64,000 nt of DNA, taken from an uncultured Clostridia bacterium. Its GTDB lineage: Bacteria > Bacillota > Clostridia > Oscillospirales > Ruminococcaceae. The DNA lies in NCBI GenBank assembly GCA_944386045.1, contig CALWZO010000019.1, positions 1 through 64,000 of the forward strand. The letters run 5' to 3'. Of the stretch, positions 1-64,000 are shown piece after piece (the stretch's first letter is position 1; each line of letters opens with the position of its first letter). The notes beneath the pieces are model-generated. The model was not told the DNA's origin, did no database searches, and saw only the letters and a program-made list of their open reading frames with translations. The translations under genes and the position numbers were made by a program.

Positions 1-2085
1 TTCTGCTGCTGGTGCAAAATCTATTTGACCTGAAATGCGGTCGGCTCTGATTAAACGTACTCTCATAGGTGTTCCCATAGTAAGTTTAACTCCATTTTTG
101 CCTATAAGTTGCATTCGTTCTTCATCATATTCATAATATCCTGATAAAGCTTCTATTCTAACTAGACCTTCTGCACTATTTTCAAGTGTTACAAACACAC
201 CAAAAGATTGTACACCAGAAATTTCTGCATCAAAAACTTCACCAAGAAACTTTTCCATATAAGCAGCTATATAAAGTCTATCTATTGTTCTTTCGGCATT
301 ATCTGCTGCAAGTTCTCTTGTAGTAGATTGTGAAGCCGCATTGTCTACTGCCATTATATCACTTGCTGTAAAAGTATCATTTTCTAATGCTCTTGTAAGC
401 ATTCTATGGGTTATTAAATCAGGATAACGCCTGATAGGGGAGGTGAAATGCAAATAATACTTAGCTTGCAAGCCATAATGTCCTAAATTTTCATCACAAT
501 ATCTTGCACGAGCAAGTGAGCGTAAAAGCAAGGTTGGAAGTGCTTTTTGTTTTGGGTCATTTTTAACTGCCTCTAGCACAAGCTGAAACTGATGGGTGTC
601 ATTAGGTTTTGATGCATCTATTTTATGCCCAAAAGGTTTGGCAAACTGTGCAAAAACTCTAAGCTTTTGTGGGTCTGGGTTTTCATGCACACGGTAAACA
701 GTAGGATAGTTATTACGCTCCATATATTCTGCAACTGTTTCATTTGCTATAAGCATAAATTCCTCTATCATGCGTTCTGCTCGCTCTCTGGCTCTATATG
801 ATAGGCTTACAGGTTCGCCTGTTTCATCGGTTAAAATTTCAGGCTCAGGTATATCAAGCTCTAATGCTCCTCGTGCAATACGTCTTTTATGCAGTGTATC
901 GGCTAAAATACCCATTTCCTTAACTTTATCAACTAAAAATGAATATTTTTCGCAAAGCTCTTTGTCATCATTTAAAATTAAATTGACATTACGATATGTC
1001 ATTCGAGCTTTTGAGCAGATAACAGATTTATAAAAATGTGATTTAACTCTTTGCCCATTTGGCTTAAGCTCCATAAAAACAGAAAATGCAAGTCTATCTT
1101 CATTTGGTCTAAGTGAGCAAAGTCCGGCTGATAATTCAAACGGCAACATTGGCACTACATGCCCTGGATAATAAACAGATGTTCCTCTATAAAACGCTTC
1201 ATTATCAAGCTGGCTACACTTTGTTACATAGTGTGATACATCTGCTATATGAACACCCAACAGTAAATTTCCATTTTGCAGTTTTTCAAGTGATACTGCA
1301 TCATCGAAATCCTGTGCATCATCGCCATCTATTGTAAAAATAAGTTCATCTCTAAGGTCTTTTCTACCATGTATAGAGTTAGGCGGTATTTTATCGCCGA
1401 AACTTTTAGCTTCGGATAAAACTTCCTCAGGGAATGGAACAGTAATTCCATTTTCATGCAAAATTGCAGCAATAGATGCCTTCATAGCTCCATTTTTACC
1501 AAAAACTTGAGTTACACTGGCTTGTGGTAAAACTCGCCTATCACCATAAAACATTATCTTTGCAGCTACACTATCGCCAACCATAGCGGTTGACATATGT
1601 GCTTTTGGTATAAGCATTGTAGGATATTTATTTGAATTTGGAACAAGTATAAATGATTTACGCTGTTTTCTTATACTTCCGATAACTTCGGTTGTAGCAC
1701 GTTTTAAAATCTTTATAACTTCGCCTTCTTGACCTTTTTTACCTTTGAAAGTTCGTGTGTTTGTAAGTTTTACAAGCACATGGTCACCATGCCATGCATC
1801 TAAGCTTGCTCCCGCTGGGATATATATATCTTTTTCATCATCTTTTTTTTCATCTGGCTCTACAAAAGAAAATCCTCTGGAGGTTGAAAGAAATGTGCCT
1901 GAGACACAGCCAAAATGTGATGAAAGGGCATACCTATTTTTTTTGTTTTTAACTATTTCACCGTTTGCCATAAGCTCATCAAGTGCTGATAAAAGCTCTT
2001 TTTTGCTAGTCTGAGGGAAAAATTTTTTGAGTTCATCAATTTTTAATGGTCTTTTTAGCAGTTTTAATATTTTGTTTGTATTCAT
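1..2085 (-). CDS. rnr: Ribonuclease R, 3' end cut by window edge
   Basis: Processive 3'-5' exoribonuclease of the RNase II/R family that degrades structured RNA. From the ATG at 2085 the frame stays open for 695 codons to base 1, so the C-terminus is outside the window. N-terminal winged-helix and cold-shock-like parts precede the RNB catalytic domain, recognisable by DAQDFDDAV, HIADVSHYV, PGHVVPMLP and HFTSPIRRYPDL; the last residues enter the S1 domain. AAGGAGG lies 8 bases before the start. The gene is much more A+T-rich than everything after 2.6 kb. Start and family are seen directly; separating RNase R from RNase II rests on the N-terminal winged helix and the length. Confidence 0.95.
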   Translation of the reverse strand, partial: MNTNKILKLLKRPLKIDELKKFFPQTSKKELLSALDELMANGEIVKNKKNRYALSSHFGCVSGTFLSTSRGFSFVEPDEKKDDEKDIYIPAGASLDAWHGDHVLVKLTNTRTFKGKKGQEGEVIKILKRATTEVIGSIRKQRKSFILVPNSNKYPTMLIPKAHMSTAMVGDSVAAKIMFYGDRRVLPQASVTQVFGKNGAMKASIAAILHENGITVPFPEEVLSEAKSFGDKIPPNSIHGRKDLRDELIFTIDGDDAQDFDDAVSLEKLQNGNLLLGVHIADVSHYVTKCSQLDNEAFYRGTSVYYPGHVVPMLPFELSAGLCSLRPNEDRLAFSVFMELKPNGQRVKSHFYKSVICSKARMTYRNVNLILNDDKELCEKYSFLVDKVKEMGILADTLHKRRIARGALELDIPEPEILTDETGEPVSLSYRARERAERMIEEFMLIANETVAEYMERNNYPTVYRVHENPDPQKLRVFAQFAKPFGHKIDASKPNDTHQFQLVLEAVKNDPKQKALPTLLLRSLARARYCDENLGHYGLQAKYYLHFTSPIRRYPDLITHRMLTRALENDTFTASDIMAVDNAASQSTTRELAADNAERTIDRLYIAAYMEKFLGEVFDAEISGVQSFGVFVTLENSAEGLVRIEALSGYYEYDEERMQLIGKNGVKLTMGTPMRVRLIRADRISGQIDFAPAAE

Positions 2086-2211
2086 AAAAATCGCCTCCTT
2101 CTTATGAATATAATTAACATTTAATATATTTATATTATACGCTCTTACTATAACATTTAAAAGTAAATAAAAGTGTATCAAAATAAAATTTTAAAAAATT
2201 TAAAAAAACTG

Positions 2212-2240
2212 TTGACAAATATCGCTTTTTGAAGTATTAT
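2212..2240 (+). promoter_or_regulatory. Sigma-A promoter of the tRNA pair
   Basis: TTGACA at 2212-2217, a 17-base spacer and TATTAT at 2235-2240. Transcription would start about 12 bases before the tRNA-Asp gene. Confidence 0.8.
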
Positions 2241-2259
2241 AAATAAGCACTTTGCAAAT

Positions 2260-2336
2260 GGCCCAGTAGCTCAGTCGGTTAGAGCGCTAGCCTGTCACGC
2301 TAGAGGTCGTGGGTTCGAGCCCCATTCGGGTCGCCA
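2260..2336 (+). tRNA. tRNA-Asp (anticodon GTC)
   Basis: 77-base cloverleaf with D-arm, a CTAGC anticodon stem around loop CTGTCAC (anticodon GTC), a TTCGAGC T-loop and an encoded CCA. The acceptor stem is imperfect: pair 6-67 is A/C, and 2-71 and 7-66 are G/T. The identity is clear. Confidence 0.95.
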
Positions 2337-2340
2337 AAAA

Positions 2341-2370
2341 AAGCAACTTCTCAGGAAGTTGCTTTATATT
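2341..2370 (+). terminator. Hairpin between tRNA-Asp and tRNA-Thr
   Basis: Perfect 10-base stem AAGCAACTTC / GAAGTTGCTT with loop TCAG, followed by TATATT. The T-run is weak, so it may act partly as a terminator and partly as a processing signal between the two tRNAs. Confidence 0.55.
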
Positions 2371-2446
2371 GCTGTTGTAGCTCAGCAGGCAGAGCACTTC
2401 CTTGGTAAGGAAGAGGTCGGCAGTTCGAATCTGCTCAACAGCTCCA
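2371..2446 (+). tRNA. tRNA-Thr (anticodon GGT)
   Basis: 76-base cloverleaf. The CTTCC/GGAAG anticodon stem encloses TTGGTAA, anticodon GGT. The acceptor stem GCTGTTG/CAACAGC is fully paired and CCA is encoded. It is presumably co-transcribed with the tRNA-Asp gene 34 bases upstream. Confidence 0.95.
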
Positions 2447-2450
2447 AAAA

Positions 2451-2476
2451 CCTTGCAGTTTCTGCAAGGTTTTTTT
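2451..2476 (+). terminator. Intrinsic terminator after tRNA-Thr
   Basis: 8-base stem CCTTGCAG/CTGCAAGG with loop TTT, followed by seven T residues. Confidence 0.9.
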
Positions 2477-2532
2477 GTTTGCAAAACCTACAAGCTGTCA
2501 TCCGGGTTTAATGATATTACATGCTGATACAT

Positions 2533-2560
2533 AAAACGGAGCCTGTGAAAGCTCCGTTTT
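2533..2560. terminator. Bidirectional terminator
   Basis: 10-base stem AAAACGGAGC/GCTCCGTTTT with an 8-base loop and T-rich flanks on both strands. It can end the tRNA unit and the leftward dipeptidase transcript. Bases 2561-2723 are the 3' untranslated stretch of the dipeptidase; I see no convincing gene there. Confidence 0.75.
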
Positions 2561-2723
2561 ATTTTACAGGGTAAAAGTGCCGACGCGCCAGCCGTTACAC
2601 AGACGGTGGTTAAAACCCGTTACTGACTTTTTGCGCAAGACTGTATTTGCGGTCATCGGGTTTTATGTATTTTGTCTGCAAGCAGTATGTCCGCTTCACC
2701 GCCGGGTCACTTTCTTTTTTATA

Positions 2724-3701
2724 TTATTTCATGCTTTCCTTTATCACGCGCAGCACATTTTTGTGGGATATTTTTTCTATTTCACTTTCGTGGAAGCCGG
2801 CTTTTGCCAGTGCGTCCCACAGCAAAGGCAGCATGGAGCTGTCGCTGATTTCCTGTGTGCCGAATATTCCGTCAAAGTCTGTTCCCAGACCCACGCAGTC
2901 TATACCGCCTACATTTGCTATATGGCGTGCCTGCTTTACAATGTTTGATATGGGTGTGTGGGTGGCGTGAATGTGGTCTGCGTCCATAAATGTGGGGGCA
3001 AAGTTCAGGCCGGTGACACCGCCTTTTTCTCCCAGCAGTTTTATCATATCATCTGTAAGGTTTCTCTGGTGAGGGCAAACAGCGCGGGCGTTGGAATGGG
3101 TTGCCACAAAAGGTTTTTCGGAATATCTGGCCACATCGTAAAATCCGCCGTCGGACAGGTGAGAAACATCCACCAGTATTCCCAGACGGTTCATCTCTTT
3201 TACCGCCTCAATTCCAAAGGGCTTCAGCCCCTTTTCCATTATCTCTTTGTCTTTGCTGTTGGGAAAGCCCAGGCAGTTTTCAAAGTTCCAGGTCAGGGAA
3301 ATGGCCCTTACACCTTTGTCATATACTTTGTGCAGGATATCCATATCTCCGTTTAACATTCTGCCGTCCTCTATTGTCAGGACAGCGCTCATTTTGCCGG
3401 CTTTCCGGTTTTCTTCTATCATCTGCGCGTTGGAGGCAAAAGCGATAATATCCCGGTGTTCTTCCAGCCGGCGGTAAAAACCTCCTGTCAGCCTGTCAAA
3501 ATATTCCCGGTCGGTGATGCCGGCAATTCCGCTTTCTGCAAAGGCTTTTTCCGGCGGGAAAAATACCGCAAAAAACTGTGCCAGGGCACCGCCTTTCTGC
3601 ATTTTCAGAAAATCCACCTGTTTGTCGTTGGAGTATATGCTGTAATTTGCATCGGCGGCAAACGGCATCAGAGTATCACAGTGCATATCAATAAATTTCA
3701 T
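2724..3701 (-). CDS. Membrane-dipeptidase family (M19) metallopeptidase
   Basis: Zinc dipeptidase of the renal/microsomal dipeptidase family, which hydrolyses dipeptides including some with a D-residue. Ligand and catalytic motifs are all visible: DMHCDT near the N-terminus, TIEDG, DVSHLSD, THSNARA and GLGTDFDG. The length (325 residues) suits the bacterial family, and there is no signal peptide, so it is cytoplasmic. An ATG at 3710 touches the GGGAGG sequence and is too close to be used; ATG 3701 has 9-base spacing and begins MKFIDMHCDT, matching the family's N-terminus. It is transcribed alone, leftwards. Confidence 0.93.
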   Translation of the reverse strand: MKFIDMHCDTLMPFAADANYSIYSNDKQVDFLKMQKGGALAQFFAVFFPPEKAFAESGIAGITDREYFDRLTGGFYRRLEEHRDIIAFASNAQMIEENRKAGKMSAVLTIEDGRMLNGDMDILHKVYDKGVRAISLTWNFENCLGFPNSKDKEIMEKGLKPFGIEAVKEMNRLGILVDVSHLSDGGFYDVARYSEKPFVATHSNARAVCPHQRNLTDDMIKLLGEKGGVTGLNFAPTFMDADHIHATHTPISNIVKQARHIANVGGIDCVGLGTDFDGIFGTQEISDSSMLPLLWDALAKAGFHESEIEKISHKNVLRVIKESMK

Positions 3702-3727
3702 ATTTGTCATCCTCCCTTTTGATTTTC

Positions 3728-3756
3728 AGTATAAACCATTTGTCTGTATAAGTCTA
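3728..3756 (-). promoter_or_regulatory. Probable promoter of the dipeptidase
   Basis: On the minus strand, TAGACT (3756-3751), a 17-base spacer and TATACT (3733-3728). Confidence 0.55.
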
Positions 3757-3827
3757 TGCCTGCTGACAAATTTTGTATATTTTTCTTTTTAAAAAAATAT
3801 ACATTAAAAAAGAAGGCAGGCTGAATT

Positions 3828-5399
3828 ATGACAAAAGACAACACTTTATTGAAAAATACCGCTGTGCTGGCTGTTTCGGGAATTATAGTAAAAGGACTGT
3901 CGGCGGTTTACAGAATACCGCTGACAAGAATGCTGGGTGCGGAAGGAATGGGGCAGTACAGCGCTGCCTTTAATATTTTTATGCCGTTTTTCGCCTTTTG
4001 CTGCGCCGGCATAACACCCACGCTGTCCAGGCTGAGCGCAAGAACAAAAGAAGAACGGAAAGGCGAGATACTTTACCTGCAAAGGAAAAGCGGAGTTTAT
4101 TTCGGCCTGTTGTCTTTGGTCATGGCATGCTGCCGGCTGGTTGTGGCCGGAGTATATTCATCCCATCTGTCTTCACCGATTATGTTTTGGGGTGTGGCGC
4201 TGATGTGTCCAAACCTGATTTTTGCAGCCCAGGAGGCAGTTTACAAAGGTATCAGCCAGGGAACATTCCAGATGGCCGTTACAGCCAGGGCCAATATACT
4301 GGAAAGCGCGCTGAAGGTGGTGCTGGGAATATCTTCGGTGTATTTCGCCGGCATAAAACTGAAAGAATATTGCCCGCCGGCACAGCTGGCCTGCGCTTAT
4401 GCAACCATAAGCATCTGCGGACTGGCCTGTCTTTTGTACATAAAGTCGGATTTTAAAAAAAGGTATGCCGGGGTAAAACCTGTAAAAACAGATGCCGGAC
4501 TGCGACTGATTTTTTCCATGGCACGGCCGATATCGGCATCGGCTTTGGTGGTAGCCATGTCCAATTTTTTTGATACGGTTGTCTGCCTTTCCATAGTAAA
4601 GGCAATACCGGACCGGCGGCTGGCGGCGGCGTATCCGTATATATCATTTACAGCGCGGCAGGAAAAGGCAATATGGCTGTTCGGCGTCTATCAGGGGCTT
4701 TGCCTGTCGGTGGTAAATCTTATACCTTCCCTTTCTTCCGCCATAGGCAGCGCCGGGCTTCCGGTGGTGACCAAAAGCCTGCGGCGGGAAAACACCCGCG
4801 CCGCCTCCAGGCAGACGGATAAACTGATAAAACTGACAGCCGCCAGCGTGGTGCCGGTCAGCGCTTTTGTGGCTTTTTTCCCTTATGAGGTGCTGTCCGT
4901 ACTGTTTGGGGATAAAGGTTCGCAGACAATCCTTGCATCGGAATTTTTAAAAATAATGGCGCCGGTTGCAGTTCTTTCCGCTTTTTCTTTCCCTCTCAAC
5001 TCCATACTGCACGCATTGGGAAAGTCCTCCTCCATATTCAGGATACTTCTCGTCTGCTGTGTGGTAAAAGCCGCTGTGGGGGCGCGGCTGTGTTCGGTGG
5101 ACAGCATAAATATTATGGGGTGTGTTTATTCCGGCGTCCTGTTTCACATCATGGTTTTTGTCATGTCTGCAGCAAAAATAAAAAAATCGGGCGTCAGGCT
5201 GAAGGTGCGGCAAAGGCTGGCTGTTCCTGTGATGATATCCTATGTGCTGCTTACTTTTGTAAAAATAGCCGCTGAAAAATTACTGTACACAATGCCGTTG
5301 TTTTTCAGAATGTTTTGCTGCGGCGGATTGTTTGTTGTGCTGTACGGAATAATTTTGTTTTTGTCCGGCTTTTTCGTTGATAACAGCAGCCGGCGGTGA
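3828..5399 (+). CDS. SpoVB/YabM-type polysaccharide flippase (MVF superfamily)
   Basis: Polytopic membrane protein of 523 residues, about 14 hydrophobic segments, in the MOP/MVF flippase superfamily that carries lipid-linked sugars (lipid II-like or spore precursors) across the membrane. The N-terminus with GIIVKGLSAVYRIPLTRMLG and the following GMGQY is typical of the SpoVB/YabM branch. It is the first gene of the order yabM-mazG-hup-yabO-yabP-yabQ-divIC seen, with variations, in Bacillus and Clostridia, which supports YabM over MurJ. AGAAGG precedes the ATG by about 12 bases. The exact substrate cannot be read from sequence. Confidence 0.85.
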   Translation: MTKDNTLLKNTAVLAVSGIIVKGLSAVYRIPLTRMLGAEGMGQYSAAFNIFMPFFAFCCAGITPTLSRLSARTKEERKGEILYLQRKSGVYFGLLSLVMACCRLVVAGVYSSHLSSPIMFWGVALMCPNLIFAAQEAVYKGISQGTFQMAVTARANILESALKVVLGISSVYFAGIKLKEYCPPAQLACAYATISICGLACLLYIKSDFKKRYAGVKPVKTDAGLRLIFSMARPISASALVVAMSNFFDTVVCLSIVKAIPDRRLAAAYPYISFTARQEKAIWLFGVYQGLCLSVVNLIPSLSSAIGSAGLPVVTKSLRRENTRAASRQTDKLIKLTAASVVPVSAFVAFFPYEVLSVLFGDKGSQTILASEFLKIMAPVAVLSAFSFPLNSILHALGKSSSIFRILLVCCVVKAAVGARLCSVDSINIMGCVYSGVLFHIMVFVMSAAKIKKSGVRLKVRQRLAVPVMISYVLLTFVKIAAEKLLYTMPLFFRMFCCGGLFVVLYGIILFLSGFFVDNSSRR

Positions 5400-5432
5400 T
5401 AAAATATAAGGTACGGAAAGGAAGTGAAATTT

Positions 5433-6533
5433 ATGAATTTTGAAAAAAAGGATTTTTATGATATAAATGACCTGTTGAATATAGTGGATATGCTGAGGGA
5501 CAAGGAACACGGCTGTGACTGGGACAAAGAGCAGACCCACCAAAGCATCAGACAGAATTTTATTGAAGAGACTTACGAAGCGGTGGACGCCATAGACAAA
5601 AACGACAAAGAGCTGCTGCAGGAGGAGTTGGGCGATGTATTGCTGCAAGTTTTGCTTCATGCCCAGTTTGAAAAAGAGGAGGGCAGTTTTGACTTTGACC
5701 GGGTGGTCAACGGCCTGGCGCAAAAACTGGTCCTGCGTCACCCCCATGTGTTCAAAAGCGAAAAGCTGAAAGGCACACAGGAAATATTGAACAAATGGGA
5801 AGAGATTAAAAATGCTTCCCACGGCCATAATACCGTTAGCCGGACACTCAATGCAGTTCCCGCCGCTTTTCCGGCGCTGATGTACGCGCAGAAAATACAA
5901 AAAAGAATACAGGCCGGAAAACTTCCGGTTCCGGGACGCCGGCAGGAAATTGACAGAATGATAGAAGTTCTTCAAAAGATGAAACAAATACCGGAAAACC
6001 GGCCTCTCAGCCGGGATGACCTGGCAAAGCTGATGTTTGGTGCGGTGAATATCACCAGGCAGAACAGCATGGATGCAGAGGAAGTTTTGTCCTTGTACAG
6101 CCGTCAGATAGTGCAAATATTTAATGTTTTTGAAAATTTGGCATTGCAAAACGGTATTGTATTTGATAAAATAGAACCTGTTAAGTTTGAAAAACTATGG
6201 CAACAAGCACAAGAGCTTGAAAAAAAAAAGAATAGTATAATTTATCGGAGGATAAAAATGACAAAGACAGAATTGACAGCTATTGTCAGCGAAAAAGCAC
6301 AGATTACAAAAAAGGATGCAGAAAAAGCTGTATCAGCAGTTATAGATGCAATAACATCTGCACTGGCAGAAGGTGACAAAGTAAGCCTGGTTGGTTTTGG
6401 CACTTTTGAAGTAAAAGAAAGAGCTGAAAGAATGGGTCACAATCCTCAGACAGGCGAGGCAATGACAATCCCCGCCAGCAAGGCTCCTGTTTTCAAAGCA
6501 GGCACAGCTTTGAAAAATGCTGTAAACAAATAA
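5433..6533 (+). CDS. mazG: MazG NTP pyrophosphohydrolase, frame continuous with HU
   Basis: The first ~265 residues are a MazG nucleoside triphosphate pyrophosphohydrolase with two MazG repeats (GCDWDKEQTHQS, EETYEAVDAID and EELGDVLLQVLLHAQ in the first). MazG cleaves NTPs to NMP plus PPi in house-cleaning. A stop is expected after WQQAQELEKK, but none occurs: the frame passes a run of ten A residues (6220-6229), reads through the hup ribosome binding site and continues to the end of HU, giving a 366-residue open frame. One A more or fewer would stop translation at 6233-6235 or 6238-6240. The GTG at 5424 overlaps AAGGAAG, so ATG 5433 is the likely start. See findings. Confidence 0.85.
   Translation: MNFEKKDFYDINDLLNIVDMLRDKEHGCDWDKEQTHQSIRQNFIEETYEAVDAIDKNDKELLQEELGDVLLQVLLHAQFEKEEGSFDFDRVVNGLAQKLVLRHPHVFKSEKLKGTQEILNKWEEIKNASHGHNTVSRTLNAVPAAFPALMYAQKIQKRIQAGKLPVPGRRQEIDRMIEVLQKMKQIPENRPLSRDDLAKLMFGAVNITRQNSMDAEEVLSLYSRQIVQIFNVFENLALQNGIVFDKIEPVKFEKLWQQAQELEKKKNSIIYRRIKMTKTELTAIVSEKAQITKKDAEKAVSAVIDAITSALAEGDKVSLVGFGTFEVKERAERMGHNPQTGEAMTIPASKAPVFKAGTALKNAVNK
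6258..6533 (+). CDS. hup: DNA-binding protein HU
   Basis: 91-residue HU/IHF-family nucleoid protein, a homodimer that bends DNA without sequence preference. The HU body is plain: MTKTELTAIVSEKA, VSLVGFGTFEV, then the beta-arm with RMGHNPQTGE and IPASKAPVFKAG. It has its own strong signal, CGGAGGATAAAA, directly before ATG 6258, so it is probably made as a free protein although the mazG frame runs through it. The position between mazG and rqcP is common in Clostridia. The strong hairpin just after the stop suggests a short abundant transcript ends here. Confidence 0.96.
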   Translation: MTKTELTAIVSEKAQITKKDAEKAVSAVIDAITSALAEGDKVSLVGFGTFEVKERAERMGHNPQTGEAMTIPASKAPVFKAGTALKNAVNK

Positions 6534-6541
6534 TCAGCCTT

Positions 6542-6577
6542 TATTGCCGCTGCATCCTGCACGGCAATATTTTTTTT
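6542..6577 (+). terminator. Terminator between hup and rqcP
   Basis: Stem TATTGCCG/CGGCAATA extended by TGCA/TGCA inside, followed by eight T residues. It should separate most hup transcription from the rqcP-yabP-yabQ-divIC genes. Confidence 0.85.
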
Positions 6578-6594
6578 GAAAGGATTAAATAAGT

Positions 6595-6840
6595 ATGAGA
6601 ATAGATAAATTTTTAAAGGTTTCCCGCCTGATAAAAAGACGCACCGTTGCCAATGAGGTTGCGGACGCCGGGCGCATCGTGGTAAACGGCCGCGAGGTAA
6701 AGGCTTCCTATCAGGTGAAGGTGGGCGACGAAGTGCAGATAATGTTTGGCAACAAGCCTGTAAAAGTAAAGGTTCTGTCTGTGGAAAACACCAACAGCAA
6801 GGACGGCGCCAGAGAAATGTACACTGTCATAGAAGAATAA
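6595..6840 (+). CDS. rqcP: S4-domain ribosome quality-control factor RqcP (YabO/HslR)
   Basis: 81-residue single S4 RNA-binding domain: MRIDKFLKVSRLIKRRT, then the nucleic-acid-facing loop VANEVADAGRIVVNG. RqcP binds obstructed 50S subunits with peptidyl-tRNA and works with RqcH to add C-terminal alanine tails to stalled chains. Its partner rqcH is at 27.5 kb in this window. The gene keeps its Bacillota neighbours mazG, yabP, yabQ and divIC. AAAGGAT lies upstream of the ATG. Family and context agree. Confidence 0.93.
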   Translation: MRIDKFLKVSRLIKRRTVANEVADAGRIVVNGREVKASYQVKVGDEVQIMFGNKPVKVKVLSVENTNSKDGAREMYTVIEE

Positions 6841-6842
6841 AC

Positions 6843-6881
6843 ATATCCCCCCGCGCATATATTTTATGCAAGGGGGGATAT
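6843..6881 (+). promoter_or_regulatory. Hairpin that hides the yabP ribosome binding site
   Basis: Perfect inverted repeat ATATCCCCCC (6843-6852) / GGGGGGATAT (6872-6881) with an inner GCATA/TATGC stem and a 5-base loop. The 3' arm contains the AAGGGGGG Shine-Dalgarno sequence and ends 1 base before the yabP ATG. No T-run follows, so it is not a terminator. Translational control is inferred. Confidence 0.6.
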
Positions 6882-6882
6882 T

Positions 6883-7152
6883 ATGTCTGAGAAAACTTTG
6901 CTTGACCATACACTGTTTCTGGAAAACAGAAGCAAAATGACCGTGACAGGTGTTTTGCAGGTGGTTGCTTACGACGAATTTCATATAATTTTGAAAACAG
7001 ACTGCGGCAGACTGATAATACAGGGCAGAAATCTGGTGGCCGGAGAGATAAGTTCGTCCCGGAACACCTTAAAGCTTACCGGCGATATACAGACTTTTGT
7101 GTACAAAGGCGCCGGTGACAAAGACGGTTTGTTTTCCAGGATATTCAGATGA
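6883..7152 (+). CDS. yabP: Sporulation protein YabP
   Basis: 89-residue YabP/YqfC-family protein; the family is associated with the spore coat and sporulation. The central LENRSKMTVTGVLQVVAYDE followed by IILKTDCGRLIIQGRNL and LTGDIQ is the family pattern. No signal peptide or membrane segment. It overlaps yabQ by 4 bases (ATGA), so the two are translationally coupled. The ribosome binding site AAGGGGGG lies in a strong hairpin. In Bacillus this gene is transcribed in the mother cell by sigma-E; no clear sigma-E promoter is visible here. Confidence 0.9.
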   Translation: MSEKTLLDHTLFLENRSKMTVTGVLQVVAYDEFHIILKTDCGRLIIQGRNLVAGEISSSRNTLKLTGDIQTFVYKGAGDKDGLFSRIFR

Positions 7153-7607
7153 TTTTCCGGCCCCAAAGCTATTTTTTCATGCTGCAGGATGCCCTTTACA
7201 GCATGGCGGTAGGTTTTGTTTGTGCACTTTTTGCCCAGGTGCTTTCGGTTTTTCTGCACGGCAACAGGATTGCAGCATTTGCAAAGGATATGCTGGTGTC
7301 ACGGTTTTTCCGGACAGCTTTGTTCAGCTACTGTGTTTCCTTTGCCAACTACCGCCTGGTAAGATTATATAATGTATTTTTTGCACTGATAGGTCTGGTG
7401 TGCTTTTCGCCTGTATTTGCGCGGCCGCTGAGAAAAATTATTGCATGTGCCGGAAATTATGCAGCCCGGGCTGCAGCCGCGCAGTTAAAAAAAGGCGGGC
7501 GGTATATAAGCCGGTCTATGCAAAAGCAAAAAGTGAAAAATGAGCAAAAGCGGCAGGAAAAGGATAAAGAACTATTGAAAAAGCCCGATATAGTGTTGTA
7601 TAATTAA
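7149..7607 (+). CDS. yabQ: Spore cortex protein YabQ
   Basis: 152-residue membrane protein of the YabQ family, needed for spore cortex formation in Bacillus. Hydrophobic segments lie near residues 15-35, 55-75 and 80-100, followed by a lysine- and arginine-rich cytoplasmic tail (RSMQKQKVKNEQKRQEKDKE). The first ATG overlaps the yabP stop. Membership rests on topology, length and the yabP-yabQ-divIC order more than on residue motifs. Confidence 0.85.
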   Translation: MIFRPQSYFFMLQDALYSMAVGFVCALFAQVLSVFLHGNRIAAFAKDMLVSRFFRTALFSYCVSFANYRLVRLYNVFFALIGLVCFSPVFARPLRKIIACAGNYAARAAAAQLKKGGRYISRSMQKQKVKNEQKRQEKDKELLKKPDIVLYN

Positions 7608-7632
7608 AAGCAAATATAAATATGGCCGGGCG

Positions 7633-7929
7633 GTGAAGAATGTGAAAAAGTTAATAAAAGGATTAAGGTTTCGCACTCTGGTACTGTTTGCCGCTGTTGT
7701 TTACCTTACAGTAAGCCTTATCAGCGCCCAGTTTGAGCTGATGACCCAAAAGCGTGAATATGAAAACCTGGTTCGGCAGCAGGAAAAAATACAGGAGCAG
7801 GTGAATGAAACACAGCGCCTGGCAGAGCAGGAAGACAAATCCGAATATATCGAACAGATAGCCAGGGATAAGCTGGGCTATGCCTATCCGGGCGAAAAAA
7901 TTTATCAGGATATCCGGTCTGAGGAATAA
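7633..7929 (+). CDS. divIC: Septum formation initiator DivIC/FtsB-like
   Basis: Small bitopic division protein: basic N-terminus, one transmembrane segment (residues ~14-31), then a coiled coil (residues ~35-72) and the conserved ARDKLGYAYPGEK end. DivIC assembles with FtsL and DivIB at the septum. The frame opens with GTG at 7633, but that touches the GGGCGG sequence; GTG 7642 (MKKLIKGL) has better spacing and may be the true start. Last gene of the yab cluster, closed by a strong terminator. Confidence 0.88.
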   Translation: MKNVKKLIKGLRFRTLVLFAAVVYLTVSLISAQFELMTQKREYENLVRQQEKIQEQVNETQRLAEQEDKSEYIEQIARDKLGYAYPGEKIYQDIRSEE

Positions 7930-7932
7930 CAA

Positions 7933-7956
7933 GCAGGGATTTTTCCCTGCTTTTTT
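7933..7956 (+). terminator. Terminator after divIC
   Basis: Stem GCAGGGA/TCCCTGC, loop TTTT, followed by six T residues. Confidence 0.92.
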
Positions 7957-8024
7957 CACATTATCTCCTTTTATAGCTGGGATAATATAAATAATGAAAT
8001 GTAGAAACTTGTTACGGAGGAATT

Positions 8025-8987
8025 ATGAAAAGAAACAGTAAAAACAAAAGAAATCTGCTGATAGTTTTATCTGTAGCTGTTCTGGCGGCGGTTTATATAT
8101 TCGCTTCTTCACTGGGAAGCCTGTTTTCCGTCTCCGGCAGCCGGAGCTATGATGACGCCCCTCGGGACAGCTTTGCCATAATCAACATCAGCGGCACCAT
8201 TCAGGCCAGCCCCTCGTCTCCGCTGGACAGCTATTCCTATGACCACAGCCGGCTGATGAGCTATGTGGACAGCCTTATGGAAGATGAGGGCAATCACGGA
8301 ATACTGTTGAAAGTAAACAGCGGAGGCGGTACAGTTTATCATTCTGACGAAATGTATGAAAAACTGCTGGAATACAAAGAAAAAACCGGCAGGCCGATAT
8401 ACGCATATTTTGAGCAGACAGCGGCTTCCGGCGCATATTATATATCCTGCGCGGCGGATTACATCAGCGCAAACCGCAACTGCTGGACAGGCTCTATCGG
8501 CGTGATAATATCTTACACCAATATCAGCGGCCTGTACGAAAAGCTGGGCATGGAAGAAATCATAATATCCACAGGCGAAAACAAGGGCATGGGTTCTTCT
8601 GCATCCCCTCTTACTGACGAGCAGAGGCGGATATATCAGTCGCTGGTGGACGAAAGCTATGAAAGGTTTGTGACCATTGTTGCGCTGGCCAGAAAGATGG
8701 ACGCCCGGGATGTACTGCCCCTGGCAGACGGCAGGGTCTGCACCGCAAAGCAGGCGATGGAAAACGGCCTGATAGACAATGTGGAAAGCTATGAAGAAGC
8801 CCTGGCCAGGATGGAAGAGCTGACAGGCGTGCCCGGATATGAAAAAGTTTTCACCAGGTCTGTGTCACTTTTGGACTACATTTTTTATTCCATACAGGAA
8901 ATTATGCCCAAAAGTGATATGGAAAGCATAAACGAGCTTACATCTTCCCGGCTGCAGGGAGTTCCCCTCTACTACTGGCAGCGGTGA
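8025..8987 (+). CDS. sppA: Signal peptide peptidase SppA
   Basis: Membrane-anchored serine protease of the S49 family (320 residues) that degrades cleaved signal peptides. An N-terminal transmembrane segment covers residues ~11-33. The nucleophile serine is in TAASGAYYIS, and the general-base lysine in TGENKGMGS, followed by LTDEQRRIYQSLVDESYERF, all typical of short Gram-positive SppA. The ATG follows ACGGAGGAATT. It stands alone between two terminator-like hairpins. Confidence 0.93.
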   Translation: MKRNSKNKRNLLIVLSVAVLAAVYIFASSLGSLFSVSGSRSYDDAPRDSFAIINISGTIQASPSSPLDSYSYDHSRLMSYVDSLMEDEGNHGILLKVNSGGGTVYHSDEMYEKLLEYKEKTGRPIYAYFEQTAASGAYYISCAADYISANRNCWTGSIGVIISYTNISGLYEKLGMEEIIISTGENKGMGSSASPLTDEQRRIYQSLVDESYERFVTIVALARKMDARDVLPLADGRVCTAKQAMENGLIDNVESYEEALARMEELTGVPGYEKVFTRSVSLLDYIFYSIQEIMPKSDMESINELTSSRLQGVPLYYWQR

Positions 8988-9028
8988 TAGGCATATTGCA
9001 CATAAAACGGCGTTAAAGTTTGGCGGAT

Positions 9029-9055
9029 AAAAACGCCGCCGCCTTTGATTTTACT
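9029..9055 (+). terminator. Probable terminator after sppA
   Basis: Stem GGCGG/CCGCC around an A-rich loop, followed by GCCTTTGATTTT. The stem is short and the T-run is interrupted, so support is moderate. Confidence 0.4.
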
Positions 9056-9074
9056 GCCGGTAAAATGATATTAT
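9045..9074 (+). promoter_or_regulatory. Promoter of the nucleoside hydrolase pair
   Basis: TTGATT at 9045-9050, an 18-base spacer and TATTAT at 9069-9074, with the ribosome binding site about 20 bases downstream. Confidence 0.6.
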
Positions 9075-9103
9075 TATATAAACATATCATCTGGGAGGAT
9101 AAG

Positions 9104-9829
9104 ATGAAAAAGATAATTGTAGATGTGGGCCTGGCCGGACAGGAGGCCTTGTGCCGTGAACTTGAAAAAGACAGGCTGGATATAGCCGGTGTGTGCGTTG
9201 CGCCTGATGTGAAAAACTATGAAGATTTGTGCAATACGGTGGCCGCCGGTGCTAAACAGGTAAAGGATGTTCCTGTGTACAAAGGCGCCCAGCGCCCTCT
9301 GCTGAACCGGGAGTTTGCCTTTGGCAGAAGCTGCCCGTCCACAGATTACAGCGGGCAGTTTGCACCGCAGCACCGGTCCAATTTCATGATAGAATGTGCT
9401 GAAAAGGGCGATGTGGAGATAATCTGCCTGGGTGCATTGTCCAATGTGGCGCTGGCTGTTATGAAAAACGAGGCGGCCATGAAAAAGGTCAAAAGAATTT
9501 ATGTGGCCGGCGGCGCTTTGCTGGGATACCGGTCAACCACTCCCACTTCCCACGAAAATATACTGGCGGACGCGGAAGCGGCACGGGCGGTGTTCAAATC
9601 CGGTATTCCGGTTACAATGATACCGGACAGCGCGGCGCAGGATATCTTTGCCGCAGCTTTTGATGTGGCGGCCGGAGCACAGCGGGAAACCTGGCAGGCT
9701 TATCTGTCTGTTGACACCAGCCTGGGCTTTACCAGGGGTCAGACAGTAGTTGACCTGGTGGGACGCAATCCGATAGACGGACGGACAGTCGAAGGCGAAA
9801 AACAGACGGTTGTAATCAGTTTGAAATAA
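9104..9829 (+). CDS. Degenerate nucleoside hydrolase paralogue
   Basis: 241-residue relative of inosine-uridine nucleoside hydrolases. The Ca-binding DxDxxxDD signature of the family is reduced to DVGLAGQE (residues 7-14): three of four aspartates are replaced by Gly, Gln and Glu. The middle is family-like (VEIICLGALSNVALAVM, YVAGGALLG, ADAEAARAVFKSGIPVTMIP), but the segment with the C-terminal DP metal ligand is missing. A longer frame exists upstream to 9020, but GGGAGG sits before ATG 9104. It lies 10 bases before an intact paralogue. Probably non-catalytic, perhaps a partner or regulatory subunit; that is inference. Confidence 0.8.
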   Translation: MKKIIVDVGLAGQEALCRELEKDRLDIAGVCVAPDVKNYEDLCNTVAAGAKQVKDVPVYKGAQRPLLNREFAFGRSCPSTDYSGQFAPQHRSNFMIECAEKGDVEIICLGALSNVALAVMKNEAAMKKVKRIYVAGGALLGYRSTTPTSHENILADAEAARAVFKSGIPVTMIPDSAAQDIFAAAFDVAAGAQRETWQAYLSVDTSLGFTRGQTVVDLVGRNPIDGRTVEGEKQTVVISLK

Positions 9830-9839
9830 GGAGACAGAT

Positions 9840-10766
9840 ATGCGAAGATTTATAATAGATACAGATGCTGCCAGCGATGACGCTGTTGCTATGATACTGG
9901 CCCTGCGCGATGAGGGCTGTACTGTGGAAGCCATAACCGTCTGCGCCGGAGCCCTGCCCATAGAAAAGGGAATTGTAAACGCCCGAGTAGCCATAGAGGT
10001 GGCAGGCAGACAGCAGCCGCCTGTTTATGCCGGCATGACCAAACCTTTGTGGAGAAAGCAGATTACCGGAGAAAGCGCCCACGGTGAGGACGGCCTGTCT
10101 GATATAGGCCTGGCCAAAACCAGCCTTCCCATGGGAGAAGGACATGCGGTGGACAGAATAATAGAACTGGCAAAAAAATACGACGATCTGGAAATTATAA
10201 CATTGGGCCCCATGACCAATATAGCCATGGCTGTAATGCTGGATGCCCAAGCCATGAAAAGGATAAAAGGAATAATTGCAATGGGCGGACAGTACCGTAT
10301 GCCAAACCCGGTCACCGCCAATGCAGAGTACAATATATGGGTAGACGCTGAAAGCTGTGATATAGTTTTGCAAAGCGGTATACCTGTTACATTTGTACCG
10401 CTGGACGCCTGTTACGGTGTGGCGGAAATCAACCGCGCCGACAGGGAAAAACTGCTTTCTTTCGGCACAAGGTGCGGAGATTTTATAGTAAATGCAAACT
10501 CAAAGCTGTTGCAATTCAATATAGACTTTTACGGCAAGGACATAATCAGCCAGCCTGACCCGTCTGCGGTCGCCTGTGCTCTGTGCGAAGGTGTCGTGCT
10601 GGAAAGCAAAACATGCACAGCCAGATGCGAAACCAAAAGCGAAGCCGGCTATGGCCAGATAGTGTATGATTTTGACAGCAAGGAAAAACACAATGTTACC
10701 CTTATCACCAAAATCAGCGGCGAAAAGTTTAAAGAATACCTGCTGAACACCGCGGCACAGCAATAG
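9840..10766 (+). CDS. Nucleoside hydrolase (IU-nucleoside hydrolase family)
   Basis: 308-residue N-ribohydrolase that splits nucleosides into base and ribose for salvage. The Ca site IDTDAASDDAVA (Asp7, 9, 13, 14) is intact, as are LGPMTNIAMA, AMGGQ and NAEYNIWVDAES. The C-terminal ligand motif reads QPDPSAVA where many members have HDP, so the histidine often used in leaving-group activation is proline here. AGGAGACAGAT precedes the ATG. It is co-transcribed with the degenerate copy upstream; adenine deaminase at 48.5 kb could use the released adenine. Substrate preference is not readable. Confidence 0.9.
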   Translation: MRRFIIDTDAASDDAVAMILALRDEGCTVEAITVCAGALPIEKGIVNARVAIEVAGRQQPPVYAGMTKPLWRKQITGESAHGEDGLSDIGLAKTSLPMGEGHAVDRIIELAKKYDDLEIITLGPMTNIAMAVMLDAQAMKRIKGIIAMGGQYRMPNPVTANAEYNIWVDAESCDIVLQSGIPVTFVPLDACYGVAEINRADREKLLSFGTRCGDFIVNANSKLLQFNIDFYGKDIISQPDPSAVACALCEGVVLESKTCTARCETKSEAGYGQIVYDFDSKEKHNVTLITKISGEKFKEYLLNTAAQQ

Positions 10767-10862
10767 AAACGGAAGTGAGAAAATGCGTGGTATAAAAGGC
10801 CGGAAGATTGCATAAACCCATGTGGATTGAATGTCAGCTGAATTTTACATGGGAGATAGAGA

Positions 10863-11594
10863 ATGAAAGAGAATAAATACGACAACGATATATTTTTTGA
10901 AAAATACAGCCAGATGAGCCGTTCAAAGGAAGGACTGTCCGGGGCAGGAGAATGGAAAGAATTCCAAAAGCTGTTTCCGGATTTTTACGGCAAAAGTGTA
11001 CTTGACCTGGGCTGCGGCTATGGCTGGCACTGTAAATATGCTGCGGACAGGGGTGCGTTGAAGGTTCTTGGCACGGACATATCAGAAAAAATGCTGTCTG
11101 TTGCAAAGAAAAAGAATTTTGCGCCCAATATACAATACCGTCTGTGCGCCATGGAAGACCTGGACTTTGACGGCGGGAGTTTTGATGTTGTAATCAGTTC
11201 GCTGGCTTTTCACTATGTGGAAAATTTTGACCGTCTGGTGAAAAATATACACCGCTGGCTGAAGACAGGCGGTTTGCTGGTGTTTTCTGTGGAGCACCCG
11301 GTATTTACCAGCAGCGGATCTCAGGACTGGTTTTATGACAAGGACGGCAACATAATGCATTTTCCGGTGGATAACTATTATTATGAAGGCCGCCGTGAAG
11401 CCGTTTTCCTTGGGGAAAAGGTGATAAAATATCACAGAACGCTGACCGGCTACCTGGAGCTGTTGTTACAGACCGGTTTTGAAATATGTCATGTGGTGGA
11501 GCCACGGCCGCCGCGGGAGATGATGGATATACCCGGTATGGCTGATGAAATGCGCCGCCCGATGATGCTGTTGGTGTCCGCAAAAAAGAAATAA
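10863..11594 (+). CDS. Class I SAM-dependent methyltransferase
   Basis: 243-residue Rossmann methyltransferase of the Methyltransf_11/UbiE-like type. Motif I is VLDLGCGYGWHC, followed by the acidic strand end GTDISEKML, AMEDLDF, FDVVISSLAFHYVENF and LKTGGLLVFSVEHP. The substrate is unknown; small molecules are common for this subfamily. The ATG follows TGGGAGATAGAGA; that GGGAG lies in one arm of a 7-base inverted repeat CCCATGT/ACATGGG at 10818-10854. Confidence 0.85.
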   Translation: MKENKYDNDIFFEKYSQMSRSKEGLSGAGEWKEFQKLFPDFYGKSVLDLGCGYGWHCKYAADRGALKVLGTDISEKMLSVAKKKNFAPNIQYRLCAMEDLDFDGGSFDVVISSLAFHYVENFDRLVKNIHRWLKTGGLLVFSVEHPVFTSSGSQDWFYDKDGNIMHFPVDNYYYEGRREAVFLGEKVIKYHRTLTGYLELLLQTGFEICHVVEPRPPREMMDIPGMADEMRRPMMLLVSAKKK

Positions 11595-11598
11595 TCAA

Positions 11599-11627
11599 AC
11601 AGGGCAGATATTATCTGCCCTGTTTTA
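11599..11627 (+). terminator. Terminator after the methyltransferase
   Basis: 12-base inverted repeat ACAGGGCAGATA/TATCTGCCCTGT followed by TTTTAAT. Confidence 0.9.
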
Positions 11628-11678
11628 ATAAAATTTATCATATATTTTTAACTGCCAGTACTTGAAAGGAGCATGACA

Positions 11679-12635
11679 ATGGAATCAGATATTTTGCGCA
11701 TACATAAATCTTGCCTTGATTTTTTGCTGGAATGCCAGGCGGAAAATGACGAATTTTTCTTTGTACCAAGAAAGAGCAACAAGAACAAAAGACTGGAAAA
11801 AGGTATGTATTTTCTCGGAAATGAGTCCTATCTGGTGTTGTCATTTTGGGACAGTGCAGATTATCGGGAGCGAATATACAATATCAACTGGGCGTGCAGA
11901 AGCAACGGAGAGTCATATATCGAACTGTCAAGTAAGAGCGATGATGAAAAATTCCGCTATCTGTGCGAAATAAAAGATATGCTGGAAAACCCGGAGAGAA
12001 AATTCAGTCCGGTAAGAAAAAACAAGTGGATATATACCTACCCAAAAGAAGAACATTTTTTAAATACGCTGAAAGATTTTGTCACCAAAGATAAACCCAT
12101 GATAGACAGCTATCTGAAACGGCACCCGGAAAGCGGTATTCCGCTTGCGGACAGAAGTACCAATGATAAATATGTAAAAAAACTGCCATGTTATACACGG
12201 ATTATGGAAAAGGTGCGTGCAGATAAAAAGACCGGGTCTGTCATGGTTAGACCGTCAGAATATATGATGACATTCCGGCATAACGAATTGTCAAATGCTC
12301 TAGTGAAATACCTGGATACCCACGGATACAGAAATATCAAGACTGAAGATAATTATGTCGATATAAAATGTAATGATAAATCCGGGCAAAATATATTTTT
12401 TGAGCTGAAAACGGGCATGACCGTAAAATCTGCCATAAGAAATGCAATAGGGCAGTTGCTGGAATACAACCATTACCCTGATACAGATAAAGCGGAGAAT
12501 CTGATTATAGTCACAGGGTTGGAACCGGAGGAAGATGATGTAAAGTATCTGAATAAACTTAGGAAAATTTATAAGTTACCTATTTATTATCAGTATTTTG
12601 ATATGGAGAAAAAAGAACTTTCAAAGAAATTCTAA
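11679..12635 (+). CDS. Orphan protein with a C-terminal PD-(D/E)XK nuclease-like domain
   Basis: 318-residue protein I cannot name. The C-terminal third (from residue ~210) carries a restriction-endonuclease-like core: Asp228 in YVDIKC, Glu242-Leu-Lys244 in FELKTG, then AIRNAIGQLLEYNHY with Gln259, the D...ExK...Q layout of PD-(D/E)XK nucleases. The N-terminal ~200 residues hold two charged alpha/beta segments and no motif I recognise. No methyltransferase, helicase or other defence gene is adjacent. ATG 11673 is 2 bases from AAAGGAG, so ATG 11679 is the likely start. Codon use is somewhat A+T-richer than its neighbours. Confidence 0.7.
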   Translation: MESDILRIHKSCLDFLLECQAENDEFFFVPRKSNKNKRLEKGMYFLGNESYLVLSFWDSADYRERIYNINWACRSNGESYIELSSKSDDEKFRYLCEIKDMLENPERKFSPVRKNKWIYTYPKEEHFLNTLKDFVTKDKPMIDSYLKRHPESGIPLADRSTNDKYVKKLPCYTRIMEKVRADKKTGSVMVRPSEYMMTFRHNELSNALVKYLDTHGYRNIKTEDNYVDIKCNDKSGQNIFFELKTGMTVKSAIRNAIGQLLEYNHYPDTDKAENLIIVTGLEPEEDDVKYLNKLRKIYKLPIYYQYFDMEKKELSKKF

Positions 12636-12711
12636 TAGATATATAGTCGTCAGTGAGTACAGAAAAATCCAGCATTTATCGAATTTTTGTTTTTATTGTT
12701 ATTAAAAATAT

Positions 12712-12739
12712 ACCGCCGGTTAAAATGCCGGCGGTTTTT
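12712..12739 (+). terminator. Terminator after the nuclease-like gene
   Basis: Stem ACCGCCGG/CCGGCGGT with an 8-base loop, followed by five T residues. Confidence 0.9.
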
Positions 12740-12755
12740 GTTGAACAGGTTTCAA

Positions 12756-12784
12756 TTACATATATTCTTCCGCTGTGGTAAAAT
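12756..12784 (+). promoter_or_regulatory. Possible promoter of the XRE regulator
   Basis: TTACAT, a 17-base spacer, then TAAAAT (12779-12784), about 10 bases before the AAGGGGG ribosome binding site. Both hexamers deviate from consensus. Confidence 0.45.
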
Positions 12785-12811
12785 AAGGTAAACAAAGGGG
12801 GTGCCGCTTTT

Positions 12812-13858
12812 ATGCCGATAGGGCAGATAATAAGAAAAAGAAGAAAAGAGCTGGGAATGACCCAGGAGGGAATGGCCGATTTCCTGGGGGTCTCAACCCC
12901 GGCAGTCAGCAAATGGGAAAACGGTTCGGCCCTGCCGGATATAACCCTGCTGGCACCGATAGCAAGGCTTTTGGAAATATCACTGGACCGGCTGCTGGCT
13001 TTTCGGCCGGAGCCTGACGAGAAACAAATAATCCGGATTACCGCACAGGCGGAGGAAAAGCTGAAAGACGGAAAATATGAAGATGTGTTCACCTGGGCTC
13101 AGAGGCAGATTTATACTTGGCCCGGCTGCCGGCAGCTGGCATACAATCTTTGCATAATTCTGGAAGGCCGGCGGATGGCAAAGAATATAACGCTGAATGA
13201 CGATCAGCAGGCCTTTATTTATAAAAACTACGAAAAACTGATTAAAAATAACGATGAAGCCATAAGGATCGGTGCCGCACAGCAGCTTTACAACTTTTTT
13301 ATAAATAAAAAAGATTACGAAAAGGCGCAAAAATACCTGGATTATTTTTCAATACAAAACCCGGAAAGAAAACGCAGACAGGCCCGGATATATCAGGGAC
13401 AGGGCAAAAGTGAAATGGCAATGCGTACGCTGGAAGAACTGCTGTTGCAGATGTGCCTGGTGTGCGAAAATGTGTTCAATGACCTTAGCATTATCAGTTT
13501 AAGGCAAAATGATATGGACATGGCATTTTATTACAGCCAAAAACAATCCGACTTGGAAAATCTGTTTGTCAGGGGAGAATACTGCCGGCGGTCTTCATTC
13601 ATACAGGCTGCAACGGCGGCAAAAGATGTGCAGAAAACTTATGACTGTGCAGAAAAACTGCTGTCGTCTGTCGGCACTCTGGGCGATTTTACAAGGTCAC
13701 CTCTTTACAGGCATATGAAGTTTAAACCTGTGACAGATGACTATGAAAACGAAGTCAGAAAAACTCTGCTGGACAGCTTTGACAGTGAAGAATACAATTA
13801 CATGAATGCCGACAGCCGCTGGCCAGCGCTGTTGGATAAATACAGGCAGACAGAATAA
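12812..13858 (+). CDS. XRE-family regulator with helical repeat domain
   Basis: 348 residues. Residues ~4-62 form a Cro/CI-type helix-turn-helix (IIRKRRKELGMTQEGMADFL, then VSTPAVSKWENG, DITLLAPIARLLEISLDRLL). The rest is all-helical with repeated YEKAQKYLDYF-like hairpins resembling TPRs, the architecture of RRNPP-like and related regulators that sense peptides or protein partners. No signal peptide-bearing short ORF for a cognate pheromone was found next to it. AAAGGGGGTG lies upstream of the ATG. Regulation of neighbouring genes is possible but not shown. Confidence 0.85.
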   Translation: MPIGQIIRKRRKELGMTQEGMADFLGVSTPAVSKWENGSALPDITLLAPIARLLEISLDRLLAFRPEPDEKQIIRITAQAEEKLKDGKYEDVFTWAQRQIYTWPGCRQLAYNLCIILEGRRMAKNITLNDDQQAFIYKNYEKLIKNNDEAIRIGAAQQLYNFFINKKDYEKAQKYLDYFSIQNPERKRRQARIYQGQGKSEMAMRTLEELLLQMCLVCENVFNDLSIISLRQNDMDMAFYYSQKQSDLENLFVRGEYCRRSSFIQAATAAKDVQKTYDCAEKLLSSVGTLGDFTRSPLYRHMKFKPVTDDYENEVRKTLLDSFDSEEYNYMNADSRWPALLDKYRQTE

Positions 13859-13860
13859 AA

Positions 13861-13882
13861 AAGCCGGCATTTGCCGGCTTTT
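13861..13882. terminator. Bidirectional terminator
   Basis: Stem AAGCCGGC/GCCGGCTT with a 4-base loop and T-runs on both sides, between the convergent XRE regulator and the ProC-like gene. Confidence 0.88.
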
Positions 13883-13890
13883 CTGCATTA

Positions 13891-14640
13891 TTATTTGTTC
13901 AGAGCGGTATATGATGTTTTGATAATGTTGTCTATAAGGCGGCTGACATTGTTGTCTTCCAAAGTTTCCAGGCCGACGGAAGCTACACCGCCGCGGGCAG
14001 ACACCCTGCCCATTAGCAATTCATAATCGCCCATATCCATGGCAGAATTGAATGTCCTGTACACCAGGCTGTGGGCGTCAGCTTCGCTGAAACCGATATT
14101 CTGTGCTGAATTTATAAAACTGTTAAGTATGTAAGCCGCATAGCTGAGACCGCAGGCGCCCAGGGCGGCAATTTTTGCCATATCATCTTCGCTGCCTGTG
14201 TAAACATAGCCCAGTTTTTCAAACAAAGCGGTGATCTCTTCTTTATTCCGGGCATATTCGTCAAAACACAAGCCTGTGATGCCCACATTGTTTTCCACTG
14301 CAAGGGTGGGCATTGCGCGCACTATCTGTGTTTTAAATCTGCGTGACAGTTCGTTCATGTTTACATCTGATATACAGCTGATTACGGTTTTGCCCATAAG
14401 CTGATTGGATGTGAGTTCCAAATTGTCGTAAACAGACTTGTCGATGCACAGCAATACAACATCGCTTTTTTCCACCAGTCTGTCAGTGCCGGTGTTGTTT
14501 ATGCCCAGCGCATGAGCTCTTTTTACTGCGCCCTCCAGCTTGTCGCTGATCAGCAGATCATCCTGTGATACACCCCGTTTTACAAGTCCGGTTGCTATAG
14601 CGCTGCCCATATTGCCGAACCCTATAATACCAATTTTCAT
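13891..14640 (-). CDS. ProC-like protein (pyrroline-5-carboxylate reductase family), divergent
   Basis: 249 residues. The N-terminal Rossmann domain is clear (IGIIGFGNMGSAIATGLV and VVLLCIDKSV), and RAMPTLAVE occupies the usual RAMPN site. The C-terminal dimerisation domain departs from the family: the site normally SGSGPA reads GACGLS, and the usual TSPGGTT reads SARGGVA. It may therefore act on another substrate or bind NAD(P) without P5C reduction. A proline role is uncertain. GAGAGG precedes the ATG. Confidence 0.7.
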   Translation of the reverse strand: MKIGIIGFGNMGSAIATGLVKRGVSQDDLLISDKLEGAVKRAHALGINNTGTDRLVEKSDVVLLCIDKSVYDNLELTSNQLMGKTVISCISDVNMNELSRRFKTQIVRAMPTLAVENNVGITGLCFDEYARNKEEITALFEKLGYVYTGSEDDMAKIAALGACGLSYAAYILNSFINSAQNIGFSEADAHSLVYRTFNSAMDMGDYELLMGRVSARGGVASVGLETLEDNNVSRLIDNIIKTSYTALNK

Positions 14641-14709
14641 AAAAACCTCTCTTTAATCCTGCATTCCGGCAGGACAGTTTCGCGTACAAATTTCTGATAA
14701 GATAATAAA

Positions 14710-14738
14710 ATTATATTATATAAACATTTAAAATGCAA
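14710..14738 (-). promoter_or_regulatory. Promoter of the ProC-like gene
   Basis: On the minus strand, TTGCAT (14738-14733), a 17-base spacer and TATAAT (14715-14710). A CCTGC/GCAGG hairpin lies in the leader near 14660. Confidence 0.7.
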
Positions 14739-14764
14739 GCATTGTGTTATTTAAATAACATTCA

Positions 14765-15874
14765 TCAGTAATACATGTACAGCTGGCAGGGGATCATTCC
14801 GTTGTACAGTTTGCGGCGCTTGGCGGCTTTTTTGCCGAAATGAGTTTCAAAATCCGGGTCGGCGGTTATTATATAGGCACTTTTTACGGGATTTTGCTCC
14901 AGCCTTCTTCCCAGTACGCCGGCCAGCTGAACAGCCCGGGCGGCATCGCCCAGCCTTTCGCCGTAGGGCGGATTGGTTATGACCACAGAGCCGGCTGCCG
15001 GGGAGAAGCTTTTTACATCTGCCTGCCAGAACCTGACATACTTTGACACTCCTGCGCGGTCAGCGTTCCTTTTGGCTGTATCGATGACCATCGGGTCAAT
15101 GTCAAACCCGTTGGCGGTAAAGTCTATATCTTTTCTGATTGCCGCGGTGGCTTTTTCCTTTTCCTGTGACCAGGCGGACCGGCTGATAAATTGGTACTGC
15201 TGGGCCAAAAATCTTCTTTTCAGCCCCGGCGCCATATTCATCGCTTTCTGCGCAGCCTCGATAAGCAGGGTGCCGCTGCCGCAGAACGGGTCCATAACCC
15301 GGCTGTTTTCCCTTATTCTTGCCAGGTCCACTATTGTGGCGGCAAGGGTTTCTTTAATCGGGGCAAGTCCGCTTTGGCGGCGGTAACCGCGTTTATGCAG
15401 TCCGTCGCCGGTGGTGTCCAGCATTATCTGCGCTTTGTTTTTCATTATTGAAAATCTCACTTTATACTGCCGTCCGCTTTCCGGCAGGATATTGATGCCG
15501 TGCTGTTTTCTCAGCTTTTCCACAATGGCTTTTTTTACAATGCCCTGGCAGGCAGGCACACTGGTAAGAATGCTGGAAAGACAGTGCCCCTTTACCGGAA
15601 AGGCCGCGTCTGCCGGTATAAAATATCCCCAGTCTATGGCATATACACCGTCGAAAAGACTGTCAAAATCAGCAGCTTCAAATTCGGCCAGCAATATCAG
15701 CACCCTTTCGGCACTTCTCAAATTTATGTTTGCTGCGGCAATGATATTTTCATCACCTTCAAAATAAACCATGCCGTCTTTTACAACTATATTTTCAGCG
15801 CCTGTTTTTCCCAGTTCAAAACGCAAAACCGATTCACTGCCGAAAGAACAGGGGGCACACAGTCTGTATTTCAT
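14765..15874 (-). CDS. THUMP/UPF0020 RNA methyltransferase (YpsC/RlmL-like)
   Basis: 369-residue SAM-dependent methyltransferase, often mislabelled as an N6-adenine DNA methylase, related to the 23S rRNA guanine-N2 enzyme RlmL (YpsC in Bacillus). The N-terminal half is a ferredoxin-like plus THUMP RNA-binding region with LDTTGDGLHKRGYR at its end; the C-terminal half has motif I MDPFCGSGTLLIEAA and the N2-guanine/N6-adenine catalytic motif NPPYGERLG. A longer frame reaches 16006, but GCGAGG is 8 bases before ATG 15874 and MKYRLCAPCSFG fits the family start. Confidence 0.88.
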   Translation of the reverse strand: MKYRLCAPCSFGSESVLRFELGKTGAENIVVKDGMVYFEGDENIIAAANINLRSAERVLILLAEFEAADFDSLFDGVYAIDWGYFIPADAAFPVKGHCLSSILTSVPACQGIVKKAIVEKLRKQHGINILPESGRQYKVRFSIMKNKAQIMLDTTGDGLHKRGYRRQSGLAPIKETLAATIVDLARIRENSRVMDPFCGSGTLLIEAAQKAMNMAPGLKRRFLAQQYQFISRSAWSQEKEKATAAIRKDIDFTANGFDIDPMVIDTAKRNADRAGVSKYVRFWQADVKSFSPAAGSVVITNPPYGERLGDAARAVQLAGVLGRRLEQNPVKSAYIITADPDFETHFGKKAAKRRKLYNGMIPCQLYMYY

Positions 15875-16029
15875 TCCAAAACCTCGCAAAATAAATAATA
15901 TTTCAAATAAAAGTATAAAGTAAAACCGATTTATATGCAACTGGAATTTGTTTTTCAAAACAATATGCTGTAAATAAAACTGCCGAATTTGACAGAGTTT
16001 ATGCAAAAAGGCGAAAAGCGGTGCGGGGG

Positions 16030-16058
16030 TTGCTTTTTATATTTTTAAATGCTACAAT
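16030..16058 (+). promoter_or_regulatory. Promoter of the MATE exporter
   Basis: TTGCTT, a 17-base spacer and TACAAT (16053-16058). Confidence 0.6.
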
Positions 16059-16142
16059 GATGGTATACAAAGGATATGTGTTGCGGCGTTGGCCTGGACA
16101 TATATCTTTTTATATTGCTATATTTATTTTCAGGAGGTTTTT

Positions 16143-17513
16143 GTGTTAAAAGAAAAGTTTTTGTTTGAAAAAGATTTTTTCAAAGCTGTTTTCTCAATAG
16201 CTATACCGATAGCTATGCAGAATGTAATCAGCTTCGGCGTCAATGCCATGGACTCGGTAATGCTCGGCAAACTGGGCAACATAGCCGTATCCGGGGCTAA
16301 TCTCGGCGGACAGCCTTTCTTTTTGCTTATGATAATAGGTTTTGGCCTGGCCGGCGGCGGCGCTGTTCTTATCGCCCAGTACTGGGGCAAAGGTCAGGTG
16401 GAAGTAATCCGCAGGGTTATGAGAATTTCCATGCTGGCGGTGCTGGTGGTATCTGTGGTGTTTTCACTGGTGTGCTTTTTCTTCCCCACACAGGTTATGA
16501 GCATGTTCAGCCATGAGCCGGAAGTGGTGCAGGCCTCTGCCTCATACCTGAAAGTGCTTTCGGTAGGATTTATTTTCTACTCCCTTTCCTCCAACTACAT
16601 GTCCAGCCTGCGTGCAGTGGAAAGCGTGAAAATGTCCACAGCCGTGTACGCCATGTCATTTTTTGTCAATGTGTTTTTCAACTATATTTTCATATTCGGC
16701 AAATTCGGCTTCAAGGCTTACGGCATAGTTGGCGCGGCCATGGGTACCGTTATCGCCAGAATGTTTGAATTTATATGCGCTGTATCATACATGTATTTTG
16801 TCGAGAAGAAGATCGGCTACAAGATGCACTGCATGTTCAAGATGGATACATCCCTGCTGTCAGACTATATCAGCCATGCGCTGCCTGTTGTGGGCAATGA
16901 AATGATGTGGGGCTTGGGCAGTGTTGCCACCAGCATGATAATGGGCCGTATCGGGTCAACATTTGTTACAGCCAACAGCATTACAGGTGTAATATCTCAG
17001 CTGGCACAGGTATTTATATTCGGTATCGCCAATGCGGCGGCTGTTGTATGCGGCAAAACCATCGGCAGCGGTGACTTTAAAAGGGCCCAGAAAACTGCCC
17101 ACACCCTGTTGATTATGGCTTTTGGTTTCGGTCTGCTGAGCACTGCCATTGTCTTGCTGCTGCGCAACCCGTTCCTTACCATATATGATGTAACCGACCG
17201 GGCAAAGGAAGCGGCATATAAAATGATGTTTATACTTGCCATAATACAGCCGGTGGCTGCGCTGGACATTATAAACATAGTGGGCATACTGCGCGGCGGC
17301 GGAGATACACGCCTGGCGCTTATGCTGGACGGCGGCGGTATGTGGATTGTCAACATTCCCCTTGGAATACTGACCGGTCTTGTGCTGAAGGTTCCTCCGC
17401 AGTTTATATTCCTGTCCATGAGAAGTGACTCATTTATCAAAATTATAATTGCCATTCGTCGTATTATCAGCGGAAAGTGGATCCGTGCAGTGACCAGGGA
17501 TGATGTAATTTAA
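16143..17513 (+). CDS. MATE-family efflux transporter
   Basis: 456-residue, 12-segment multidrug/toxin exporter of the MATE family, using Na+ or H+ antiport. MATE hallmarks include AIPIAMQNVISFGVNAMDSV, GQPFFLLMIIGFGLAGGGAV near segment 2, VGNEMMWGLGSVA at the start of the second half and GILRGGGDTRLALMLD. The frame is open from an ATG at 16089, but CAGGAGG at 16131-16137 points to GTG 16143, which removes 18 residues outside the family alignment. Likely a single-gene transcript. The substrate is unknown. Confidence 0.9.
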   Translation: MLKEKFLFEKDFFKAVFSIAIPIAMQNVISFGVNAMDSVMLGKLGNIAVSGANLGGQPFFLLMIIGFGLAGGGAVLIAQYWGKGQVEVIRRVMRISMLAVLVVSVVFSLVCFFFPTQVMSMFSHEPEVVQASASYLKVLSVGFIFYSLSSNYMSSLRAVESVKMSTAVYAMSFFVNVFFNYIFIFGKFGFKAYGIVGAAMGTVIARMFEFICAVSYMYFVEKKIGYKMHCMFKMDTSLLSDYISHALPVVGNEMMWGLGSVATSMIMGRIGSTFVTANSITGVISQLAQVFIFGIANAAAVVCGKTIGSGDFKRAQKTAHTLLIMAFGFGLLSTAIVLLLRNPFLTIYDVTDRAKEAAYKMMFILAIIQPVAALDIINIVGILRGGGDTRLALMLDGGGMWIVNIPLGILTGLVLKVPPQFIFLSMRSDSFIKIIIAIRRIISGKWIRAVTRDDVI

Positions 17514-17544
17514 AGCATTTTTATGCAAAATGCAATAAAATAAA

Positions 17545-17573
17545 TTGACATGTAAAAAAATTCTGTATATAAT
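17545..17573 (+). promoter_or_regulatory. Consensus sigma-A promoter of the sigma factor gene
   Basis: TTGACA, a 17-base spacer, TATAAT (17568-17573): a perfect consensus. Confidence 0.88.
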
Positions 17574-17607
17574 AGATACTGTAAAATAATACGGAGCGGT
17601 ACAACAG

Positions 17608-18144
17608 ATGATAGACATTTCCCGGCAAGTGCTGAATATGGCCAAAAGCGGCGACAGCAAGTCCGTGCAGGCTGTTTTTGATGCCATGAAGCCGGAAATT
17701 TCTGCCTGTGCCGCAAAACTGCGCACGGAAAATTTTGATTTTGACGACGCGGTTCAAGAAGGTAATATAGGTTTGTTCAAAGCGATATTGTCATATCGCG
17801 CGCATCAGGGTGCATCTTTTTACACCTATGCAAAAAAATGTATTTTAAACAATATGTTATCGGCAAGGCGGTCTGCTTCCGCGCAAAAGCACGAACTGCT
17901 GACCAAGGCCCTGCCACTTGACGAAAGTATTCTTTTGCAAAGCTTTGAGACCGACTTTTTGGTCAAAGAGCAAAACAGGGAATTTATCAGAATTGCAAAG
18001 AAAAGGCTGTCACAGTTTGAATTTTTGGTTTTCAGCCTGTACACAATGCAGTATTCCTACAAAGAGATTTCACAGATAACCGGCAAAAGCGAAAAGTCGG
18101 TAAACAATGCAATTCAGAGAATTCACGCAAAACTTAGAAAATAG
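17608..18144 (+). CDS. Sigma-70 family factor, SigH-like
   Basis: 178-residue sigma factor with region 2 (DFDDAVQEGNIGLFKAI, YRAHQGASFYTYAKKCI) and region 4 (YSYKEISQITGKSEKSVNNA, then IQRIHAKLRK). These ends and the RRSASAQKHELL segment after region 2 resemble SigH/Spo0H, which starts sporulation, but the protein is shorter than Bacillus SigH and is not beside rpmG-secE-nusG as sigH usually is. It could be a second SigH-like factor. No anti-sigma gene is adjacent. ACGGAG lies 12 bases before the ATG. Confidence 0.8.
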   Translation: MIDISRQVLNMAKSGDSKSVQAVFDAMKPEISACAAKLRTENFDFDDAVQEGNIGLFKAILSYRAHQGASFYTYAKKCILNNMLSARRSASAQKHELLTKALPLDESILLQSFETDFLVKEQNREFIRIAKKRLSQFEFLVFSLYTMQYSYKEISQITGKSEKSVNNAIQRIHAKLRK

Positions 18145-18174
18145 GCGTAATGCGCTTATTGCACCCAGGCGGTT

Positions 18175-18197
18175 TTTAAACGATACATTGGTTTAAA
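18175..18197 (+). promoter_or_regulatory. Inverted repeat before the zinc-ribbon gene
   Basis: TTTAAAC (18175-18181) / GTTTAAA (18191-18197) separated by 9 bases, within a longer CCAGG/CCTGG pairing. It may be an operator or an RNA stem; no T-run follows. Confidence 0.3.
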
Positions 18198-18247
18198 TTC
18201 ACTCCTGGCTGAATACATTTTTTTCATAAAGAAGGAGAGTTACACCG

Positions 18248-18523
18248 ATGTACCAGGACAAAACATTAGTTTGCAAAGAATGCGGAAAAGAATTTGTTTT
18301 CACAGCAGGCGAACAGGAATTTTATGCAGAACACGGCTTTGAAAACGAGCCCCAGAGATGCAAAGAATGCCGCACAGCCAGAAAAAACCGGGCCAAAGGC
18401 GCAAGAGAATATTTTGTTACCACATGTGCCAGATGCGGCAAGGAAGCCAAAGTTCCCTTTAAGCCCAAGGACAACCGTCCGGTTCTGTGCAGCGAATGCT
18501 ACGAAGCATCCAAAAGCGAATAA
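18248..18523 (+). CDS. Small zinc-ribbon protein
   Basis: 91 residues with two zinc-ribbon-like sites: CKECGKEFVF...CKECR in the first half, and CARCGKEAKVPF...CSECYEA in the second, four CxxC pairs in all. This matches the 'probable zinc-ribbon' small proteins common in Clostridia (zf-trcl type), whose role is unknown; nucleic-acid or ribosome binding is a guess. AAGGAGAG precedes the ATG, and a strong bidirectional terminator follows. Confidence 0.8.
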   Translation: MYQDKTLVCKECGKEFVFTAGEQEFYAEHGFENEPQRCKECRTARKNRAKGAREYFVTTCARCGKEAKVPFKPKDNRPVLCSECYEASKSE

Positions 18524-18540
18524 TATCAGATAAAATAAAA

Positions 18541-18567
18541 TCAGCGCCGTAAAGGCGCTGATTTTTT
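18541..18567. terminator. Bidirectional terminator
   Basis: Stem TCAGCGCC/GGCGCTGA, loop GTAAA, with T-runs on both strands. It ends the zinc-ribbon gene and the convergent thiT. Confidence 0.92.
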
Positions 18568-18609
18568 ATAAAGGACAAATCCGGTAAAGCTATATGATAA
18601 AGTGGAATA

Positions 18610-19233
18610 TTACGCTTTCAGCTTTTCTATAAAACCCTGTTTTCCCAGCATGTATGCCACTATGCCGGTGATTATCATTTCCGGTATAAGATAAGAGCCG
18701 TTGTACATAAAGCTGTACAGCACAAACAGGGGAGTGCCGTTGCCCAGACTGGCAAAAATGCTGTTGCCCAAAGTAAAGCCTTCCTGTGTGAAAAACCATT
18801 CGGCATAGCTGGAGTACAGCAGGTATCCGGAGATAAAATGGCTTAAAAACCTTAAACCGATGGCAAAAACACTGCCCCGGCACAATTCTTTTGCGCTGCT
18901 GCCCAGCTTGCCGCGGAAAATACCGCCAAAGCCCAGCACCAAAAATGCGATGATATAGTCAATGAGGATAACCAAAAAAGTTGTCATGGCGTCCATTCCG
19001 GCTATACCGCGCAGGTCTGACATTATCTGTATCAGAGCAAAGGCTCCGGAAGCCATAAAACCCCATCTGAATCCGTAAAGATATGAAACCAGTATTATCG
19101 GCAGCATACTGCAAATTGTGATGGAGCCGCCGTTGGGCCACATACCGTTGAATTTGGGCCATATTGAAAGTATTGTGGCCATTGCGACCATCATGGCACA
19201 AACTACCATTGTTTTTGTTTTGTTTTGTTGCAT
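18610..19233 (-). CDS. thiT: Thiamine ECF transporter S-component ThiT
   Basis: 207-residue, six-segment substrate-binding subunit of an energy-coupling-factor vitamin transporter. The central GFRWGFMASGAFALIQ, DYIIAFLVLGFGG and SGYLLYSSYAEW segments fit ThiT/YuaJ; tryptophan-rich loops bind thiamine. The frame extends to 19338, but GAAGGAG directly precedes ATG 19233 (MQQNKTKT). A TPP riboswitch and terminator upstream confirm the thiamine role. The shared ECF ATPases and EcfT are not in this window; they often follow rplQ, but not here. Confidence 0.93.
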   Translation of the reverse strand: MQQNKTKTMVVCAMMVAMATILSIWPKFNGMWPNGGSITICSMLPIILVSYLYGFRWGFMASGAFALIQIMSDLRGIAGMDAMTTFLVILIDYIIAFLVLGFGGIFRGKLGSSAKELCRGSVFAIGLRFLSHFISGYLLYSSYAEWFFTQEGFTLGNSIFASLGNGTPLFVLYSFMYNGSYLIPEMIITGIVAYMLGKQGFIEKLKA

Positions 19234-19281
19234 AAAGATACTCCTTCTCCGGCAAAAGCCGTAAATAAAATTTGCCGAGCA

Positions 19282-19307
19282 TAAAAACAAAGCGCCCGCC
19301 GAAAACA
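19282..19307 (-). terminator. Second hairpin in the thiT leader
   Basis: On the minus strand, GCGC-TT-CGCC pairs with GGCG-G-GCGC around TGTTTTC, and TTTGTTTTT follows. It looks like a weaker intrinsic terminator downstream of the main one. Confidence 0.4.
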
Positions 19308-19330
19308 GGCGAAGCGCAAGCTTTAGATAT

Positions 19331-19377
19331 AAAAACACCCATGCTGTTTATAAAAAAGTATAAACAAAACATGGGTG
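19331..19377 (-). terminator. Riboswitch expression-platform terminator
   Basis: On the minus strand, CACCCATG pairs with CATGGGTG and GTTTATA with TATAAAC inside, followed by TTTTTATAT. It sits 17 bases after the TPP aptamer and before thiT, so it is the likely OFF terminator. Confidence 0.85.
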
Positions 19378-19393
19378 GTTCCTGATATGTAAA

Positions 19394-19472
19394 ACTCCCT
19401 CCGTCGGCATTATCCGAATCAGGTAAAGGGTTTAAGCCGTTTGGCTAATCTCAGCGATATGCTCCCCTGTTT
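19394..19472 (-). promoter_or_regulatory. TPP riboswitch (THI box) controlling thiT
   Basis: On the minus strand the aptamer reads AGGGGAGC, CTGAGA, ACCCTT, ACCTGATTCGGATAATGCC and GGAGGGA in order, the conserved core of thiamine pyrophosphate riboswitches. High TPP should favour the downstream terminator and repress thiT. Confidence 0.95.
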
Positions 19473-19485
19473 TTATGTTCAATTT

Positions 19486-19514
19486 ATAATATCACTGTAA
19501 AAGAATTTTGTCAA
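19486..19514 (-). promoter_or_regulatory. Promoter of the riboswitch-thiT unit
   Basis: On the minus strand, TTGACA (19514-19509), a 17-base spacer, TATTAT (19491-19486). Confidence 0.85.
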
Positions 19515-19527
19515 CAAAAACAGAATT

Positions 19528-20196
19528 TTACCGCTGTGCCAATTTTTTGTCGGCAGATTTTTTGTAATCGCACACATCTGCCAACACGCATTTTTCGCAA
19601 TAGGGCTTTCTTGCTGTGCATACGGCTCTGCCGTGCATTACAAACCTGTGGCAGGTGTCGTTCTGTTTTTCCGGCCGGATTACCTTTTTCAGCTGCATTT
19701 CCACCTGATATGGGTCTGTGGAGCGCTTGTCGTTCTTTTTCATAAAGCCTATGCGGTTTGCCAGGCGTATGCAGTGGGTATCGGCAACGACCGCCGGTTT
19801 GCCGTAAACATCCCCCAGTATCAGGTTGGCGCTTTTTCTGCCGACCCCGGGAAGTTTCAGCAGGCTGTCCATATCATCGGGAACAACGCCGCCGTATTCG
19901 TCGCGCAGCATTGTCATGCAGGCCTTTATATCCCTGGCCTTGCTGTTGCCCAGACCGCAGGGTTTGACTATTTCCGTTATTTCCGCCAGGTCCCCCTCTG
20001 CCAGGGCATCTATTGTGGGAAATCTGGCAAACAGTGCAGGGGTTGTGGCATTTACCCTTAAATCGGTACACTGGGCCGACAGTCTGACCGCCACCAGCAG
20101 CTGCCACGCGCCGTCATTGTCCAAAAAGCACGGAGCCAGCGGGTATTCCTGTTCCAGAAGAGCCACCACTTCGGCGGCTTGTTTTTTGCTTTTCAT
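19528..20196 (-). CDS. nth: Endonuclease III
   Basis: 222-residue bifunctional DNA glycosylase/AP lyase that removes oxidised pyrimidines in base-excision repair. It shows LLVAVRLSAQCTD, the helix-hairpin-helix LLKLPGVGRKSANLIL with the catalytic lysine, VVADTHCIRL with the catalytic aspartate, and the [4Fe-4S] ligand set in CTARKPYCEKCVLADVC (C-x6-C-x2-C-x5-C). The ribosome binding site is weak (AAAGGA about 12 bases before the ATG). It is upstream of the thiT promoter on the same strand. Confidence 0.96.
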   Translation of the reverse strand: MKSKKQAAEVVALLEQEYPLAPCFLDNDGAWQLLVAVRLSAQCTDLRVNATTPALFARFPTIDALAEGDLAEITEIVKPCGLGNSKARDIKACMTMLRDEYGGVVPDDMDSLLKLPGVGRKSANLILGDVYGKPAVVADTHCIRLANRIGFMKKNDKRSTDPYQVEMQLKKVIRPEKQNDTCHRFVMHGRAVCTARKPYCEKCVLADVCDYKKSADKKLAQR

Positions 20197-20332
20197 AAAC
20201 TCTCTCTTTTCCTTTGACTATGATTTAATATGTTATCATATATTTTGAAATTTTAAAATAGCTTTGGCTGAAAAGCACATACAATTTTCTTATTTTTGTG
20301 TGAAAATAGTAAAAAACGAAGGAGAATTTCAA

Positions 20333-21166
20333 ATGGCTTTTATAGACACATCAGTTTATTCCAATGTGCTTCGTCAGGATGTGCATCTGGATTTGTTCTT
20401 ACCAAACGACCGCCCCGAACACCCTATAAAGAAACCCAGGGGTGTCATATATTTCATGCACGGCCTGGGCAGCAGTGAAAAACAGTTCAGGGAGTATACC
20501 GCCGCCAACAGGTACGCCAGGGAAAACCACATGGCGATGGTTTATGTCAGCGCACCCCAGAGCTTTTACAATGATATGAAATACGGTCTGAAATACTATA
20601 CATATATTACAGAGGAGCTGCCGCAGCTGCTGGCCTCGCTGTACAATCTCAGCTTCCCCAGGGAAAAAACATTTATCGCCGGCCTGTCCATGGGCGGATA
20701 CGGCGCGCTGAGAATAGGCCTGTCACGCCCGGACATTTTTGGCGCTGTTGCAGCCTTTTCCGGCGCCTGCGACATAAGAGGGATGGCCAATCGGCTGAAA
20801 GCGGCGGGAAAGCTGGAAGGCGACTCTGTTTCATTCCTGCCGGTATTCGGCGAAGACCTGGAAATAAGCGACGAGCAGGATATATTCTTTCTGGCCAAAA
20901 AGGTGTCAGAGCTGCCGCCGGAACAGCAGCCCAGGATATTCACCTGCTGCGGAAAGCAGGATGACCTGGCGGACCTTTATAACCAAAACCGCAGGCTGAA
21001 AGAATATATACAAAGCCTTCCTATTGAAAACTATAAATATATGGAATGGGACGGCGTTCACGACTACAGCTTCTGGGACAGAGCCATGATGCACGCTATT
21101 GCATTTTTCCTCAAAAACGGGTATGATAAAAAGAAAATAGAGCTTTGGAGATGTGAAGCGGATTGA
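20333..21166 (+). CDS. Esterase D/tributyrin-esterase family serine hydrolase
   Basis: 277-residue alpha/beta hydrolase. The nucleophile elbow is GLSMGGYGALRIG, the oxyanion-side HGLG motif occurs in FMHGLGSSEKQF, an acid residue is likely in GKQDDLAD, and the histidine is in WDGVHDYSFW. The family includes S-formylglutathione hydrolase, tributyrin esterase EstA and acetyl esterases, so the natural substrate is undecided. No signal peptide. GAAGGAG precedes ATG 20333; the in-frame extension to 20264 has no such site. The stop overlaps the rarA start. Confidence 0.85.
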   Translation: MAFIDTSVYSNVLRQDVHLDLFLPNDRPEHPIKKPRGVIYFMHGLGSSEKQFREYTAANRYARENHMAMVYVSAPQSFYNDMKYGLKYYTYITEELPQLLASLYNLSFPREKTFIAGLSMGGYGALRIGLSRPDIFGAVAAFSGACDIRGMANRLKAAGKLEGDSVSFLPVFGEDLEISDEQDIFFLAKKVSELPPEQQPRIFTCCGKQDDLADLYNQNRRLKEYIQSLPIENYKYMEWDGVHDYSFWDRAMMHAIAFFLKNGYDKKKIELWRCEAD

Positions 21167-22431
21167 GTCAACCCCTGGCAGCGGCATTGAGACCGCAAAG
21201 TTTAGATGATGTATGCGGACAACAGCATCTTTTGTCAAAAGATGCTGTTTTTCGTCGTGCCGTGGAAAACGGTGCCATTCAGAATATGATATTTTACGGC
21301 CCTTCCGGCGTCGGCAAAACAACAGTTGCCGGTATAATAGCCAAAATGGCGGACAAAATGCTTTTCAAGCTGAACGGTACCCAAAGTTCCACTGCTGACA
21401 TAAAACAGATAATAGCCCAGACCGACACCCTGGGTGCGGAAAACGGCATTTTGCTGTATCTGGACGAGATACAGTATCTCAACAAAAAGCAGCAGCAGTC
21501 ACTGCTGGAAGTTCTGGAGGACGGCAGCGTGACGCTGATAGCCTCCACAACCGAAAACCCGTATTTTTCCATATTCAACGCCATACTGTCCCGCAGCACC
21601 ATATTTGAGTTCAAACCGCTGCAGCCGGAGGATATAAGCCGGGGCCTGGAAAGGGCGGTGGACAGATACAATGCGTCCGGAAACTCTCCCGTAAAACTGT
21701 CCGCCGAGGCAGCAAAAGTATTGGCTTATGGCTGCGGCGGAGATATGCGCAAAGCCTTTAACCGGCTGGAGCTGCTGATAGCCGCTGCTTCCTATGGTTC
21801 GGAAAACTGTGAGATAAGCGCGCAGATGGCAAAACAGGTAAGTCAGCGCAGCGCCAACAGGTTTGACAACGGCGGCGACGAGCATTATAATCTGCTGTCG
21901 GCTTTGCAGAAATCCATCAGGGGTTCGGACGAAAATGCGGCACTGCATTACCTGGCCAGGCTGCTGGACGGCGACGGAATGCTGCCGGCGATAAGGAGAA
22001 TACTGGTGTGCGCCTGTGAGGATATAGGCCTGGCCTATCCGCGGGCAATATCGGCTGTAAAAAGTTGCTGTGATATAGCCTTGCAGGTGGGTATGCCGGA
22101 GGCCAGGATACCGCTGGCAGATGCGGTTATACTTCTGGCGACTGCGCCAAAAAGCAACAGCGGCGAAGCCGCCATTGACGCCGCTATGGCAAGGGTGAAA
22201 AAAGGCGGGTTCGGCGATGTGCCGGATTATCTTAAAGACGCCAACAACCCCGCCCAGGCCGGCCTTAAGCGGGAAGAAAAATATAAATATCCCCATTCTT
22301 TTGAAAATCATTGGGTGGCACAGCAGTACCTGCCGCGGCAGATAAAGGACGATGTGTATTATCACCCCGGGGAAAACCGCACCGAGCAAGCCGCCAAAAC
22401 CTACTGGGACAGAATAAAAGGAAAGCTTTGA
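21163..22431 (+). CDS. rarA: Replication-associated recombination protein RarA/MgsA
   Basis: 422-residue AAA+ ATPase of the clamp-loader clade that acts at stalled replication forks. Walker A is GPSGVGKTT, Walker B LLYLDEIQYL, sensor 1 lies around ASTTENPYF, and the C-terminal tetramerisation part has GAIQN earlier and CEDIGLAYPRAI, PEARIPLADAVILLATAPKS later, typical of MgsA. The start is TTG at 21163, overlapping the esterase TGA by 4 bases, so it is probably coupled to the esterase. Confidence 0.93.
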   Translation: MSQPLAAALRPQSLDDVCGQQHLLSKDAVFRRAVENGAIQNMIFYGPSGVGKTTVAGIIAKMADKMLFKLNGTQSSTADIKQIIAQTDTLGAENGILLYLDEIQYLNKKQQQSLLEVLEDGSVTLIASTTENPYFSIFNAILSRSTIFEFKPLQPEDISRGLERAVDRYNASGNSPVKLSAEAAKVLAYGCGGDMRKAFNRLELLIAAASYGSENCEISAQMAKQVSQRSANRFDNGGDEHYNLLSALQKSIRGSDENAALHYLARLLDGDGMLPAIRRILVCACEDIGLAYPRAISAVKSCCDIALQVGMPEARIPLADAVILLATAPKSNSGEAAIDAAMARVKKGGFGDVPDYLKDANNPAQAGLKREEKYKYPHSFENHWVAQQYLPRQIKDDVYYHPGENRTEQAAKTYWDRIKGKL

Positions 22432-22456
22432 CAGTATTCTGATACAGATAAAATAA

Positions 22457-22483
22457 AACCGCCGCTTTGACGCGGCGGTTTTT
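22457..22483. terminator. Terminator between rarA and the GDPD-like gene
   Basis: Stem AACCGCCGC/GCGGCGGTT with loop TTTGAC, T5 on the plus strand and an A/T-rich flank on the other. It serves the convergent genes. Confidence 0.88.
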
Positions 22484-22484
22484 G

Positions 22485-23405
22485 CTATTTGTTCTTGTTT
22501 TCCTTTTGCTGTAATTTATATTCCAGCTTTGCCATACGGCGGGCTTCTTTTTCTGCTTCACGCTGTTCGATATTTATTTCCACCTGGGTTTTTTCCCTGG
22601 CCGGCAGATCCTTGAAGTTGGGTTTTTCCGGCATAAAGGCGCGGCAGACGATCATATCTTTTTTATTTTCGCTGGCTTTGCCTTCCCGTGCGTCTGTAAC
22701 TGTCCACACACCGGTAACTACACCCAAAGATAATGCAAATTTTACCAGCAGGCTTTCGGGGTGGTTGCGGTACAATATAAACTGCGGACGGCAGACAGAA
22801 TTGTTTACCAGGTTTCCGGTGGTGAACCGGTCAACTTTGCTCAAGGATTTGAAATCTTTGGCCGGAGCTGACATAATTCCGCGGAATATTGTTTTTTCGG
22901 TTTGTTTGAACCAGGCTATGATGCCGGCGTGAAAGCTGACAACGGCAGCGTTTTCGTGTCCGTATGCCAGAATGGCGTCAGCGGCGTGGCGGCACAGCCT
23001 TTCGTTGCTGTCGCACACTTTCAGCTCTGCCACAACCGGCACCCTGCCGTCTACCATCTGCAAAAACTGCGGGAAGGTCATCACTCCGCAGGCGGCCACA
23101 TCTTCACTTTCGCTTTGGGAAATAACAATGTCTTTGCCGTATTCTTTGGACAGGTTGTCATAGGCACTGACAAACAGCTTTCTGTCACGGCTCATAAATA
23201 TCTCTGTTTTGATGCCTATACCGTTGTTTACACATTTTTCCACCGCCCGAGGGCTGTTGGGTTTGTCAAGACTGTCGGTAACGGCATCTTCGGCGTAGTA
23301 CCAGCCGTAGAACTGTTCCCTGAGGGCGCGGGGGGCACCGCCGCCGGAAAACATATTTACTGTCAGAAAAATCAGAATGATAAAAATTGTTACAGCTATA
23401 AACAT
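22485..23405 (-). CDS. Membrane-anchored GDPD-like protein with degenerate active site
   Basis: 306 residues: a transmembrane segment at 1-19, then a barrel domain resembling glycerophosphodiester phosphodiesterase (NSPRAVEKCVNNGIGIKTEI, VPVVAELKV, VVSFHAGIIAWF, VVTGVWTVTD). The catalytic set is not kept: no HRG motif after the anchor, the ExD metal pair reads Glu68-x-Phe70, and the usual HD reads YD at 82-83. A charged Lys/Glu-rich tail ends the protein. It probably binds or scaffolds rather than hydrolyses; that is inference. GGAG is 8 bases before ATG 23405. Confidence 0.7.
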   Translation of the reverse strand: MFIAVTIFIILIFLTVNMFSGGGAPRALREQFYGWYYAEDAVTDSLDKPNSPRAVEKCVNNGIGIKTEIFMSRDRKLFVSAYDNLSKEYGKDIVISQSESEDVAACGVMTFPQFLQMVDGRVPVVAELKVCDSNERLCRHAADAILAYGHENAAVVSFHAGIIAWFKQTEKTIFRGIMSAPAKDFKSLSKVDRFTTGNLVNNSVCRPQFILYRNHPESLLVKFALSLGVVTGVWTVTDAREGKASENKKDMIVCRAFMPEKPNFKDLPAREKTQVEINIEQREAEKEARRMAKLEYKLQQKENKNK

Positions 23406-23617
23406 AAAAAATCTCCAAGAATGTATTATAACTGTAATTTTAAACATTTTCCCGTTTATAGTCAAGGGGAAAACCCAAAGGTAAGGTTTTAGAGGAATAT
23501 ACAGCAGTTATTTTCACAAAACTATAACTTATAGGGTGTAAAATAAATAAGAAGATGAGTATATCTGTTAAATTATCAGTTTATTATATAAATAAAATGG
23601 AAAAGGATGGTATGGTT

Positions 23618-24295
23618 ATGAAAATTTTGGTTGTTGACGATGAACAGAGAATAAGGGAACTTATCGGACAGTATCTCAGGGTTGCCGGATATGATGTGGA
23701 CGAGGCAAAGGATGGAATAGAAGCGCTGGACAAGGTGTCAAAGGGCGATATAGATTTGTGTATACTGGATGTTATGATGCCTTTTATGGACGGTATAGCA
23801 TGCCTCAAGGAGATGCGCAGCCGTGGCTTTAAAACACCGGTTATCATACTTTCTGCCAAAGGCGAGGAGTACGACAAAATTGCCGGCTTTGATGCCGGTA
23901 CTGATGACTATGTGGTCAAGCCTTTCTCACCCAAGGAACTGATGGCCAGGGTAAAAGCGGTGGTGAACCGCACAAACCCGGAAATGGCAGAAAGCAAGGA
24001 AAGATATATTTTCGGCGGTCTGGTGATAGATGTGCCCAGCCACAGCATAAAAATAGACGGCGAAACCATAAATGTGACACCCAAGGAGTTTGATCTGCTG
24101 GTGTGCCTGGTCCAGAACAAGGGCGTGGCGCTGAGCAGGGAAAGAATACTTCTGAAAGTGTGGAATTACGACTATTTCGGCGAGGACAGAACAGTGGATA
24201 CACACATCAAAATGCTGCGCAGCCACCTGAAGGACTACCGCGACTGCATTGTTACCGTATGGGGTGTGGGATATAAATTTGAACCAAAGGAATAA
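23618..24295 (+). CDS. OmpR-family response regulator
   Basis: 225 residues: a receiver domain (KILVVDDEQR acidic pair, phospho-acceptor Asp in CILDVMMPFMDG, SAKGEEYD threonine-site region, KPFSPKEL lysine) and a winged-helix DNA-binding domain (PKEFDLLVCLVQNKG, DRTVDTHIKMLRSHLKD, VWGVGYKF). It forms an operon with the histidine kinase 3 bases downstream. ATGs at 23597 and 23612 are possible, but AAAGGA spacing favours ATG 23618. The regulon is unknown. Confidence 0.94.
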   Translation: MKILVVDDEQRIRELIGQYLRVAGYDVDEAKDGIEALDKVSKGDIDLCILDVMMPFMDGIACLKEMRSRGFKTPVIILSAKGEEYDKIAGFDAGTDDYVVKPFSPKELMARVKAVVNRTNPEMAESKERYIFGGLVIDVPSHSIKIDGETINVTPKEFDLLVCLVQNKGVALSRERILLKVWNYDYFGEDRTVDTHIKMLRSHLKDYRDCIVTVWGVGYKFEPKE

Positions 24296-24298
24296 AAC

Positions 24299-25732
24299 AT
24301 GAAAACCAGTATAAGAAACAAGCTGACGGCCCTTATATTGGCGATATGTTTATCCATAATCGTAATAATATGGCTGACAACGGCACTGCTGTTCAAGCCG
24401 ATGTATTATGCTATGACCCAGAGCGAGCTGACAGCCATACTGTCCAAAGCGGTAAAGGTTGTAAAGGAAAGCGACGGGGTGCTGAGCCAGGAAGTCATAG
24501 ACGAAATTTCCTCTTATATCAATCACGGTGTATGTATAGAAATTTCTGACGAGTTTGGTTCCGGATTGCTTTTGCTGGAGGGTATAGGCGATGCCTGCCA
24601 GCTGCACGGGGCAAAGGACACAAGTGCAGAAAGCCTGTATATAGACCAGCGTCGCCTCAACACCCAGGAGGCGCTGGAATTAAGACAGCTGGTGCGTTCC
24701 AGCGAAAATTATACAGGCAGCATAACTGACGATTACAACAACCGCCAGCTGGTAAAGGGCACTTACTGGAACAACAGATATGTGATAATAGTATCAACCA
24801 ACCTGGCCAGGACGGATTCGATAGTGCGGATAGTTTTGTCACAGCTGCGTACGGCTACATTCTTCTCAATTATCCTGGCACTGATAATATCTGCCCTTAT
24901 GTCCAACTGGTTTATAAAGCCCATAACAGTGCTGTCAAAAGCCACCAAAGAAATTGCCAAGGGCAACTACGGTGTAAATATAGAGGTGCCGGAAGGGCCG
25001 GCGGATGAGTTTGGCCAGCTGGCACAGGATTTCAATGTTATGGTGGGAGAGATAGAGGCTTCACAGCAGGTCCAGAAAGAGCTGATAGCCAGCATATCCC
25101 ACGACCTGCGCACACCGCTGACAATCATCAAAGGCTATGCCGAGTCCATAAGGGACATAACCGGCGAAAACCGTGAGATAAGGGAACAGCAGCTGAATAC
25201 AATTATAGACGAAACCGACAGGCTATCCAAGATGGTAAATTCCGTTATGGAGTATGCTAAAATCAGCCAGGGTGCCGTAAAGCTGAATATTGTCCAGTAC
25301 AATATGGCGGATATGTGCGCCGATGTGGTGGATATTTACTCCAACAAAGCCCAAAACGAAGGCAAAACCATAACATACGAGGGCCCGGATACAGTTTATG
25401 TATTTGCCGATGCTTCGCTGATTGAAAGGGTTATGCACAACCTTGTTTCCAACGCGCTGCTGCACACACCGCGGGGAACGGAAGTTAAAATCAGGATAAC
25501 CCTGCTGGAAAACAGCAAGGTAAAGGTCAGCGTTATAGACTCCGGTGAAGGCATAAGCGAAGAGGACCAGAAACACCTGTTTGAAAAATACTACCGCGCC
25601 AGAAAAGAAAGCGGAAAACAGGGCACAGGCCTGGGCCTTGCAATAGTAAAAACCATAATGGAAAACCACGGTTTTGACTACGGGGTAAATTCACAGCTGG
25701 GCCAGGGCAGTGAGTTCTGGTTTATAATGTGA
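24299..25732 (+). CDS. Sensor histidine kinase
   Basis: 477 residues: transmembrane segments at ~11-33 and ~185-207 flank a ~150-residue extracellular sensor; then HAMP (~208-262), the H-box ASISHDLRTPLTIIKGYAES, N-box LVSNALLHTP, G1 DSGEGIS and G2 GTGLGLAIV. It phosphorylates the OmpR-type regulator encoded just upstream. The classical Bacillota arrangement (envelope-stress or antibiotic sensors) is common, but the ligand is not predictable. Confidence 0.94.
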   Translation: MKTSIRNKLTALILAICLSIIVIIWLTTALLFKPMYYAMTQSELTAILSKAVKVVKESDGVLSQEVIDEISSYINHGVCIEISDEFGSGLLLLEGIGDACQLHGAKDTSAESLYIDQRRLNTQEALELRQLVRSSENYTGSITDDYNNRQLVKGTYWNNRYVIIVSTNLARTDSIVRIVLSQLRTATFFSIILALIISALMSNWFIKPITVLSKATKEIAKGNYGVNIEVPEGPADEFGQLAQDFNVMVGEIEASQQVQKELIASISHDLRTPLTIIKGYAESIRDITGENREIREQQLNTIIDETDRLSKMVNSVMEYAKISQGAVKLNIVQYNMADMCADVVDIYSNKAQNEGKTITYEGPDTVYVFADASLIERVMHNLVSNALLHTPRGTEVKIRITLLENSKVKVSVIDSGEGISEEDQKHLFEKYYRARKESGKQGTGLGLAIVKTIMENHGFDYGVNSQLGQGSEFWFIM

Positions 25733-25748
25733 TTTAATCACAGGACAG

Positions 25749-25777
25749 TTGAATAACCATTACTTGTTTGGTATAAT
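25749..25777 (+). promoter_or_regulatory. Promoter of the DUF1858 gene
   Basis: TTGAAT, a 17-base spacer, TATAAT (25772-25777). Confidence 0.75.
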
Positions 25778-25827
25778 ATCTTTGCATAAAAAATTATGAT
25801 TTTATCATAAAAGGAGATTGATTTATT

Positions 25828-26025
25828 ATGGTAGTAACAAGAAAAACAAATCTTGGCGAAATTTTAGATACAGATCCGTCCACAGCGGTTTATTTTATGG
25901 AAATCGGCATGCACTGCCTGGGTTGCCCCTCTGCCAGAGGCGAAAACATTGAGCAGGCCTGCATGGTGCACGGCGTTGACCCGGATGCTTTGGTTGAAAA
26001 GCTGAACGCCCATTTCGGTAACTAA
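25828..26025 (+). CDS. DUF1858 redox-disulfide domain protein
   Basis: 65-residue single domain of the family described as hybrid-cluster-protein-associated redox disulfide. It has the characteristic GMHCLGCPSARGE with a CxxC pair and the helical end. It may bind metal or exchange disulfides; no partner oxidoreductase is adjacent here. AAGGAG lies 11 bases before the ATG. The trmK start is 3 bases after its stop, so both probably share the promoter at 25749. Confidence 0.88.
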   Translation: MVVTRKTNLGEILDTDPSTAVYFMEIGMHCLGCPSARGENIEQACMVHGVDPDALVEKLNAHFGN

Positions 26026-26028
26026 TCT

Positions 26029-26715
26029 GTGAATATTGCAAATATAGGCAGTCGTTTATCAATGGCTGCCTCTTTTGTTGACAGCGGTAAAACGGTGTGC
26101 GATGTGGGCTGTGACCACGGGAAGCTCAGCCTTTTTCTTTTGCAAAGCGGAAAGGCCGAAAGAATAATTGCCACCGACATAAACAAAGCGCCGCTGCAAA
26201 AGGCGGTTGACCTGATAACCGGGGCAGGGTGCGGTCAAAAGGCCGAATTTTATCTCACTGACGGGCTGCAGAATATAGGAAAAACAGATGATATAAGCCA
26301 TGTGGTAATAGCCGGCCTGGGCGGGCAGACAATGGCACAGATTATACATTCGGCGCCTTTTATAAAAGAGAATAAAGTCAGGTTGGTTTTGCTGCCGGCC
26401 CAAAGCGGGCACACCATAAGAAAGTACCTGTACGAAAACGGGTTTGATATACAGAAAGAGGAAACGGTGGAAGAAAAGGGCAAGTTTTACAGCTGCATCA
26501 GCGCTGTTTACACCCAAAACACCCGTACGGCAGACATTTTCGCCTGCTATATCGGCAAAAGCCGGCTGTGTGAAGGATATGCAGCCAAAGGGTATTTTTC
26601 CATGGTTTATTCTCAGCTGGAAAAAAAGCAAAAGGGTTTTACCATAGAAAACGGATTTGCCAGCCGGGATATATCCGAGGCAATGGATAAAATCAAAAAT
26701 CTGACAGATAAATAA
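26029..26715 (+). CDS. trmK: tRNA (adenine22-N1)-methyltransferase TrmK
   Basis: 228-residue SAM enzyme that makes m1A22 in tRNA. Motif I is VCDVGCDHGKLSLFLL, then ATDINKAPL, VVIAGLGGQTMAQII with the catalytic-region motif, and LLPAQSGHTIRKYL. Length and motifs fit TrmK/YqfN. The GTG start at 26029 is close behind the DUF1858 stop and has no strong ribosome binding site, so translation is probably coupled. The next gene but one unit, nif3-like, follows trmK in many Bacillota. Confidence 0.92.
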   Translation: MNIANIGSRLSMAASFVDSGKTVCDVGCDHGKLSLFLLQSGKAERIIATDINKAPLQKAVDLITGAGCGQKAEFYLTDGLQNIGKTDDISHVVIAGLGGQTMAQIIHSAPFIKENKVRLVLLPAQSGHTIRKYLYENGFDIQKEETVEEKGKFYSCISAVYTQNTRTADIFACYIGKSRLCEGYAAKGYFSMVYSQLEKKQKGFTIENGFASRDISEAMDKIKNLTDK

Positions 26716-26741
26716 AAACAGAGCGTTATCGCTCTGTTTTT
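26716..26741 (+). terminator. Terminator after trmK
   Basis: Stem ACAGAGCG/CGCTCTGT, loop TTAT, followed by T5. Confidence 0.9.
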
Positions 26742-26801
26742 ATGTTGCCCGGATTGAAAAAATATGATTTAATATAATAAGTAATATATGGAGGGGATAA
26801 T

Positions 26802-27542
26802 ATGGCCAGTGCAAAACAGCTTTACATGGCGCTGAATGAAATAATACCTTTTGAAAATCAGGAGAGCTGGGACAACAGCGGCCTGCTGCTGGACAGCGGA
26901 AAGGACAGTGACAAGGTGCTGGTGTGCCTGGATGTTACATCCGAAGCGGTGCGCCGGGCTGAAGAAACCGGAGCCGGAATAATAGTTTCCCACCATCCGC
27001 TGATATTTTCTCCTTTGAAAAAACTGTCGGAGCAGGACCTGGTGTACAGGCTGATAGAAAAGGGGATAAGCGTTATTTGCGCCCATACGAATTTTGACAA
27101 ATACGAAAAGGGCACAGGATATTGCATGGCCGCAGCATTGGGACTGGAAAATATACAATTTTGCGAGGACGGAATTTGCCTGACAGGCGATTTGCCTGAG
27201 GAAAGCCTTGTTTCGGATACCGCGCTGAAATGCAAGGAGATATTCGGGGCCGCTTCGTGCAGCCTTCCGGATAAAAAAGTTAAAAATGTTTTTTTATGCC
27301 CGGGAAGCGGCGGAGGCCTGACAGGAGTAGTGCTGGACAGCGGAGCCGATTGCTTTATAACCGGCGAGTGCAGTTATCATGATGTGCTGGACCTGCGGCA
27401 TGCAGGTGTGGGCGTAATCACCTTGGGGCATGATTTGTCCGAAAGGGTCAGCCTGCCTGTATTGGCCGGTCTGATAAGCGGACGGATGCCCGGTTTGCAG
27501 GTCAGTGTGTTTACACAGAAAGCACTGACCGAAAGTGTATAG
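26802..27542 (+). CDS. Nif3-like dinuclear metal protein (GTP cyclohydrolase 1 type 2 homologue)
   Basis: 246-residue NIF3 family protein (YqfO type) with a two-metal centre built from HHPLIF, HTNFDKY, GECSYHD-type and HDLSER residues, all visible. The function is uncertain; database names as GTP cyclohydrolase 1 type 2 are by homology only. This copy lacks the extra insert domain of the longer Bacillus YqfO. It follows trmK, as in Bacillus yqfN-yqfO, although a terminator separates them. The ATG is preceded by GGAGGGGATAAT. Confidence 0.92.
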   Translation: MASAKQLYMALNEIIPFENQESWDNSGLLLDSGKDSDKVLVCLDVTSEAVRRAEETGAGIIVSHHPLIFSPLKKLSEQDLVYRLIEKGISVICAHTNFDKYEKGTGYCMAAALGLENIQFCEDGICLTGDLPEESLVSDTALKCKEIFGAASCSLPDKKVKNVFLCPGSGGGLTGVVLDSGADCFITGECSYHDVLDLRHAGVGVITLGHDLSERVSLPVLAGLISGRMPGLQVSVFTQKALTESV

Positions 27543-27553
27543 GAGTTTTTTAT

Positions 27554-29290
27554 ATGGCATTAGATTCAATGACTATGGCTCTGCTGGCCGGGGAGCTTAA
27601 CCGGCAGCTGGCAGACAGCAGAGTGGACAAGATACATCAGCCGTCAAAGGATGAGATGGTTTTTCATATGCGCAGGCGCAGCGGTTCTTTTAAATTGCTT
27701 TTGTCTGCCCGCAGCGGAACAGCCAGGATTTGTGTGACGCAGGAGGAGTTTGAAAACCCTGCCTCGCCGCCGTCCTTTTGTATGCTGATGAGAAAATATT
27801 TTTCCGGTGCAAGGTTTGTCAGTGCCCGGGCGGTGGAGGGCGAAAGGTTGATAATGCTCACCTTTTCCGCCACCAGCGAAATGGGAGACACCATAAAGCT
27901 GGATATAGCCGCAGAACTTATGGGCCGATATGCAAACCTGGTGCTGATAAACTCGGACGGCAGGATAATAGACGCCATGAAAAGGGTTGATGCCGATGCG
28001 TCGGCCTTGCGCCAGCTTCTGCCGGGCCTGATGTACAAACTGCCTCCCAGAAAGGACAGCCCGGTTTTTGTCAGCCGGACACAGCAGGTCCTGGAAAAAG
28101 TTTTTGCTTTTGACGGCACTGTAGACAAGGCGCTGCTGAAATGCAGCATGGGCATGAGCCCTGTGATAGCCAGGGAGATAGCCAGCCTTTCCGGTGTAGG
28201 AGACACACCGGCTTCAAAACTGACTGACGGTCAGCAGCGGCAGGTACGCCGGGCAGCAGAAAAAGTTCTGGAATATTATCACAACCCGTCTTTTACGGTG
28301 GTTTACGGCCATGACGGTATGCCGGCGGAATACAGCTTTATGCCGCTGAGCCAGTATCGGGGATTGGAAAGCCGCAGTTATGACAGCCTTAATCGTTTGC
28401 TTGATGAATATTACAGCGAAAAAGACAGGGCAGAACGCCTTCGTCAAAAAGGCAAAGATCTGCACAAGCTGGTCCAAAATCTGTTGGACAGGGCACAGCG
28501 CAAGCAGATTGCCAGAAAAGAGGAACTGGCCCAAAGCGAAGATAACGATAAATACAGAATATACGGCGAGCTTCTGACAGCAAATCTTTACAAGCTGGAA
28601 AAAGGTATGAAAAGCGTCAGCGTTGAAAATTATTACGACGGCAGTACCGTTACCATTCCCCTTGACCCGAAACTGGGCGGCAATCAGAATGCACAGAAGT
28701 ATTACAAGGAGTACAAAAGAAAACAGACCGCTGTAAAGATGCTTACAAAGCTGATACGGCAGGGTGAAATAGAGCTGGAATACCTTAACAGCGTCGCTTA
28801 CAATGTAGCCAGCGCGTCTGGTGAAAAGGAACTTATGGCCATAAGGGAAGAACTGCACGGCGCCGGATATCTGAAATATTACAAGAACCGCGATAAAAAA
28901 CAAAAGCCGCGGGATTTTATAAGATACACATCTTCAGACGGATTTCTTATCCTGGTAGGCAGGAACAACCTGCAAAACGAGCGTCTTACCATGAAAACCG
29001 CCCGCGGAAAGGATATGTGGTTCCATGTTAAAAAAGCTCCCGGCAGCCATGTGGTTGTCATGAGCGAAGGCAGGGACATACCGCTGAAAACCCAGAACGA
29101 AGCGGCGATGCTGGCGGTGCATCATTCCAGCCTGAAAGGCAGTCCGAAAGTTGAAGTGGACTATACATTTGTAAAAAACATCAGAAAAACCGCGGACTTA
29201 AAACCCGGAATGGTTATATATGATGTTTACGAAAGCGCCCCTGTGACTGTGGATGAAAAGGTGCTGGCAGAGCTGATCAGAATAAAATGA
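27554..29290 (+). CDS. rqcH: Ribosome quality-control factor RqcH (NFACT family)
   Basis: 578 residues. NFACT-N (from MALDSMTMALLAGELN), two HhH motifs near residues 190-250, a long coiled coil (residues ~275-430) and NFACT-R at the C-terminus (YTSSDGFLILVGRNNLQNE, DMWFHVKKAPGSHVV). RqcH recruits tRNA-Ala to 50S-stalled nascent chains to add alanine tails for proteolysis. Bacterial copies were also named fibronectin-binding proteins. The partner RqcP is at 6.6 kb. GGAG is 8 bases before the ATG. Confidence 0.95.
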   Translation: MALDSMTMALLAGELNRQLADSRVDKIHQPSKDEMVFHMRRRSGSFKLLLSARSGTARICVTQEEFENPASPPSFCMLMRKYFSGARFVSARAVEGERLIMLTFSATSEMGDTIKLDIAAELMGRYANLVLINSDGRIIDAMKRVDADASALRQLLPGLMYKLPPRKDSPVFVSRTQQVLEKVFAFDGTVDKALLKCSMGMSPVIAREIASLSGVGDTPASKLTDGQQRQVRRAAEKVLEYYHNPSFTVVYGHDGMPAEYSFMPLSQYRGLESRSYDSLNRLLDEYYSEKDRAERLRQKGKDLHKLVQNLLDRAQRKQIARKEELAQSEDNDKYRIYGELLTANLYKLEKGMKSVSVENYYDGSTVTIPLDPKLGGNQNAQKYYKEYKRKQTAVKMLTKLIRQGEIELEYLNSVAYNVASASGEKELMAIREELHGAGYLKYYKNRDKKQKPRDFIRYTSSDGFLILVGRNNLQNERLTMKTARGKDMWFHVKKAPGSHVVVMSEGRDIPLKTQNEAAMLAVHHSSLKGSPKVEVDYTFVKNIRKTADLKPGMVIYDVYESAPVTVDEKVLAELIRIK

Positions 29291-29326
29291 TGACCGCCCC
29301 GGCGTGCACAGATGATTTTTGCAATG

Positions 29327-29361
29327 ATGGCAGAGGTGAAAACTTCTGCCATTATTTTTTT
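29327..29361 (+). terminator. Terminator after rqcH
   Basis: Stem ATGGCAGA/TCTGCCAT, a 10-base loop, then TATTTTTTT. It isolates the ribosomal cluster from rqcH. Confidence 0.85.
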
Positions 29362-29370
29362 AATAAGATG

Positions 29371-29399
29371 TTGACAATTTGTTTTAAATTTGGTATTAT
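29371..29399 (+). promoter_or_regulatory. Distal promoter of the S10 cluster
   Basis: TTGACA, a 17-base spacer, TATTAT (29394-29399), directly after the rqcH terminator; leader about 450 bases. Confidence 0.75.
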
Positions 29400-29524
29400 A
29401 CACAAGGTTTTGATATTGATTTGGTAAATAACGACAAATATATTGTCAGTTTCAATAAAAATCTAATGTCAAAAGTCAAAATTATAGGTTATGTATACAA
29501 AATTTTGAAATATTGCAAAAAAAC

Positions 29525-29553
29525 TTGCATTATTTCTCTTTTTATAGTATCAT
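29525..29553 (+). promoter_or_regulatory. Proximal promoter of the S10 cluster
   Basis: TTGCAT, a 17-base spacer, TATCAT (29548-29553); leader about 297 bases. Confidence 0.65.
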
Positions 29554-29559
29554 AATTAG

Positions 29560-29856
29560 GCGACTGCAAAGATTATGCGTTGAAGCGGGAGGTTGCCGCG
29601 CAATATGCGAGGGTTTTTCCGCTGAGTATGTCCGATCTTTGAACCGGGCGAGTAAATATTGAAATGCAAAGGGTGTATGACCTGTACAGGTCCACTGGCC
29701 GTAAACTTTGTGATTAAAGGGCTTTTTGCCCTGCGTTCCGATCTAACTGCTTGGCGGTTAATCGGTTTTTATCATGAAAGGGTGCGAAACACCCGGCGCA
29801 GTGTTCAATATTTTATAACCGCCGCTACATTTTTAAAACTATAAGGAGGCGTTACA
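29560..29856 (+). promoter_or_regulatory. Structured leader of the S10 ribosomal operon
   Basis: Gene-free 297 bases with several stems: GCGG/CCGC near 29585-29600, AGGGC/GCCCT at about 29718-29732, the attenuator at 29738-29770, and GGGTG/CACCC at 29780-29794, ending in TAAGGAGGCG before rpsJ. Elsewhere S10 leaders serve autogenous control by L4; whether that holds here is unknown. A 61-codon frame inside has no ribosome binding site. Confidence 0.6.
29738..29770 (+). terminator. Attenuator hairpin in the S10 leader
   Basis: CCGAT pairs with ATCGG, and inside it TAACTG with CGGTTA around CTTGG, followed by five T residues. It is an intrinsic-terminator shape placed 86 bases before rpsJ. Confidence 0.65.
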
Positions 29857-30168
29857 ATGGCAGTCAAAGAAAAAATCAGAGTCAGATTGAAGAGTTATGA
29901 CCACCAGCTGATCGACACAGCAGCTGAAAAGATTGTTGAAGCAGCAAAAAGAACAGGTGCAAGAGTATCCGGTCCTATCCCGCTGCCCACAGAAAAAGAA
30001 GTGATCACAATTCTGAGAGCTGTTCACAAGGACAAAGATTCTCGCGAACAGTTTGAAAACAGAACTCACAAAAGACTGATCGACATCTTGAAACCTACAA
30101 ACAAGACTGTTGAAGCTCTTACAACACTGCAGCTGCCTGCAGGCGTTGAAATTGAAATCAAGCTCTAA
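29857..30168 (+). CDS. rpsJ: Ribosomal protein uS10
   Basis: 103-residue 30S protein that also forms NusB-S10 in antitermination. The match is full length, with [15 protein letters not shown] at the start, [13 protein letters not shown] and [12 protein letters not shown]. It is the first gene of the S10 operon. TAAGGAGGCG is 6 bases before the ATG. Confidence 0.98.
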
Positions 30169-30259
30169 TATATACATTTTTATATAGAGCGCTCTCTCAA
30201 CCGCAAGTTGGAGTCATGTTGGCAAAGCCAACCAATAACCTAACAGGAGGCATTTAGAA

Positions 30260-30892
30260 ATGCAAAAAGGAATTATCGGCAAGAAAATCGGTATGACACA
30301 GCTTTTCGATGAAAAAGGTATGGTAGTGCCTGTAACAGTAATCGAAGCAGGTCCTTGTGTTGTCGTACAGAAGAAAACTGTTGAAAGCGATGGCTATCAG
30401 GCAGTTCAGCTGGGTTATGGCGAGGTTAAAGTAAACCGTCTGTCCAAACCTGCAAAAGGACATTTTGAAAAAGCGGGCGTTGCTCCCAAGAAAACTCTCA
30501 GGGAATTCCGCTTTGAATCTATCGACGAAATCAATGTCGGCGATATCGTAAAGGCAGATGTATTTGCTGCCGGCGATAAAGTTGATGTATGCGGTATCAG
30601 CAAAGGTAAAGGTTATGCCGGTACAATCAAACGCTGGAACAATCATTCATTGAAAGCCAGCCACGGTACAGGTCCGGTTGCAAGACACGCCGGTTCCAAC
30701 GGTTCCACATCTTCACCGTCCAGAGTTTTCAAAGGCAAAAGACTGCCTGGTCACCTGGGTGCTGAAAGAGTTACTGTTCAGAACCTTTCCGTTGTTAAAA
30801 TCGACGCAGAAAATAATCTCATTGCTGTCAAGGGCGCAATTCCCGGCGCAAAAGGCGGAATTGTTGTTCTGACAGACAGCGTTAAAGCTTAA
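30260..30892 (+). CDS. rplC: Ribosomal protein uL3
   Basis: 210-residue 50S assembly-initiator protein: [13 protein letters not shown] start, [14 protein letters not shown] and [13 protein letters not shown] in the loop that reaches the peptidyl-transferase centre. A 91-base gap after rpsJ holds a small GTTGGC/GCCAAC hairpin (30218-30232), which could set relative expression. CAGGAGG precedes the ATG. Confidence 0.98.
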
Positions 30893-30906
30893 GGGAGGAA
30901 GACAAG

Positions 30907-31530
30907 ATGGCAAAATTTGATGTTTTAGACATTAACGGTAAAAAAGTTGACACTGTTGAGCTCTCTGATGCAGTTTTCGGTATCACACCTAACGAAAAGG
31001 TTATGCATGCGGCAGTTGTAAACTTCCTGGCTAACCAGAGACAGGGTACACACTCCACACTGACCCGCAGCGAAGTAAGCGGCGGCGGACGCAAACCTTG
31101 GAGACAGAAAGGCACAGGCCGTGCAAGACAGGGTTCTATCCGTTCACCTCAGTGGACACACGGCGGTATCGCTTTGGGCCCCAAACCCCGCGATTACAGC
31201 TACTCTTTGAACAAAAAAGTTAAAAGACTGGCAATTTGCTCTGCTCTTTCCGCTAAGGCAAGCGAAGGCAAATTGGTTATAGTTGACAACTTCGCTATCA
31301 CAGATTACTCAACAAAAGCTGTTGTAAAAATGCTCAGCAATCTGGGCGTAAGCGGCAAAACATTGATGGTACAGGCTGTTGCAGATAAGAAGGTTGTTAA
31401 GTCAGCAGGCAATATCCCTGGTGTACAAACAACATTGGCAACAACAATGAACGCCTATGACACAATCAACGCCGGCACACTGGTTGTAAATCTGGAAGCC
31501 GCGAAGAAACTTGAGGAGGTATTCGCATAA
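30907..31530 (+). CDS. rplD: Ribosomal protein uL4
   Basis: 207-residue 50S protein at the exit tunnel. The tunnel loop is visible as [20 protein letters not shown] and then [15 protein letters not shown]. In Escherichia coli L4 is the autogenous repressor of the S10 operon, relevant to the leader upstream. It overlaps rplW by 1 base (TAATG). Confidence 0.98.
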
Positions 31531-31823
31531 TGAAATTAGCACAGGATATCATCATCAAGCCAATCATCACTGAAAACAGCATGAAGGGCGTTTCTGAAAG
31601 AAAATATACATTCCAGGTTGCTAAGGACTCCAACAAAATCGAAATTGCCAAAGCAGTTGAAGAGCTGTTCGGAGTAAAAGTAAGCAAAGTAAACACAATA
31701 AATGTTCGCGGCCGTTTCCGCCGTCAGGGCATCAAAGGTGGTTACACACCTGCTACAAAGAAGGCTATCGTAACACTGAAAGCCGATTCAAAGGGCATCG
31801 AGTTCTTCGAAGGTATGAACTAA
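31530..31823 (+). CDS. rplW: Ribosomal protein uL23
   Basis: 97-residue 50S protein at the tunnel exit, the docking site for trigger factor and [17 protein letters not shown] opens the domain, and [15 protein letters not shown] is the RNA-binding strand. It starts at the last base of rplD. The following 96-base gap holds two short stems (CGCCT/AGGCG, and AGGCGC/GCGCTT) but no strong terminator. Confidence 0.97.
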
Positions 31824-31919
31824 TAAACCGGCCCTCCGCCTGACATAAAAGGCGTTTTTAAGTATGGGAGGCGCAAAAGGCGCTTCTCGCAAAAAGACTC
31901 ATAAGGAGAGTGAACCTAA

Positions 31920-32750
31920 ATGGCTATTAAAAAGTTTAAACCGACTACTCCGTCTCGCCGTAATATGGCCGTTACAGATTATTCGGTTCTTTCAAAGGTA
32001 AGCCCCGAGAGAAGCCTCTTGGAACCTATGAAAACAACAGCCGGCCGCAACAACACAGGCCGCATCACTGTTCGTCACCATGGCGGCGGCAACAGAACAA
32101 AATATCGTGTAATCGATTTCAAAAGAAACAAAACAGGTGTTCCCGCACAGGTTATGACACTTGAATACGATCCTAACAGAACAGCTTTTATAGCTCTGAT
32201 TCAGTATGAGGACGGCACAAAATCCTATATAGTAGCTCCTGACGGACTCAAAGTAGGCGACACAGTTATGAGCGGTGAAGGCGCCGACATCAAACCCGGC
32301 AACGCACTGCCCATCAGCAGCATTCCGGTTGGTACTGTTATCCACAACATCGAACTGTACCCCGGCAAAGGCGGTCAGTTGGTTCGTTCCGCAGGTAACT
32401 TTGCTCAGCTGATAGCAAAAGAAGGCAAATACGGCCTTGTTCGTCTGCCTTCCGGCGAACTGAGAAATGTTCCCCTGAACTGCTACGCCACAGTTGGTCA
32501 GGTATCCAACCTGGACCACGACAATGTAAAAATCGGCAAAGCCGGTAAAAAACGCCACATGGGCTGGAGACCTACCGTTCGTGGTAGCGTTATGAACCCT
32601 GTTGACCACCCTCACGGCGGCGGTGAAGGTAAATCACCTGTTGGTCGTCCGGGCCCGGTTACACCCTGGGGCAAACCTACTTTGGGCTACAAAACCAGAA
32701 ACAAACACAAAGCATCTGATAAATTCATCGTCAGACGCCGCAACGGTTAA
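31920..32750 (+). CDS. rplB: Ribosomal protein uL2
   Basis: 276-residue 50S core protein near the peptidyl-transferase centre. It shows [14 protein letters not shown] at the start, the rRNA-binding SH3/OB regions and [13 protein letters not shown] with the conserved histidine near residue 230. AAGGAGAGTG precedes the ATG. Confidence 0.98.
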
Positions 32751-32765
32751 TAAAGGAGTTAAGAT

Positions 32766-33038
32766 ATGGGTAGAAGCGTTAAAAAAGGCCCTTTCGTTCA
32801 GCCTGTTCTTCTTAAAAGAGTAAAAGAAATGAACGCAACTGGCGAAAAAAGAGTCTTAAAGACTTGGAGCCGTTCATCTACAATTTTCCCGGATTTCGTT
32901 GGTCACACATTTGCTGTTCATGACGGCCGCAAACATGTGCCGGTATATGTAACAGAAGACATGGTTGGTCACAAACTGGGCGAATTCGCACCGACAAGAA
33001 CATACCGCGGTCACGCAGGTGCAAAATCATCTAAGTAA
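32766..33038 (+). CDS. rpsS: Ribosomal protein uS19
   Basis: 90-residue protein of the 30S head: [33 protein letters not shown] and the [14 protein letters not shown] end are diagnostic. AAAGGAG is in the 15-base gap after rplB. Confidence 0.98.
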
Positions 33039-33053
33039 AAGGAGAGTATAATT

Positions 33054-33392
33054 ATGGAAGCAAGGGCATACCTTAGACACGCCCGCATAGCGCCAAGGAA
33101 AGTACAGATCGTTATGGACCTTATCAGAAATAAGCCGGTTGACGAAGCTGTTGCTATCTTGCAGCACACACCCAAAGCTGCTTGCGAACCTTTACTTAAA
33201 TTGGTTAAATCAGCTATGGCTAATGCGGAACACAATTTTTCAATGGATAAAAACAGTCTGTATGTTGCAGAGTGTTTTGTAACACCCGGCCCGACTCTGA
33301 AAAGAGTTATGCCAAGAGCACAGGGCAGAGCATATAGAATTCTGAAGAGAACAAGCCACATGACAGTTGTTCTCAAAGAAATCGAGGAATAA
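33054..33392 (+). CDS. rplV: Ribosomal protein uL22
   Basis: 112-residue 50S protein whose hairpin lines the exit tunnel near the macrolide site: [20 protein letters not shown] start, and the loop with [29 protein letters not shown] precedes the ATG. Confidence 0.98.
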
Positions 33393-33402
33393 GGAGGAAG
33401 CT

Positions 33403-34074
33403 ATGGGACAGAAAGTTAATCCACACGGTCTTCGCGTAGGCGTAATCAAAAACTGGGATTCTCGCTGGTTCGTTGAAAAGAAAACTTTCGGCGACACTCT
33501 GGTAGAAGACTATAACATAAGAAAAGTTCTCAAAGCTCAGCTTTACACTGCCGGTGTATCTAAAATTGAGATTGAGAGAGACTCAAAAGTACTGAGACTG
33601 AACATCTTCTGTGCAAAACCCGGTATGGTTATCGGCCGTCAGGGTTCTGAGATCGAAAAACTTCGCGCTCAGGTTGCAAAACAGGTAAAGAGACCTGTTG
33701 AAGAAGTTCTGATCAACATAACAGAAATCAAACAGGCTGATGCAAATGCACAGCTGGTTGCTGAAAATATTGCTGCTCAGCTGGAAAGACGCGTTGCTTT
33801 CAGAAGAGCTATGAAAATGTCCATGTCCAGAGCCATGAGAAGCGGCGTAAAGGGCATCAAGACAAGCGTTTCAGGCCGTCTGGGCGGTGCTGATATCGCA
33901 AGAACCGAACATTACCACGAGGGCACAATCCCGCTGCAGACACTGCGCGCTGACATCGACTACGGTTTTGCCGAAGCAAACACAACTTTCGGTAAAGTAG
34001 GCGTTAAGGTTTGGATTTACAAAGGTGAAGTGCTCAAAGGTGCTAAACCTCGTAAAGAAGGAGGCAACAGATAA
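33403..34074 (+). CDS. rpsC: Ribosomal protein uS3
   Basis: 223-residue 30S protein of the mRNA entry channel: [17 protein letters not shown] start, a KH domain with [15 protein letters not shown], and [18 protein letters not shown]. An in-frame extension to 33367 overlaps rplV; ATAAGGAGG points to ATG 33403. It overlaps rplP by 1 base. Confidence 0.98.
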
Positions 34075-34493
34075 TGCTTTTACCAAAAAGAGTAAAATAC
34101 CGCAGAGTTCACAGAGGCCGCATGAAAGGCAAAGCAACCCGCGGTAACAAAGTAACATACGGCGAGTTTGGTTTGCAGGCTTTGGAACCGGCATGGATCA
34201 CCTCCAACCAGATCGAAGCAGCCCGTATTGCCATGACCCGTTACATCAAGCGTGGCGGTCAGGTTTGGATAAAGATTTTCCCGGACAAACCGGTTACAGA
34301 AAAACCGGCTGAAACCCGCATGGGTTCCGGTAAAGGTAGCCCGGAATACTGGGTAGCCGTTGTTATACCGGGCAGAGTTCTGTTCGAAATCGGCGGTGTA
34401 TCCGAAGAGCTCGCAAGAGAAGCTATGCGTCTTGCTATGCACAAGTTGCCTATCAAGTGCAAGTTCGTTAAAAAGGATGAGGTAGGTGAATAG
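34074..34493 (+). CDS. rplP: Ribosomal protein uL16
   Basis: 139-residue 50S protein near the A-site tRNA elbow: [38 protein letters not shown] and [15 protein letters not shown]. Its start overlaps the rpsC stop (TAATG), so it is translationally coupled. Confidence 0.98.
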
Positions 34494-34494
34494 T

Positions 34495-34683
34495 ATGAAA
34501 GCAAGTGAACTCCGTAACATGTCAGCTGCAGAACTGACAAACAAACTGAAAGAATTAAAAGCAGAGCTGTTCAATCTTCGTTTTCAACATGCTATCAATC
34601 AGCTGGAAAATCCAATGAGAATTAAAGCAGTCAAAAAAGACATCGCAAGAGTTAACACAGCTCTTAGCGCTATCGACAAATAA
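34495..34683 (+). CDS. rpmC: Ribosomal protein uL29
   Basis: 62-residue helical hairpin at the tunnel exit: [29 protein letters not shown] and the [12 protein letters not shown] end. An upstream GTG at 34486 lies inside rplP; ATG 34495 follows a GAGGTAGGTG sequence with usual spacing and matches the family. Confidence 0.97.
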
Positions 34684-34700
34684 TAAGGGGAGGTAAGACA

Positions 34701-34955
34701 ATGGAACGCAATTTGAGAAAAACAAGAGTTGGCACAGTTGTTTCTGACAAAATGGACAAAACAATTGTTGTTGCTATCGAAGACAGAGTTAAACACCCTT
34801 TATACAAAAAGATAGTTAAAAAGGCTGTTAAATTCAAAGCTCATGACGAGAACAATGAATGCGGTATCGGCGACCGTGTAGAAATCATGGAAACACGCCC
34901 GCTTTCAAAGGACAAAAATTGGAGACTTGTCAAGATAGTAGAAAAAGCTAAATAA
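34701..34955 (+). CDS. rpsQ: Ribosomal protein uS17
   Basis: 84-residue OB-fold 30S protein: [29 protein letters not shown], and [22 protein letters not shown] lies upstream of the ATG. Confidence 0.97.
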
Positions 34956-34981
34956 GCTATTGAAAAGGAGGATATGTACAC

Positions 34982-35350
34982 ATGGTACAGATGCAGACCT
35001 ATTTAAAGGTTGCTGACAACACCGGCGCAAAAGAACTGATGTGCATACGCGTTCTGGGCGGTACACGCAGAAGATACGCTAACATCGGCGATGTTGTTGT
35101 AGCTTCCGTTAAAAAGACAACACCCGGCGGCGTTGTTAAAAAAGGTGAAGTTGTAAAAGCTGTTATCGTTCGTACAAAAAGCGGCATCCGCCGTGAAGAC
35201 GGTTCCTACATCCGCTTTGACGAAAACGCAGCAGTTATTATAAGAGATGATAAAAATCCGAGAGGCACTCGTATTTTTGGACCTGTTGCCCGCGAACTGC
35301 GCGACAAAGGTTACCTTAAAATCTTGAGTCTTGCACCGGAATCACTGTAA
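34982..35350 (+). CDS. rplN: Ribosomal protein uL14
   Basis: 122-residue beta-barrel at the subunit interface: [35 protein letters not shown], and [26 protein letters not shown] precedes the ATG. Confidence 0.98.
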
Positions 35351-35362
35351 GGAGAGTTATAA

Positions 35363-35677
35363 ATGAATAAAGTTCATGTAAAAACTGGTGATACCGTAAA
35401 AATTATAAGCGGTAAAGATCGTGGTGAAACCGGCAAAGTGCTCGCTGTAAGCCCCAAAGAAGGCAAAGTTATTGTTGAAGGTCTGAACATGGTTAAAAAA
35501 CATGTCAAACCCAGAAGACAGGGCGAAAGCGGCGGCATAGTAGATGCAGAAGGTGCTATCTACGCTTGCAAGGTTATGCCCGTATGCCCCAAATGCGGCA
35601 AAGCCACAAGAGTGGGCCACAAAATGGTTGACGGCAAAAAAGTTCGTATCTGCAAACACTGCGGTGCAGAATTATAA
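35363..35677 (+). CDS. rplX: Ribosomal protein uL24
   Basis: 104-residue KOW protein that starts 50S assembly: [20 protein letters not shown] is the KOW motif. A C-terminal [11 protein letters not shown]...CKHCGAEL gives a zinc-ribbon-like CxxC pair set, seen in part of the L24 family. AAGGAGAG precedes the ATG. Confidence 0.97.
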
Positions 35678-35696
35678 TAAGAAGGAGGAACTTTAA

Positions 35697-36236
35697 ATGT
35701 CTAATCTGAAAGAATTATATGTAAAAGAAGTTGCTCCTGCTCTTATGAAGCAGTTCAACTACAAAAGCGTAATGCAGATCCCCAAACTGGAAAAAGTTGT
35801 TGTTAATGTTGGCTGCTCAGAAGCCAAAGACAACTCCAAAGTTATCGAATCAGTTGTTGAGGATATCAAAAAAATCACAGGTCAGCAGCCGATCGTTTGC
35901 AAAGCCAAAAAATCCGTTGCTAACTTCAAACTGCGTGAGGGTATGCCCATCGGTGTTAAAGTAACACTGCGCGGCGAAAGAATGTACGAGTTCGTTGACA
36001 GATTGTTCAACGTAGCTCTGCCCCGCGTAAGAGACTTCCACGGCATCAACGGCAACAGCTTTGACGGCCGCGGCAACTACTCTTTCGGTATCAAAGAGCA
36101 GCTGATATTCCCTGAGATAGAGTACGATAAAATCGACGCTATCCGTGGTATGGATATCTCATTCGTAACCACTGCACACACAGACGAAGAAGCCAAGGTT
36201 CTTTTGAAATCTTTGGGCGCTCCGTTCGCAAACTAA
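35697..36236 (+). CDS. rplE: Ribosomal protein uL5
   Basis: 179-residue 50S protein that binds 5S r[61 protein letters not shown] and [26 protein letters not shown] is in the short gap. Confidence 0.98.
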
Positions 36237-36250
36237 GGGGGATATAAACT

Positions 36251-36436
36251 ATGGCAAAAACATCCATGAAGGTTAAACAGCAGCGCGAACCTAAATTTTC
36301 AACAAGACAGTACAACAGATGCAAAATCTGTGGCAGACCGCATGCTTATCTGAGAAAATACGGCATTTGCCGTATCTGCTTCCGCGAACTGGCCTACAAA
36401 GGCGAAATTCCCGGAGTAAAGAAAGCAAGCTGGTAA
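36251..36436 (+). CDS. rpsN: Ribosomal protein uS14, zinc-binding type
   Basis: 61-residue type Z S14 with the zinc ligands CKICG...CRICF around residues 24-43. This C+ form is not zinc-independent. A zinc-free paralogue, if any, is outside this window. AAGGGGG lies upstream of the ATG. Confidence 0.97.
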
Positions 36437-36467
36437 TTAACTTTTAAAATTATAAGGAGGCAAGATT

Positions 36468-36866
36468 ATGAATATCACTGATCCTATCGCGGACTTGCTG
36501 ACCAGAATCAGAAATGCTTCACAGGCAAGACACGAAACAGTTGACGTACCTGCATCCAACATGAAAAAAGCTATTGCTCAGATTCTTGTTGATGAAGGTT
36601 ATATCAAAAGCTTTACAGTGAAGGAAGATAACAAACAGGGCGTTATCACCATCACACTGAAATACACAGAAACAAACGCACCTGTAATCACAGGCCTGCG
36701 CAGAATTTCTAAACCGGGTCTTCGTATCTACACCAGCTGCGAAGATATGCCGAAGGTTATGAAGGGTATCGGCACAGCTATCATTTCTACACCTAAAGGC
36801 GTTATGACAGACAAGAAAGCCCGCAAAGAAAATGTGGGCGGCGAAGTTCTCGCTTTTGTATGGTAA
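36468..36866 (+). CDS. rpsH: Ribosomal protein uS8
   Basis: 132-residue 30S assembly protein: [30 protein letters not shown] and the [20 protein letters not shown] end. S8 is the autogenous regulator of the spc operon in Escherichia coli. TAAGGAGGC precedes the ATG. Confidence 0.98.
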
Positions 36867-36880
36867 GGGGGTAAATAGTT

Positions 36881-37423
36881 ATGTCGAGAATAGGAAGAAA
36901 ACCCATCGCTATTCCAGCAGGTGTAAAAGTTACAGTTGATGGAAATAATGTTACAGTTGCTGGCCCTAAGGGTACACTCAATTCCACTTTTCACAACAAA
37001 ATGACCGTAAAGGTTGAAGGTGAAACAGTTGTAGTTACCCGTCCTGATGACGAAAACGAATCAAAATCCTTGCACGGATTGACAAGAACACTTATAAGCA
37101 ATATGGTTACAGGTGTTTCCGAAGGCTTCTCCAAAGAACTGGAAGTACTTGGCGTTGGTTACAGGGTTGCAAAACAGGGCACAAACCTGGTTATGAACCT
37201 GGGTTACTCACATCAGGTTATCGTTCCGGAAGTAGACGGCATCAAAATTGAATGTCCGGATGCTAACAAAATCAAAGTTATCGGTATCGACAAACAGAAA
37301 GTCGGTCAGTTTGCGGCTGAAATTCGCGAAAAACGCCCGCCGGAACCCTACAAGGGCAAAGGTATCCGCTATGTTGGCGAATATGTAATCCGCAAAGAAG
37401 GTAAAACAGGTAAAGGTAAATAA
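36881..37423 (+). CDS. rplF: Ribosomal protein uL6
   Basis: 180-residue 50S protein near the factor-binding site: [37 protein letters not shown], and [26 protein letters not shown] lies upstream of the ATG. Confidence 0.98.
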
Positions 37424-37441
37424 TAAAGGAGTGAGCTAATT

Positions 37442-37801
37442 ATGGTAAAGAAACCAAACAGTAACCAGGCAAGACTTAGAAGACATGCCAGAGTTCGCAG
37501 AAAAATCAGCGGCACAGCTGCACGTCCTCGTCTTAATGTTTTCCGCTCCTCAAAGCACATCTATGCTCAGATTATTGACGATGTAGCCGGCGTAACACTG
37601 GCCAGCGCGTCAACAATGGACAAAGATTTTACAAGCTATGGCGGTAACATAGAAGCTGCAAAAGCAGTTGGTATCAAAGTTGCAAAAGCAGCTCTTGAAA
37701 AAGGCATTACAACAGTAGTGTTTGACCGTGGCGGCTATATCTATCATGGTCGTGTAAAAGCATTGGCAGAAGGCGCCCGCGAAGGCGGCTTAGTGCTGTA
37801 G
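37442..37801 (+). CDS. rplR: Ribosomal protein uL18
   Basis: 119-residue 5S rRNA-binding protein: [55 protein letters not shown] and EGGL at the end. AAAGGAGTG precedes the ATG. Confidence 0.98.
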
Positions 37802-37811
37802 GAGGGATACA

Positions 37812-38312
37812 ATGGAAAGAATTGACGCAAGCGTTTTGGACCTTCAGGAGAAGGTTGTATCAATCAATCGTGTATCAAAAACCGTTAAAGGCGGCCGTAT
37901 AATGAAGTTCTCAGCTTTGATAGTTGTAGGCAACGGCGACGGCATTGTAGGTTATGGTATAGGTAAAGCAGCCGAGGTGCCGGAAGCTATCCGCAAAGGC
38001 GTTGAGGATGCAAGAAAAAATCTGGTAAGAATATCTATGAAGGGAACAACAATTCCCCACGAGACAGTAGGCTCCTTTGGTGCTGCAAGAGTTCTGATGA
38101 GACCTGCTGCTCCCGGTACAGGTGTTATCGCAGGCGGCGCTGTTCGTGCTGTTCTGGAAGCTGCCGGTATCAAAGATATCCGTACAAAATCTCTTCGTTC
38201 AAGAAACCCCGGTAATGTTGTTGCTGCTACAGTAGCAGGTCTTGCTTCTGTAAGAACAGTTGCTCAGGCTGCAAAAATCCGCGGTATTGACGAGAAAGAC
38301 ATATTAGGCTAA
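37812..38312 (+). CDS. rpsE: Ribosomal protein uS5
   Basis: 166-residue 30S accuracy protein: [39 protein letters not shown], and [20 protein letters not shown]. The spectinomycin-site loop near residues 20-35 looks normal. AGGAGGG lies upstream of the ATG. Confidence 0.98.
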
Positions 38313-38328
38313 TAGGAGGTACTTTGAA

Positions 38329-38583
38329 ATGGCTGATGAGAAAATCATGGAAGTAGCAGTTGAAAAAGCACCTGCTAAAAGAGGTAGAAAACCCAAAAAA
38401 GCCCAGGTTACAACAGTAACCGTTAAACTGGTAAAAAGCCTTGCAGGCTGCATTCAGAATCAGAAAGATTGTGCGGCAGCCCTGGGCCTCAAAAAAGTCG
38501 GCGATGTAAAGGTTCATCCTGACAACGCCGCCACACAGGGTAAAATCAGAAAGATTGCTCACCTTGTAGAGGTAGTAAAGTAA
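38329..38583 (+). CDS. rpmD: Ribosomal protein uL30 with basic N-terminal extension
   Basis: 84 residues; the ordinary bacterial L30 (~60 residues) begins at TVTVKLVKSLAG and includes LGLKKVGDVKVHPDNAATQG and RKIAHLVEVV. The first ~27 residues are extra, and include AKRGRKPKKAQ, an AT-hook-like basic patch, behind an acidic MADEKIMEVAVEK. TAGGAGG with 9-base spacing supports ATG 38329, so the extension is translated. See findings. Confidence 0.93.
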   Translation: MADEKIMEVAVEKAPAKRGRKPKKAQVTTVTVKLVKSLAGCIQNQKDCAAALGLKKVGDVKVHPDNAATQGKIRKIAHLVEVVK

Positions 38584-38605
38584 TTTAACAGGGAGGTGCA
38601 CAATT

Positions 38606-39049
38606 ATGATGCTTCACGAATTGAAACCTGCAGAAGGTTCTACAAAAGCTGCTAAGAGAAAAGGTCGTGGTCACGGCAGCGGTAACGGCAAAACAGCCGG
38701 TTACGGCCACAAAGGTCAGAAAGCCCGTTCCGGCGCAAAGAAAGCCGGTTTTGAAGGCGGTCAGCTCCCTCTTCAGAGAAGACTTCCCAAAGTGGGCTTT
38801 AACAACAGCGTATTTGCCACAGTTTACGCAACAATCAATGTAAAAGATCTGGAAGCAAGATTTGAAGCCGGCAGCGTAGTTGACGAAGCTGCAGTAGTAG
38901 CCAGCGGTCTTGTAAAGAAAGTAAAAGACGGCATTAAAGTTCTGGGCAACGGCGAGATCACAAAGCCGATGACAGTACAGCTTAAAGCTTTCTCTGCATC
39001 TGCTAAAGAAAAAATCGAAAAAGCAGGCGGAAAGGCAGAGGTGAAATAA
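38606..39049 (+). CDS. rplO: Ribosomal protein uL15
   Basis: 147-residue 50S protein: ELKPAEGSTKAAKRKGRGHG, SGNGKTAGYGHKGQKARSG, FEGGQLPLQRRLPKVGF. GGGAGG lies upstream of the ATG, which follows a GTGCACAATT stretch. secY follows after 2 bases. Confidence 0.98.
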   Translation: MMLHELKPAEGSTKAAKRKGRGHGSGNGKTAGYGHKGQKARSGAKKAGFEGGQLPLQRRLPKVGFNNSVFATVYATINVKDLEARFEAGSVVDEAAVVASGLVKKVKDGIKVLGNGEITKPMTVQLKAFSASAKEKIEKAGGKAEVK

Positions 39050-39051
39050 GA

Positions 39052-40356
39052 GTGTTACAGACATTTAGAAATGCATGGAAAATCGAGGATCTGCGTAAAA
39101 AGCTGATTTTTACAGCAATCGTTCTGGTAATTTACCGTCTTGGTTGTGCCATCGCGGTTCCTTTTATCCAACCCACCGCTCTTAAAAACATGTTTTCAGT
39201 GGTCGACAGCAATACATTTGGTCTGGGCTTTATAAACATGATGAGCGGCGGCGCATTTGCCAATGCCACTCTGTTCGCCTTGGGTGTTATACCCTACATC
39301 AACGCATCTATCATCATTACCCTTTTGACAGTGGCCATTCCGTATCTGGAAAACCTGTCAAAACAGGGTGATGAAGGCAGAAAGAAAATTGCAAAGATAA
39401 CAAGATATGTAAGTATCGGTATAGCCTTTGTGCTGGGCTTTGGTTACTATTCAGTACTTAAAAGCAGAAGTATACTTATGTATGACGAAGGCCTGGCCGG
39501 CTTCTTCACCGGCTTGGTAATTGTTATCACATTTGTGGCAGGTTCACTGCTGCTTATGTGGATGGGTGAACAGATTGATAAGAAAGGTATCGGCAACGGC
39601 GTATCTCTTATCATATTCACTGGTATTATTTCCAGGCTGTCAGACACTGCAATGGTTTATATCGCCATGCTGCAGGATGCTGTACAGAACAAAAATACCA
39701 TCAACTTTTTGCTGGTTCCGCTGTTCCTTGTTTTCTCCGTTCTGGTAATCGCTTTTGCAGTTGTTCTCAACAACGCTGAAAGAAGAATACCAATTCAGTA
39801 CGGCAAACAGGTGGTAGGCAGAAAGATGATCGGCGGCCAGAGTTCACATCTTCCGATAAAAGTAAATATGTCCGGTGTTATGCCTATCATATTTGCCAGT
39901 GCACTGGTTTCCATACCCGGCACAATAAGAAGCTTTTTCACCATCGAAAGTGCTTTCTGGAATGAATTTTTGGCTATATTCAACTACAACGGCGCAGTTT
40001 ATGCGGTTATGTATGTATTCCTGATTATTGTATTTAACTTCTTCTATGTTACAATGCAGTATAATCCGCTGGAAATTGCAAACAACCTGCGTAAAAACAA
40101 CGGCGTTATCCCCGGTTTCCGTCCGGGCAAACAGACCCAGGATTTTATAACAAAAGTTTTGGGCAAAATTACATTTATTGGCGCATTGTTCCTGTGTGTT
40201 GTTGCAATACTGCCTATAATAATGGGCAACCTGACCAACACAGGCATTCAGATGGGTGGTACTTCACTGCTTATCGTTGTAGGTGTTGCTCTGGAAACTT
40301 CACAGCAGCTTGAAAGCCAGATGGTTGCACGCCATCACAAAGGATTTTTGGAATAA
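39052..40356 (+). CDS. secY: Protein translocase subunit SecY
   Basis: 434-residue, ten-segment pore of the Sec translocase: TFRNAWKIEDLRKKLIFTAI start, FALGVIPYINASIII in segment 2, NAERRIPIQYGKQVVGRK, and PGFRPGKQTQDFITKVLGKI in the large cytoplasmic loop. It begins with GTG at 39052 behind GAGGTG inside the rplO end, so the two are coupled. SecE and SecG are elsewhere. Confidence 0.98.
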   Translation: MLQTFRNAWKIEDLRKKLIFTAIVLVIYRLGCAIAVPFIQPTALKNMFSVVDSNTFGLGFINMMSGGAFANATLFALGVIPYINASIIITLLTVAIPYLENLSKQGDEGRKKIAKITRYVSIGIAFVLGFGYYSVLKSRSILMYDEGLAGFFTGLVIVITFVAGSLLLMWMGEQIDKKGIGNGVSLIIFTGIISRLSDTAMVYIAMLQDAVQNKNTINFLLVPLFLVFSVLVIAFAVVLNNAERRIPIQYGKQVVGRKMIGGQSSHLPIKVNMSGVMPIIFASALVSIPGTIRSFFTIESAFWNEFLAIFNYNGAVYAVMYVFLIIVFNFFYVTMQYNPLEIANNLRKNNGVIPGFRPGKQTQDFITKVLGKITFIGALFLCVVAILPIIMGNLTNTGIQMGGTSLLIVVGVALETSQQLESQMVARHHKGFLE

Positions 40357-40390
40357 TAACCGATAGTCTTTAAATAAGGAGACAATAATT

Positions 40391-41020
40391 ATGAACATTA
40401 TATTATTAGGTGCTCCGGGTGCCGGTAAAGGCACACAGGCAGAAATCATTTGCGAAAAACTTGGTATCCCCACCATTTCCACAGGCGCTATACTTCGCCA
40501 GGCCATGAAAGACGGCACAGAGATGGGCAAAAAAGCCAAAAGCTTTGTTGAAGCGGGTGCCCTGGTTCCGGACGATGTTATTATCGGCATCGTAAAGGAA
40601 AGACTGGCAGCAGATGACTGCAAAAACGGCTTTATTCTTGACGGTGTTCCCAGAACAATTGCTCGGGCACGGGCGATTGACGAAATGGGCATCAAGATTG
40701 ATATAGCTTTGGATATAGAGGTAAAGGATGAAACAATAATCGAACGCGTAAGCGGAAGAAGAGTTTGCTCCTGCGGTGCCTCTTATCACATCAAATACAA
40801 ACCCAGCGCAGTAGATGGTGTTTGCGACAAATGCGGTCAGCCGCTGACTATACGCAAAGATGATGAACCTTCAACAGTGCTGGACCGCCTGACAAACTAT
40901 CACAAACAGACCGAGCCCTTGAAAGATTACTACAAGGCAAAGGGAATTTTGGTTGAAGTTGACGGCGAAGGCAGTGTGGAAAACACAACAGCACTTGTGC
41001 TGAAAGCTTTAGGAGTGTAA
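40391..41020 (+). CDS. adk: Adenylate kinase, zinc-lid type
   Basis: 209-residue kinase equilibrating ATP + AMP with 2 ADP. P-loop GAPGAGKGTQ, then STGAILRQAMKDGTEMG for AMP binding; FILDGVPRT varies slightly from the usual DGFPR. The lid (residues ~125-155) has CSCGASYH...CDKCGQPL, four cysteines that bind structural zinc, as in many Gram-positives. AAGGAGACAA precedes the ATG. Confidence 0.97.
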   Translation: MNIILLGAPGAGKGTQAEIICEKLGIPTISTGAILRQAMKDGTEMGKKAKSFVEAGALVPDDVIIGIVKERLAADDCKNGFILDGVPRTIARARAIDEMGIKIDIALDIEVKDETIIERVSGRRVCSCGASYHIKYKPSAVDGVCDKCGQPLTIRKDDEPSTVLDRLTNYHKQTEPLKDYYKAKGILVEVDGEGSVENTTALVLKALGV

Positions 41021-41024
41021 TACC

Positions 41025-41786
41025 GTGATTATTATAAAAAGCCCCGAAGATATAAAAAAATTAAAAACCGCTTGCAAAATCAGCGCGGATGTGTTAAAAT
41101 ACGCCGGGGAACAAATCAATGCAGGTATGTCTACTTACGAGCTGGATAAACTTATATACGACTTTATCACCGCAGCTGGTGCTCGCCCTTCCTTTTTAGG
41201 CATGTATGGCTTTAAAGGAAGTGCCTGCATCTCTATAAACGATGAGGTTATACATGGAATACCTTCCAAAAAGACCATCATCAGAAGCGGTGATATTGTC
41301 AGTATAGATGTGGGAGCCTATATCAACGGCTACCACGGTGATAACGCTTACACATATAAAGTAGGCGCTGTCAGTCCCTCTGCTGAAAAGCTTTTGCGTG
41401 TTACCAACGAATGTCTGCATCTGGGGATAGCGGCTGCACAACCAGGCAACAGAGTGGGTGACATTGGATATGCTGTTCAGAAACATGCAGAGGAAAACGG
41501 CTTTTCTGTCGTAAGAGAATATGTCGGCCATGGTGTCGGCAGGGATTTGCATGAGGAACCGGAAGTGCCCAACTACGGCAAACCGGGCCACCTTGCGCGT
41601 CTTGTGCCGGGTATGACCATAGCCATTGAGCCCATGATAAACGAAGGAACAGCCAATGTTAAAGTCATGCCGGACGGCTGGACCGTAAAGACAACAGACG
41701 GCAAACTGTCTGCTCATTTCGAGCATACAATTGCCATCACTGAAAAAGGTCCGGTTATATTGACATGCGCTGACGGTGACTTCTGA
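41025..41786 (+). CDS. map: Methionine aminopeptidase type I
   Basis: 253-residue metalloprotease that removes the N-terminal Met. The five metal ligands are present: SIDVGAYINGYHGDNAYT (two Asp), EYVGHGVGRDLHE (His), MTIAIEPMIN (Glu) and FEHTIAITE (Glu). GTG start at 41025, four bases after the adk stop, behind AGGAGTG. It overlaps the KOW gene by 1 base (TGATG). Confidence 0.97.
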   Translation: MIIIKSPEDIKKLKTACKISADVLKYAGEQINAGMSTYELDKLIYDFITAAGARPSFLGMYGFKGSACISINDEVIHGIPSKKTIIRSGDIVSIDVGAYINGYHGDNAYTYKVGAVSPSAEKLLRVTNECLHLGIAAAQPGNRVGDIGYAVQKHAEENGFSVVREYVGHGVGRDLHEEPEVPNYGKPGHLARLVPGMTIAIEPMINEGTANVKVMPDGWTVKTTDGKLSAHFEHTIAITEKGPVILTCADGDF

Positions 41787-42028
41787 TGGAGTTGCAGGTC
41801 GGCAGTATAGTCCTGTCCACGGCAGGCAAAGACAAGGGCAGTTATTTCTGTGTTGTTGAGCTGACAGGCAATTATTGTTTTGTGCGGGACGGGAAAATCC
41901 ACCCGCTGGAAAAACCCAAGCGCAAAAACATAAAGCATGTTATAAAGACCCCGAAAGTATTGCAATCAGAGGCTTTGCAAGTGAATAAGCATCTGAAAAA
42001 GGCTATTGACAGCCTATCTGATAATTAG
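41786..42028 (+). CDS. KOW-domain RNA-binding protein (L14e-like)
   Basis: 80-residue protein resembling eukaryotic/archaeal L14e, L6e and L27e: [20 protein letters not shown] is the KOW turn, and [14 protein letters not shown] is a basic RNA-binding stretch. Small proteins of this kind occupy the map-infA gap in many Bacillota; no precise role is established to my knowledge. Its ATG overlaps the map stop, so it is coupled. Confidence 0.85.
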
Positions 42029-42038
42029 GAGGAATATT

Positions 42039-42257
42039 ATGGCTAAAGATGATGTAATTGAAGTGGAAGGAACAGTGGTAGAGGCTATGCCCAACGCCAT
42101 GTTTCAGGTAGAACTTGCAAATGGCCATCGTTTGCTTGCTCACATTTCAGGAAAACTGAGAATGAATTTCATTCGCATTTTACCGGGCGATAAGGTAACA
42201 GTTGAAATGTCGCCTTACGATTTAACAAAGGGGCGCATTACATGGCGTTCCAAATAA
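42039..42257 (+). CDS. infA: Translation initiation factor IF-1
   Basis: 72-residue OB-fold factor that binds the 30S A site: [40 protein letters not shown] and [13 protein letters not shown]. The frame opens at 42006 within the preceding gene, but TTAGGAGGAATATT points to ATG 42039. Confidence 0.97.
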
Positions 42258-42283
42258 CACAGCATTAATAGGAGGTTACAAAT

Positions 42284-42397
42284 ATGAAGGTAAAGCCATC
42301 CGTTAAACCAATGTGCGAAAAATGCAAGGTTATCAAACGCAAAGGTAAAGTTATGGTAATCTGCACAAATCCCAAACACAAACAGCGTCAGGGCTAA
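42284..42397 (+). CDS. rpmJ: Ribosomal protein bL36
   Basis: 37-residue 50S protein [18 protein letters not shown]... with zinc ligands Cys-x2-Cys, Cys and His (CTNPKH), the C+ form. AGGAGGTTACAAAT precedes the ATG. It is too short for many gene callers but unmistakable, between infA and rpsM. Confidence 0.97.
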
Positions 42398-42429
42398 TCT
42401 GACAATTATTTGAGCAGGAGGTAAGATAT

Positions 42430-42801
42430 ATGGCTCGTATATCAGGTGTTGACTTGCCCAGAGAAAAACGTGTTGAAGTAGGCCTTACTTATATCTATGG
42501 TATAGGTCTGTCCACATCACAGAAACTTCTCGCGGCTGCCGGCGTAAATCCGGACACAAGAGTAAAAGACCTTACAGATGATGAAGTACAGGCAATCAGA
42601 GATCAGATTGAAAAACAGCAGGTTACAGTAGAAGGCGATCTTCGCAGACAGACAGCTTTGGACATCAAGAGATTGGTTGAAATCGGCTGTTACAGAGGTG
42701 TAAGACACCGCAAAGGTTTGCCGGTTCGCGGTCAGAGAACAAAGACCAACGCCAGAACACGCAAAGGCGCCAAAAAGACTGTAGCAAACAAGAAGAAATA
42801 A
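42430..42801 (+). CDS. rpsM: Ribosomal protein uS13
   Basis: 123-residue 30S head protein: [44 protein letters not shown] and the tail [23 protein letters not shown] lies upstream of the ATG. Confidence 0.98.
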
Positions 42802-42820
42802 TCAAGGAGGCTAAACAGCA

Positions 42821-43213
42821 ATGGCAGTTAAAAAGACAGCTAGTCGCAAAAGAGTGCAGCGCAAGAACATTGAGCGCGGTGCAGCCCACATTCAGTCTAC
42901 ATTTAACAACACAATTGTTACAATAACAGACATCCAGGGCAACGCTATTTCTTGGGCAAGCGCAGGCGGCCTCGGTTTCAGAGGTTCAAGACAGGCTACA
43001 CCCTATGCAGCTCAGATGGTAGCAGAAGCAGCAGCAAAAGCAGCTATGGAGCACGGCCTGAAAACCGTTGAAGTATATGTAAAAGGACCTGGCCAGGGCA
43101 GAGAATCTGCAATCAGAGCTTTGCAGGCAGCAGGCTTAGAGGTAAATATGATCAAGGACGTTACCCCTATTCCGCACAACGGTTGTCGTCCACCTAAAAG
43201 AAGACGCGTTTAA
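42821..43213 (+). CDS. rpsK: Ribosomal protein uS11
   Basis: 130-residue 30S platform protein: [39 protein letters not shown] and [14 protein letters not shown]; ends [23 protein letters not shown] lies upstream of the ATG. Confidence 0.98.
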
Positions 43214-43228
43214 TAAGGAGGAATTACA

Positions 43229-43849
43229 ATGGCAAGATATACAGGCGCAGTATGCCGCCAGTGCCGCAGAGAAGGACAGAAGCTTTTCCTGAAAGGCGAA
43301 CGTTGCTACTCTGACAAATGTGCACTTGCAAGAAGATCTTTCGCTCCCGGCCAGCACGGTCAGGCAAGAAAGAAGAGCTCTGAATATGGTATTCAGATGA
43401 GAGCTAAACAGAAAGCAAAGAGATATTACGGTGTTCTGGAAAGCCAGTTTGCAAAATACTTTGCTATGGCCGAAAACAGAACAGGTATGGCAGGCGAAAA
43501 TCTGCTTAAGATCCTTGAAAGCAGACTGGACAATGTTGTTTACCGCGCCGGCTTCGGTATGAGCCGTCGTCAGGCCAGACAGCTTGTTTTGCATCGTCAT
43601 TTCACCGTAAACGGTGAAAGAGTAAACATTCCGTCATACCTTGTTAAACCAGGTGACGTAGTGGCAGTTCACGGCTCAGCATGTGACAAAATCAAAGAAA
43701 ATGTTGAACTTAACTCTGCAAGACCGACTCCCATGTGGATGTCTATGGACAAAGACAATCTGAAGGTGACAATCAACCGTCTGCCTGAAAGAAGCGAGAT
43801 CGATCTTGATGTTGAAGAACAGCTTATCGTTGAACTTTACTCAAAATAA
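43229..43849 (+). CDS. rpsD: Ribosomal protein uS4, zinc-binding type
   Basis: 206-residue 30S assembly initiator: N-terminal zinc knuckle CRQCRREG...CYSDKCAL, then [10 protein letters not shown], an S4 domain with [19 protein letters not shown]4 is the autogenous regulator of the alpha operon in Escherichia coli and represses rpsD in Bacillus; no S4-type leader was evident here. TAAGGAGG precedes the ATG. Confidence 0.98.
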
Positions 43850-43914
43850 CCCACCCCAGCATCGGGAATGCAATTATAAAAGCAGCCTTAGTTTTATAAT
43901 AGGAGGGTTTATAA

Positions 43915-44865
43915 ATGTTAGAAATCGAAAAACCAAGAATAGAAACAGCGGTTTTGTCCGAAGACGGACAGTACGGCAAATTTGTTGTTGAACCCCTGGA
44001 AAGAGGTTTTGGCATCACACTTGGCAATTCCCTTAGAAGAATTTTGCTGTCTTCTCTGCCCGGCGTCGCAGTTACAAACATAAAAATTGACGGCGTACTG
44101 CATGAATTTACATTCATCAACGGTGTAAAAGAAGATGTTACAGATATAGTTCTGAATGTGAAAGGTATCACAGCAAAGCTGTTCTGCGACGAGGCAAAAA
44201 CAGTCCGCATCAACGCCACAGGCCCCTGCGAGGTTACTGCCGGCTCTATTGAAACAGATGCAGATATAGAGATTTTGAATCCCGACTGGCACATCGCCAC
44301 TTTGAGCGAAGGCGCCAAACTGGTTATGGAATTGACATTTGACCGCGGCCGCGGCTATGTTCCTGGTGATAAGAACAAGAAAACACAGGAATTTACCACC
44401 CTTGGTGTTTTGCCCACAGACAGTATTTACACACCTGTGCTGAAGGTAAACTATTCGGTGGAAAATACTCGTGTAGGCCAGATAACAGACTATGACAAAC
44501 TGACAATTGAAGTTTGGACAAACGGTGTTATCAATGCCAACGAAGCGATGAGCATCGGTGCAAGAATTCTTATCGAACATCTGAACCTTTTTGTTGGTCT
44601 TTCAGATGATGTTGCTATGCCCAAGATGGTTGAAAAGGACGAAACAACCCAGGAGAAAACCCTGGAAATGACAATCGAAGATCTGGATTTGTCTGTTCGT
44701 TCCTTTAACTGCCTGAAGAGGGCCGGCATACACACCGTAGAAGATCTTGTAAACAAGACCGAAAGCGAAATGATGAAGGTTAGAAACCTGGGTAGAAAGA
44801 GCTTTGAAGAAGTTATGCAGAAGCTGGCTTCTCTGGGCTACAAATTCCCCAAAGATGAAGATTAG
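43915..44865 (+). CDS. rpoA: RNA polymerase alpha subunit
   Basis: 316 residues: an N-terminal dimerisation and assembly domain ([20 protein letters not shown], then LLSSLPG), a linker near residues 235-250, and the C-terminal UP-element/activator domain ([33 protein letters not shown]). AGGAGGGT lies upstream of the ATG; the 65-base gap after rpsD has no terminator. Confidence 0.98.
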
Positions 44866-44890
44866 TCTATAAAGTAAAGGAGTGACTCAC

Positions 44891-45232
44891 ATGCCAGGCA
44901 CAAGAAAACTGGGCAGAACCAGCGACCACCGCAGAGCTATGATGAGAGCTATGGTAACATATCTGTTCGAAAACGGAAAGATTGAAACAACAGTTACAAG
45001 AGCCAAAGAAGTTAGAGCAGTGGCCGAAAAAATGATTACACTCGGCAAAACAAATACATTGCACTCAAAGAGACAGGTATACAGCTATATCACAAAAGAA
45101 GATGTAGCCAAAAAAGTTTTTGACGAACTCGCACCCAAATACGAAGACCGCACAGGTGGTTATACAAGAATAATCAAAATCGGTCCCCGTCGCGGTGACG
45201 CAGCCGAAATGGCAATCATTGAATTGGTTTAA
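44891..45232 (+). CDS. rplQ: Ribosomal protein bL17
   Basis: 113-residue 50S protein: [25 protein letters not shown]-like [16 protein letters not shown], and [29 protein letters not shown] with 8-base spacing supports ATG 44891 rather than the in-frame GTG at 44882. It ends the ribosomal cluster; the ecfA-ecfT-truA-rplM genes that often follow are absent. Confidence 0.98.
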
Positions 45233-45251
45233 TTATCCAATAATAAATATA

Positions 45252-45291
45252 AAAGGGCAGCAGTCTTAAATGACGCTGCCCTTTACTTTTT
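45252..45291 (+). terminator. Terminator of the ribosomal cluster
   Basis: 10-base stem AAAGGGCAGC/GCTGCCCTTT extended by GTC/GAC, followed by ACTTTTTG. Confidence 0.92.
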
Positions 45292-45304
45292 GTAATATTA
45301 TATA

Positions 45305-45341
45305 AGGAAACTCCCCTGTGTATAAAACAGGGGAGTTTCCT
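45305..45341. repeat. Perfect 14-base inverted repeat without T-run
   Basis: AGGAAACTCCCCTG (45305-45318) and CAGGGGAGTTTCCT (45328-45341) around TGTATAAAA. No T-run follows on the plus strand. It lies after the ribosomal terminator in an otherwise gene-free 358-base gap (45233-45590), which also holds the promoter and leader of the next gene. Confidence 0.7.
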
Positions 45342-45449
45342 GGTCAATAGAATATATTTCTGTGCTGAATATAATTATATAAATATGACCGTGGTTTTAC
45401 AATAGTAATTTTTTGATAGAAGTTGTACAATAAAGTCCGAAAAAAGCTA

Positions 45450-45477
45450 TTGACTTTAAAAAGTTTTTTGTTATAAT
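45450..45477 (+). promoter_or_regulatory. Promoter of the cation diffusion facilitator
   Basis: TTGACT, a 16-base spacer, TATAAT (45472-45477). Confidence 0.75.
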
Positions 45478-45491
45478 AAAAAACAATATAT

Positions 45492-45560
45492 CAGCCGCTA
45501 TGCGGTGGGCGAAAGCAGCAGACACATCTGTGGGATTTTATATCCATGGATGTGTTTTTT
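45492..45560 (+). promoter_or_regulatory. Attenuator-like leader of the cation transporter gene
   Basis: A CCGC/GCGG hairpin at 45495-45505 is followed by a stem ACACATC/GATGTGT (about 45524-45556) whose 3' arm runs into seven T residues, 35 bases before the gene. This is a terminator placed in the 5' leader. I could not match it to a known metal riboswitch. Confidence 0.5.
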
Positions 45561-45590
45561 TATACTATAACAAACATTTTGGAGGATTTT

Positions 45591-46466
45591 ATGAGTGAAA
45601 AGAAGTTGGCTATGAAAGTGTCTGTTGTGACTATTGTCATAAATGCACTGCTGAGCGCATTCAAACTGTTTGCCGGTATTGTTGGCAATTCGGCGGCAAT
45701 GGTTTCGGACGCTGTGCACTCTGCCAGCGATGTTCTGAGCACCTTTGTGGTTATGGCCGGTGTGGCCGTGGCAAACAAAGAGTCGGACAGCACCCACAGA
45801 TACGGACATGAAAAAATGGAAAGCATTGCCGGTATGCTTCTGGCAGTACTGCTGTTTGTCACCGGCGCAGGCATAGGCGTAGAAGGAATGAAAAAAATAT
45901 TTGCCGGCGGCACTATCCGGACCCCGTCCATGCTGGCAATGGCTGCCGCCGTCATTTCCATAGCTGTAAAGGAATGGATGTACTGGTACACACGACGGGC
46001 GGCAAAGAAGATAAATTCCGGAGCACTGATGGCGGACGCATGGCATCATAGATCTGATGCGCTGAGCAGTATTGGCAGCTTTGTGGGTATATTCGGCGCA
46101 AGGCTGGGATATCCCGTCCTGGACAGCGTGGCCAGCCTTGTAATATGTGTGTTCATAATAAAGGCCGCATATGATATATTCATGGATGCGGTTGATAAGC
46201 TGGTGGACAAATCCTGCGATGATGAAACAGTAAAGCAGATGAACGGGCTGATATCACGGCAGCAGGGCGTCATGGGTGTTGACGAGATCAGGACCAGGCT
46301 GTTCGGCAATAAAATTTATGTAGATGTGGAAATTTCCGCAGACGGCTCCCAGTCTTTGTACGAGGCCCATGAGATAGCCCAGAGGGTGCATGATGCGCTG
46401 GAAGCCAATTTCACTTCAGTGAAACACTGCATGGTGCATGTAAATCCATACGGCCAGCAGCATTAA
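45591..46466 (+). CDS. Cation diffusion facilitator (CDF) family exporter
   Basis: 291-residue membrane protein with about six segments and a C-terminal cytoplasmic domain, exporting divalent metals such as Zn, Co, Mn or Fe. Ligand motifs SDAVHSASD in segment 2 and ADAWHHRSD in segment 5 are of the HxxxD type; the end HCMVHVNPYG belongs to the C-terminal dimerisation domain. The frame extends to 45546, but TTTGGAGGATTTT points to ATG 45591. The leader hairpin suggests metal control (inference). Confidence 0.9.
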   Translation: MSEKKLAMKVSVVTIVINALLSAFKLFAGIVGNSAAMVSDAVHSASDVLSTFVVMAGVAVANKESDSTHRYGHEKMESIAGMLLAVLLFVTGAGIGVEGMKKIFAGGTIRTPSMLAMAAAVISIAVKEWMYWYTRRAAKKINSGALMADAWHHRSDALSSIGSFVGIFGARLGYPVLDSVASLVICVFIIKAAYDIFMDAVDKLVDKSCDDETVKQMNGLISRQQGVMGVDEIRTRLFGNKIYVDVEISADGSQSLYEAHEIAQRVHDALEANFTSVKHCMVHVNPYGQQH

Positions 46467-46510
46467 CAAAGGCGGGAAAAACAGCATATTATTACACAGA
46501 GGTGATAATA

Positions 46511-46771
46511 ATGATTTTTCCTGCTTATCCCGGACGGCCGCTGAAAAACGGCGACTGGGGCCCGAATGTGAACATTATGCAGGCATGCCTGAATTACATA
46601 ATAAATGTTTATCCTGTCAGCCCGATGATAACCGGTGAAATGGATTTCGGCACCCTTACGGAAGGCGCTGTAAGAGGCGTCCAGGGAATAGTAAATCTGC
46701 CGATAGACGGTGTGATTGATGAAAAAAGCTGGTACGCCATTCTGGCGGTGGCAAACTTTCTTGCAAACTGA
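46511..46771 (+). CDS. Stand-alone peptidoglycan-binding domain protein
   Basis: 86-residue protein formed only of a PG_binding_1-like three-helix domain: YPGRPLKNGDWGPNVNIMQA, the FGTLTEGAVRGVQ repeat turn and IDGVIDEKSWYAI. No signal peptide, catalytic domain or membrane segment is present, so its route out of the cytoplasm, if any, is unclear; some such proteins work in the spore cortex. AGAGGTGATAATA precedes ATG 46511 (an in-frame GTG at 46502 overlaps the site). Confidence 0.8.
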   Translation: MIFPAYPGRPLKNGDWGPNVNIMQACLNYIINVYPVSPMITGEMDFGTLTEGAVRGVQGIVNLPIDGVIDEKSWYAILAVANFLAN

Positions 46772-46805
46772 AATAAAACCCGCATATAGCGGGTTTTATT
46801 TTTTT
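46772..46805 (+). terminator. Terminator after the peptidoglycan-binding gene
   Basis: 12-base stem AATAAAACCCGC/GCGGGTTTTATT, loop ATATA, followed by five T residues. Confidence 0.92.
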
Positions 46806-46814
46806 GCGGTCTTG

Positions 46815-46843
46815 TTGCCTTTGTAAGATGTTTAGTATATAAT
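46815..46843 (+). promoter_or_regulatory. Promoter of the HAD-lipase-ade operon
   Basis: TTGCCT, a 17-base spacer, TATAAT (46838-46843). Confidence 0.7.
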
Positions 46844-46880
46844 TATCATATCGAAAAAAAGATAGTTTGAGGGTATGAGG

Positions 46881-47579
46881 ATGAATTACAACTGCGTTCT
46901 TTTGGATTTTGATGACACTTTGGTTTCTTTCAAAGAAAGCGCTGTACATTCTGTTTCAAAGGTGTACAACAAATACAACATTCCGGTAACACAAGAAAAT
47001 ATCCGCTTTTACTATGACACCAATGAAAGCCTGTGGCGCGAGTTTGAAAAGGGAAAAATAAAGAAAAACACCATAGAAAAGGTGCGATTTCAGAAGGTTG
47101 TGGAAAAATTCGGCCTGAAAGATGTCAGCGGTGAACAGCTTAACAGGGACTATAAAAATTATCTTAAAAACAGCGCAATACTTATTGACGGGGCACTGGA
47201 ATTTTTGCAGGACATAGAAGATTATGTGACCATAGCCATTGTGACCAACGGATTTGAGGAAATACAGAAAAACCGCCTGAAGCTGAGCCATGTGATAGAC
47301 TTTGCAGACGAAGTTTTTACATCCGAAAAAATGGGTTTCAACAAACCGGATAAAAGAATTTATCTCAACGCACTGAAAACGCTGGGTATAGAAAACCATA
47401 AAAAGGTTATAGTTGTGGGAGACAACCTTAATTCTGACATAAAAGGCGGAATAAATGCAGGGCTGGACACCTGCTGGGTAAATTTTGAAAATGCGGAAAA
47501 CAACACTGGCATAAAACCCACTTATACTGCCTACGATTTTACGCAACTGAAAAATATAATTTTGGGAGAACAGCTATGA
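46881..47579 (+). CDS. HAD-superfamily hydrolase, YjjG-like
   Basis: 232-residue phosphatase: motif I LLDFDDTLVSF (two Asp), motif II IAIVTNGF, motif III lysine in KPDKRIYLN and motif IV VVGDNLNSDIKGG. The YjjG group are nucleotide or noncanonical-nucleotide phosphatases, consistent with the purine enzyme downstream, but the substrate is inferred only from resemblance. ATG 46875 touches GAGGG, so ATG 46881 is likelier. It overlaps the next gene by 4 bases (ATGA). Confidence 0.88.
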   Translation: MNYNCVLLDFDDTLVSFKESAVHSVSKVYNKYNIPVTQENIRFYYDTNESLWREFEKGKIKKNTIEKVRFQKVVEKFGLKDVSGEQLNRDYKNYLKNSAILIDGALEFLQDIEDYVTIAIVTNGFEEIQKNRLKLSHVIDFADEVFTSEKMGFNKPDKRIYLNALKTLGIENHKKVIVVGDNLNSDIKGGINAGLDTCWVNFENAENNTGIKPTYTAYDFTQLKNIILGEQL

Positions 47580-48520
47580 GTATTGTCAAAGAAGAATTTT
47601 ATTTTCCTTCCTCCAACGGCACAAATGTCATAACAGGTTTTAAAATTTTCGATGACGGCCGGCGGTGCAAAGCCGTTATGCAGATTTCTCACGGAATGGT
47701 GGAGCATATTGACAGGTACGAAGATTTTATGAGATATCTGGCAGGCAGAGGGTATGCTGTGTATGCCCATAATCACCTGGGGCACAAAGGCAGCGTACAC
47801 AACGACCGGCAGCTGGGATATTTTGCGCCGGAAAACGGGTATAAGTATGTGCTGGCGGACCTGCTGCATACAGCTAAGATGGCCAAAAAGGAAAACCCGG
47901 GCAAGAAATTGTTTTTGCTGGGGCACAGCATGGGTTCTTTTTTCGCCAGGGTTTTTGCGGCGGCATATCCGGATGCTTTGGACGGGCTGATTATTTCCGG
48001 CACAGGCGGCGAAAACAAGATAGCTCCCCTGGGCCTGAAACTGATACAGACTGCAAAAACTGTCCACGGCGGTGAATATCGTTCCGGTTTTATAAACAAA
48101 ACAGTTTTCGGAAATTTTCTGTCAAAAATAGAAAACCCGCGCACAAACAGCGACTGGATAAGCCGCGACGAAGAGATTGTAAACCGGTATGTAAATGACA
48201 AATACTGTCAGTTTGTGTTTACACTCAGCGCTTTTGAGGACCTTATGAAAATAAATATGCTGGCAAACAAAAAGGTCACTTTTTCAAAGACGGCAAAAGA
48301 CCTTCCCATTTTTATATTTTCAGGTTCCATGGACCCGGTGGGGGATTACGGCAGGGGAGTTATGCAGGTTTTTGACAGATATGTAACTGCCGGCTGCGAT
48401 GAGGTAAAGGTAAAAATTTACCCCGGCGGAAGACATGAAATGCTCAACGAAACCAACAGGCGGCAGGTGTATGAAGATATAGCCCTGTGGCTGGACGAAA
48501 AAACAGAAGAAAGGCGATAA
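47576..48520 (+). CDS. Alpha/beta hydrolase, lysophospholipase/monoacylglycerol lipase type
   Basis: 314-residue serine hydrolase of the Hydrolase_4 family: nucleophile GHSMGSFFAR, oxyanion-region SHGMVEHIDRYEDF and YAHNHLGHKGS, acid in SGSMDPVGDYG, histidine in YPGGRHEMLNE. No signal peptide, so intracellular. The ATG overlaps the HAD stop and ade follows after 3 bases, making a three-gene operon. The natural ester substrate is unknown. Confidence 0.88.
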   Translation: MSIVKEEFYFPSSNGTNVITGFKIFDDGRRCKAVMQISHGMVEHIDRYEDFMRYLAGRGYAVYAHNHLGHKGSVHNDRQLGYFAPENGYKYVLADLLHTAKMAKKENPGKKLFLLGHSMGSFFARVFAAAYPDALDGLIISGTGGENKIAPLGLKLIQTAKTVHGGEYRSGFINKTVFGNFLSKIENPRTNSDWISRDEEIVNRYVNDKYCQFVFTLSAFEDLMKINMLANKKVTFSKTAKDLPIFIFSGSMDPVGDYGRGVMQVFDRYVTAGCDEVKVKIYPGGRHEMLNETNRRQVYEDIALWLDEKTEERR

Positions 48521-48523
48521 ATA

Positions 48524-50242
48524 ATGTCTATCAAAGCAGATACTTTATATTTTAACGGATATATATACAACACCCCATTCAAACGCTTTGTAAAAGGTTA
48601 TTTTTCAGTAAAAGGGGATAAGATACTGCATCTGGGCAAAGGCCGGCCGCCGGAGGATGTGCAGCGGGACAAGCTGGTGGACCTGGGCGGCAAATGGGTA
48701 ATCCCCGGCCTTATTGACAGCCACATGCATGTGGAAAGCAGTATGCTGGCCCCGCGCACTTTTGCAAAGCTGATGGTGGAAAACGGCGTTACCACTGTGG
48801 TCAGCGAACCTCATGAAATTGCCAATGTAAAAGGCATGGAGGGTGTTTTGGCCATGATAGAGGCCGCCAAAGGTGCAGTCATGGATATATTTTACGCTGT
48901 TCCCAGCAGTGTTCCGTCCACTTCCGACGAGTTTGAAACCACAGGGGGTGTCGTCGATATGGACCGGCTTAAACAGCTGATACAGCACAAAGAGGTTGTA
49001 TGCCTGGGCGAAGTTATGAATACATACAAAATACTGACCGACCCTGATGACAGACAAAATCAGTTTGTCAGATACCTGAAAGAAAACCGACCGGCCATGC
49101 CGCTGGAAGGCCATTGTCCGCGCATTGTGGGCAGTGACCTGAACCAGTATGTCTACACCGGCATAGGTTCTGACCACACAGAGCATACACTGGACGCCTT
49201 CCTTCAAAGGGTGTTCAACGGAATGATATTCCAGGTGCAGGACAAAATGGCCAAACCTGAAATAGCACAGGCCATAAAAGAATACGAACTGTATGAAAAC
49301 ATATCAATAGTAACAGATGATACAACCCCGTCAAACCTGATAAACCACGGGCATTTGAACGCTGTTGTTATGGAAATGGTAAAATGCGGCCTGGATTTTG
49401 AAAAGGCGGTTTACTGCGCCAGTGCAACACCTGCGCGCCGTATGCGCCTGTATGACCGCGGGCAGATAATGCCCGGCCTGCTGGCGGACTTTTGTATACT
49501 GGACAGCCTGGAAGAAATAAAACCGTTGCAGACATATAAAAACGGCCGCCTTGTCTACGACAAATCAGCCGGCAACAGCTTTGAGGCGGAAAAGGCATTC
49601 CCGGAAGATTTTTATTCCACGGTAAAGCTGGAGCATGTAAATGCGGAAAAATTTATCATCAAAGCCCCGGTGGAAAAGGGCAGGATTAAAGTAACCGGCC
49701 TTAAAGTTGAAAGAGATTATACCAGAACACCGGCTGTGACCATGGAACTGGATGTAAAGGACGGCCGGGTTGTCCCGGACGAAAACTGCGTTACCATATC
49801 TGTGCTGGAGCGCCACGGCAAAAACGGCAATGTGTTCAGCACCATAGCCGCCGGCGATTGTCTGATAAAAGGCGCAGTGGCCACCAGCTATGCCCATGAC
49901 CATCACAACCTGGTGGTTATCGGCAGTAACAGGGATGATATGGCCGCAGCGGCCAACCGGGTTATAGACAATAGCGGCGGTCTGGCAGTTGTACAGGACG
50001 GCAAGGTGCTGGCCCGGTGCCGCCTGGAAGTCTGCGGTCTTATGAGCGAAAAAGACCCCTATGCCACGGCGGCGGAGATACAGGCTGTGGAACAGGCCAT
50101 GAGGGACATAGGCTATGTTCACTACAACCCGGTTATGAGCCTGGCAACCACCTGCCTGCCGGTGTCAATGGATGTAAAGATAACCGACAAGGGCCTGGTG
50201 GATGTGATAAACGGCAGGCTGGCGGATATATTCCGGCAGTAA
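48524..50242 (+). CDS. ade: Adenine deaminase
   Basis: 572-residue metal amidohydrolase converting adenine to hypoxanthine and ammonia in purine salvage. PGLIDSHMHVESSML holds the HxH metal pair, LEGHCPR and GSDHTEHTL further ligands, VTDDTTPSNLINHGHLN the catalytic region, and ATSYAHDHHNLVVIG the C-terminal adenine deaminase signature. Length and order match AdeC/Ade. It follows the lipase after 3 bases. It could act on adenine from the nucleoside hydrolases. Confidence 0.96.
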   Translation: MSIKADTLYFNGYIYNTPFKRFVKGYFSVKGDKILHLGKGRPPEDVQRDKLVDLGGKWVIPGLIDSHMHVESSMLAPRTFAKLMVENGVTTVVSEPHEIANVKGMEGVLAMIEAAKGAVMDIFYAVPSSVPSTSDEFETTGGVVDMDRLKQLIQHKEVVCLGEVMNTYKILTDPDDRQNQFVRYLKENRPAMPLEGHCPRIVGSDLNQYVYTGIGSDHTEHTLDAFLQRVFNGMIFQVQDKMAKPEIAQAIKEYELYENISIVTDDTTPSNLINHGHLNAVVMEMVKCGLDFEKAVYCASATPARRMRLYDRGQIMPGLLADFCILDSLEEIKPLQTYKNGRLVYDKSAGNSFEAEKAFPEDFYSTVKLEHVNAEKFIIKAPVEKGRIKVTGLKVERDYTRTPAVTMELDVKDGRVVPDENCVTISVLERHGKNGNVFSTIAAGDCLIKGAVATSYAHDHHNLVVIGSNRDDMAAAANRVIDNSGGLAVVQDGKVLARCRLEVCGLMSEKDPYATAAEIQAVEQAMRDIGYVHYNPVMSLATTCLPVSMDVKITDKGLVDVINGRLADIFRQ

Positions 50243-50261
50243 AGGGGGAACATCGTCTATT

Positions 50262-50570
50262 ATGATAGTAAGTATGGGAGTTATCCTGCTTTTCCTGGTG
50301 CTTGCCGGGGTGTTTTCCCGCGGAAAGGGCGCATGGCTGATATCCGGCTACAATACGATGCCCAAAAGCGAAAAAGAAAAATATGACGAGGTGGCCCTCT
50401 GTCACTTTATGGCAAAATTTATGCTGGCGCTGGCGGTGTGCTGGATACCGATTACTTTGTACACGATAAATTATCAAAAGATTTTCATCATCACAGGTAT
50501 CGCCGCTTTCTGCCTTGTCATAGCCATCGGTCTGATATATGCAAATACCGGCAACAGATTTAAAAAATAA
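50262..50570 (+). CDS. DUF3784 membrane protein
   Basis: 102 residues with three hydrophobic segments (residues ~3-20, 48-68, 74-92). GKGAWLISGYNTMPKSEKEK YDEVAL is the hallmark of this clostridial family of unknown function; members often accompany transporters or stress genes. It lies 19 bases after ade, with AAAGGGGG about 13 bases before the ATG, so it is probably the last gene of that operon. I know no tested role. Confidence 0.85.
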   Translation: MIVSMGVILLFLVLAGVFSRGKGAWLISGYNTMPKSEKEKYDEVALCHFMAKFMLALAVCWIPITLYTINYQKIFIITGIAAFCLVIAIGLIYANTGNRFKK

Positions 50571-50573
50571 AAT

Positions 50574-50608
50574 ACAGTCCGCCCAATATACGGGCGGGCT
50601 GTTCTTTT
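50574..50608 (+). terminator. Terminator after the DUF3784 gene
   Basis: 11-pair stem ACAGTCCGCCC/GGGCGGGCTGT with a 7-base loop, followed by TCTTTT. Confidence 0.85.
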
Positions 50609-50689
50609 GTCCGGTTTCCAGTTTACACCTGCGGCAAATAATGATATACTTATTATGTATTACTATCTGAAAATTTAAAGGCGAGATAT

Positions 50690-51163
50690 ATGAAAGTACA
50701 GAAAACAATAGTTGAAAAAATTCTTGATCAGAAAAAAATTGCTTACGAAAGCTATACATATCCGGCGGACGGATTTTCCGACGGAGTGACAGTTGCCGGA
50801 TATATAGGCAAACCGGCAGAGCAGGTGTTCAAAACGCTGGTGTGCACCGGCAGCGGCGGCGTCCATGTTTTTGTAATACCGGTGGCCCGGGAACTGGACC
50901 TGAAAAAGGCGGCCAAAGTCAGCGGACAGAAATATACCGAAATGCTGCACCAGAAAGACCTGCTGCCCACCACAGGATATATCAAAGGGGGATGCAGCCC
51001 TATAGGCATGAAAAAACTTTTCCCCACTTATATAGACAAATCCTGCGAAAATTTTGACAGCATAATATTTTCCGCAGGGAAGATAGGCAAACAGGTGCAG
51101 GTGAAGGTAAGTGACCTGATAAGCCTGACAAAGGCAAAAACAGAATTTATTTGCAAGGAGTAA
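50690..51163 (+). CDS. ybaK: Cys-tRNA(Pro)/Cys-tRNA(Cys) deacylase YbaK/EbsC
   Basis: 157-residue trans-editing enzyme that hydrolyses mischarged Cys-tRNA(Pro). The YbaK fold motifs are present: EQVFKTLVCTG with the invariant lysine near residue 46, FVIPVARELDLKKAAKV, GYIKGGCSPIGMKK and DKSCENFDSIIFSAGKIG. The ATG at 50690 lies 11 bases after an AAAGGCGAG sequence. Its last bases contain the AAGGAG site of the ABC-F gene. Confidence 0.93.
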   Translation: MKVQKTIVEKILDQKKIAYESYTYPADGFSDGVTVAGYIGKPAEQVFKTLVCTGSGGVHVFVIPVARELDLKKAAKVSGQKYTEMLHQKDLLPTTGYIKGGCSPIGMKKLFPTYIDKSCENFDSIIFSAGKIGKQVQVKVSDLISLTKAKTEFICKE

Positions 51164-51165
51164 CA

Positions 51166-53055
51166 ATGCTGATAACATTGGAAAATGTCGGCAAAAGCTA
51201 TGGCACCGACATAATATTACAGCGGATAAACGCCACAGTGAACAAAGGCGACAGGATAGGCGTCATAGGGGAAAACGGCGCCGGCAAAACCACATTGCTG
51301 AATATGCTGATGGGCATATATGACAATGACACCGGCGATATTATATTTTCCGACAACGCCACTGTCGGCTACCTGAAACAGATTGACGGCCTCAATCTTG
51401 AAAATACGATTTACAGCGAGATGCAGACGGTTTTCCGGGATGTTTTTGCGGCGATAGCAGAATGTGAAAAGATAGAAAAACAGCTGGCAGACAGCCCCCG
51501 GAATACAGAATTGGTGGAGCGTCATCACCGGCTGCAAAATCTTATATACGCCAAAGACGGCTACAATTCGGATTTTCTGATAAAAAAGATGCTGGCCGGT
51601 ATGGGCTTTGGGGAAGAGGAGTATAACAAGCAGGTCAAAGTGCTGTCCGGCGGAGAGCGCACCAGGCTGAACCTGGCAAAACTTTTGCTGGAAAACCCGG
51701 ATATACTGATACTGGATGAGCCCACCAACCATCTGGATTTTGACACCCTCAACTGGCTGGAAGATTATCTGCTCAGCTACAAGGGCGCTATTATAGCAGT
51801 CAGCCACGACAGGTTTTTCCTGGATAAGGTGGCGGTAAAAATATGGGAAGTGGAGGATACATTCCTGTATGAATACAAAGGCAATTATTCTGCTTTTGAA
51901 GTACAAAAGCGGGAAAAGCTGAAGCAGCAGCAAAGACAGTACGAGGCGGATATGAAAAAAGCCGCCAAATTGCAGGATTATATCGACCGCAACCTGGTCA
52001 GGGCCTCCACCACAAAAATGGCCCAGAGCCGCCGCAAGCAGCTGGAAAAAATGGAGATAACGGAAAAGCCGAAAGCGCCCAGGGTTCCGCTGAAATTTTC
52101 TTTTGAATTTGATGTCAAACCTTATGACGAGGTTCTGACGGTGGAAAACCTGTGTGTGGCGGCAGGGGGCAAAGAACTGATAGACGGGCTGGATTTTGTG
52201 CTGCGCCGCGGTGACAGGCTGATAATAGCCGGCCCCAACGGCAGCGGCAAAACCACTCTGATAAACACCATAACCGGTAAAATCATGCCCAAAAGCGGAA
52301 AAGTAAAGCTGGGCATGGGGGTTATTCCCACTGTCTTTGATCAGCATGTAAAGGTCAGCGGAAGCACCGTTATAGATTCCGTGTGGGCATTAAGGCCCAA
52401 ATGGACCCAGCTGGAGGTACGCAGCTATCTGGCCAGGTTTGGATACCGCGGCGAAGATGTGTTCAAAAGCTGTGTGTCGCTGTCCGGCGGCGAAAGGGCC
52501 AGGCTGCGCTTTTGCCAGATGAGCCTGGACAGGGCCAACCTTATGTTCCTGGACGAACCCACCAACCACCTGGACATATATATGCGACGGGCGGTTACCC
52601 AGGCGTTGAGCGCCTATCAGGGCAGTATACTTACAGTAACCCATGACAGGTTCCTGATGCAGCAGCTGGCCTGCCCCATATTGAATATCGAGGGCGGAAA
52701 AGGGGTATTCTATCAGAATTTTGAAGACTTTATGGCCAAGCACAAAACTGACGGTTTTAACTCGAAGCCGGCCAAAAAAGAAGAAAAAGAGAAGAATACA
52801 GACAGCCCGCAGTTAAACCAAAAACAGGCGCGCAGACAGGCCGCCGCAGACAGGCAAAGGCTGCGCCGGTGCGAAAAGGAAATGGAAGAGCTGCAGCTGG
52901 CAATAGACGGATATAACCGGGATATGCAAAACCCCGATATAACCACAGACTTTGAAAAGATGAACAAGTTGTGGCGGGACCTGGACAGCGCCAACAAGAA
53001 GATGGACCGGTTGTTTGAAGAATGGGCGGCCCTCAGCGAAAAACTGGAAAATTAA
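51166..53055 (+). CDS. ABC-F ATPase, YdiF/Uup type
   Basis: 629-residue soluble protein with two ABC cassettes (Walker A GENGAGKTT and GPNGSGKTT, signatures LSGGERTRLNLA and LSGGERARLRFC, Walker B LILDEPTNHLDF and LFLDEPTNHLDI-like LMFLDEPTNHLD) and no transmembrane segment. A short linker lies between the domains and a C-terminal coiled coil (residues ~555-629, KQARRQAAADRQRLRRCEKE...) resembles Uup/YdiF. These act on stalled ribosomes or resolve nucleic-acid structures. AAGGAG in the ybaK end supports ATG 51166. Operon with ybaK. Confidence 0.92.
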   Translation: MLITLENVGKSYGTDIILQRINATVNKGDRIGVIGENGAGKTTLLNMLMGIYDNDTGDIIFSDNATVGYLKQIDGLNLENTIYSEMQTVFRDVFAAIAECEKIEKQLADSPRNTELVERHHRLQNLIYAKDGYNSDFLIKKMLAGMGFGEEEYNKQVKVLSGGERTRLNLAKLLLENPDILILDEPTNHLDFDTLNWLEDYLLSYKGAIIAVSHDRFFLDKVAVKIWEVEDTFLYEYKGNYSAFEVQKREKLKQQQRQYEADMKKAAKLQDYIDRNLVRASTTKMAQSRRKQLEKMEITEKPKAPRVPLKFSFEFDVKPYDEVLTVENLCVAAGGKELIDGLDFVLRRGDRLIIAGPNGSGKTTLINTITGKIMPKSGKVKLGMGVIPTVFDQHVKVSGSTVIDSVWALRPKWTQLEVRSYLARFGYRGEDVFKSCVSLSGGERARLRFCQMSLDRANLMFLDEPTNHLDIYMRRAVTQALSAYQGSILTVTHDRFLMQQLACPILNIEGGKGVFYQNFEDFMAKHKTDGFNSKPAKKEEKEKNTDSPQLNQKQARRQAAADRQRLRRCEKEMEELQLAIDGYNRDMQNPDITTDFEKMNKLWRDLDSANKKMDRLFEEWAALSEKLEN

Positions 53056-53065
53056 AGGTGATATT

Positions 53066-54220
53066 ATGAACTATAAATTTCTCTCATCAAAATACGCAGG
53101 GAAAGCCATTGACCGGTCCACCAGCGGCGATGTGCCGGTGGAATATGACGACCTTATAAACCTCAGCATAGGCGACCCGGATATACCCACACCCAGGGTG
53201 ATAGTGGAAGAAGCCTTCCGCGACGCCCTGGCCGGCCATACAAAATACACCGCCTCCCGCGGTTATCCACAGCTCAGGCAGGCCATATGCAAATTTTACA
53301 AAGACAGATATAACATGGAGATAACAGACGGGCAGGTATTTGTTTCCACTGCCGGCAGTGTGGCCATGTTTCTGGTCATGCAGGCTTTGCTGGACGAGGG
53401 CGACCAGGTGCTGATTTTCGAGCCGGGCTTTTTCCCTTACCCGGATCAGGTAAAAATGGCCGGCGGTGTTCCGGTGTTTGTTTCAACTGTGCTGGAAGAA
53501 AATTTTCAGATAAATTTTGACAGGCTGGAAAAGGCTGTCACCGAAAAAACAAAAGCTATAATAATAAACACCCCGAACAACCCCACCGGTGTGTGCTATA
53601 CACCGCAAACCCTGGAAAAACTGGCCGATTTTGCCATAAGGCATGACCTGGTTGCGGTGGCGGATGATATATACACATCCTTTGACTACACGCAGAAATT
53701 TACCCCCATAGCCTCTTATCCGGGCATGTTTGAAAGGACTGTTACCATCAACAGCTTTTCCAAAAACTTTATCATGACCGGTTTCAGGGTAGGCAATATA
53801 GTTGCGCCGGAATATATAATAAATGTTATTAAGATGATAAACGAAAATGTGGTTTACACTGCGCCTTCCATATCCCAGCGTGCAGCATTGCACGGGCTGG
53901 AACATTTTGACGAGTTTGAAGGCGAAATTTCTGCCATTTTCAAAGAAAGGGTGGAGTATGCCTATAACAGGCTGAAAAACATTCCCTACATAGATATGCC
54001 GCGGCCGGGCGGCGGGTTTTATCTTTTCCCGTCGGTAAAACGCACCGGCCTGACCGGAGCACAGTTTGCCAAAAAGCTGATGGACGAATGTCATATAAGG
54101 GTTATTCCGGGCGGCGCCTTCGGCGAAAGCGGCCTGTATCACATCAGGATATCATGTACTGTGTCAGTGGAAAAGCTGGCGCAGGCCTTTGACAGAATGG
54201 AAAAACTTTCTTTTGAATAA
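53066..54220 (+). CDS. PLP-dependent class I/II aminotransferase
   Basis: 384-residue fold-type I aminotransferase: the lysine that binds PLP is in INSFSKNFIMTGFRVG, and the substrate-binding arginine is in HIRISCTVS. NTPNNPTGVCY and VADDIYTSFDY are also typical of aspartate/alanine/aromatic aminotransferases. The amino acid is not predictable. An upstream frame to 53015 lies in the ABC-F gene; AAAGGTGAT supports ATG 53066. It follows the ABC-F gene by 10 bases. Confidence 0.92.
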   Translation: MNYKFLSSKYAGKAIDRSTSGDVPVEYDDLINLSIGDPDIPTPRVIVEEAFRDALAGHTKYTASRGYPQLRQAICKFYKDRYNMEITDGQVFVSTAGSVAMFLVMQALLDEGDQVLIFEPGFFPYPDQVKMAGGVPVFVSTVLEENFQINFDRLEKAVTEKTKAIIINTPNNPTGVCYTPQTLEKLADFAIRHDLVAVADDIYTSFDYTQKFTPIASYPGMFERTVTINSFSKNFIMTGFRVGNIVAPEYIINVIKMINENVVYTAPSISQRAALHGLEHFDEFEGEISAIFKERVEYAYNRLKNIPYIDMPRPGGGFYLFPSVKRTGLTGAQFAKKLMDECHIRVIPGGAFGESGLYHIRISCTVSVEKLAQAFDRMEKLSFE

Positions 54221-54242
54221 ATAACAGGAAAGAGGTGCTTTT

Positions 54243-54662
54243 ATGAAAACCGAAAAATCCTGCGGCGCGGTGGTGCTGCGAAAAAACCAGGGCAGGCTGC
54301 AAGTTTTGCTGATAAAGCATACAAACGGGGGACACTGGGCTTTTCCGAAAGGCCATGTTGAGCCGGGCGAAACCGAAGAACAGACAGCCCTGCGCGAAAT
54401 AAAGGAGGAAACAGGCCTTTCTGTAATGCTGGATACCGACTACAGAAAAACAGTCACCTACAGCCCCAAAAAAGATGTGGTAAAAGATGTGGTTTATTTT
54501 GTGGCTGTGGCACAGGACGGAAACCGGACCGCACAGGAAAGCGAAATAAGCCGGATAAAATGGGCAGATGCCGACCGGGCGGCTGATTTTGTCAGCTTTG
54601 AAAATGATAAGGTCATCCTGCTGGGGGCACTGGAATATTATCTGAACAAATATGAAAGCTGA
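54243..54662 (+). CDS. Nudix hydrolase
   Basis: 139-residue pyrophosphohydrolase. The Nudix box is complete: GHVEPGETEEQTALREIKEE followed by TGL (G-x5-E-x7-REUxEExGU). SCGAVVLRKNQGRLQVLLIK and FPKGHVE resemble the MutT/Ap4A hydrolase group. The substrate is undecided (Ap4A or oxidised nucleotide are common). AAAGAGGTGCTTTT precedes the ATG. Confidence 0.92.
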   Translation: MKTEKSCGAVVLRKNQGRLQVLLIKHTNGGHWAFPKGHVEPGETEEQTALREIKEETGLSVMLDTDYRKTVTYSPKKDVVKDVVYFVAVAQDGNRTAQESEISRIKWADADRAADFVSFENDKVILLGALEYYLNKYES

Positions 54663-54698
54663 AATACAAAAGGCGTTTTACACCTTTTGTATTTTTTT
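54663..54698 (+). terminator. Terminator after the Nudix gene
   Basis: 11-base stem AATACAAAAGG/CCTTTTGTATT followed by TTTTT. Confidence 0.9.
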
Positions 54699-54699
54699 C

Positions 54700-54729
54700 T
54701 TGACTTTTGGTAAAGTTATATAGTATAAT
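54700..54729 (+). promoter_or_regulatory. Promoter of tRNA-Val
   Basis: TTGACT, an 18-base spacer, TATAAT (54724-54729). The -35 touches the preceding terminator. Confidence 0.8.
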
Positions 54730-54743
54730 AATTTAGCATTTAA

Positions 54744-54819
54744 GGATGTTTAGCTCAGCTGGTAGAGCATCCGCTTGACGTGCGGAAGGTCATGGGTTCG
54801 AGCCCCTTAGCGTCCACCA
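54744..54819 (+). tRNA. tRNA-Val (anticodon GAC)
   Basis: 76-base cloverleaf; the anticodon stem TCCGC/GCGGA encloses TTGACGT, anticodon GAC. The acceptor GGATGTT pairs with AGCGTCC, and CCA is encoded. Confidence 0.95.
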
Positions 54820-54820
54820 C

Positions 54821-54849
54821 AGCCGCCTTATCGGGCGGCTTTTATTTTT
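54821..54849 (+). terminator. Terminator after tRNA-Val
   Basis: Stem AGCCGCC/GGCGGCT (plus one G), then TTTATTTTT. Confidence 0.85.
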
Positions 54850-54887
54850 ACCAAAAATGACAAAATAATAAAAAAATATATTTTTTA

Positions 54888-54917
54888 TTGTAAACATATA
54901 TGAATTTTTTGTATAAT
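54888..54917 (+). promoter_or_regulatory. Promoter of the SGNH/Ig-repeat gene
   Basis: TTGTAA, an 18-base spacer, TATAAT (54912-54917), about 35 bases before the ATG. Confidence 0.6.
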
Positions 54918-54950
54918 GTTACTGTCCGATTTCAAAGCAGGAGGATAATA

Positions 54951-57029
54951 ATGGGAAACAACAAGCAAAATAAAAGCAAAAACAGTTTTGCCAAAAGTCT
55001 GAATTATATATTGCGTCAGGCCGCAAACGGCAGCAAAGTGCATATAGCCATGATAGCCGGCAGTGTCCTGACAGTTATCCTGGTTGTGGCCCTGGTGCTG
55101 ATGGGAATTTTCGGCGGGGAAAAGACTGTCGAAAATGAAATTGACAACCGGTATGACAAAAACCGGGAAGCGCTGGATGTGGAACAGCTGGGCAACACCA
55201 TACTGGCCCGGACAGAGGATGCAGGCCAGGAGTATGTTGACAGCACACTGTTTATCGGCGACTCCAACACAGTGCGTTCCATGGCGTACGGCCATACCAC
55301 CTGGGACAATGTTGTTGCTGCGATATCCATGGGTGTACAGCACATAACATCACTGGAGATGACATATTTTGAAGGATATGCCAACCCTGTAACAGTTCCG
55401 GAAGCTGTAAAAATCATACAGCCTCAAAGAATTATCATTACATACGGTACAAACAACACCGTGGGCTACAGCGTTGATAATTTTATCAGCATGTACAAGG
55501 AAGGCCTGGATGCAATACACGAGGCATACCCTTATGCAGATATAATAATAAATGCAATCCCACCAATTGATAAAGAGCGCGAAAACCTGACAGTCACCAT
55601 GCAGACAATAGACAAATTCAACAAGGCTTTGTCCGAAATGGCACAGGAAGAAGGGTATAAATTCCTGAACTCTTCCGAAGCGCTGAAAGATGAAGATACA
55701 GGATTTGCCAAAAAAGATTATACAATAGGTGACGGCATACATTTAAGCAAGCTGGGCATGGACGCATTGTTTGAATATATACGCACCCACGCGTATATAA
55801 CAGAGGATACACGCCCCAAACCGCTGAAAGAAGTCCCGGTAAGGAAAGAAACTCCCACAGGTATAATAACCGAAGATCCGCTGGCCGTACGCGGTACCAA
55901 AATAAGAATTTTGTTCCAGTCATCAGATACCTCATTGGGTACCGTTGACGGGGAAATAGAACAGAAAATAAAACGCACCATAACTTCTCAGGCAGTTACT
56001 GCTGTTCCCAATGTGGCAGAGGGCGGATATTTCACCGGCTGGAGCTGCAATTACGAAGGACTTTCTTCTTCCGACAGCACCAATGTAACATTTACCGTGC
56101 CCCAGGTTGATGACAGCGTTACAGACATATACATAACTGCCAACTTTGCCAAAGCCGGCGTCACCATCAAAAAAGACGGACGGCAGACCAATTCCGTGAC
56201 GCTGGAAAACGGAAAAAGTGTAAAGCTGTCAGCAGATGTAACAGATAAATTTACCGGCGACAAAACAGTAACATGGCAAAGCGATGATTCCAGCATAGCC
56301 AAAGTAAGTTCTGACGGCACAGTGACAGCAGTAAGCGGCGGCACAACACAGATATATGCCTCCATACTGGGCGGCAAAATATACGCTTCCTGTACCGTTA
56401 CGGTAACACGGAAACTGGAAGGTTTGTCCCTCAGCGGCAATACCAGCCTTAAAGTGGGCGATACATCACGGCTGACATTGTCTGTAAAACCCATTGGCGC
56501 AAGCGTTGACAAAAACAACGCCGTGTGGAAATCTTCTGACGAATCGGTCGCACAGGTTTCCCGGAATGGCACAGTCACAGCCAAAAAAGAGGGCAGTGCT
56601 GTAATAACCGTTTCTTTGGAAGGATTTTCTGCACAGATAACAATAAATGTCACACAGCCCAAACCTTTGCAGGGTATAACAATCAGCGGCCCAACACAGG
56701 TCACAGAGGGCACAAATATACAGCTGTCTGTAACTTACAATCCATCAGATACGACAGACGACAGAACCGCAAAGTGGTCCAGCGACAATACTGCCGTTGC
56801 CACGGTTGTGGACGGAACTGTAATAGGTGTTGCACCGGGTACAGCCACCATCACCTGCACAGTGGGCAGCCACACAGCCACAGTTACAATAACTGTAATA
56901 AAAGATGAAAGTGCTGTTGTCCCCACACCTTCTCCCAGTCCGGCGCCATCCCCAACTCCATCTCCGTCTCCGTCGGCCGAGCCCCCGGCAAGCCAGCCCC
57001 AAACAGGTGGAGAACAGCGGCAGGAATAA
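54951..57029 (+). CDS. Surface SGNH hydrolase with three bacterial Ig-like domains
   Basis: 692 residues. A basic cytoplasmic N-terminus and a transmembrane anchor (~31-54) are followed by an SGNH/GDSL-like hydrolase: Ser105 in FIGDSN, GTNN at 166-169 and Asp261-x-x-His264 in DGIHLS. A linker region (~315-400) with GGYFTGWS follows, then three BIG2 Ig-like domains (~403-486, 490-568, 573-650) and a Pro/Ser/Thr-rich tail. The enzyme may remove acyl groups from wall polysaccharide; that is inference. GCAGGAGG supports ATG 54951. The tail contains QPQTGG but no sorting membrane segment. Confidence 0.88.
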   Translation: MGNNKQNKSKNSFAKSLNYILRQAANGSKVHIAMIAGSVLTVILVVALVLMGIFGGEKTVENEIDNRYDKNREALDVEQLGNTILARTEDAGQEYVDSTLFIGDSNTVRSMAYGHTTWDNVVAAISMGVQHITSLEMTYFEGYANPVTVPEAVKIIQPQRIIITYGTNNTVGYSVDNFISMYKEGLDAIHEAYPYADIIINAIPPIDKERENLTVTMQTIDKFNKALSEMAQEEGYKFLNSSEALKDEDTGFAKKDYTIGDGIHLSKLGMDALFEYIRTHAYITEDTRPKPLKEVPVRKETPTGIITEDPLAVRGTKIRILFQSSDTSLGTVDGEIEQKIKRTITSQAVTAVPNVAEGGYFTGWSCNYEGLSSSDSTNVTFTVPQVDDSVTDIYITANFAKAGVTIKKDGRQTNSVTLENGKSVKLSADVTDKFTGDKTVTWQSDDSSIAKVSSDGTVTAVSGGTTQIYASILGGKIYASCTVTVTRKLEGLSLSGNTSLKVGDTSRLTLSVKPIGASVDKNNAVWKSSDESVAQVSRNGTVTAKKEGSAVITVSLEGFSAQITINVTQPKPLQGITISGPTQVTEGTNIQLSVTYNPSDTTDDRTAKWSSDNTAVATVVDGTVIGVAPGTATITCTVGSHTATVTITVIKDESAVVPTPSPSPAPSPTPSPSPSAEPPASQPQTGGEQRQE

Positions 57030-57077
57030 TTTGATTTGTTATATATTTCCACAATATTACTTATAGTATAAAATAAA

Positions 57078-57122
57078 AAACACCTCCCATGAGCTTTTAT
57101 GCTCCTTTGGGAGGTGTTTTTG
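57078..57122. terminator. Bidirectional terminator
   Basis: 12-base stem AAACACCTCCCA/TGGGAGGTGTTT with GAGC/GCTC inside and T-runs on both strands, between the convergent SGNH gene and mtaB. Confidence 0.93.
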
Positions 57123-57145
57123 TGCCTTTGTAAACTGCTGGAGGA

Positions 57146-58438
57146 TTATTTTATTATCTCGCAGCTCATTTTATCCCCTTCGATGCCTGTCAGCCTGATA
57201 TTTACTATATCTCCGCTGGTAAAGCCTTCATCCTTTACCAGCACCGGAATATATCTTTTTGTATAGGCTGTAAAATAGCCGTCGGGTGTTTTCTGTTCCA
57301 GCAGTGCCTGCTCGGTAAATCCGATGTAATCTTCATACACTTTTTGCCTTGTCTGGTTGGACTTGTATGTCATTATCCTGTTGCGTTCCTGCTTGGTATG
57401 CCGGTCAACCTGCCCGGTCATATCCGCCGCCACTGTTCCCGGCCTTTGAGAGTATGAAAAACAGTGCACCCTCAAAAACCTGCACTGCTGTACAAACCGC
57501 ACACTGTCCAGAAAATCCTCTTCGCTTTCCTGGGGAAAGCCCACGATTATATCTGTGGTAAAGCTGGGTTTGTCAAACAGCTGCCTTAATCTGTTCATCA
57601 TATTGGTGTACAGCCGGCGGTCGTACAGTCTGTTCATATTTTTCAGTGTCTTGTCACAGCCGCTCTGCAAAGACAGGTGAAAATGCGGGCAGAATTTTTC
57701 CACCTTGCTCATCCTCACCAGCATATCGTCTGTGAACAGGTCCAGTTCCAGGCTGCCCAGCCTTATGCGCTGCACATCTTCAATTTCGGCCACCGCCTCT
57801 ATTACATCACACACATTTTTGCCTATATCCTGGCCGTAGCATGATATATTCACGCCGGTGAGCACAATTTCCTTGTGGCCGGCCCGGGCCATCTTTCGGG
57901 CTTCTTCCACTATGCTTTCCACCTGGCGGCTTCTCACACGGCCTCTGGCTGTGGGAATTATACAGTAGGCGCAGTGTCTGTTACAGCCGTCTTCTATCTT
58001 TAAAAATGCCCTGGTGTGCAGGCTGTCGGTATCGCTGGCAAACTCTTCAAATTTGTCATTGTCACTGTGGGGAATTATATTTATATACCTTTGCCTGTCT
58101 TTCAGATATTTGTTTACAAGGTCCAGGACTTCGCCTTTGCCTTTGCTGCCTATTATTATGTCGGCTTCTTCTACCGCTGTGGCTTTGTCCGGAAAAGCCT
58201 GGGGCATACATCCGCACAGCACCACCACCGCCCGTGGGTTTTGTCTTTTGGCGCGCCTTATCCACTGTATGCTTTTTCTGTCGCCGGAAAGGGTTACGGT
58301 ACAGCTGTTCACCACATAAACATCTGCCGGCTCCTCTCCGTGAACAATTTCATATCCGGCTTTTTGAAATGTATTTATCATAGCAGCGCTTTCCTGCTGG
58401 TTTACCTTGCAGCCCAAGGTGAAAAAACATGCTTTCAT
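57146..58438 (-). CDS. mtaB: tRNA (t6A37) methylthiotransferase MtaB
   Basis: 430-residue radical SAM enzyme converting t6A37 to ms2t6A37. N-terminal UPF0004 iron-sulfur ligands are in FTLGCKVNQQES, NSCTV and LCGCMPQ; the radical SAM CxxxCxxC is in GCNRHCAYCIIP; the C-terminal TRAM domain ends the protein. PTARGRVRSR is typical of MtaB. An in-frame TTG at 58468 lacks conservation; ATG 58438 begins the family N-terminus, with GGAAAAGAGA upstream. It is transcribed leftwards alone. Confidence 0.93.
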   Translation of the reverse strand: MKACFFTLGCKVNQQESAAMINTFQKAGYEIVHGEEPADVYVVNSCTVTLSGDRKSIQWIRRAKRQNPRAVVVLCGCMPQAFPDKATAVEEADIIIGSKGKGEVLDLVNKYLKDRQRYINIIPHSDNDKFEEFASDTDSLHTRAFLKIEDGCNRHCAYCIIPTARGRVRSRQVESIVEEARKMARAGHKEIVLTGVNISCYGQDIGKNVCDVIEAVAEIEDVQRIRLGSLELDLFTDDMLVRMSKVEKFCPHFHLSLQSGCDKTLKNMNRLYDRRLYTNMMNRLRQLFDKPSFTTDIIVGFPQESEEDFLDSVRFVQQCRFLRVHCFSYSQRPGTVAADMTGQVDRHTKQERNRIMTYKSNQTRQKVYEDYIGFTEQALLEQKTPDGYFTAYTKRYIPVLVKDEGFTSGDIVNIRLTGIEGDKMSCEIIK

Positions 58439-58559
58439 ATCAATCTCTTTTCCATATAATCTTTTCAATAATTATATCAAATGGATACGCTTTTCTCAAT
58501 AACTTTAATAATTTGCCCGGACTTAACATAAGTATGTATAAAAAAGCAAGGAGCAGGTT

Positions 58560-59828
58560 ATGAAAAATAGATTGATCTACATACTTTGTGTTTTACTGCT
58601 GATATATTCTGCAATGCCAAGGGCACTGGCGGCGGATGTGCCCATGGGCTTTGGCGAGGAGGACACGGCAGAGTACGAATACGAGGAAGAATTTGTGTTT
58701 TCGCCCCAGATAATACGGGCGATGGCCGGCACCGACAGTTTTGTTGACAGCATAGCCGACCAGAACAGTTTTGATGTGCCCTGCAAGGCTGCTTATCTTA
58801 TTGAAGAGCAGTCAGGGCAGGTGCTGTATGCCAAAAATGCCCGGGAAAAACTTCCGATAGCTTCCATCTCCAAAATCATGACAATGCTTTTGGTGATGGA
58901 GGCGCTGGACAGCGGAAAAATAAGCCTGGATGACATTGTGCCGGTTTCTGAACATGCTTTTTCCATGGGAGGCAGCCAGATATGGCTGGAGCCGGGCGAG
59001 CAGTTTACCGTCCATGAAATGCTGAAAGCCACTGCGGTGTCCAGCGCCAACGATGCGGCAGTTGCGCTGGCAGAGTTTGTGGGCGGCAGTGAAGAGGCGT
59101 TCTGCGCGATGATGAACGAAAGGGCGCGGCAGCTGGGAATGACCGACACCCACTTTGTAAACGCCTGCGGCCTTGATGCAGACGGACACTATTCCAGCGC
59201 CCGGGATATATCAAAAATGGCCCTGGAACTGATGAAGCATCCGCAGATATACGAGTATTCCACAATATGGATGGACTATCTGCGCGGCGGAGAAACACAG
59301 ATAGTAAACACCAACAAGCTGCTGCGCTCCTATAACGGAATAACCGGCCTTAAAACCGGTACCACCAGCAAAGCCGGGGTATGTATATGTGCCACGGCAA
59401 AGCGCGAAAACATGAGCCTGGTGGCGGTGGTGCTGGGCGCAAATTCCAGCCAGGAAAGGTTTTCTGCGGCAAAGCAGCTGCTGGATTTCGGATTTTCAAA
59501 CTTTGAGACCAAATCCTTCCCGGAAGTGGACGGTCTGCCGGAAAACCTGCCGGTAAAGCTGGGTGTGGAAAAAACTGCCGATATAGAATGCCGGCTGCCC
59601 GACAGCCTGCTTTTTGTCAAAGGCGCCACCACACAGCTTTCCTGCAAAATACAACTGCCGGAATACATAAGCGCACCGATGTACAAGGGCATGAAGGTAG
59701 GCAGCGTGGAATTATATTCCTCCGACGGGAAAATAAAAGAGTATGACATATTGTTATCACAAGATGTTGTTAAAATAGATTTTAATAAAGCTTTGTCAAT
59801 TTTAACAAAGAAGTCCGCATGTATGTAA
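58560..59828 (+). CDS. D-alanyl-D-alanine carboxypeptidase (penicillin-binding protein 5/DacF family)
   Basis: 422-residue serine carboxypeptidase that trims wall pentapeptides. The signal peptide ends at ALA-AD (~25). The active motifs are Ser102-I-S-Lys105, Ser162-A-Asn164 and Lys265-T-G. The C-terminal PBP5-type beta domain (~300-395) follows. An acidic patch (EEDTAEYEYEEE, ~33-44) after the signal is unusual. No C-terminal amphipathic anchor of length is obvious. In Clostridia DacF acts in the forespore; regulation here is unknown. Confidence 0.92.
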   Translation: MKNRLIYILCVLLLIYSAMPRALAADVPMGFGEEDTAEYEYEEEFVFSPQIIRAMAGTDSFVDSIADQNSFDVPCKAAYLIEEQSGQVLYAKNAREKLPIASISKIMTMLLVMEALDSGKISLDDIVPVSEHAFSMGGSQIWLEPGEQFTVHEMLKATAVSSANDAAVALAEFVGGSEEAFCAMMNERARQLGMTDTHFVNACGLDADGHYSSARDISKMALELMKHPQIYEYSTIWMDYLRGGETQIVNTNKLLRSYNGITGLKTGTTSKAGVCICATAKRENMSLVAVVLGANSSQERFSAAKQLLDFGFSNFETKSFPEVDGLPENLPVKLGVEKTADIECRLPDSLLFVKGATTQLSCKIQLPEYISAPMYKGMKVGSVELYSSDGKIKEYDILLSQDVVKIDFNKALSILTKKSACM

Positions 59829-59855
59829 CCAAAAAGTCGAAACGGCAAAATTCTG

Positions 59856-59884
59856 TTGACACTGCTAACTTACTATTGTATGAT
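59856..59884 (+). promoter_or_regulatory. Promoter of pgi
   Basis: TTGACA, a 17-base spacer, TATGAT (59879-59884). Confidence 0.85.
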
Positions 59885-59940
59885 TATATAAACACATGTA
59901 ACTTTTTACATTTAATATACCTGAAACAGAAGGTGAAATA

Positions 59941-61272
59941 ATGGCTGTAAAATTCAACGGCAGATATCTGGACGGCTTTGTCAGCCGGCAGGAATTTGAC
60001 AATATATACCCACAGGTACAGCTGGGCCACAGTTTGCTGCACGGCAAGACAGGCGCCGGAAACGACTATCTGGGCTGGCTTAACCTGCCTTTTGATTATG
60101 ACAAACGGGAGTTTGGAAGGATTAAAAAGGCAGCGGCAAAAATCAGATCGGACAGTGATGTCCTGGTGGTTATCGGCATCGGAGGTTCATATCTTGGAGC
60201 CAGGGCGGCGATAGAATTTCTTGGCTCACAGTACCATAACGAATTTTCGGGCCTGAAAGTATACTTTGCCGGCAATAACATCAGTCCGGATTATCTCAAC
60301 AGGATTATACGGCTGTGCGAGGGCAAACGCGTCAGTGTAAATGTGATTTCCAAATCCGGCACCACCACAGAACCGGCTTTGGCTTTCAGGGTGTTCAAAA
60401 AGCTGATGGAGGACAGATACGGCAAGGCAGAGGCTGCCGGCCGCATATACGCCACCACCGACAAGGCAAAAGGAACGCTGAAAACCCTTGCGGACAAAGA
60501 AGGCTATGAAACCTTTGTTATACCGGACGATGTGGGCGGCAGATATTCTGTCCTGACAGCTGTGGGACTTCTTCCCATAGCAGCGGCCGGATTTGATATA
60601 GATAAACTGATGCACGGCGCACAGCAGGCCTGTAAAGATTTTGCAGACTGCACACCGGACAACGACTGCTACAAATATGCAGCGGCAAGAAATATACTGC
60701 TGCGCAAGGGCAAAGCCATCGAGCTTATGGCCTGTTATGACCCGGACTGGACAATGATGAACGAATGGTTCAAACAGCTGTACGGCGAAAGCGAAGGCAA
60801 GGACAAAAAAGGCCTGTTCCCGGCCAGCGTAATATTTTCCACCGATCTTCATTCCATGGGCCAGTTTGTACAGGACGGCAGCCGCACAATGTTTGAAACG
60901 GTTATAAACATCAGAAAACCTGTCAATGACCTGTTCCTGGAAGCTGATGCGGAAAATGCCGACGGGCTGAACTTTTTGGCAAACCAGAATATGTCAGTTG
61001 TAAATTCCATGGCGATGCAGGGTACAATCCTGGCCCACTGCGACGGCGGAGTGCCCAACATAGTGCTGGAAATGGACGGCAAAGACGAAGAAAACCTGGG
61101 TTACATAATCTACTTTTTCGAAAAAGCCTGCGCAATATCCGGCTATCTTCTGGCGGTAAACCCGTTCAATCAGCCGGGTGTGGAAGCTTATAAAGTGAAT
61201 ATGTTCGCCCTGCTGGGAAAACCGGGTTACGAAAAACAAAGGGAAGAGTTATTGAAAAAAATCAGTGATTAA
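59941..61272 (+). CDS. pgi: Glucose-6-phosphate isomerase
   Basis: 443-residue glycolytic and gluconeogenic enzyme. [19 protein letters not shown] binds the sugar phosphate, [16 protein letters not shown] is the phosphate loop, and [15 protein letters not shown] follows the conserved GGRYS. The length is typical of the shorter Gram-positive type. AGAAGGTGAAATA precedes the ATG. It is followed by a P-loop protein in the same transcript. Confidence 0.97.
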
Positions 61273-61305
61273 CGCCATCGGCGTAAAATAAAGGAGTGTA
61301 TTTTT

Positions 61306-61707
61306 ATGATAAAATTGATAGTTGGCGCAAAAGGCTCTGGCAAAACAAAACAGATGATCGACATGATCAACGAAAATCTTGCCAAAGTTAACGGAAACAT
61401 CGTTTGCATCGCAAAATCCATGGAGTCCACATACAACATCAATGCCAGCGTAAGGCTGATTGATGTGGATGAATATAAAATAGACACATACGAAAGATTT
61501 TACGGATTTTTTGCCGGTGTGCTGGCAGGCAACTATGACATTGAGCAGGTTTATGTTGACGGCTTGATGAAAGTCGGCGAAAAAGATTTGGATAAACTGG
61601 GCGATCTGATGGAAAAAATGGACTCTATCAGCGAAGATAAGCTGGTTGTTGTTACAGTTTCCGCAGACGAAGAAGCACTGCCGGAAAGTGTTAAAAAATA
61701 TCTGTAA
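61306..61707 (+). CDS. Small P-loop ATPase-like protein of unknown function
   Basis: 133 residues: LIVGAKGSGKTKQMIDMINE is a Walker A motif near the N-terminus, and EQVYVDGLMKVGEKD and VVVTVSADEEALPESVKKYL suggest a Walker B strand and a sensor. This fold of about 130 residues, too short for a full AAA or PilT protein, occurs behind pgi or alone in Clostridia and is often misnamed twitching motility protein. Function unknown. AAGGAGTG lies upstream of the ATG, and pgi ends 33 bases before. Confidence 0.8.
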   Translation: MIKLIVGAKGSGKTKQMIDMINENLAKVNGNIVCIAKSMESTYNINASVRLIDVDEYKIDTYERFYGFFAGVLAGNYDIEQVYVDGLMKVGEKDLDKLGDLMEKMDSISEDKLVVVTVSADEEALPESVKKYL

Positions 61708-61719
61708 TCAAAACAGGTC

Positions 61720-61747
61720 AAAGGCGGCATTACAGCCGCCTTTGTTT
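61720..61747 (+). terminator. Terminator after the P-loop gene
   Basis: Stem AAAGGCGGC/GCCGCCTTT, loop ATTACA, followed by GTTTTAG. Confidence 0.85.
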
Positions 61748-61795
61748 TAGCTTTTACACAGGGTAAATTTGCACTGTTTTTGGGCAAAATTTCCC

Positions 61796-61824
61796 TTGAC
61801 AAAAGTTTTAAAGCTATATATAAT
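61796..61824 (+). promoter_or_regulatory. Consensus sigma-A promoter of yceD-rpmF
   Basis: TTGACA, a 17-base spacer, TATAAT (61819-61824): a perfect consensus; leader about 18 bases. Confidence 0.92.
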
Positions 61825-61849
61825 ATTTAAGTGACCTATGAGGTGCTTT

Positions 61850-62353
61850 ATGCTAGTTAATCTCAATAAAGTGTTCTCCCGCGGGGAGAATGAAAAACAG
61901 CTTTGTGCGCAATTTGATTTTTCAGGCGAAAATATCAGTTTTGATGCCGTTTTCCGGCAGCCGGTAAACGCCGTGCTGGATTTGAAAAAAGGCAGGGACG
62001 AGATATCCGTTACGCTTAGCATAAAAGCGGTTGCCCAGTGCAGCTGCGCCAGGTGTTTAAAGCTGTTTGAGAAGCAATTTGACTTTACGCAGGAATTTGT
62101 GGTCACTCCGGCTATCCTCACAGAATCGGAGCCCGAAATACCTGTGGACAGCAATTATACACTGGACGTAAAACAGCTTGTGTTGCAAGAACTTTCGTTG
62201 GCCGTGCCTTCTGTATTGCTTTGCAGAGAGGATTGCCCGGGACTTTGCCCGGTGTGCGGCAGGCCGTTGGAAGAAAATTGCGGCTGTCAGCCCCGGCAAC
62301 GGACTGATCCAAGGTTAGAAATCTTAAAACAATTACTGGATAATGACGACTAA
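61850..62353 (+). CDS. yceD: YceD/DUF177 family protein
   Basis: 167-residue protein of the DUF177 family, which in Escherichia coli affects 23S rRNA accumulation. Conserved sites are CSCARCLKLF, an acidic region and the CPGLCPVCGRPLEENCGC zinc-ribbon-like C-terminal half. It precedes rpmF as in nearly all Bacillota. An in-frame ATG at 61838 has no site; GAGGTG with 4-base spacing supports ATG 61850, though close. A perfect promoter lies just upstream. Confidence 0.9.
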   Translation: MLVNLNKVFSRGENEKQLCAQFDFSGENISFDAVFRQPVNAVLDLKKGRDEISVTLSIKAVAQCSCARCLKLFEKQFDFTQEFVVTPAILTESEPEIPVDSNYTLDVKQLVLQELSLAVPSVLLCREDCPGLCPVCGRPLEENCGCQPRQRTDPRLEILKQLLDNDD

Positions 62354-62370
62354 TAGAGGAGGTGCTAAGA

Positions 62371-62553
62371 ATGGCAGTACCAAAGAGAAAACTTTCAAAA
62401 GCAAGAAGAGATAAAAGACGCTCAAATGTTTGGAAGCTGGAAGCTCCTTCATTTGTAAAATGCCCACATTGCGGCGAATTGACACTTCCACACAGAGTTT
62501 GCAAATCTTGCGGCTATTACAAAGGCAAGGCTGTTATCAGAAAAGAAGCTTAA
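62371..62553 (+). CDS. rpmF: Ribosomal protein bL32, zinc-binding type
   Basis: 60-residue 50S protein starting MAVPKRKLSKARRDKRRSN, with zinc ligands CPHCGE...CKSCGYY, the C+ form. GAGGAGGTG in the short gap supports ATG 62371; a 3-residue in-frame extension has no site. The plsX/fapR genes that often follow are absent here; a terminator and a radical SAM gene follow instead. Confidence 0.97.
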   Translation: MAVPKRKLSKARRDKRRSNVWKLEAPSFVKCPHCGELTLPHRVCKSCGYYKGKAVIRKEA

Positions 62554-62571
62554 TTCTTTAATCAGCAACGG

Positions 62572-62604
62572 AAAGGGTAGGTTTTTCCTGCCCTTTATTT
62601 TTTT
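62572..62604 (+). terminator. Terminator after rpmF
   Basis: 10-pair stem AAAGGGTAGG/CCTGCCCTTT, loop TTTTT, followed by ATTTTTTT. Confidence 0.9.
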
Positions 62605-62686
62605 GTTTGGTTATAAATTGTGGAAAATCACACAAATATATGATATAATATTAAATTGGAAATTTTTATTCAGCAGGAGGTAAACT

Positions 62687-64000
62687 ATGGCTGTTCGCAT
62701 AACCGGCGTGGACCTGGGCAGTCCGGCGCGGGAATACAAGATTTTGCCCGGCGACGAATTGGTGTCCATAAACGGCGAAGAGATAAATGACATGATGGAC
62801 CTTCAGTTCTATTCCGCCGACACGGACCTGCATATATTGCTCAGGCGCGGGGGAGACGATATAAAAATCCACCTGCAAAAGGAGGATACCTACACTCCGC
62901 TGGGACTGGAATTTGAAACATATCTGATAGACAAGCATCACTCCTGCAAAAACAAATGTATTTTTTGCTTTATAGACCAGCTGCCCAAAGGCCTGAGGAA
63001 AGAGTTGTATTTCAAGGATGATGATGAAAGACTGTCGTTCCTTTTCGGCAACTATATCACCCTGACCAACCTGTCCAGGCATGAAATAGACAGAATTAAA
63101 AAGATGAAAATTTCGCCCATAAACATATCTGTGCACACCACAGACCCGGAACTGCGCGTTTTCATGATGAAAAACCCGGCTGCGGCCCAGATAAACCGGC
63201 TTATGGACGAATTTTACGAAGCCGGTATATTTATGAACACCCAGATAGTGCTGTGCAAAGGGGTGAATGACGGACAGCGGCTGAAAAATACCATTGACAG
63301 GATGCACCGGCTGTATCCGCAGGTGCAAAGCTGTTCGATAGTTCCCCTTGGTATGACCAGATACCGCGACGGCCTGCCGCAGCTGGAAAGCTTTTCCGCG
63401 GAGGACTGCCGCCGGCTGATAAAGCAGGTGGACCGGTGGACGCGGGACTTTGAGGCCCGGCACGGCCAGAGAATTGTTTACCTTGCCGATGAATTTTATA
63501 TCAGGGGCGGGGTGGAAATTCCGCCGGCAGGCTATTACGGGGATTTTGCCCAGCTGGAAAACGGGGTCGGAATGGTGCGTAATTTTATTGACAATTTCCT
63601 GGAAGAGGCAGATTATGCCGAAAGCCTGCGGCAGCCGGTGCAGGCGGATATGGCTGTGGGCGAGGCAATGTACCCGACCATGTGCGATGTCATATCCAAA
63701 GCCAACGACAAACTGGGCGGAAAACTGCATATACATGTGCATAAAATAGTAAACAATTTCTTCGGCGGAAATGTCTGGGTTACGGGGCTTATCACCGCCA
63801 CCGACCTGATAGACCAGCTGAAAGGAAAGCTGAAAACAGACCGCCTGCTTTTGTGCGAAGATATGCTGAGAAGCGAAAAGGATATGTTCCTGGACGATAT
63901 GACACCGCAGGATGTGGAAAACCGGCTGGGTGTCACAACAGAGTTTTATCCCAACGACGGTCTGGCACTGGCGCAGCGTCTTTTTAACACAGAATATTAA
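62687..64000 (+). CDS. DUF512 radical SAM protein with PDZ-like N-terminus
   Basis: 437 residues, complete (TAA at 63998-64000). A PDZ-like N-terminal domain (ITGVDLGSPAREYKILPGDE) is followed by the radical SAM CxxxCxxC in HHSCKNKCIFCFIDQLPKGL and DUF512 motifs (NISVHTTDPELRVFMMKNP, QIVLCKGVNDG, SIVPLGMTRYRDGLPQL, YLADEFYI). Widely conserved in Clostridia and often near der, plsX or ribosome genes; its reaction is unknown. GCAGGAGGT precedes the ATG. Confidence 0.92.
   Translation: MAVRITGVDLGSPAREYKILPGDELVSINGEEINDMMDLQFYSADTDLHILLRRGGDDIKIHLQKEDTYTPLGLEFETYLIDKHHSCKNKCIFCFIDQLPKGLRKELYFKDDDERLSFLFGNYITLTNLSRHEIDRIKKMKISPINISVHTTDPELRVFMMKNPAAAQINRLMDEFYEAGIFMNTQIVLCKGVNDGQRLKNTIDRMHRLYPQVQSCSIVPLGMTRYRDGLPQLESFSAEDCRRLIKQVDRWTRDFEARHGQRIVYLADEFYIRGGVEIPPAGYYGDFAQLENGVGMVRNFIDNFLEEADYAESLRQPVQADMAVGEAMYPTMCDVISKANDKLGGKLHIHVHKIVNNFFGGNVWVTGLITATDLIDQLKGKLKTDRLLLCEDMLRSEKDMFLDDMTPQDVENRLGVTTEFYPNDGLALAQRLFNTEY

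Follow-up and report, generated by a model that had tools for sequence, protein, structure and literature searches.

A solo PD-(D/E)XK nuclease with a Septu PtuA1-type N-terminal domain: a candidate one-gene defence system in a Clostridia genome

Introduction

What is the role of a nuclease-like gene that stands by itself, with no gene next to it that would modify or unwind DNA? The stretch of DNA analysed here (64,000 nucleotides, hereafter the window) contains such a gene, encoding a protein of 318 residues. The original prediction, made from the letters alone, described a credible PD-(D/E)XK core joined to a domain of about 200 residues that it did not recognize, and proposed a solo defence nuclease or a modification-dependent one. 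Our own reading, to which we give a probability of about one half, is that this one gene defends the cell against phages by itself: its product would be a nuclease with a DNA-reading N-terminal domain, probably of a type IV-like kind.

An acquired gene in a host site

The gene, its domains and its site are listed in Table 1. The start at ATG 11679 is preferred over ATG 11673 because of the position of the AAGGAG ribosome-binding site. In the resulting 318-aa translation, D228, E242-x-K244, Q259 and the IGQLLEY stretch were all found at the positions named earlier. The upstream neighbour (10863-11594) is a class I enzyme of the Methyltransf_11 type, a small-molecule kind according to Pfam and NCBIfam, and the downstream neighbour is an XRE regulator; as had been predicted, neither a DNA methyltransferase nor a helicase adjoins the nuclease gene.

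Table 1. Positions of the nuclease gene, its protein domains and residues, and its insertion site in the window
Feature	Position	Strand	Basis
Nuclease gene, 318 aa, two-domain protein (stop included)	11679..12635	+	ORF list and sequence; full-length relatives
Ribosome-binding site AAGGAG, 7 nt 5' of ATG 11679	11666..11671	+	sequence
Terminator-like hairpin of upstream host gene, left insertion edge	11597..11625	.	sequence and sister comparison
Terminator-like hairpin of host site, right of insertion	12712..12735	.	sequence and sister comparison
Acquired segment, 1,064 bp, missing from sister genome G015	11626..12689	.	alignment to L128; GC 36.6% vs 45.6% for the window
N-terminal domain, residues 1-185, Septu PtuA1-type; predicted MotA-CTD-like fold at 1-141	11679..12233	+	PADLOC, profile and VIA matches
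Flexible linker, residues 186-195	12234..12263	+	low pLDDT, 188-192 under 50
C-terminal PD-(D/E)XK nuclease domain, residues 196-318	12264..12632	+	AF2 model; VIA structure matches
H201, kept in 74/75	12279..12281	+	alignment A6
Catalytic D228, identical in 75/75	12360..12362	+	alignment A6
Catalytic E242-x-K244, identical in 75/75	12402..12410	+	alignment A6
R254, Q259, Y263 (IRxAxGQLLEY helix), identical in 75/75	12438..12467	+	alignment A6

Comparison with a sister genome, in which the proC protein is 97% identical and the flanks share 87-89% DNA identity, revealed an empty site. The gap runs from the terminator of the methyltransferase gene to the stretch before the XRE gene, and the alignment resumes at 12690. 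GC3 of the nuclease gene was 42%, compared with values of 49-55% for four other genes, and neither an integrase nor clear terminal repeats were found with the 1,064-bp insert. In single-sequence searches the gene occurred in 1 of 16 genomes of the genus, 1 of 297 of the family and 1 of 391 of the class, each time the window's own. The nuclease gene is thus accessory and recently acquired, and not a core gene uniformly conserved in its clade. The empty site also settles the standing of the surrounding features: the two terminators and the XRE gene are present as described, but because the sister genome has them without the nuclease gene, they are features of the host site, which rules out the hairpins as parts of the nuclease system and the XRE gene as its partner or antitoxin.

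Two side observations concern the same pair of genomes. In the sister genome, the methyltransferase gene that precedes the empty site is broken into two frames, with pieces 88-92% identical. Elsewhere in the window, MazG and HU lie in one open frame (5424-6533). HU, however, follows an A-rich run and comes with a ribosome-binding site of its own, and in the sister genome MazG and HU occupy different frames, so that the apparent fusion is probably a homopolymer effect.

Full-length relatives and their neighbourhoods

Full-length relatives were found at seven other distinct loci, with 44-62% identity to the window protein: L014-L019, from Lachnospiraceae or Clostridiales, and one phage lineage (L088-L090). 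In the prophage L088 the nuclease gene lies between the lysis cassette and the integrase, in the order holin, amidase, nuclease, 152-aa ORF and large serine recombinase. The Tn916-type element L014 carries a C5 methyltransferase and a HATPase gene, then, after further genes, the nuclease gene and a 152-aa ORF, and farther on a Tn916-type integrase. The remaining settings are varied: the recombination genes YqaJ and RecT and a resolvase precede the nuclease gene in L015, a helicase-like gene and a resolvase accompany it in L018, SLFN/AlbA_2 is nearby in L017, AbiH is adjacent in L019, where a type I R fragment and ParA are also close by, and L016 has no clear defence neighbour. Across the eight loci no neighbour is conserved, apart from the 152-aa ORF, which two of them share, and resolvase-type genes, which recur in pairs, which agrees with the proposal that the gene works without a partner.

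The 152-aa protein is encoded directly 3' of the nuclease gene at its two loci (L014:6388-6846 and L088:6401-6859); the copies are 72% identical, and that of L014 has no Pfam match. An IQPDF...GEIFAH stretch appears nuclease-like by eye. The protein is not encoded in the window, and its presence at 2 of 8 loci rules it out as an obligate partner.

These neighbourhoods bear on two further explanations. The gene could be an orphan type II restriction endonuclease, with its methyltransferase elsewhere or lost. RE_TdeIII is the one Pfam family to match the window protein (E 0.0022 over residues 218-312, short of the cut-off), and 6 of 75 family members match it as well; however, no methyltransferase neighbour, DNA methyltransferases included, is conserved across the eight loci, and the C5 methyltransferase gene of L014 lies several genes upstream and at that locus alone, so that we consider this origin very improbable. 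In that element, the genes for the C5 cytosine methyltransferase, for a receiver-like protein and for a protein in which the HATPase domain occurs twice look like one operon (L014:387-4799). This operon precedes the nuclease homologue and is possibly a separate defence system. Slightest of all, in our estimation, is the chance that the gene is decaying cargo with no present function: it is an isolated single copy in one genome, but its frame is intact, its ribosome-binding site is good, and all catalytic residues have been retained at the level of divergence given above.

The C-terminal nuclease domain

Sequence searches with the whole protein returned little. No match was found in NCBIfam or PHROGs, the PDB yielded no meaningful relative by sequence, and no relative was recovered from phage records, nor from genome or viral contigs by way of query-derived peptides. 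Neither Pfam nor NCBIfam has a name for either domain, and none of the libraries names the nuclease family. Because these whole-protein searches failed, an alignment of five C-terminal domains (A2) was needed, and through it the family was found at 74 confirmed loci in genome contigs and 7 in viral contigs; seven plasmid records matched by tblastn in the C-terminal domain only. The final alignment (A6) comprises 75 proteins, with short, edge-cut or duplicate rows omitted (L041, L052, L060, L068, L074, L087, L089, L090 and L093), and with L032 kept and L058, L072, L081 and L084 dropped at the alignment step.

Within this alignment the catalytic residues of the predicted core are invariant, far beyond chance. 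The pattern used to search the genome contigs spans residues 252-261, so that the invariance of R254 and Q259 is partly selected, while D228, E242, K244, Y263 and H201 fall outside it. An AlphaFold2 model built from a 67-row alignment (A5) had a mean pLDDT of 90.5, with values mostly of 94-98 in the C-terminal domain, and a pTM of 0.60, which leaves the arrangement of the two domains unsure. The C-terminal domain is modelled as a helix (192-214), three strands (218-224, 227-232 and 238-243), a helix (249-265), a strand (274-279), a helix (285-298) and a final strand (302-308), and contains the alpha-beta-beta-beta-alpha-beta order of PD-(D/E)XK enzymes, with D228 on the second strand and E242 on the third. 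This is a nuclease fold, as had been proposed, and not a non-nuclease fold with displaced Asp, Glu and Lys.

Among the best VIA matches of the model were AF1548 (1y88; Z 10.3, rmsd 2.4, 102 residues), XisH (2okf; Z 10.0, rmsd 3.1, 115 residues), LmuA (9hr5; Z 8.9, rmsd 3.1, 121 residues) and McrC (6hz4; Z 8.8, rmsd 3.0, 110 residues). Foldseek by itself was weak, with a best E of 2.2e-3 and, in the viral library, of 2.1e-4. Shedu (SduA/DUF4263) was neither among the Pfam families of the 75 members nor among the VIA matches, an absence that excludes nothing. On its invariant residues and modelled fold, the identification of the C-terminal half as a PD-(D/E)XK nuclease holds, and from these we infer cleavage itself. 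The best-scoring solved structures come from restriction and defence proteins that are nucleases or resemble nucleases, and this likeness of the model lends support to a defence nuclease.

The presence of XisH among the top folds, together with archaeal Hjc at Z 7.1, and the occurrence of homologues in prophages and integrative elements, could indicate instead an XisH- or resolvase-like nuclease that serves mobile elements in recombination or repair and has no part in defence. We regard this as improbable: the window copy is solitary and lacks an integrase, its N-terminal domain is one found in defence ATPases, and some family members adjoin AbiH, TIR or restriction genes, as counted without a matched control.

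The N-terminal domain and Septu

The N-terminal region proved to be a separate domain, as the original prediction had it, but not an unrecognized one. In PADLOC, residues 4-187 of the window protein match positions 3-181 of the profile for PtuA1, the Septu ATPase (E 3.1e-22), with the AAA part unmatched. At E values up to 10, PADLOC gave the window protein no model other than PtuA1, and the PD-T4-1 model did not match. The relationship was also found in the other direction: a profile of the domain made from the orthologues finds PtuA ATPases (L098, E 2.9e-24; L097, E 9.4e-14). Their operons, in two Bacteroidales-order genomes (L117 and L116), have the order HsdM-HsdM-HsdS-PtuA-HNH-HsdR, with gene names read from the translations except for the AAA domains. 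A widened profile (A8) gave 8 matches in 6 genomes among 393 of the order that includes the Alistipes genome of L028 (G693), one of them a broken copy (L150). Twelve diverse N-terminal domains keep L16, F28, R31, L39, F45, G47, F56, W57, D61, K139, I142 and D143.

The domain occurs in several architectures. Four proteins (L097, L098, L147 and L148) combine it with a Walker A motif at about residues 217-225 and have an HNH-type gene adjoining. In E. coli Septu PtuA the Walker A lysine is K43, according to the available text of PMC13096335, and because of this difference in position the PtuA proteins described here carry an added N-terminal module, which E. coli PtuA lacks. In L114 (538-6447), a protein of 1,969 aa joins a helicase-like half, the N-terminal domain and a PtuA-type ATPase, again with an HNH-type gene adjoining; L149 (4159-9894) resembles this kind of giant (about 1,900-1,970 residues), and a re-scan of its called ORF gave no match to the domain. 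In L108 the domain is followed by a 'GxGHEEW' domain and a nuclease of the present family. Searched by tblastn against plasmids, the window's domain gave one chance match (E 7) and those of L108 and L098 none; the L098 domain gave one chance match in phages (E 2). The window protein itself has no Walker A motif (G-x4-GK[ST]) and no Pfam match to SRA, EVE or PUA, and no PtuB HNH gene lies beside its gene. The open-licence literature, as far as its text was available, yielded no description of the N-terminal domain or of the nuclease family.

Canonical PtuA-PtuB acts by tRNA cleavage and is an abortive-type system, as stated in the available text of PMC13096335; the N-terminal domain could for this reason sense something other than DNA. 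Since that domain is shared with Septu, abortive infection is the main rival to our reading. The N-terminal domain would sense either a phage protein or some by-product that infection leaves in the cell; host and phage nucleic acid would then be cut by the nuclease regardless of modification, and the cell killed or stalled. The nuclease fold also lies near LmuA and the effectors Card1, Can2, Cdn1 and Cap4 among the VIA matches. However, the system has neither an ATPase nor a regulatory partner, and elsewhere in the family the same kind of nuclease is joined to domains that read DNA, EVE among them. We therefore hold an abortive-infection effector to be possible but unlikely.

A possible double-wing fold

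The double wing at the C-terminus of T4 MotA binds glucosyl-hydroxymethylated DNA, and its motif is reportedly specific for modified DNA. In the model built from orthologues only (mean pLDDT 70.8), the top two of 998 chains matched by the N-terminal domain were two independent structures of this MotA domain, 5jlt_D (Z 5.9, rmsd 3.5, 105 of 106 residues) and 1kaf_D (Z 5.9, rmsd 3.6, 102 of 104 residues); the next row stood at Z 4.3. The better AlphaFold2 model matched 5jlt_D at Z 6.3. Values under 8, such as these of about 6, can reflect a common arrangement, and the fold was read from models of the full protein. Sequence similarity to the MotA domain was not detected: hhalign gave a probability of 1.2% when a single MotA sequence was compared with A8. 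The N-terminal domain is neutral, with an isoelectric point of 6.8, and the MotA domain is so too, at 7.0. The available text of PMC7641849 reports the double-wing fold for YjbR/MmcQ as well and describes fusions of YjbR/MmcQ with EVE and with nucleases. Taken together, the matches of the models are suggestive of a MotA-CTD-like double-wing fold.

A bolder proposal is that the domain is a new class of modified-DNA reader built on the MotA double wing and used both in solo PD-(D/E)XK nucleases and in a branch of Septu. We find this doubtful. If it were true, the Septu branch that carries the domain would be a direct sensor of hypermodified phage DNA, and a fold with which phages read their own modified DNA would, in bacteria, have become a detector of that DNA.

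A nuclease family with exchangeable N-terminal domains

The 75 family members differ in their N-terminal parts: 8 are of the window type, 20 of the L003 type, 5 of the PD-T4-1 type, and 19 carry the 'GxGHEEW' domain by motif, with L108 in addition, alongside others. PADLOC matched PtuA1 in 9 members, PD-T4-1 in 5, LmuA in 2 (weakly) and UzuA in 1, and Pfam matched PDDEXK_9 in 5 and EVE in 4. In the three proteins scanned singly (L083, L085 and L086) it is the N-terminal part that matches PD-T4-1. A table in the available text of PMC10952713 gives PD-T4-1 a PD(D/E)XK prediction, and its name as a whole word is absent from the available text of PMC9519451. In Marinomonas and Acinetobacter, domains of this type also stand at the start of AAA ATPases whose genes immediately precede one annotated as McrC (L136:3968-6328 and L137:4001-6538), which suggests an undescribed McrB specificity domain; Salmonella proteins with such a domain are annotated as DUF3883. 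Two independent captures of the window-type N-terminal domain, one in the window clade and one in L108, which groups with the GHEEW-type nucleases at 95/93 support, appeared likely at first; a single clade survives the AU test, however (p 0.224), which leaves two captures a possibility.

The 'RICWN...PSG...GxGHEEWLFD' domain, which has no Pfam match, heads many of the nucleases (L021, L027, L048 and L108) as well as an annotated HNH endonuclease in Vibrio gigantis (L151:2998-4026), and is a candidate DNA-modification reader. Among 140 immediate neighbours of the family, PADLOC found type I methyltransferase models in 3-4 proteins and specificity models in 2, as raw counts with no control set.

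Because these N-terminal domains also serve ATPase-based defence and restriction systems, the nuclease can be viewed as an effector module placed on interchangeable N-terminal domains. The 75 sampled members, from many phyla, represent an unnamed family of nuclease effectors whose exchangeable N-terminal domains are common to Septu, McrBC-like and PD-T4-1 proteins.

Proposed mode of action

In the defence reading that we prefer, the Septu PtuA1-type sensor module (about residues 1-185) would bind DNA that invades the cell and that most likely carries modified bases, and would place the C-terminal domain on this DNA in the manner of a type IV restriction enzyme. D228, E242 and K244 would then carry out metal-dependent phosphodiester cleavage, probably as a dimer. 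A protein that protects itself without a methyltransferase must either recognize marks that are absent from the host or require infection to become active. Two things speak for the first option: relatives carry EVE and McrB-type N-terminal domains, and the fold predicted for the window protein's own N-terminal domain resembles that of MotA; no methyltransferase would be needed since, as we propose, host DNA lacks the recognized mark. The roles in phage defence and in dependence on modified DNA are put forward on the basis of architecture, genomic context and resemblance of fold.

As a single protein of 318 residues, the window protein makes the question of what the Septu branch senses testable without the ATPase machinery. 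If the N-terminal domain does read modified DNA, that domain would also be a candidate reagent for modified bases.

Comparison with known systems

The window protein shares its N-terminal domain with PtuA1-type Septu; however, Septu is a pair of an ATPase and an HNH protein, whereas here a single PD-(D/E)XK domain takes their place, with no ATPase, Walker A motif or HNH partner. It resembles the EVE-PD(D/E)XK fusions, described as putative type IV enzymes in the available text of PMC7641849, in being one polypeptide with a nuclease, an N-terminal reader (here a putative one) and no methyltransferase, and EVE itself is carried by some of its relatives. The window protein, by contrast, carries no recognized modification-reader family and approaches the MotA C-terminal domain by fold only, in a predicted likeness that spans that whole domain. 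PD-T4-1, a single-gene defence of E. coli against T4, is connected to the family through the five relatives that match its model, unlike the window protein. Lamassu LmuA and the Cap4-type nucleases have the same PD-(D/E)XK fold, which in the LmuA match extends over 121 residues, and two relatives match LmuA weakly; in contrast to these systems, the window protein has its nuclease at the C-terminus and no Lamassu or SAVED partner. The architecture is a variant of single-gene sensor-nuclease defence, the principle of which is not new.
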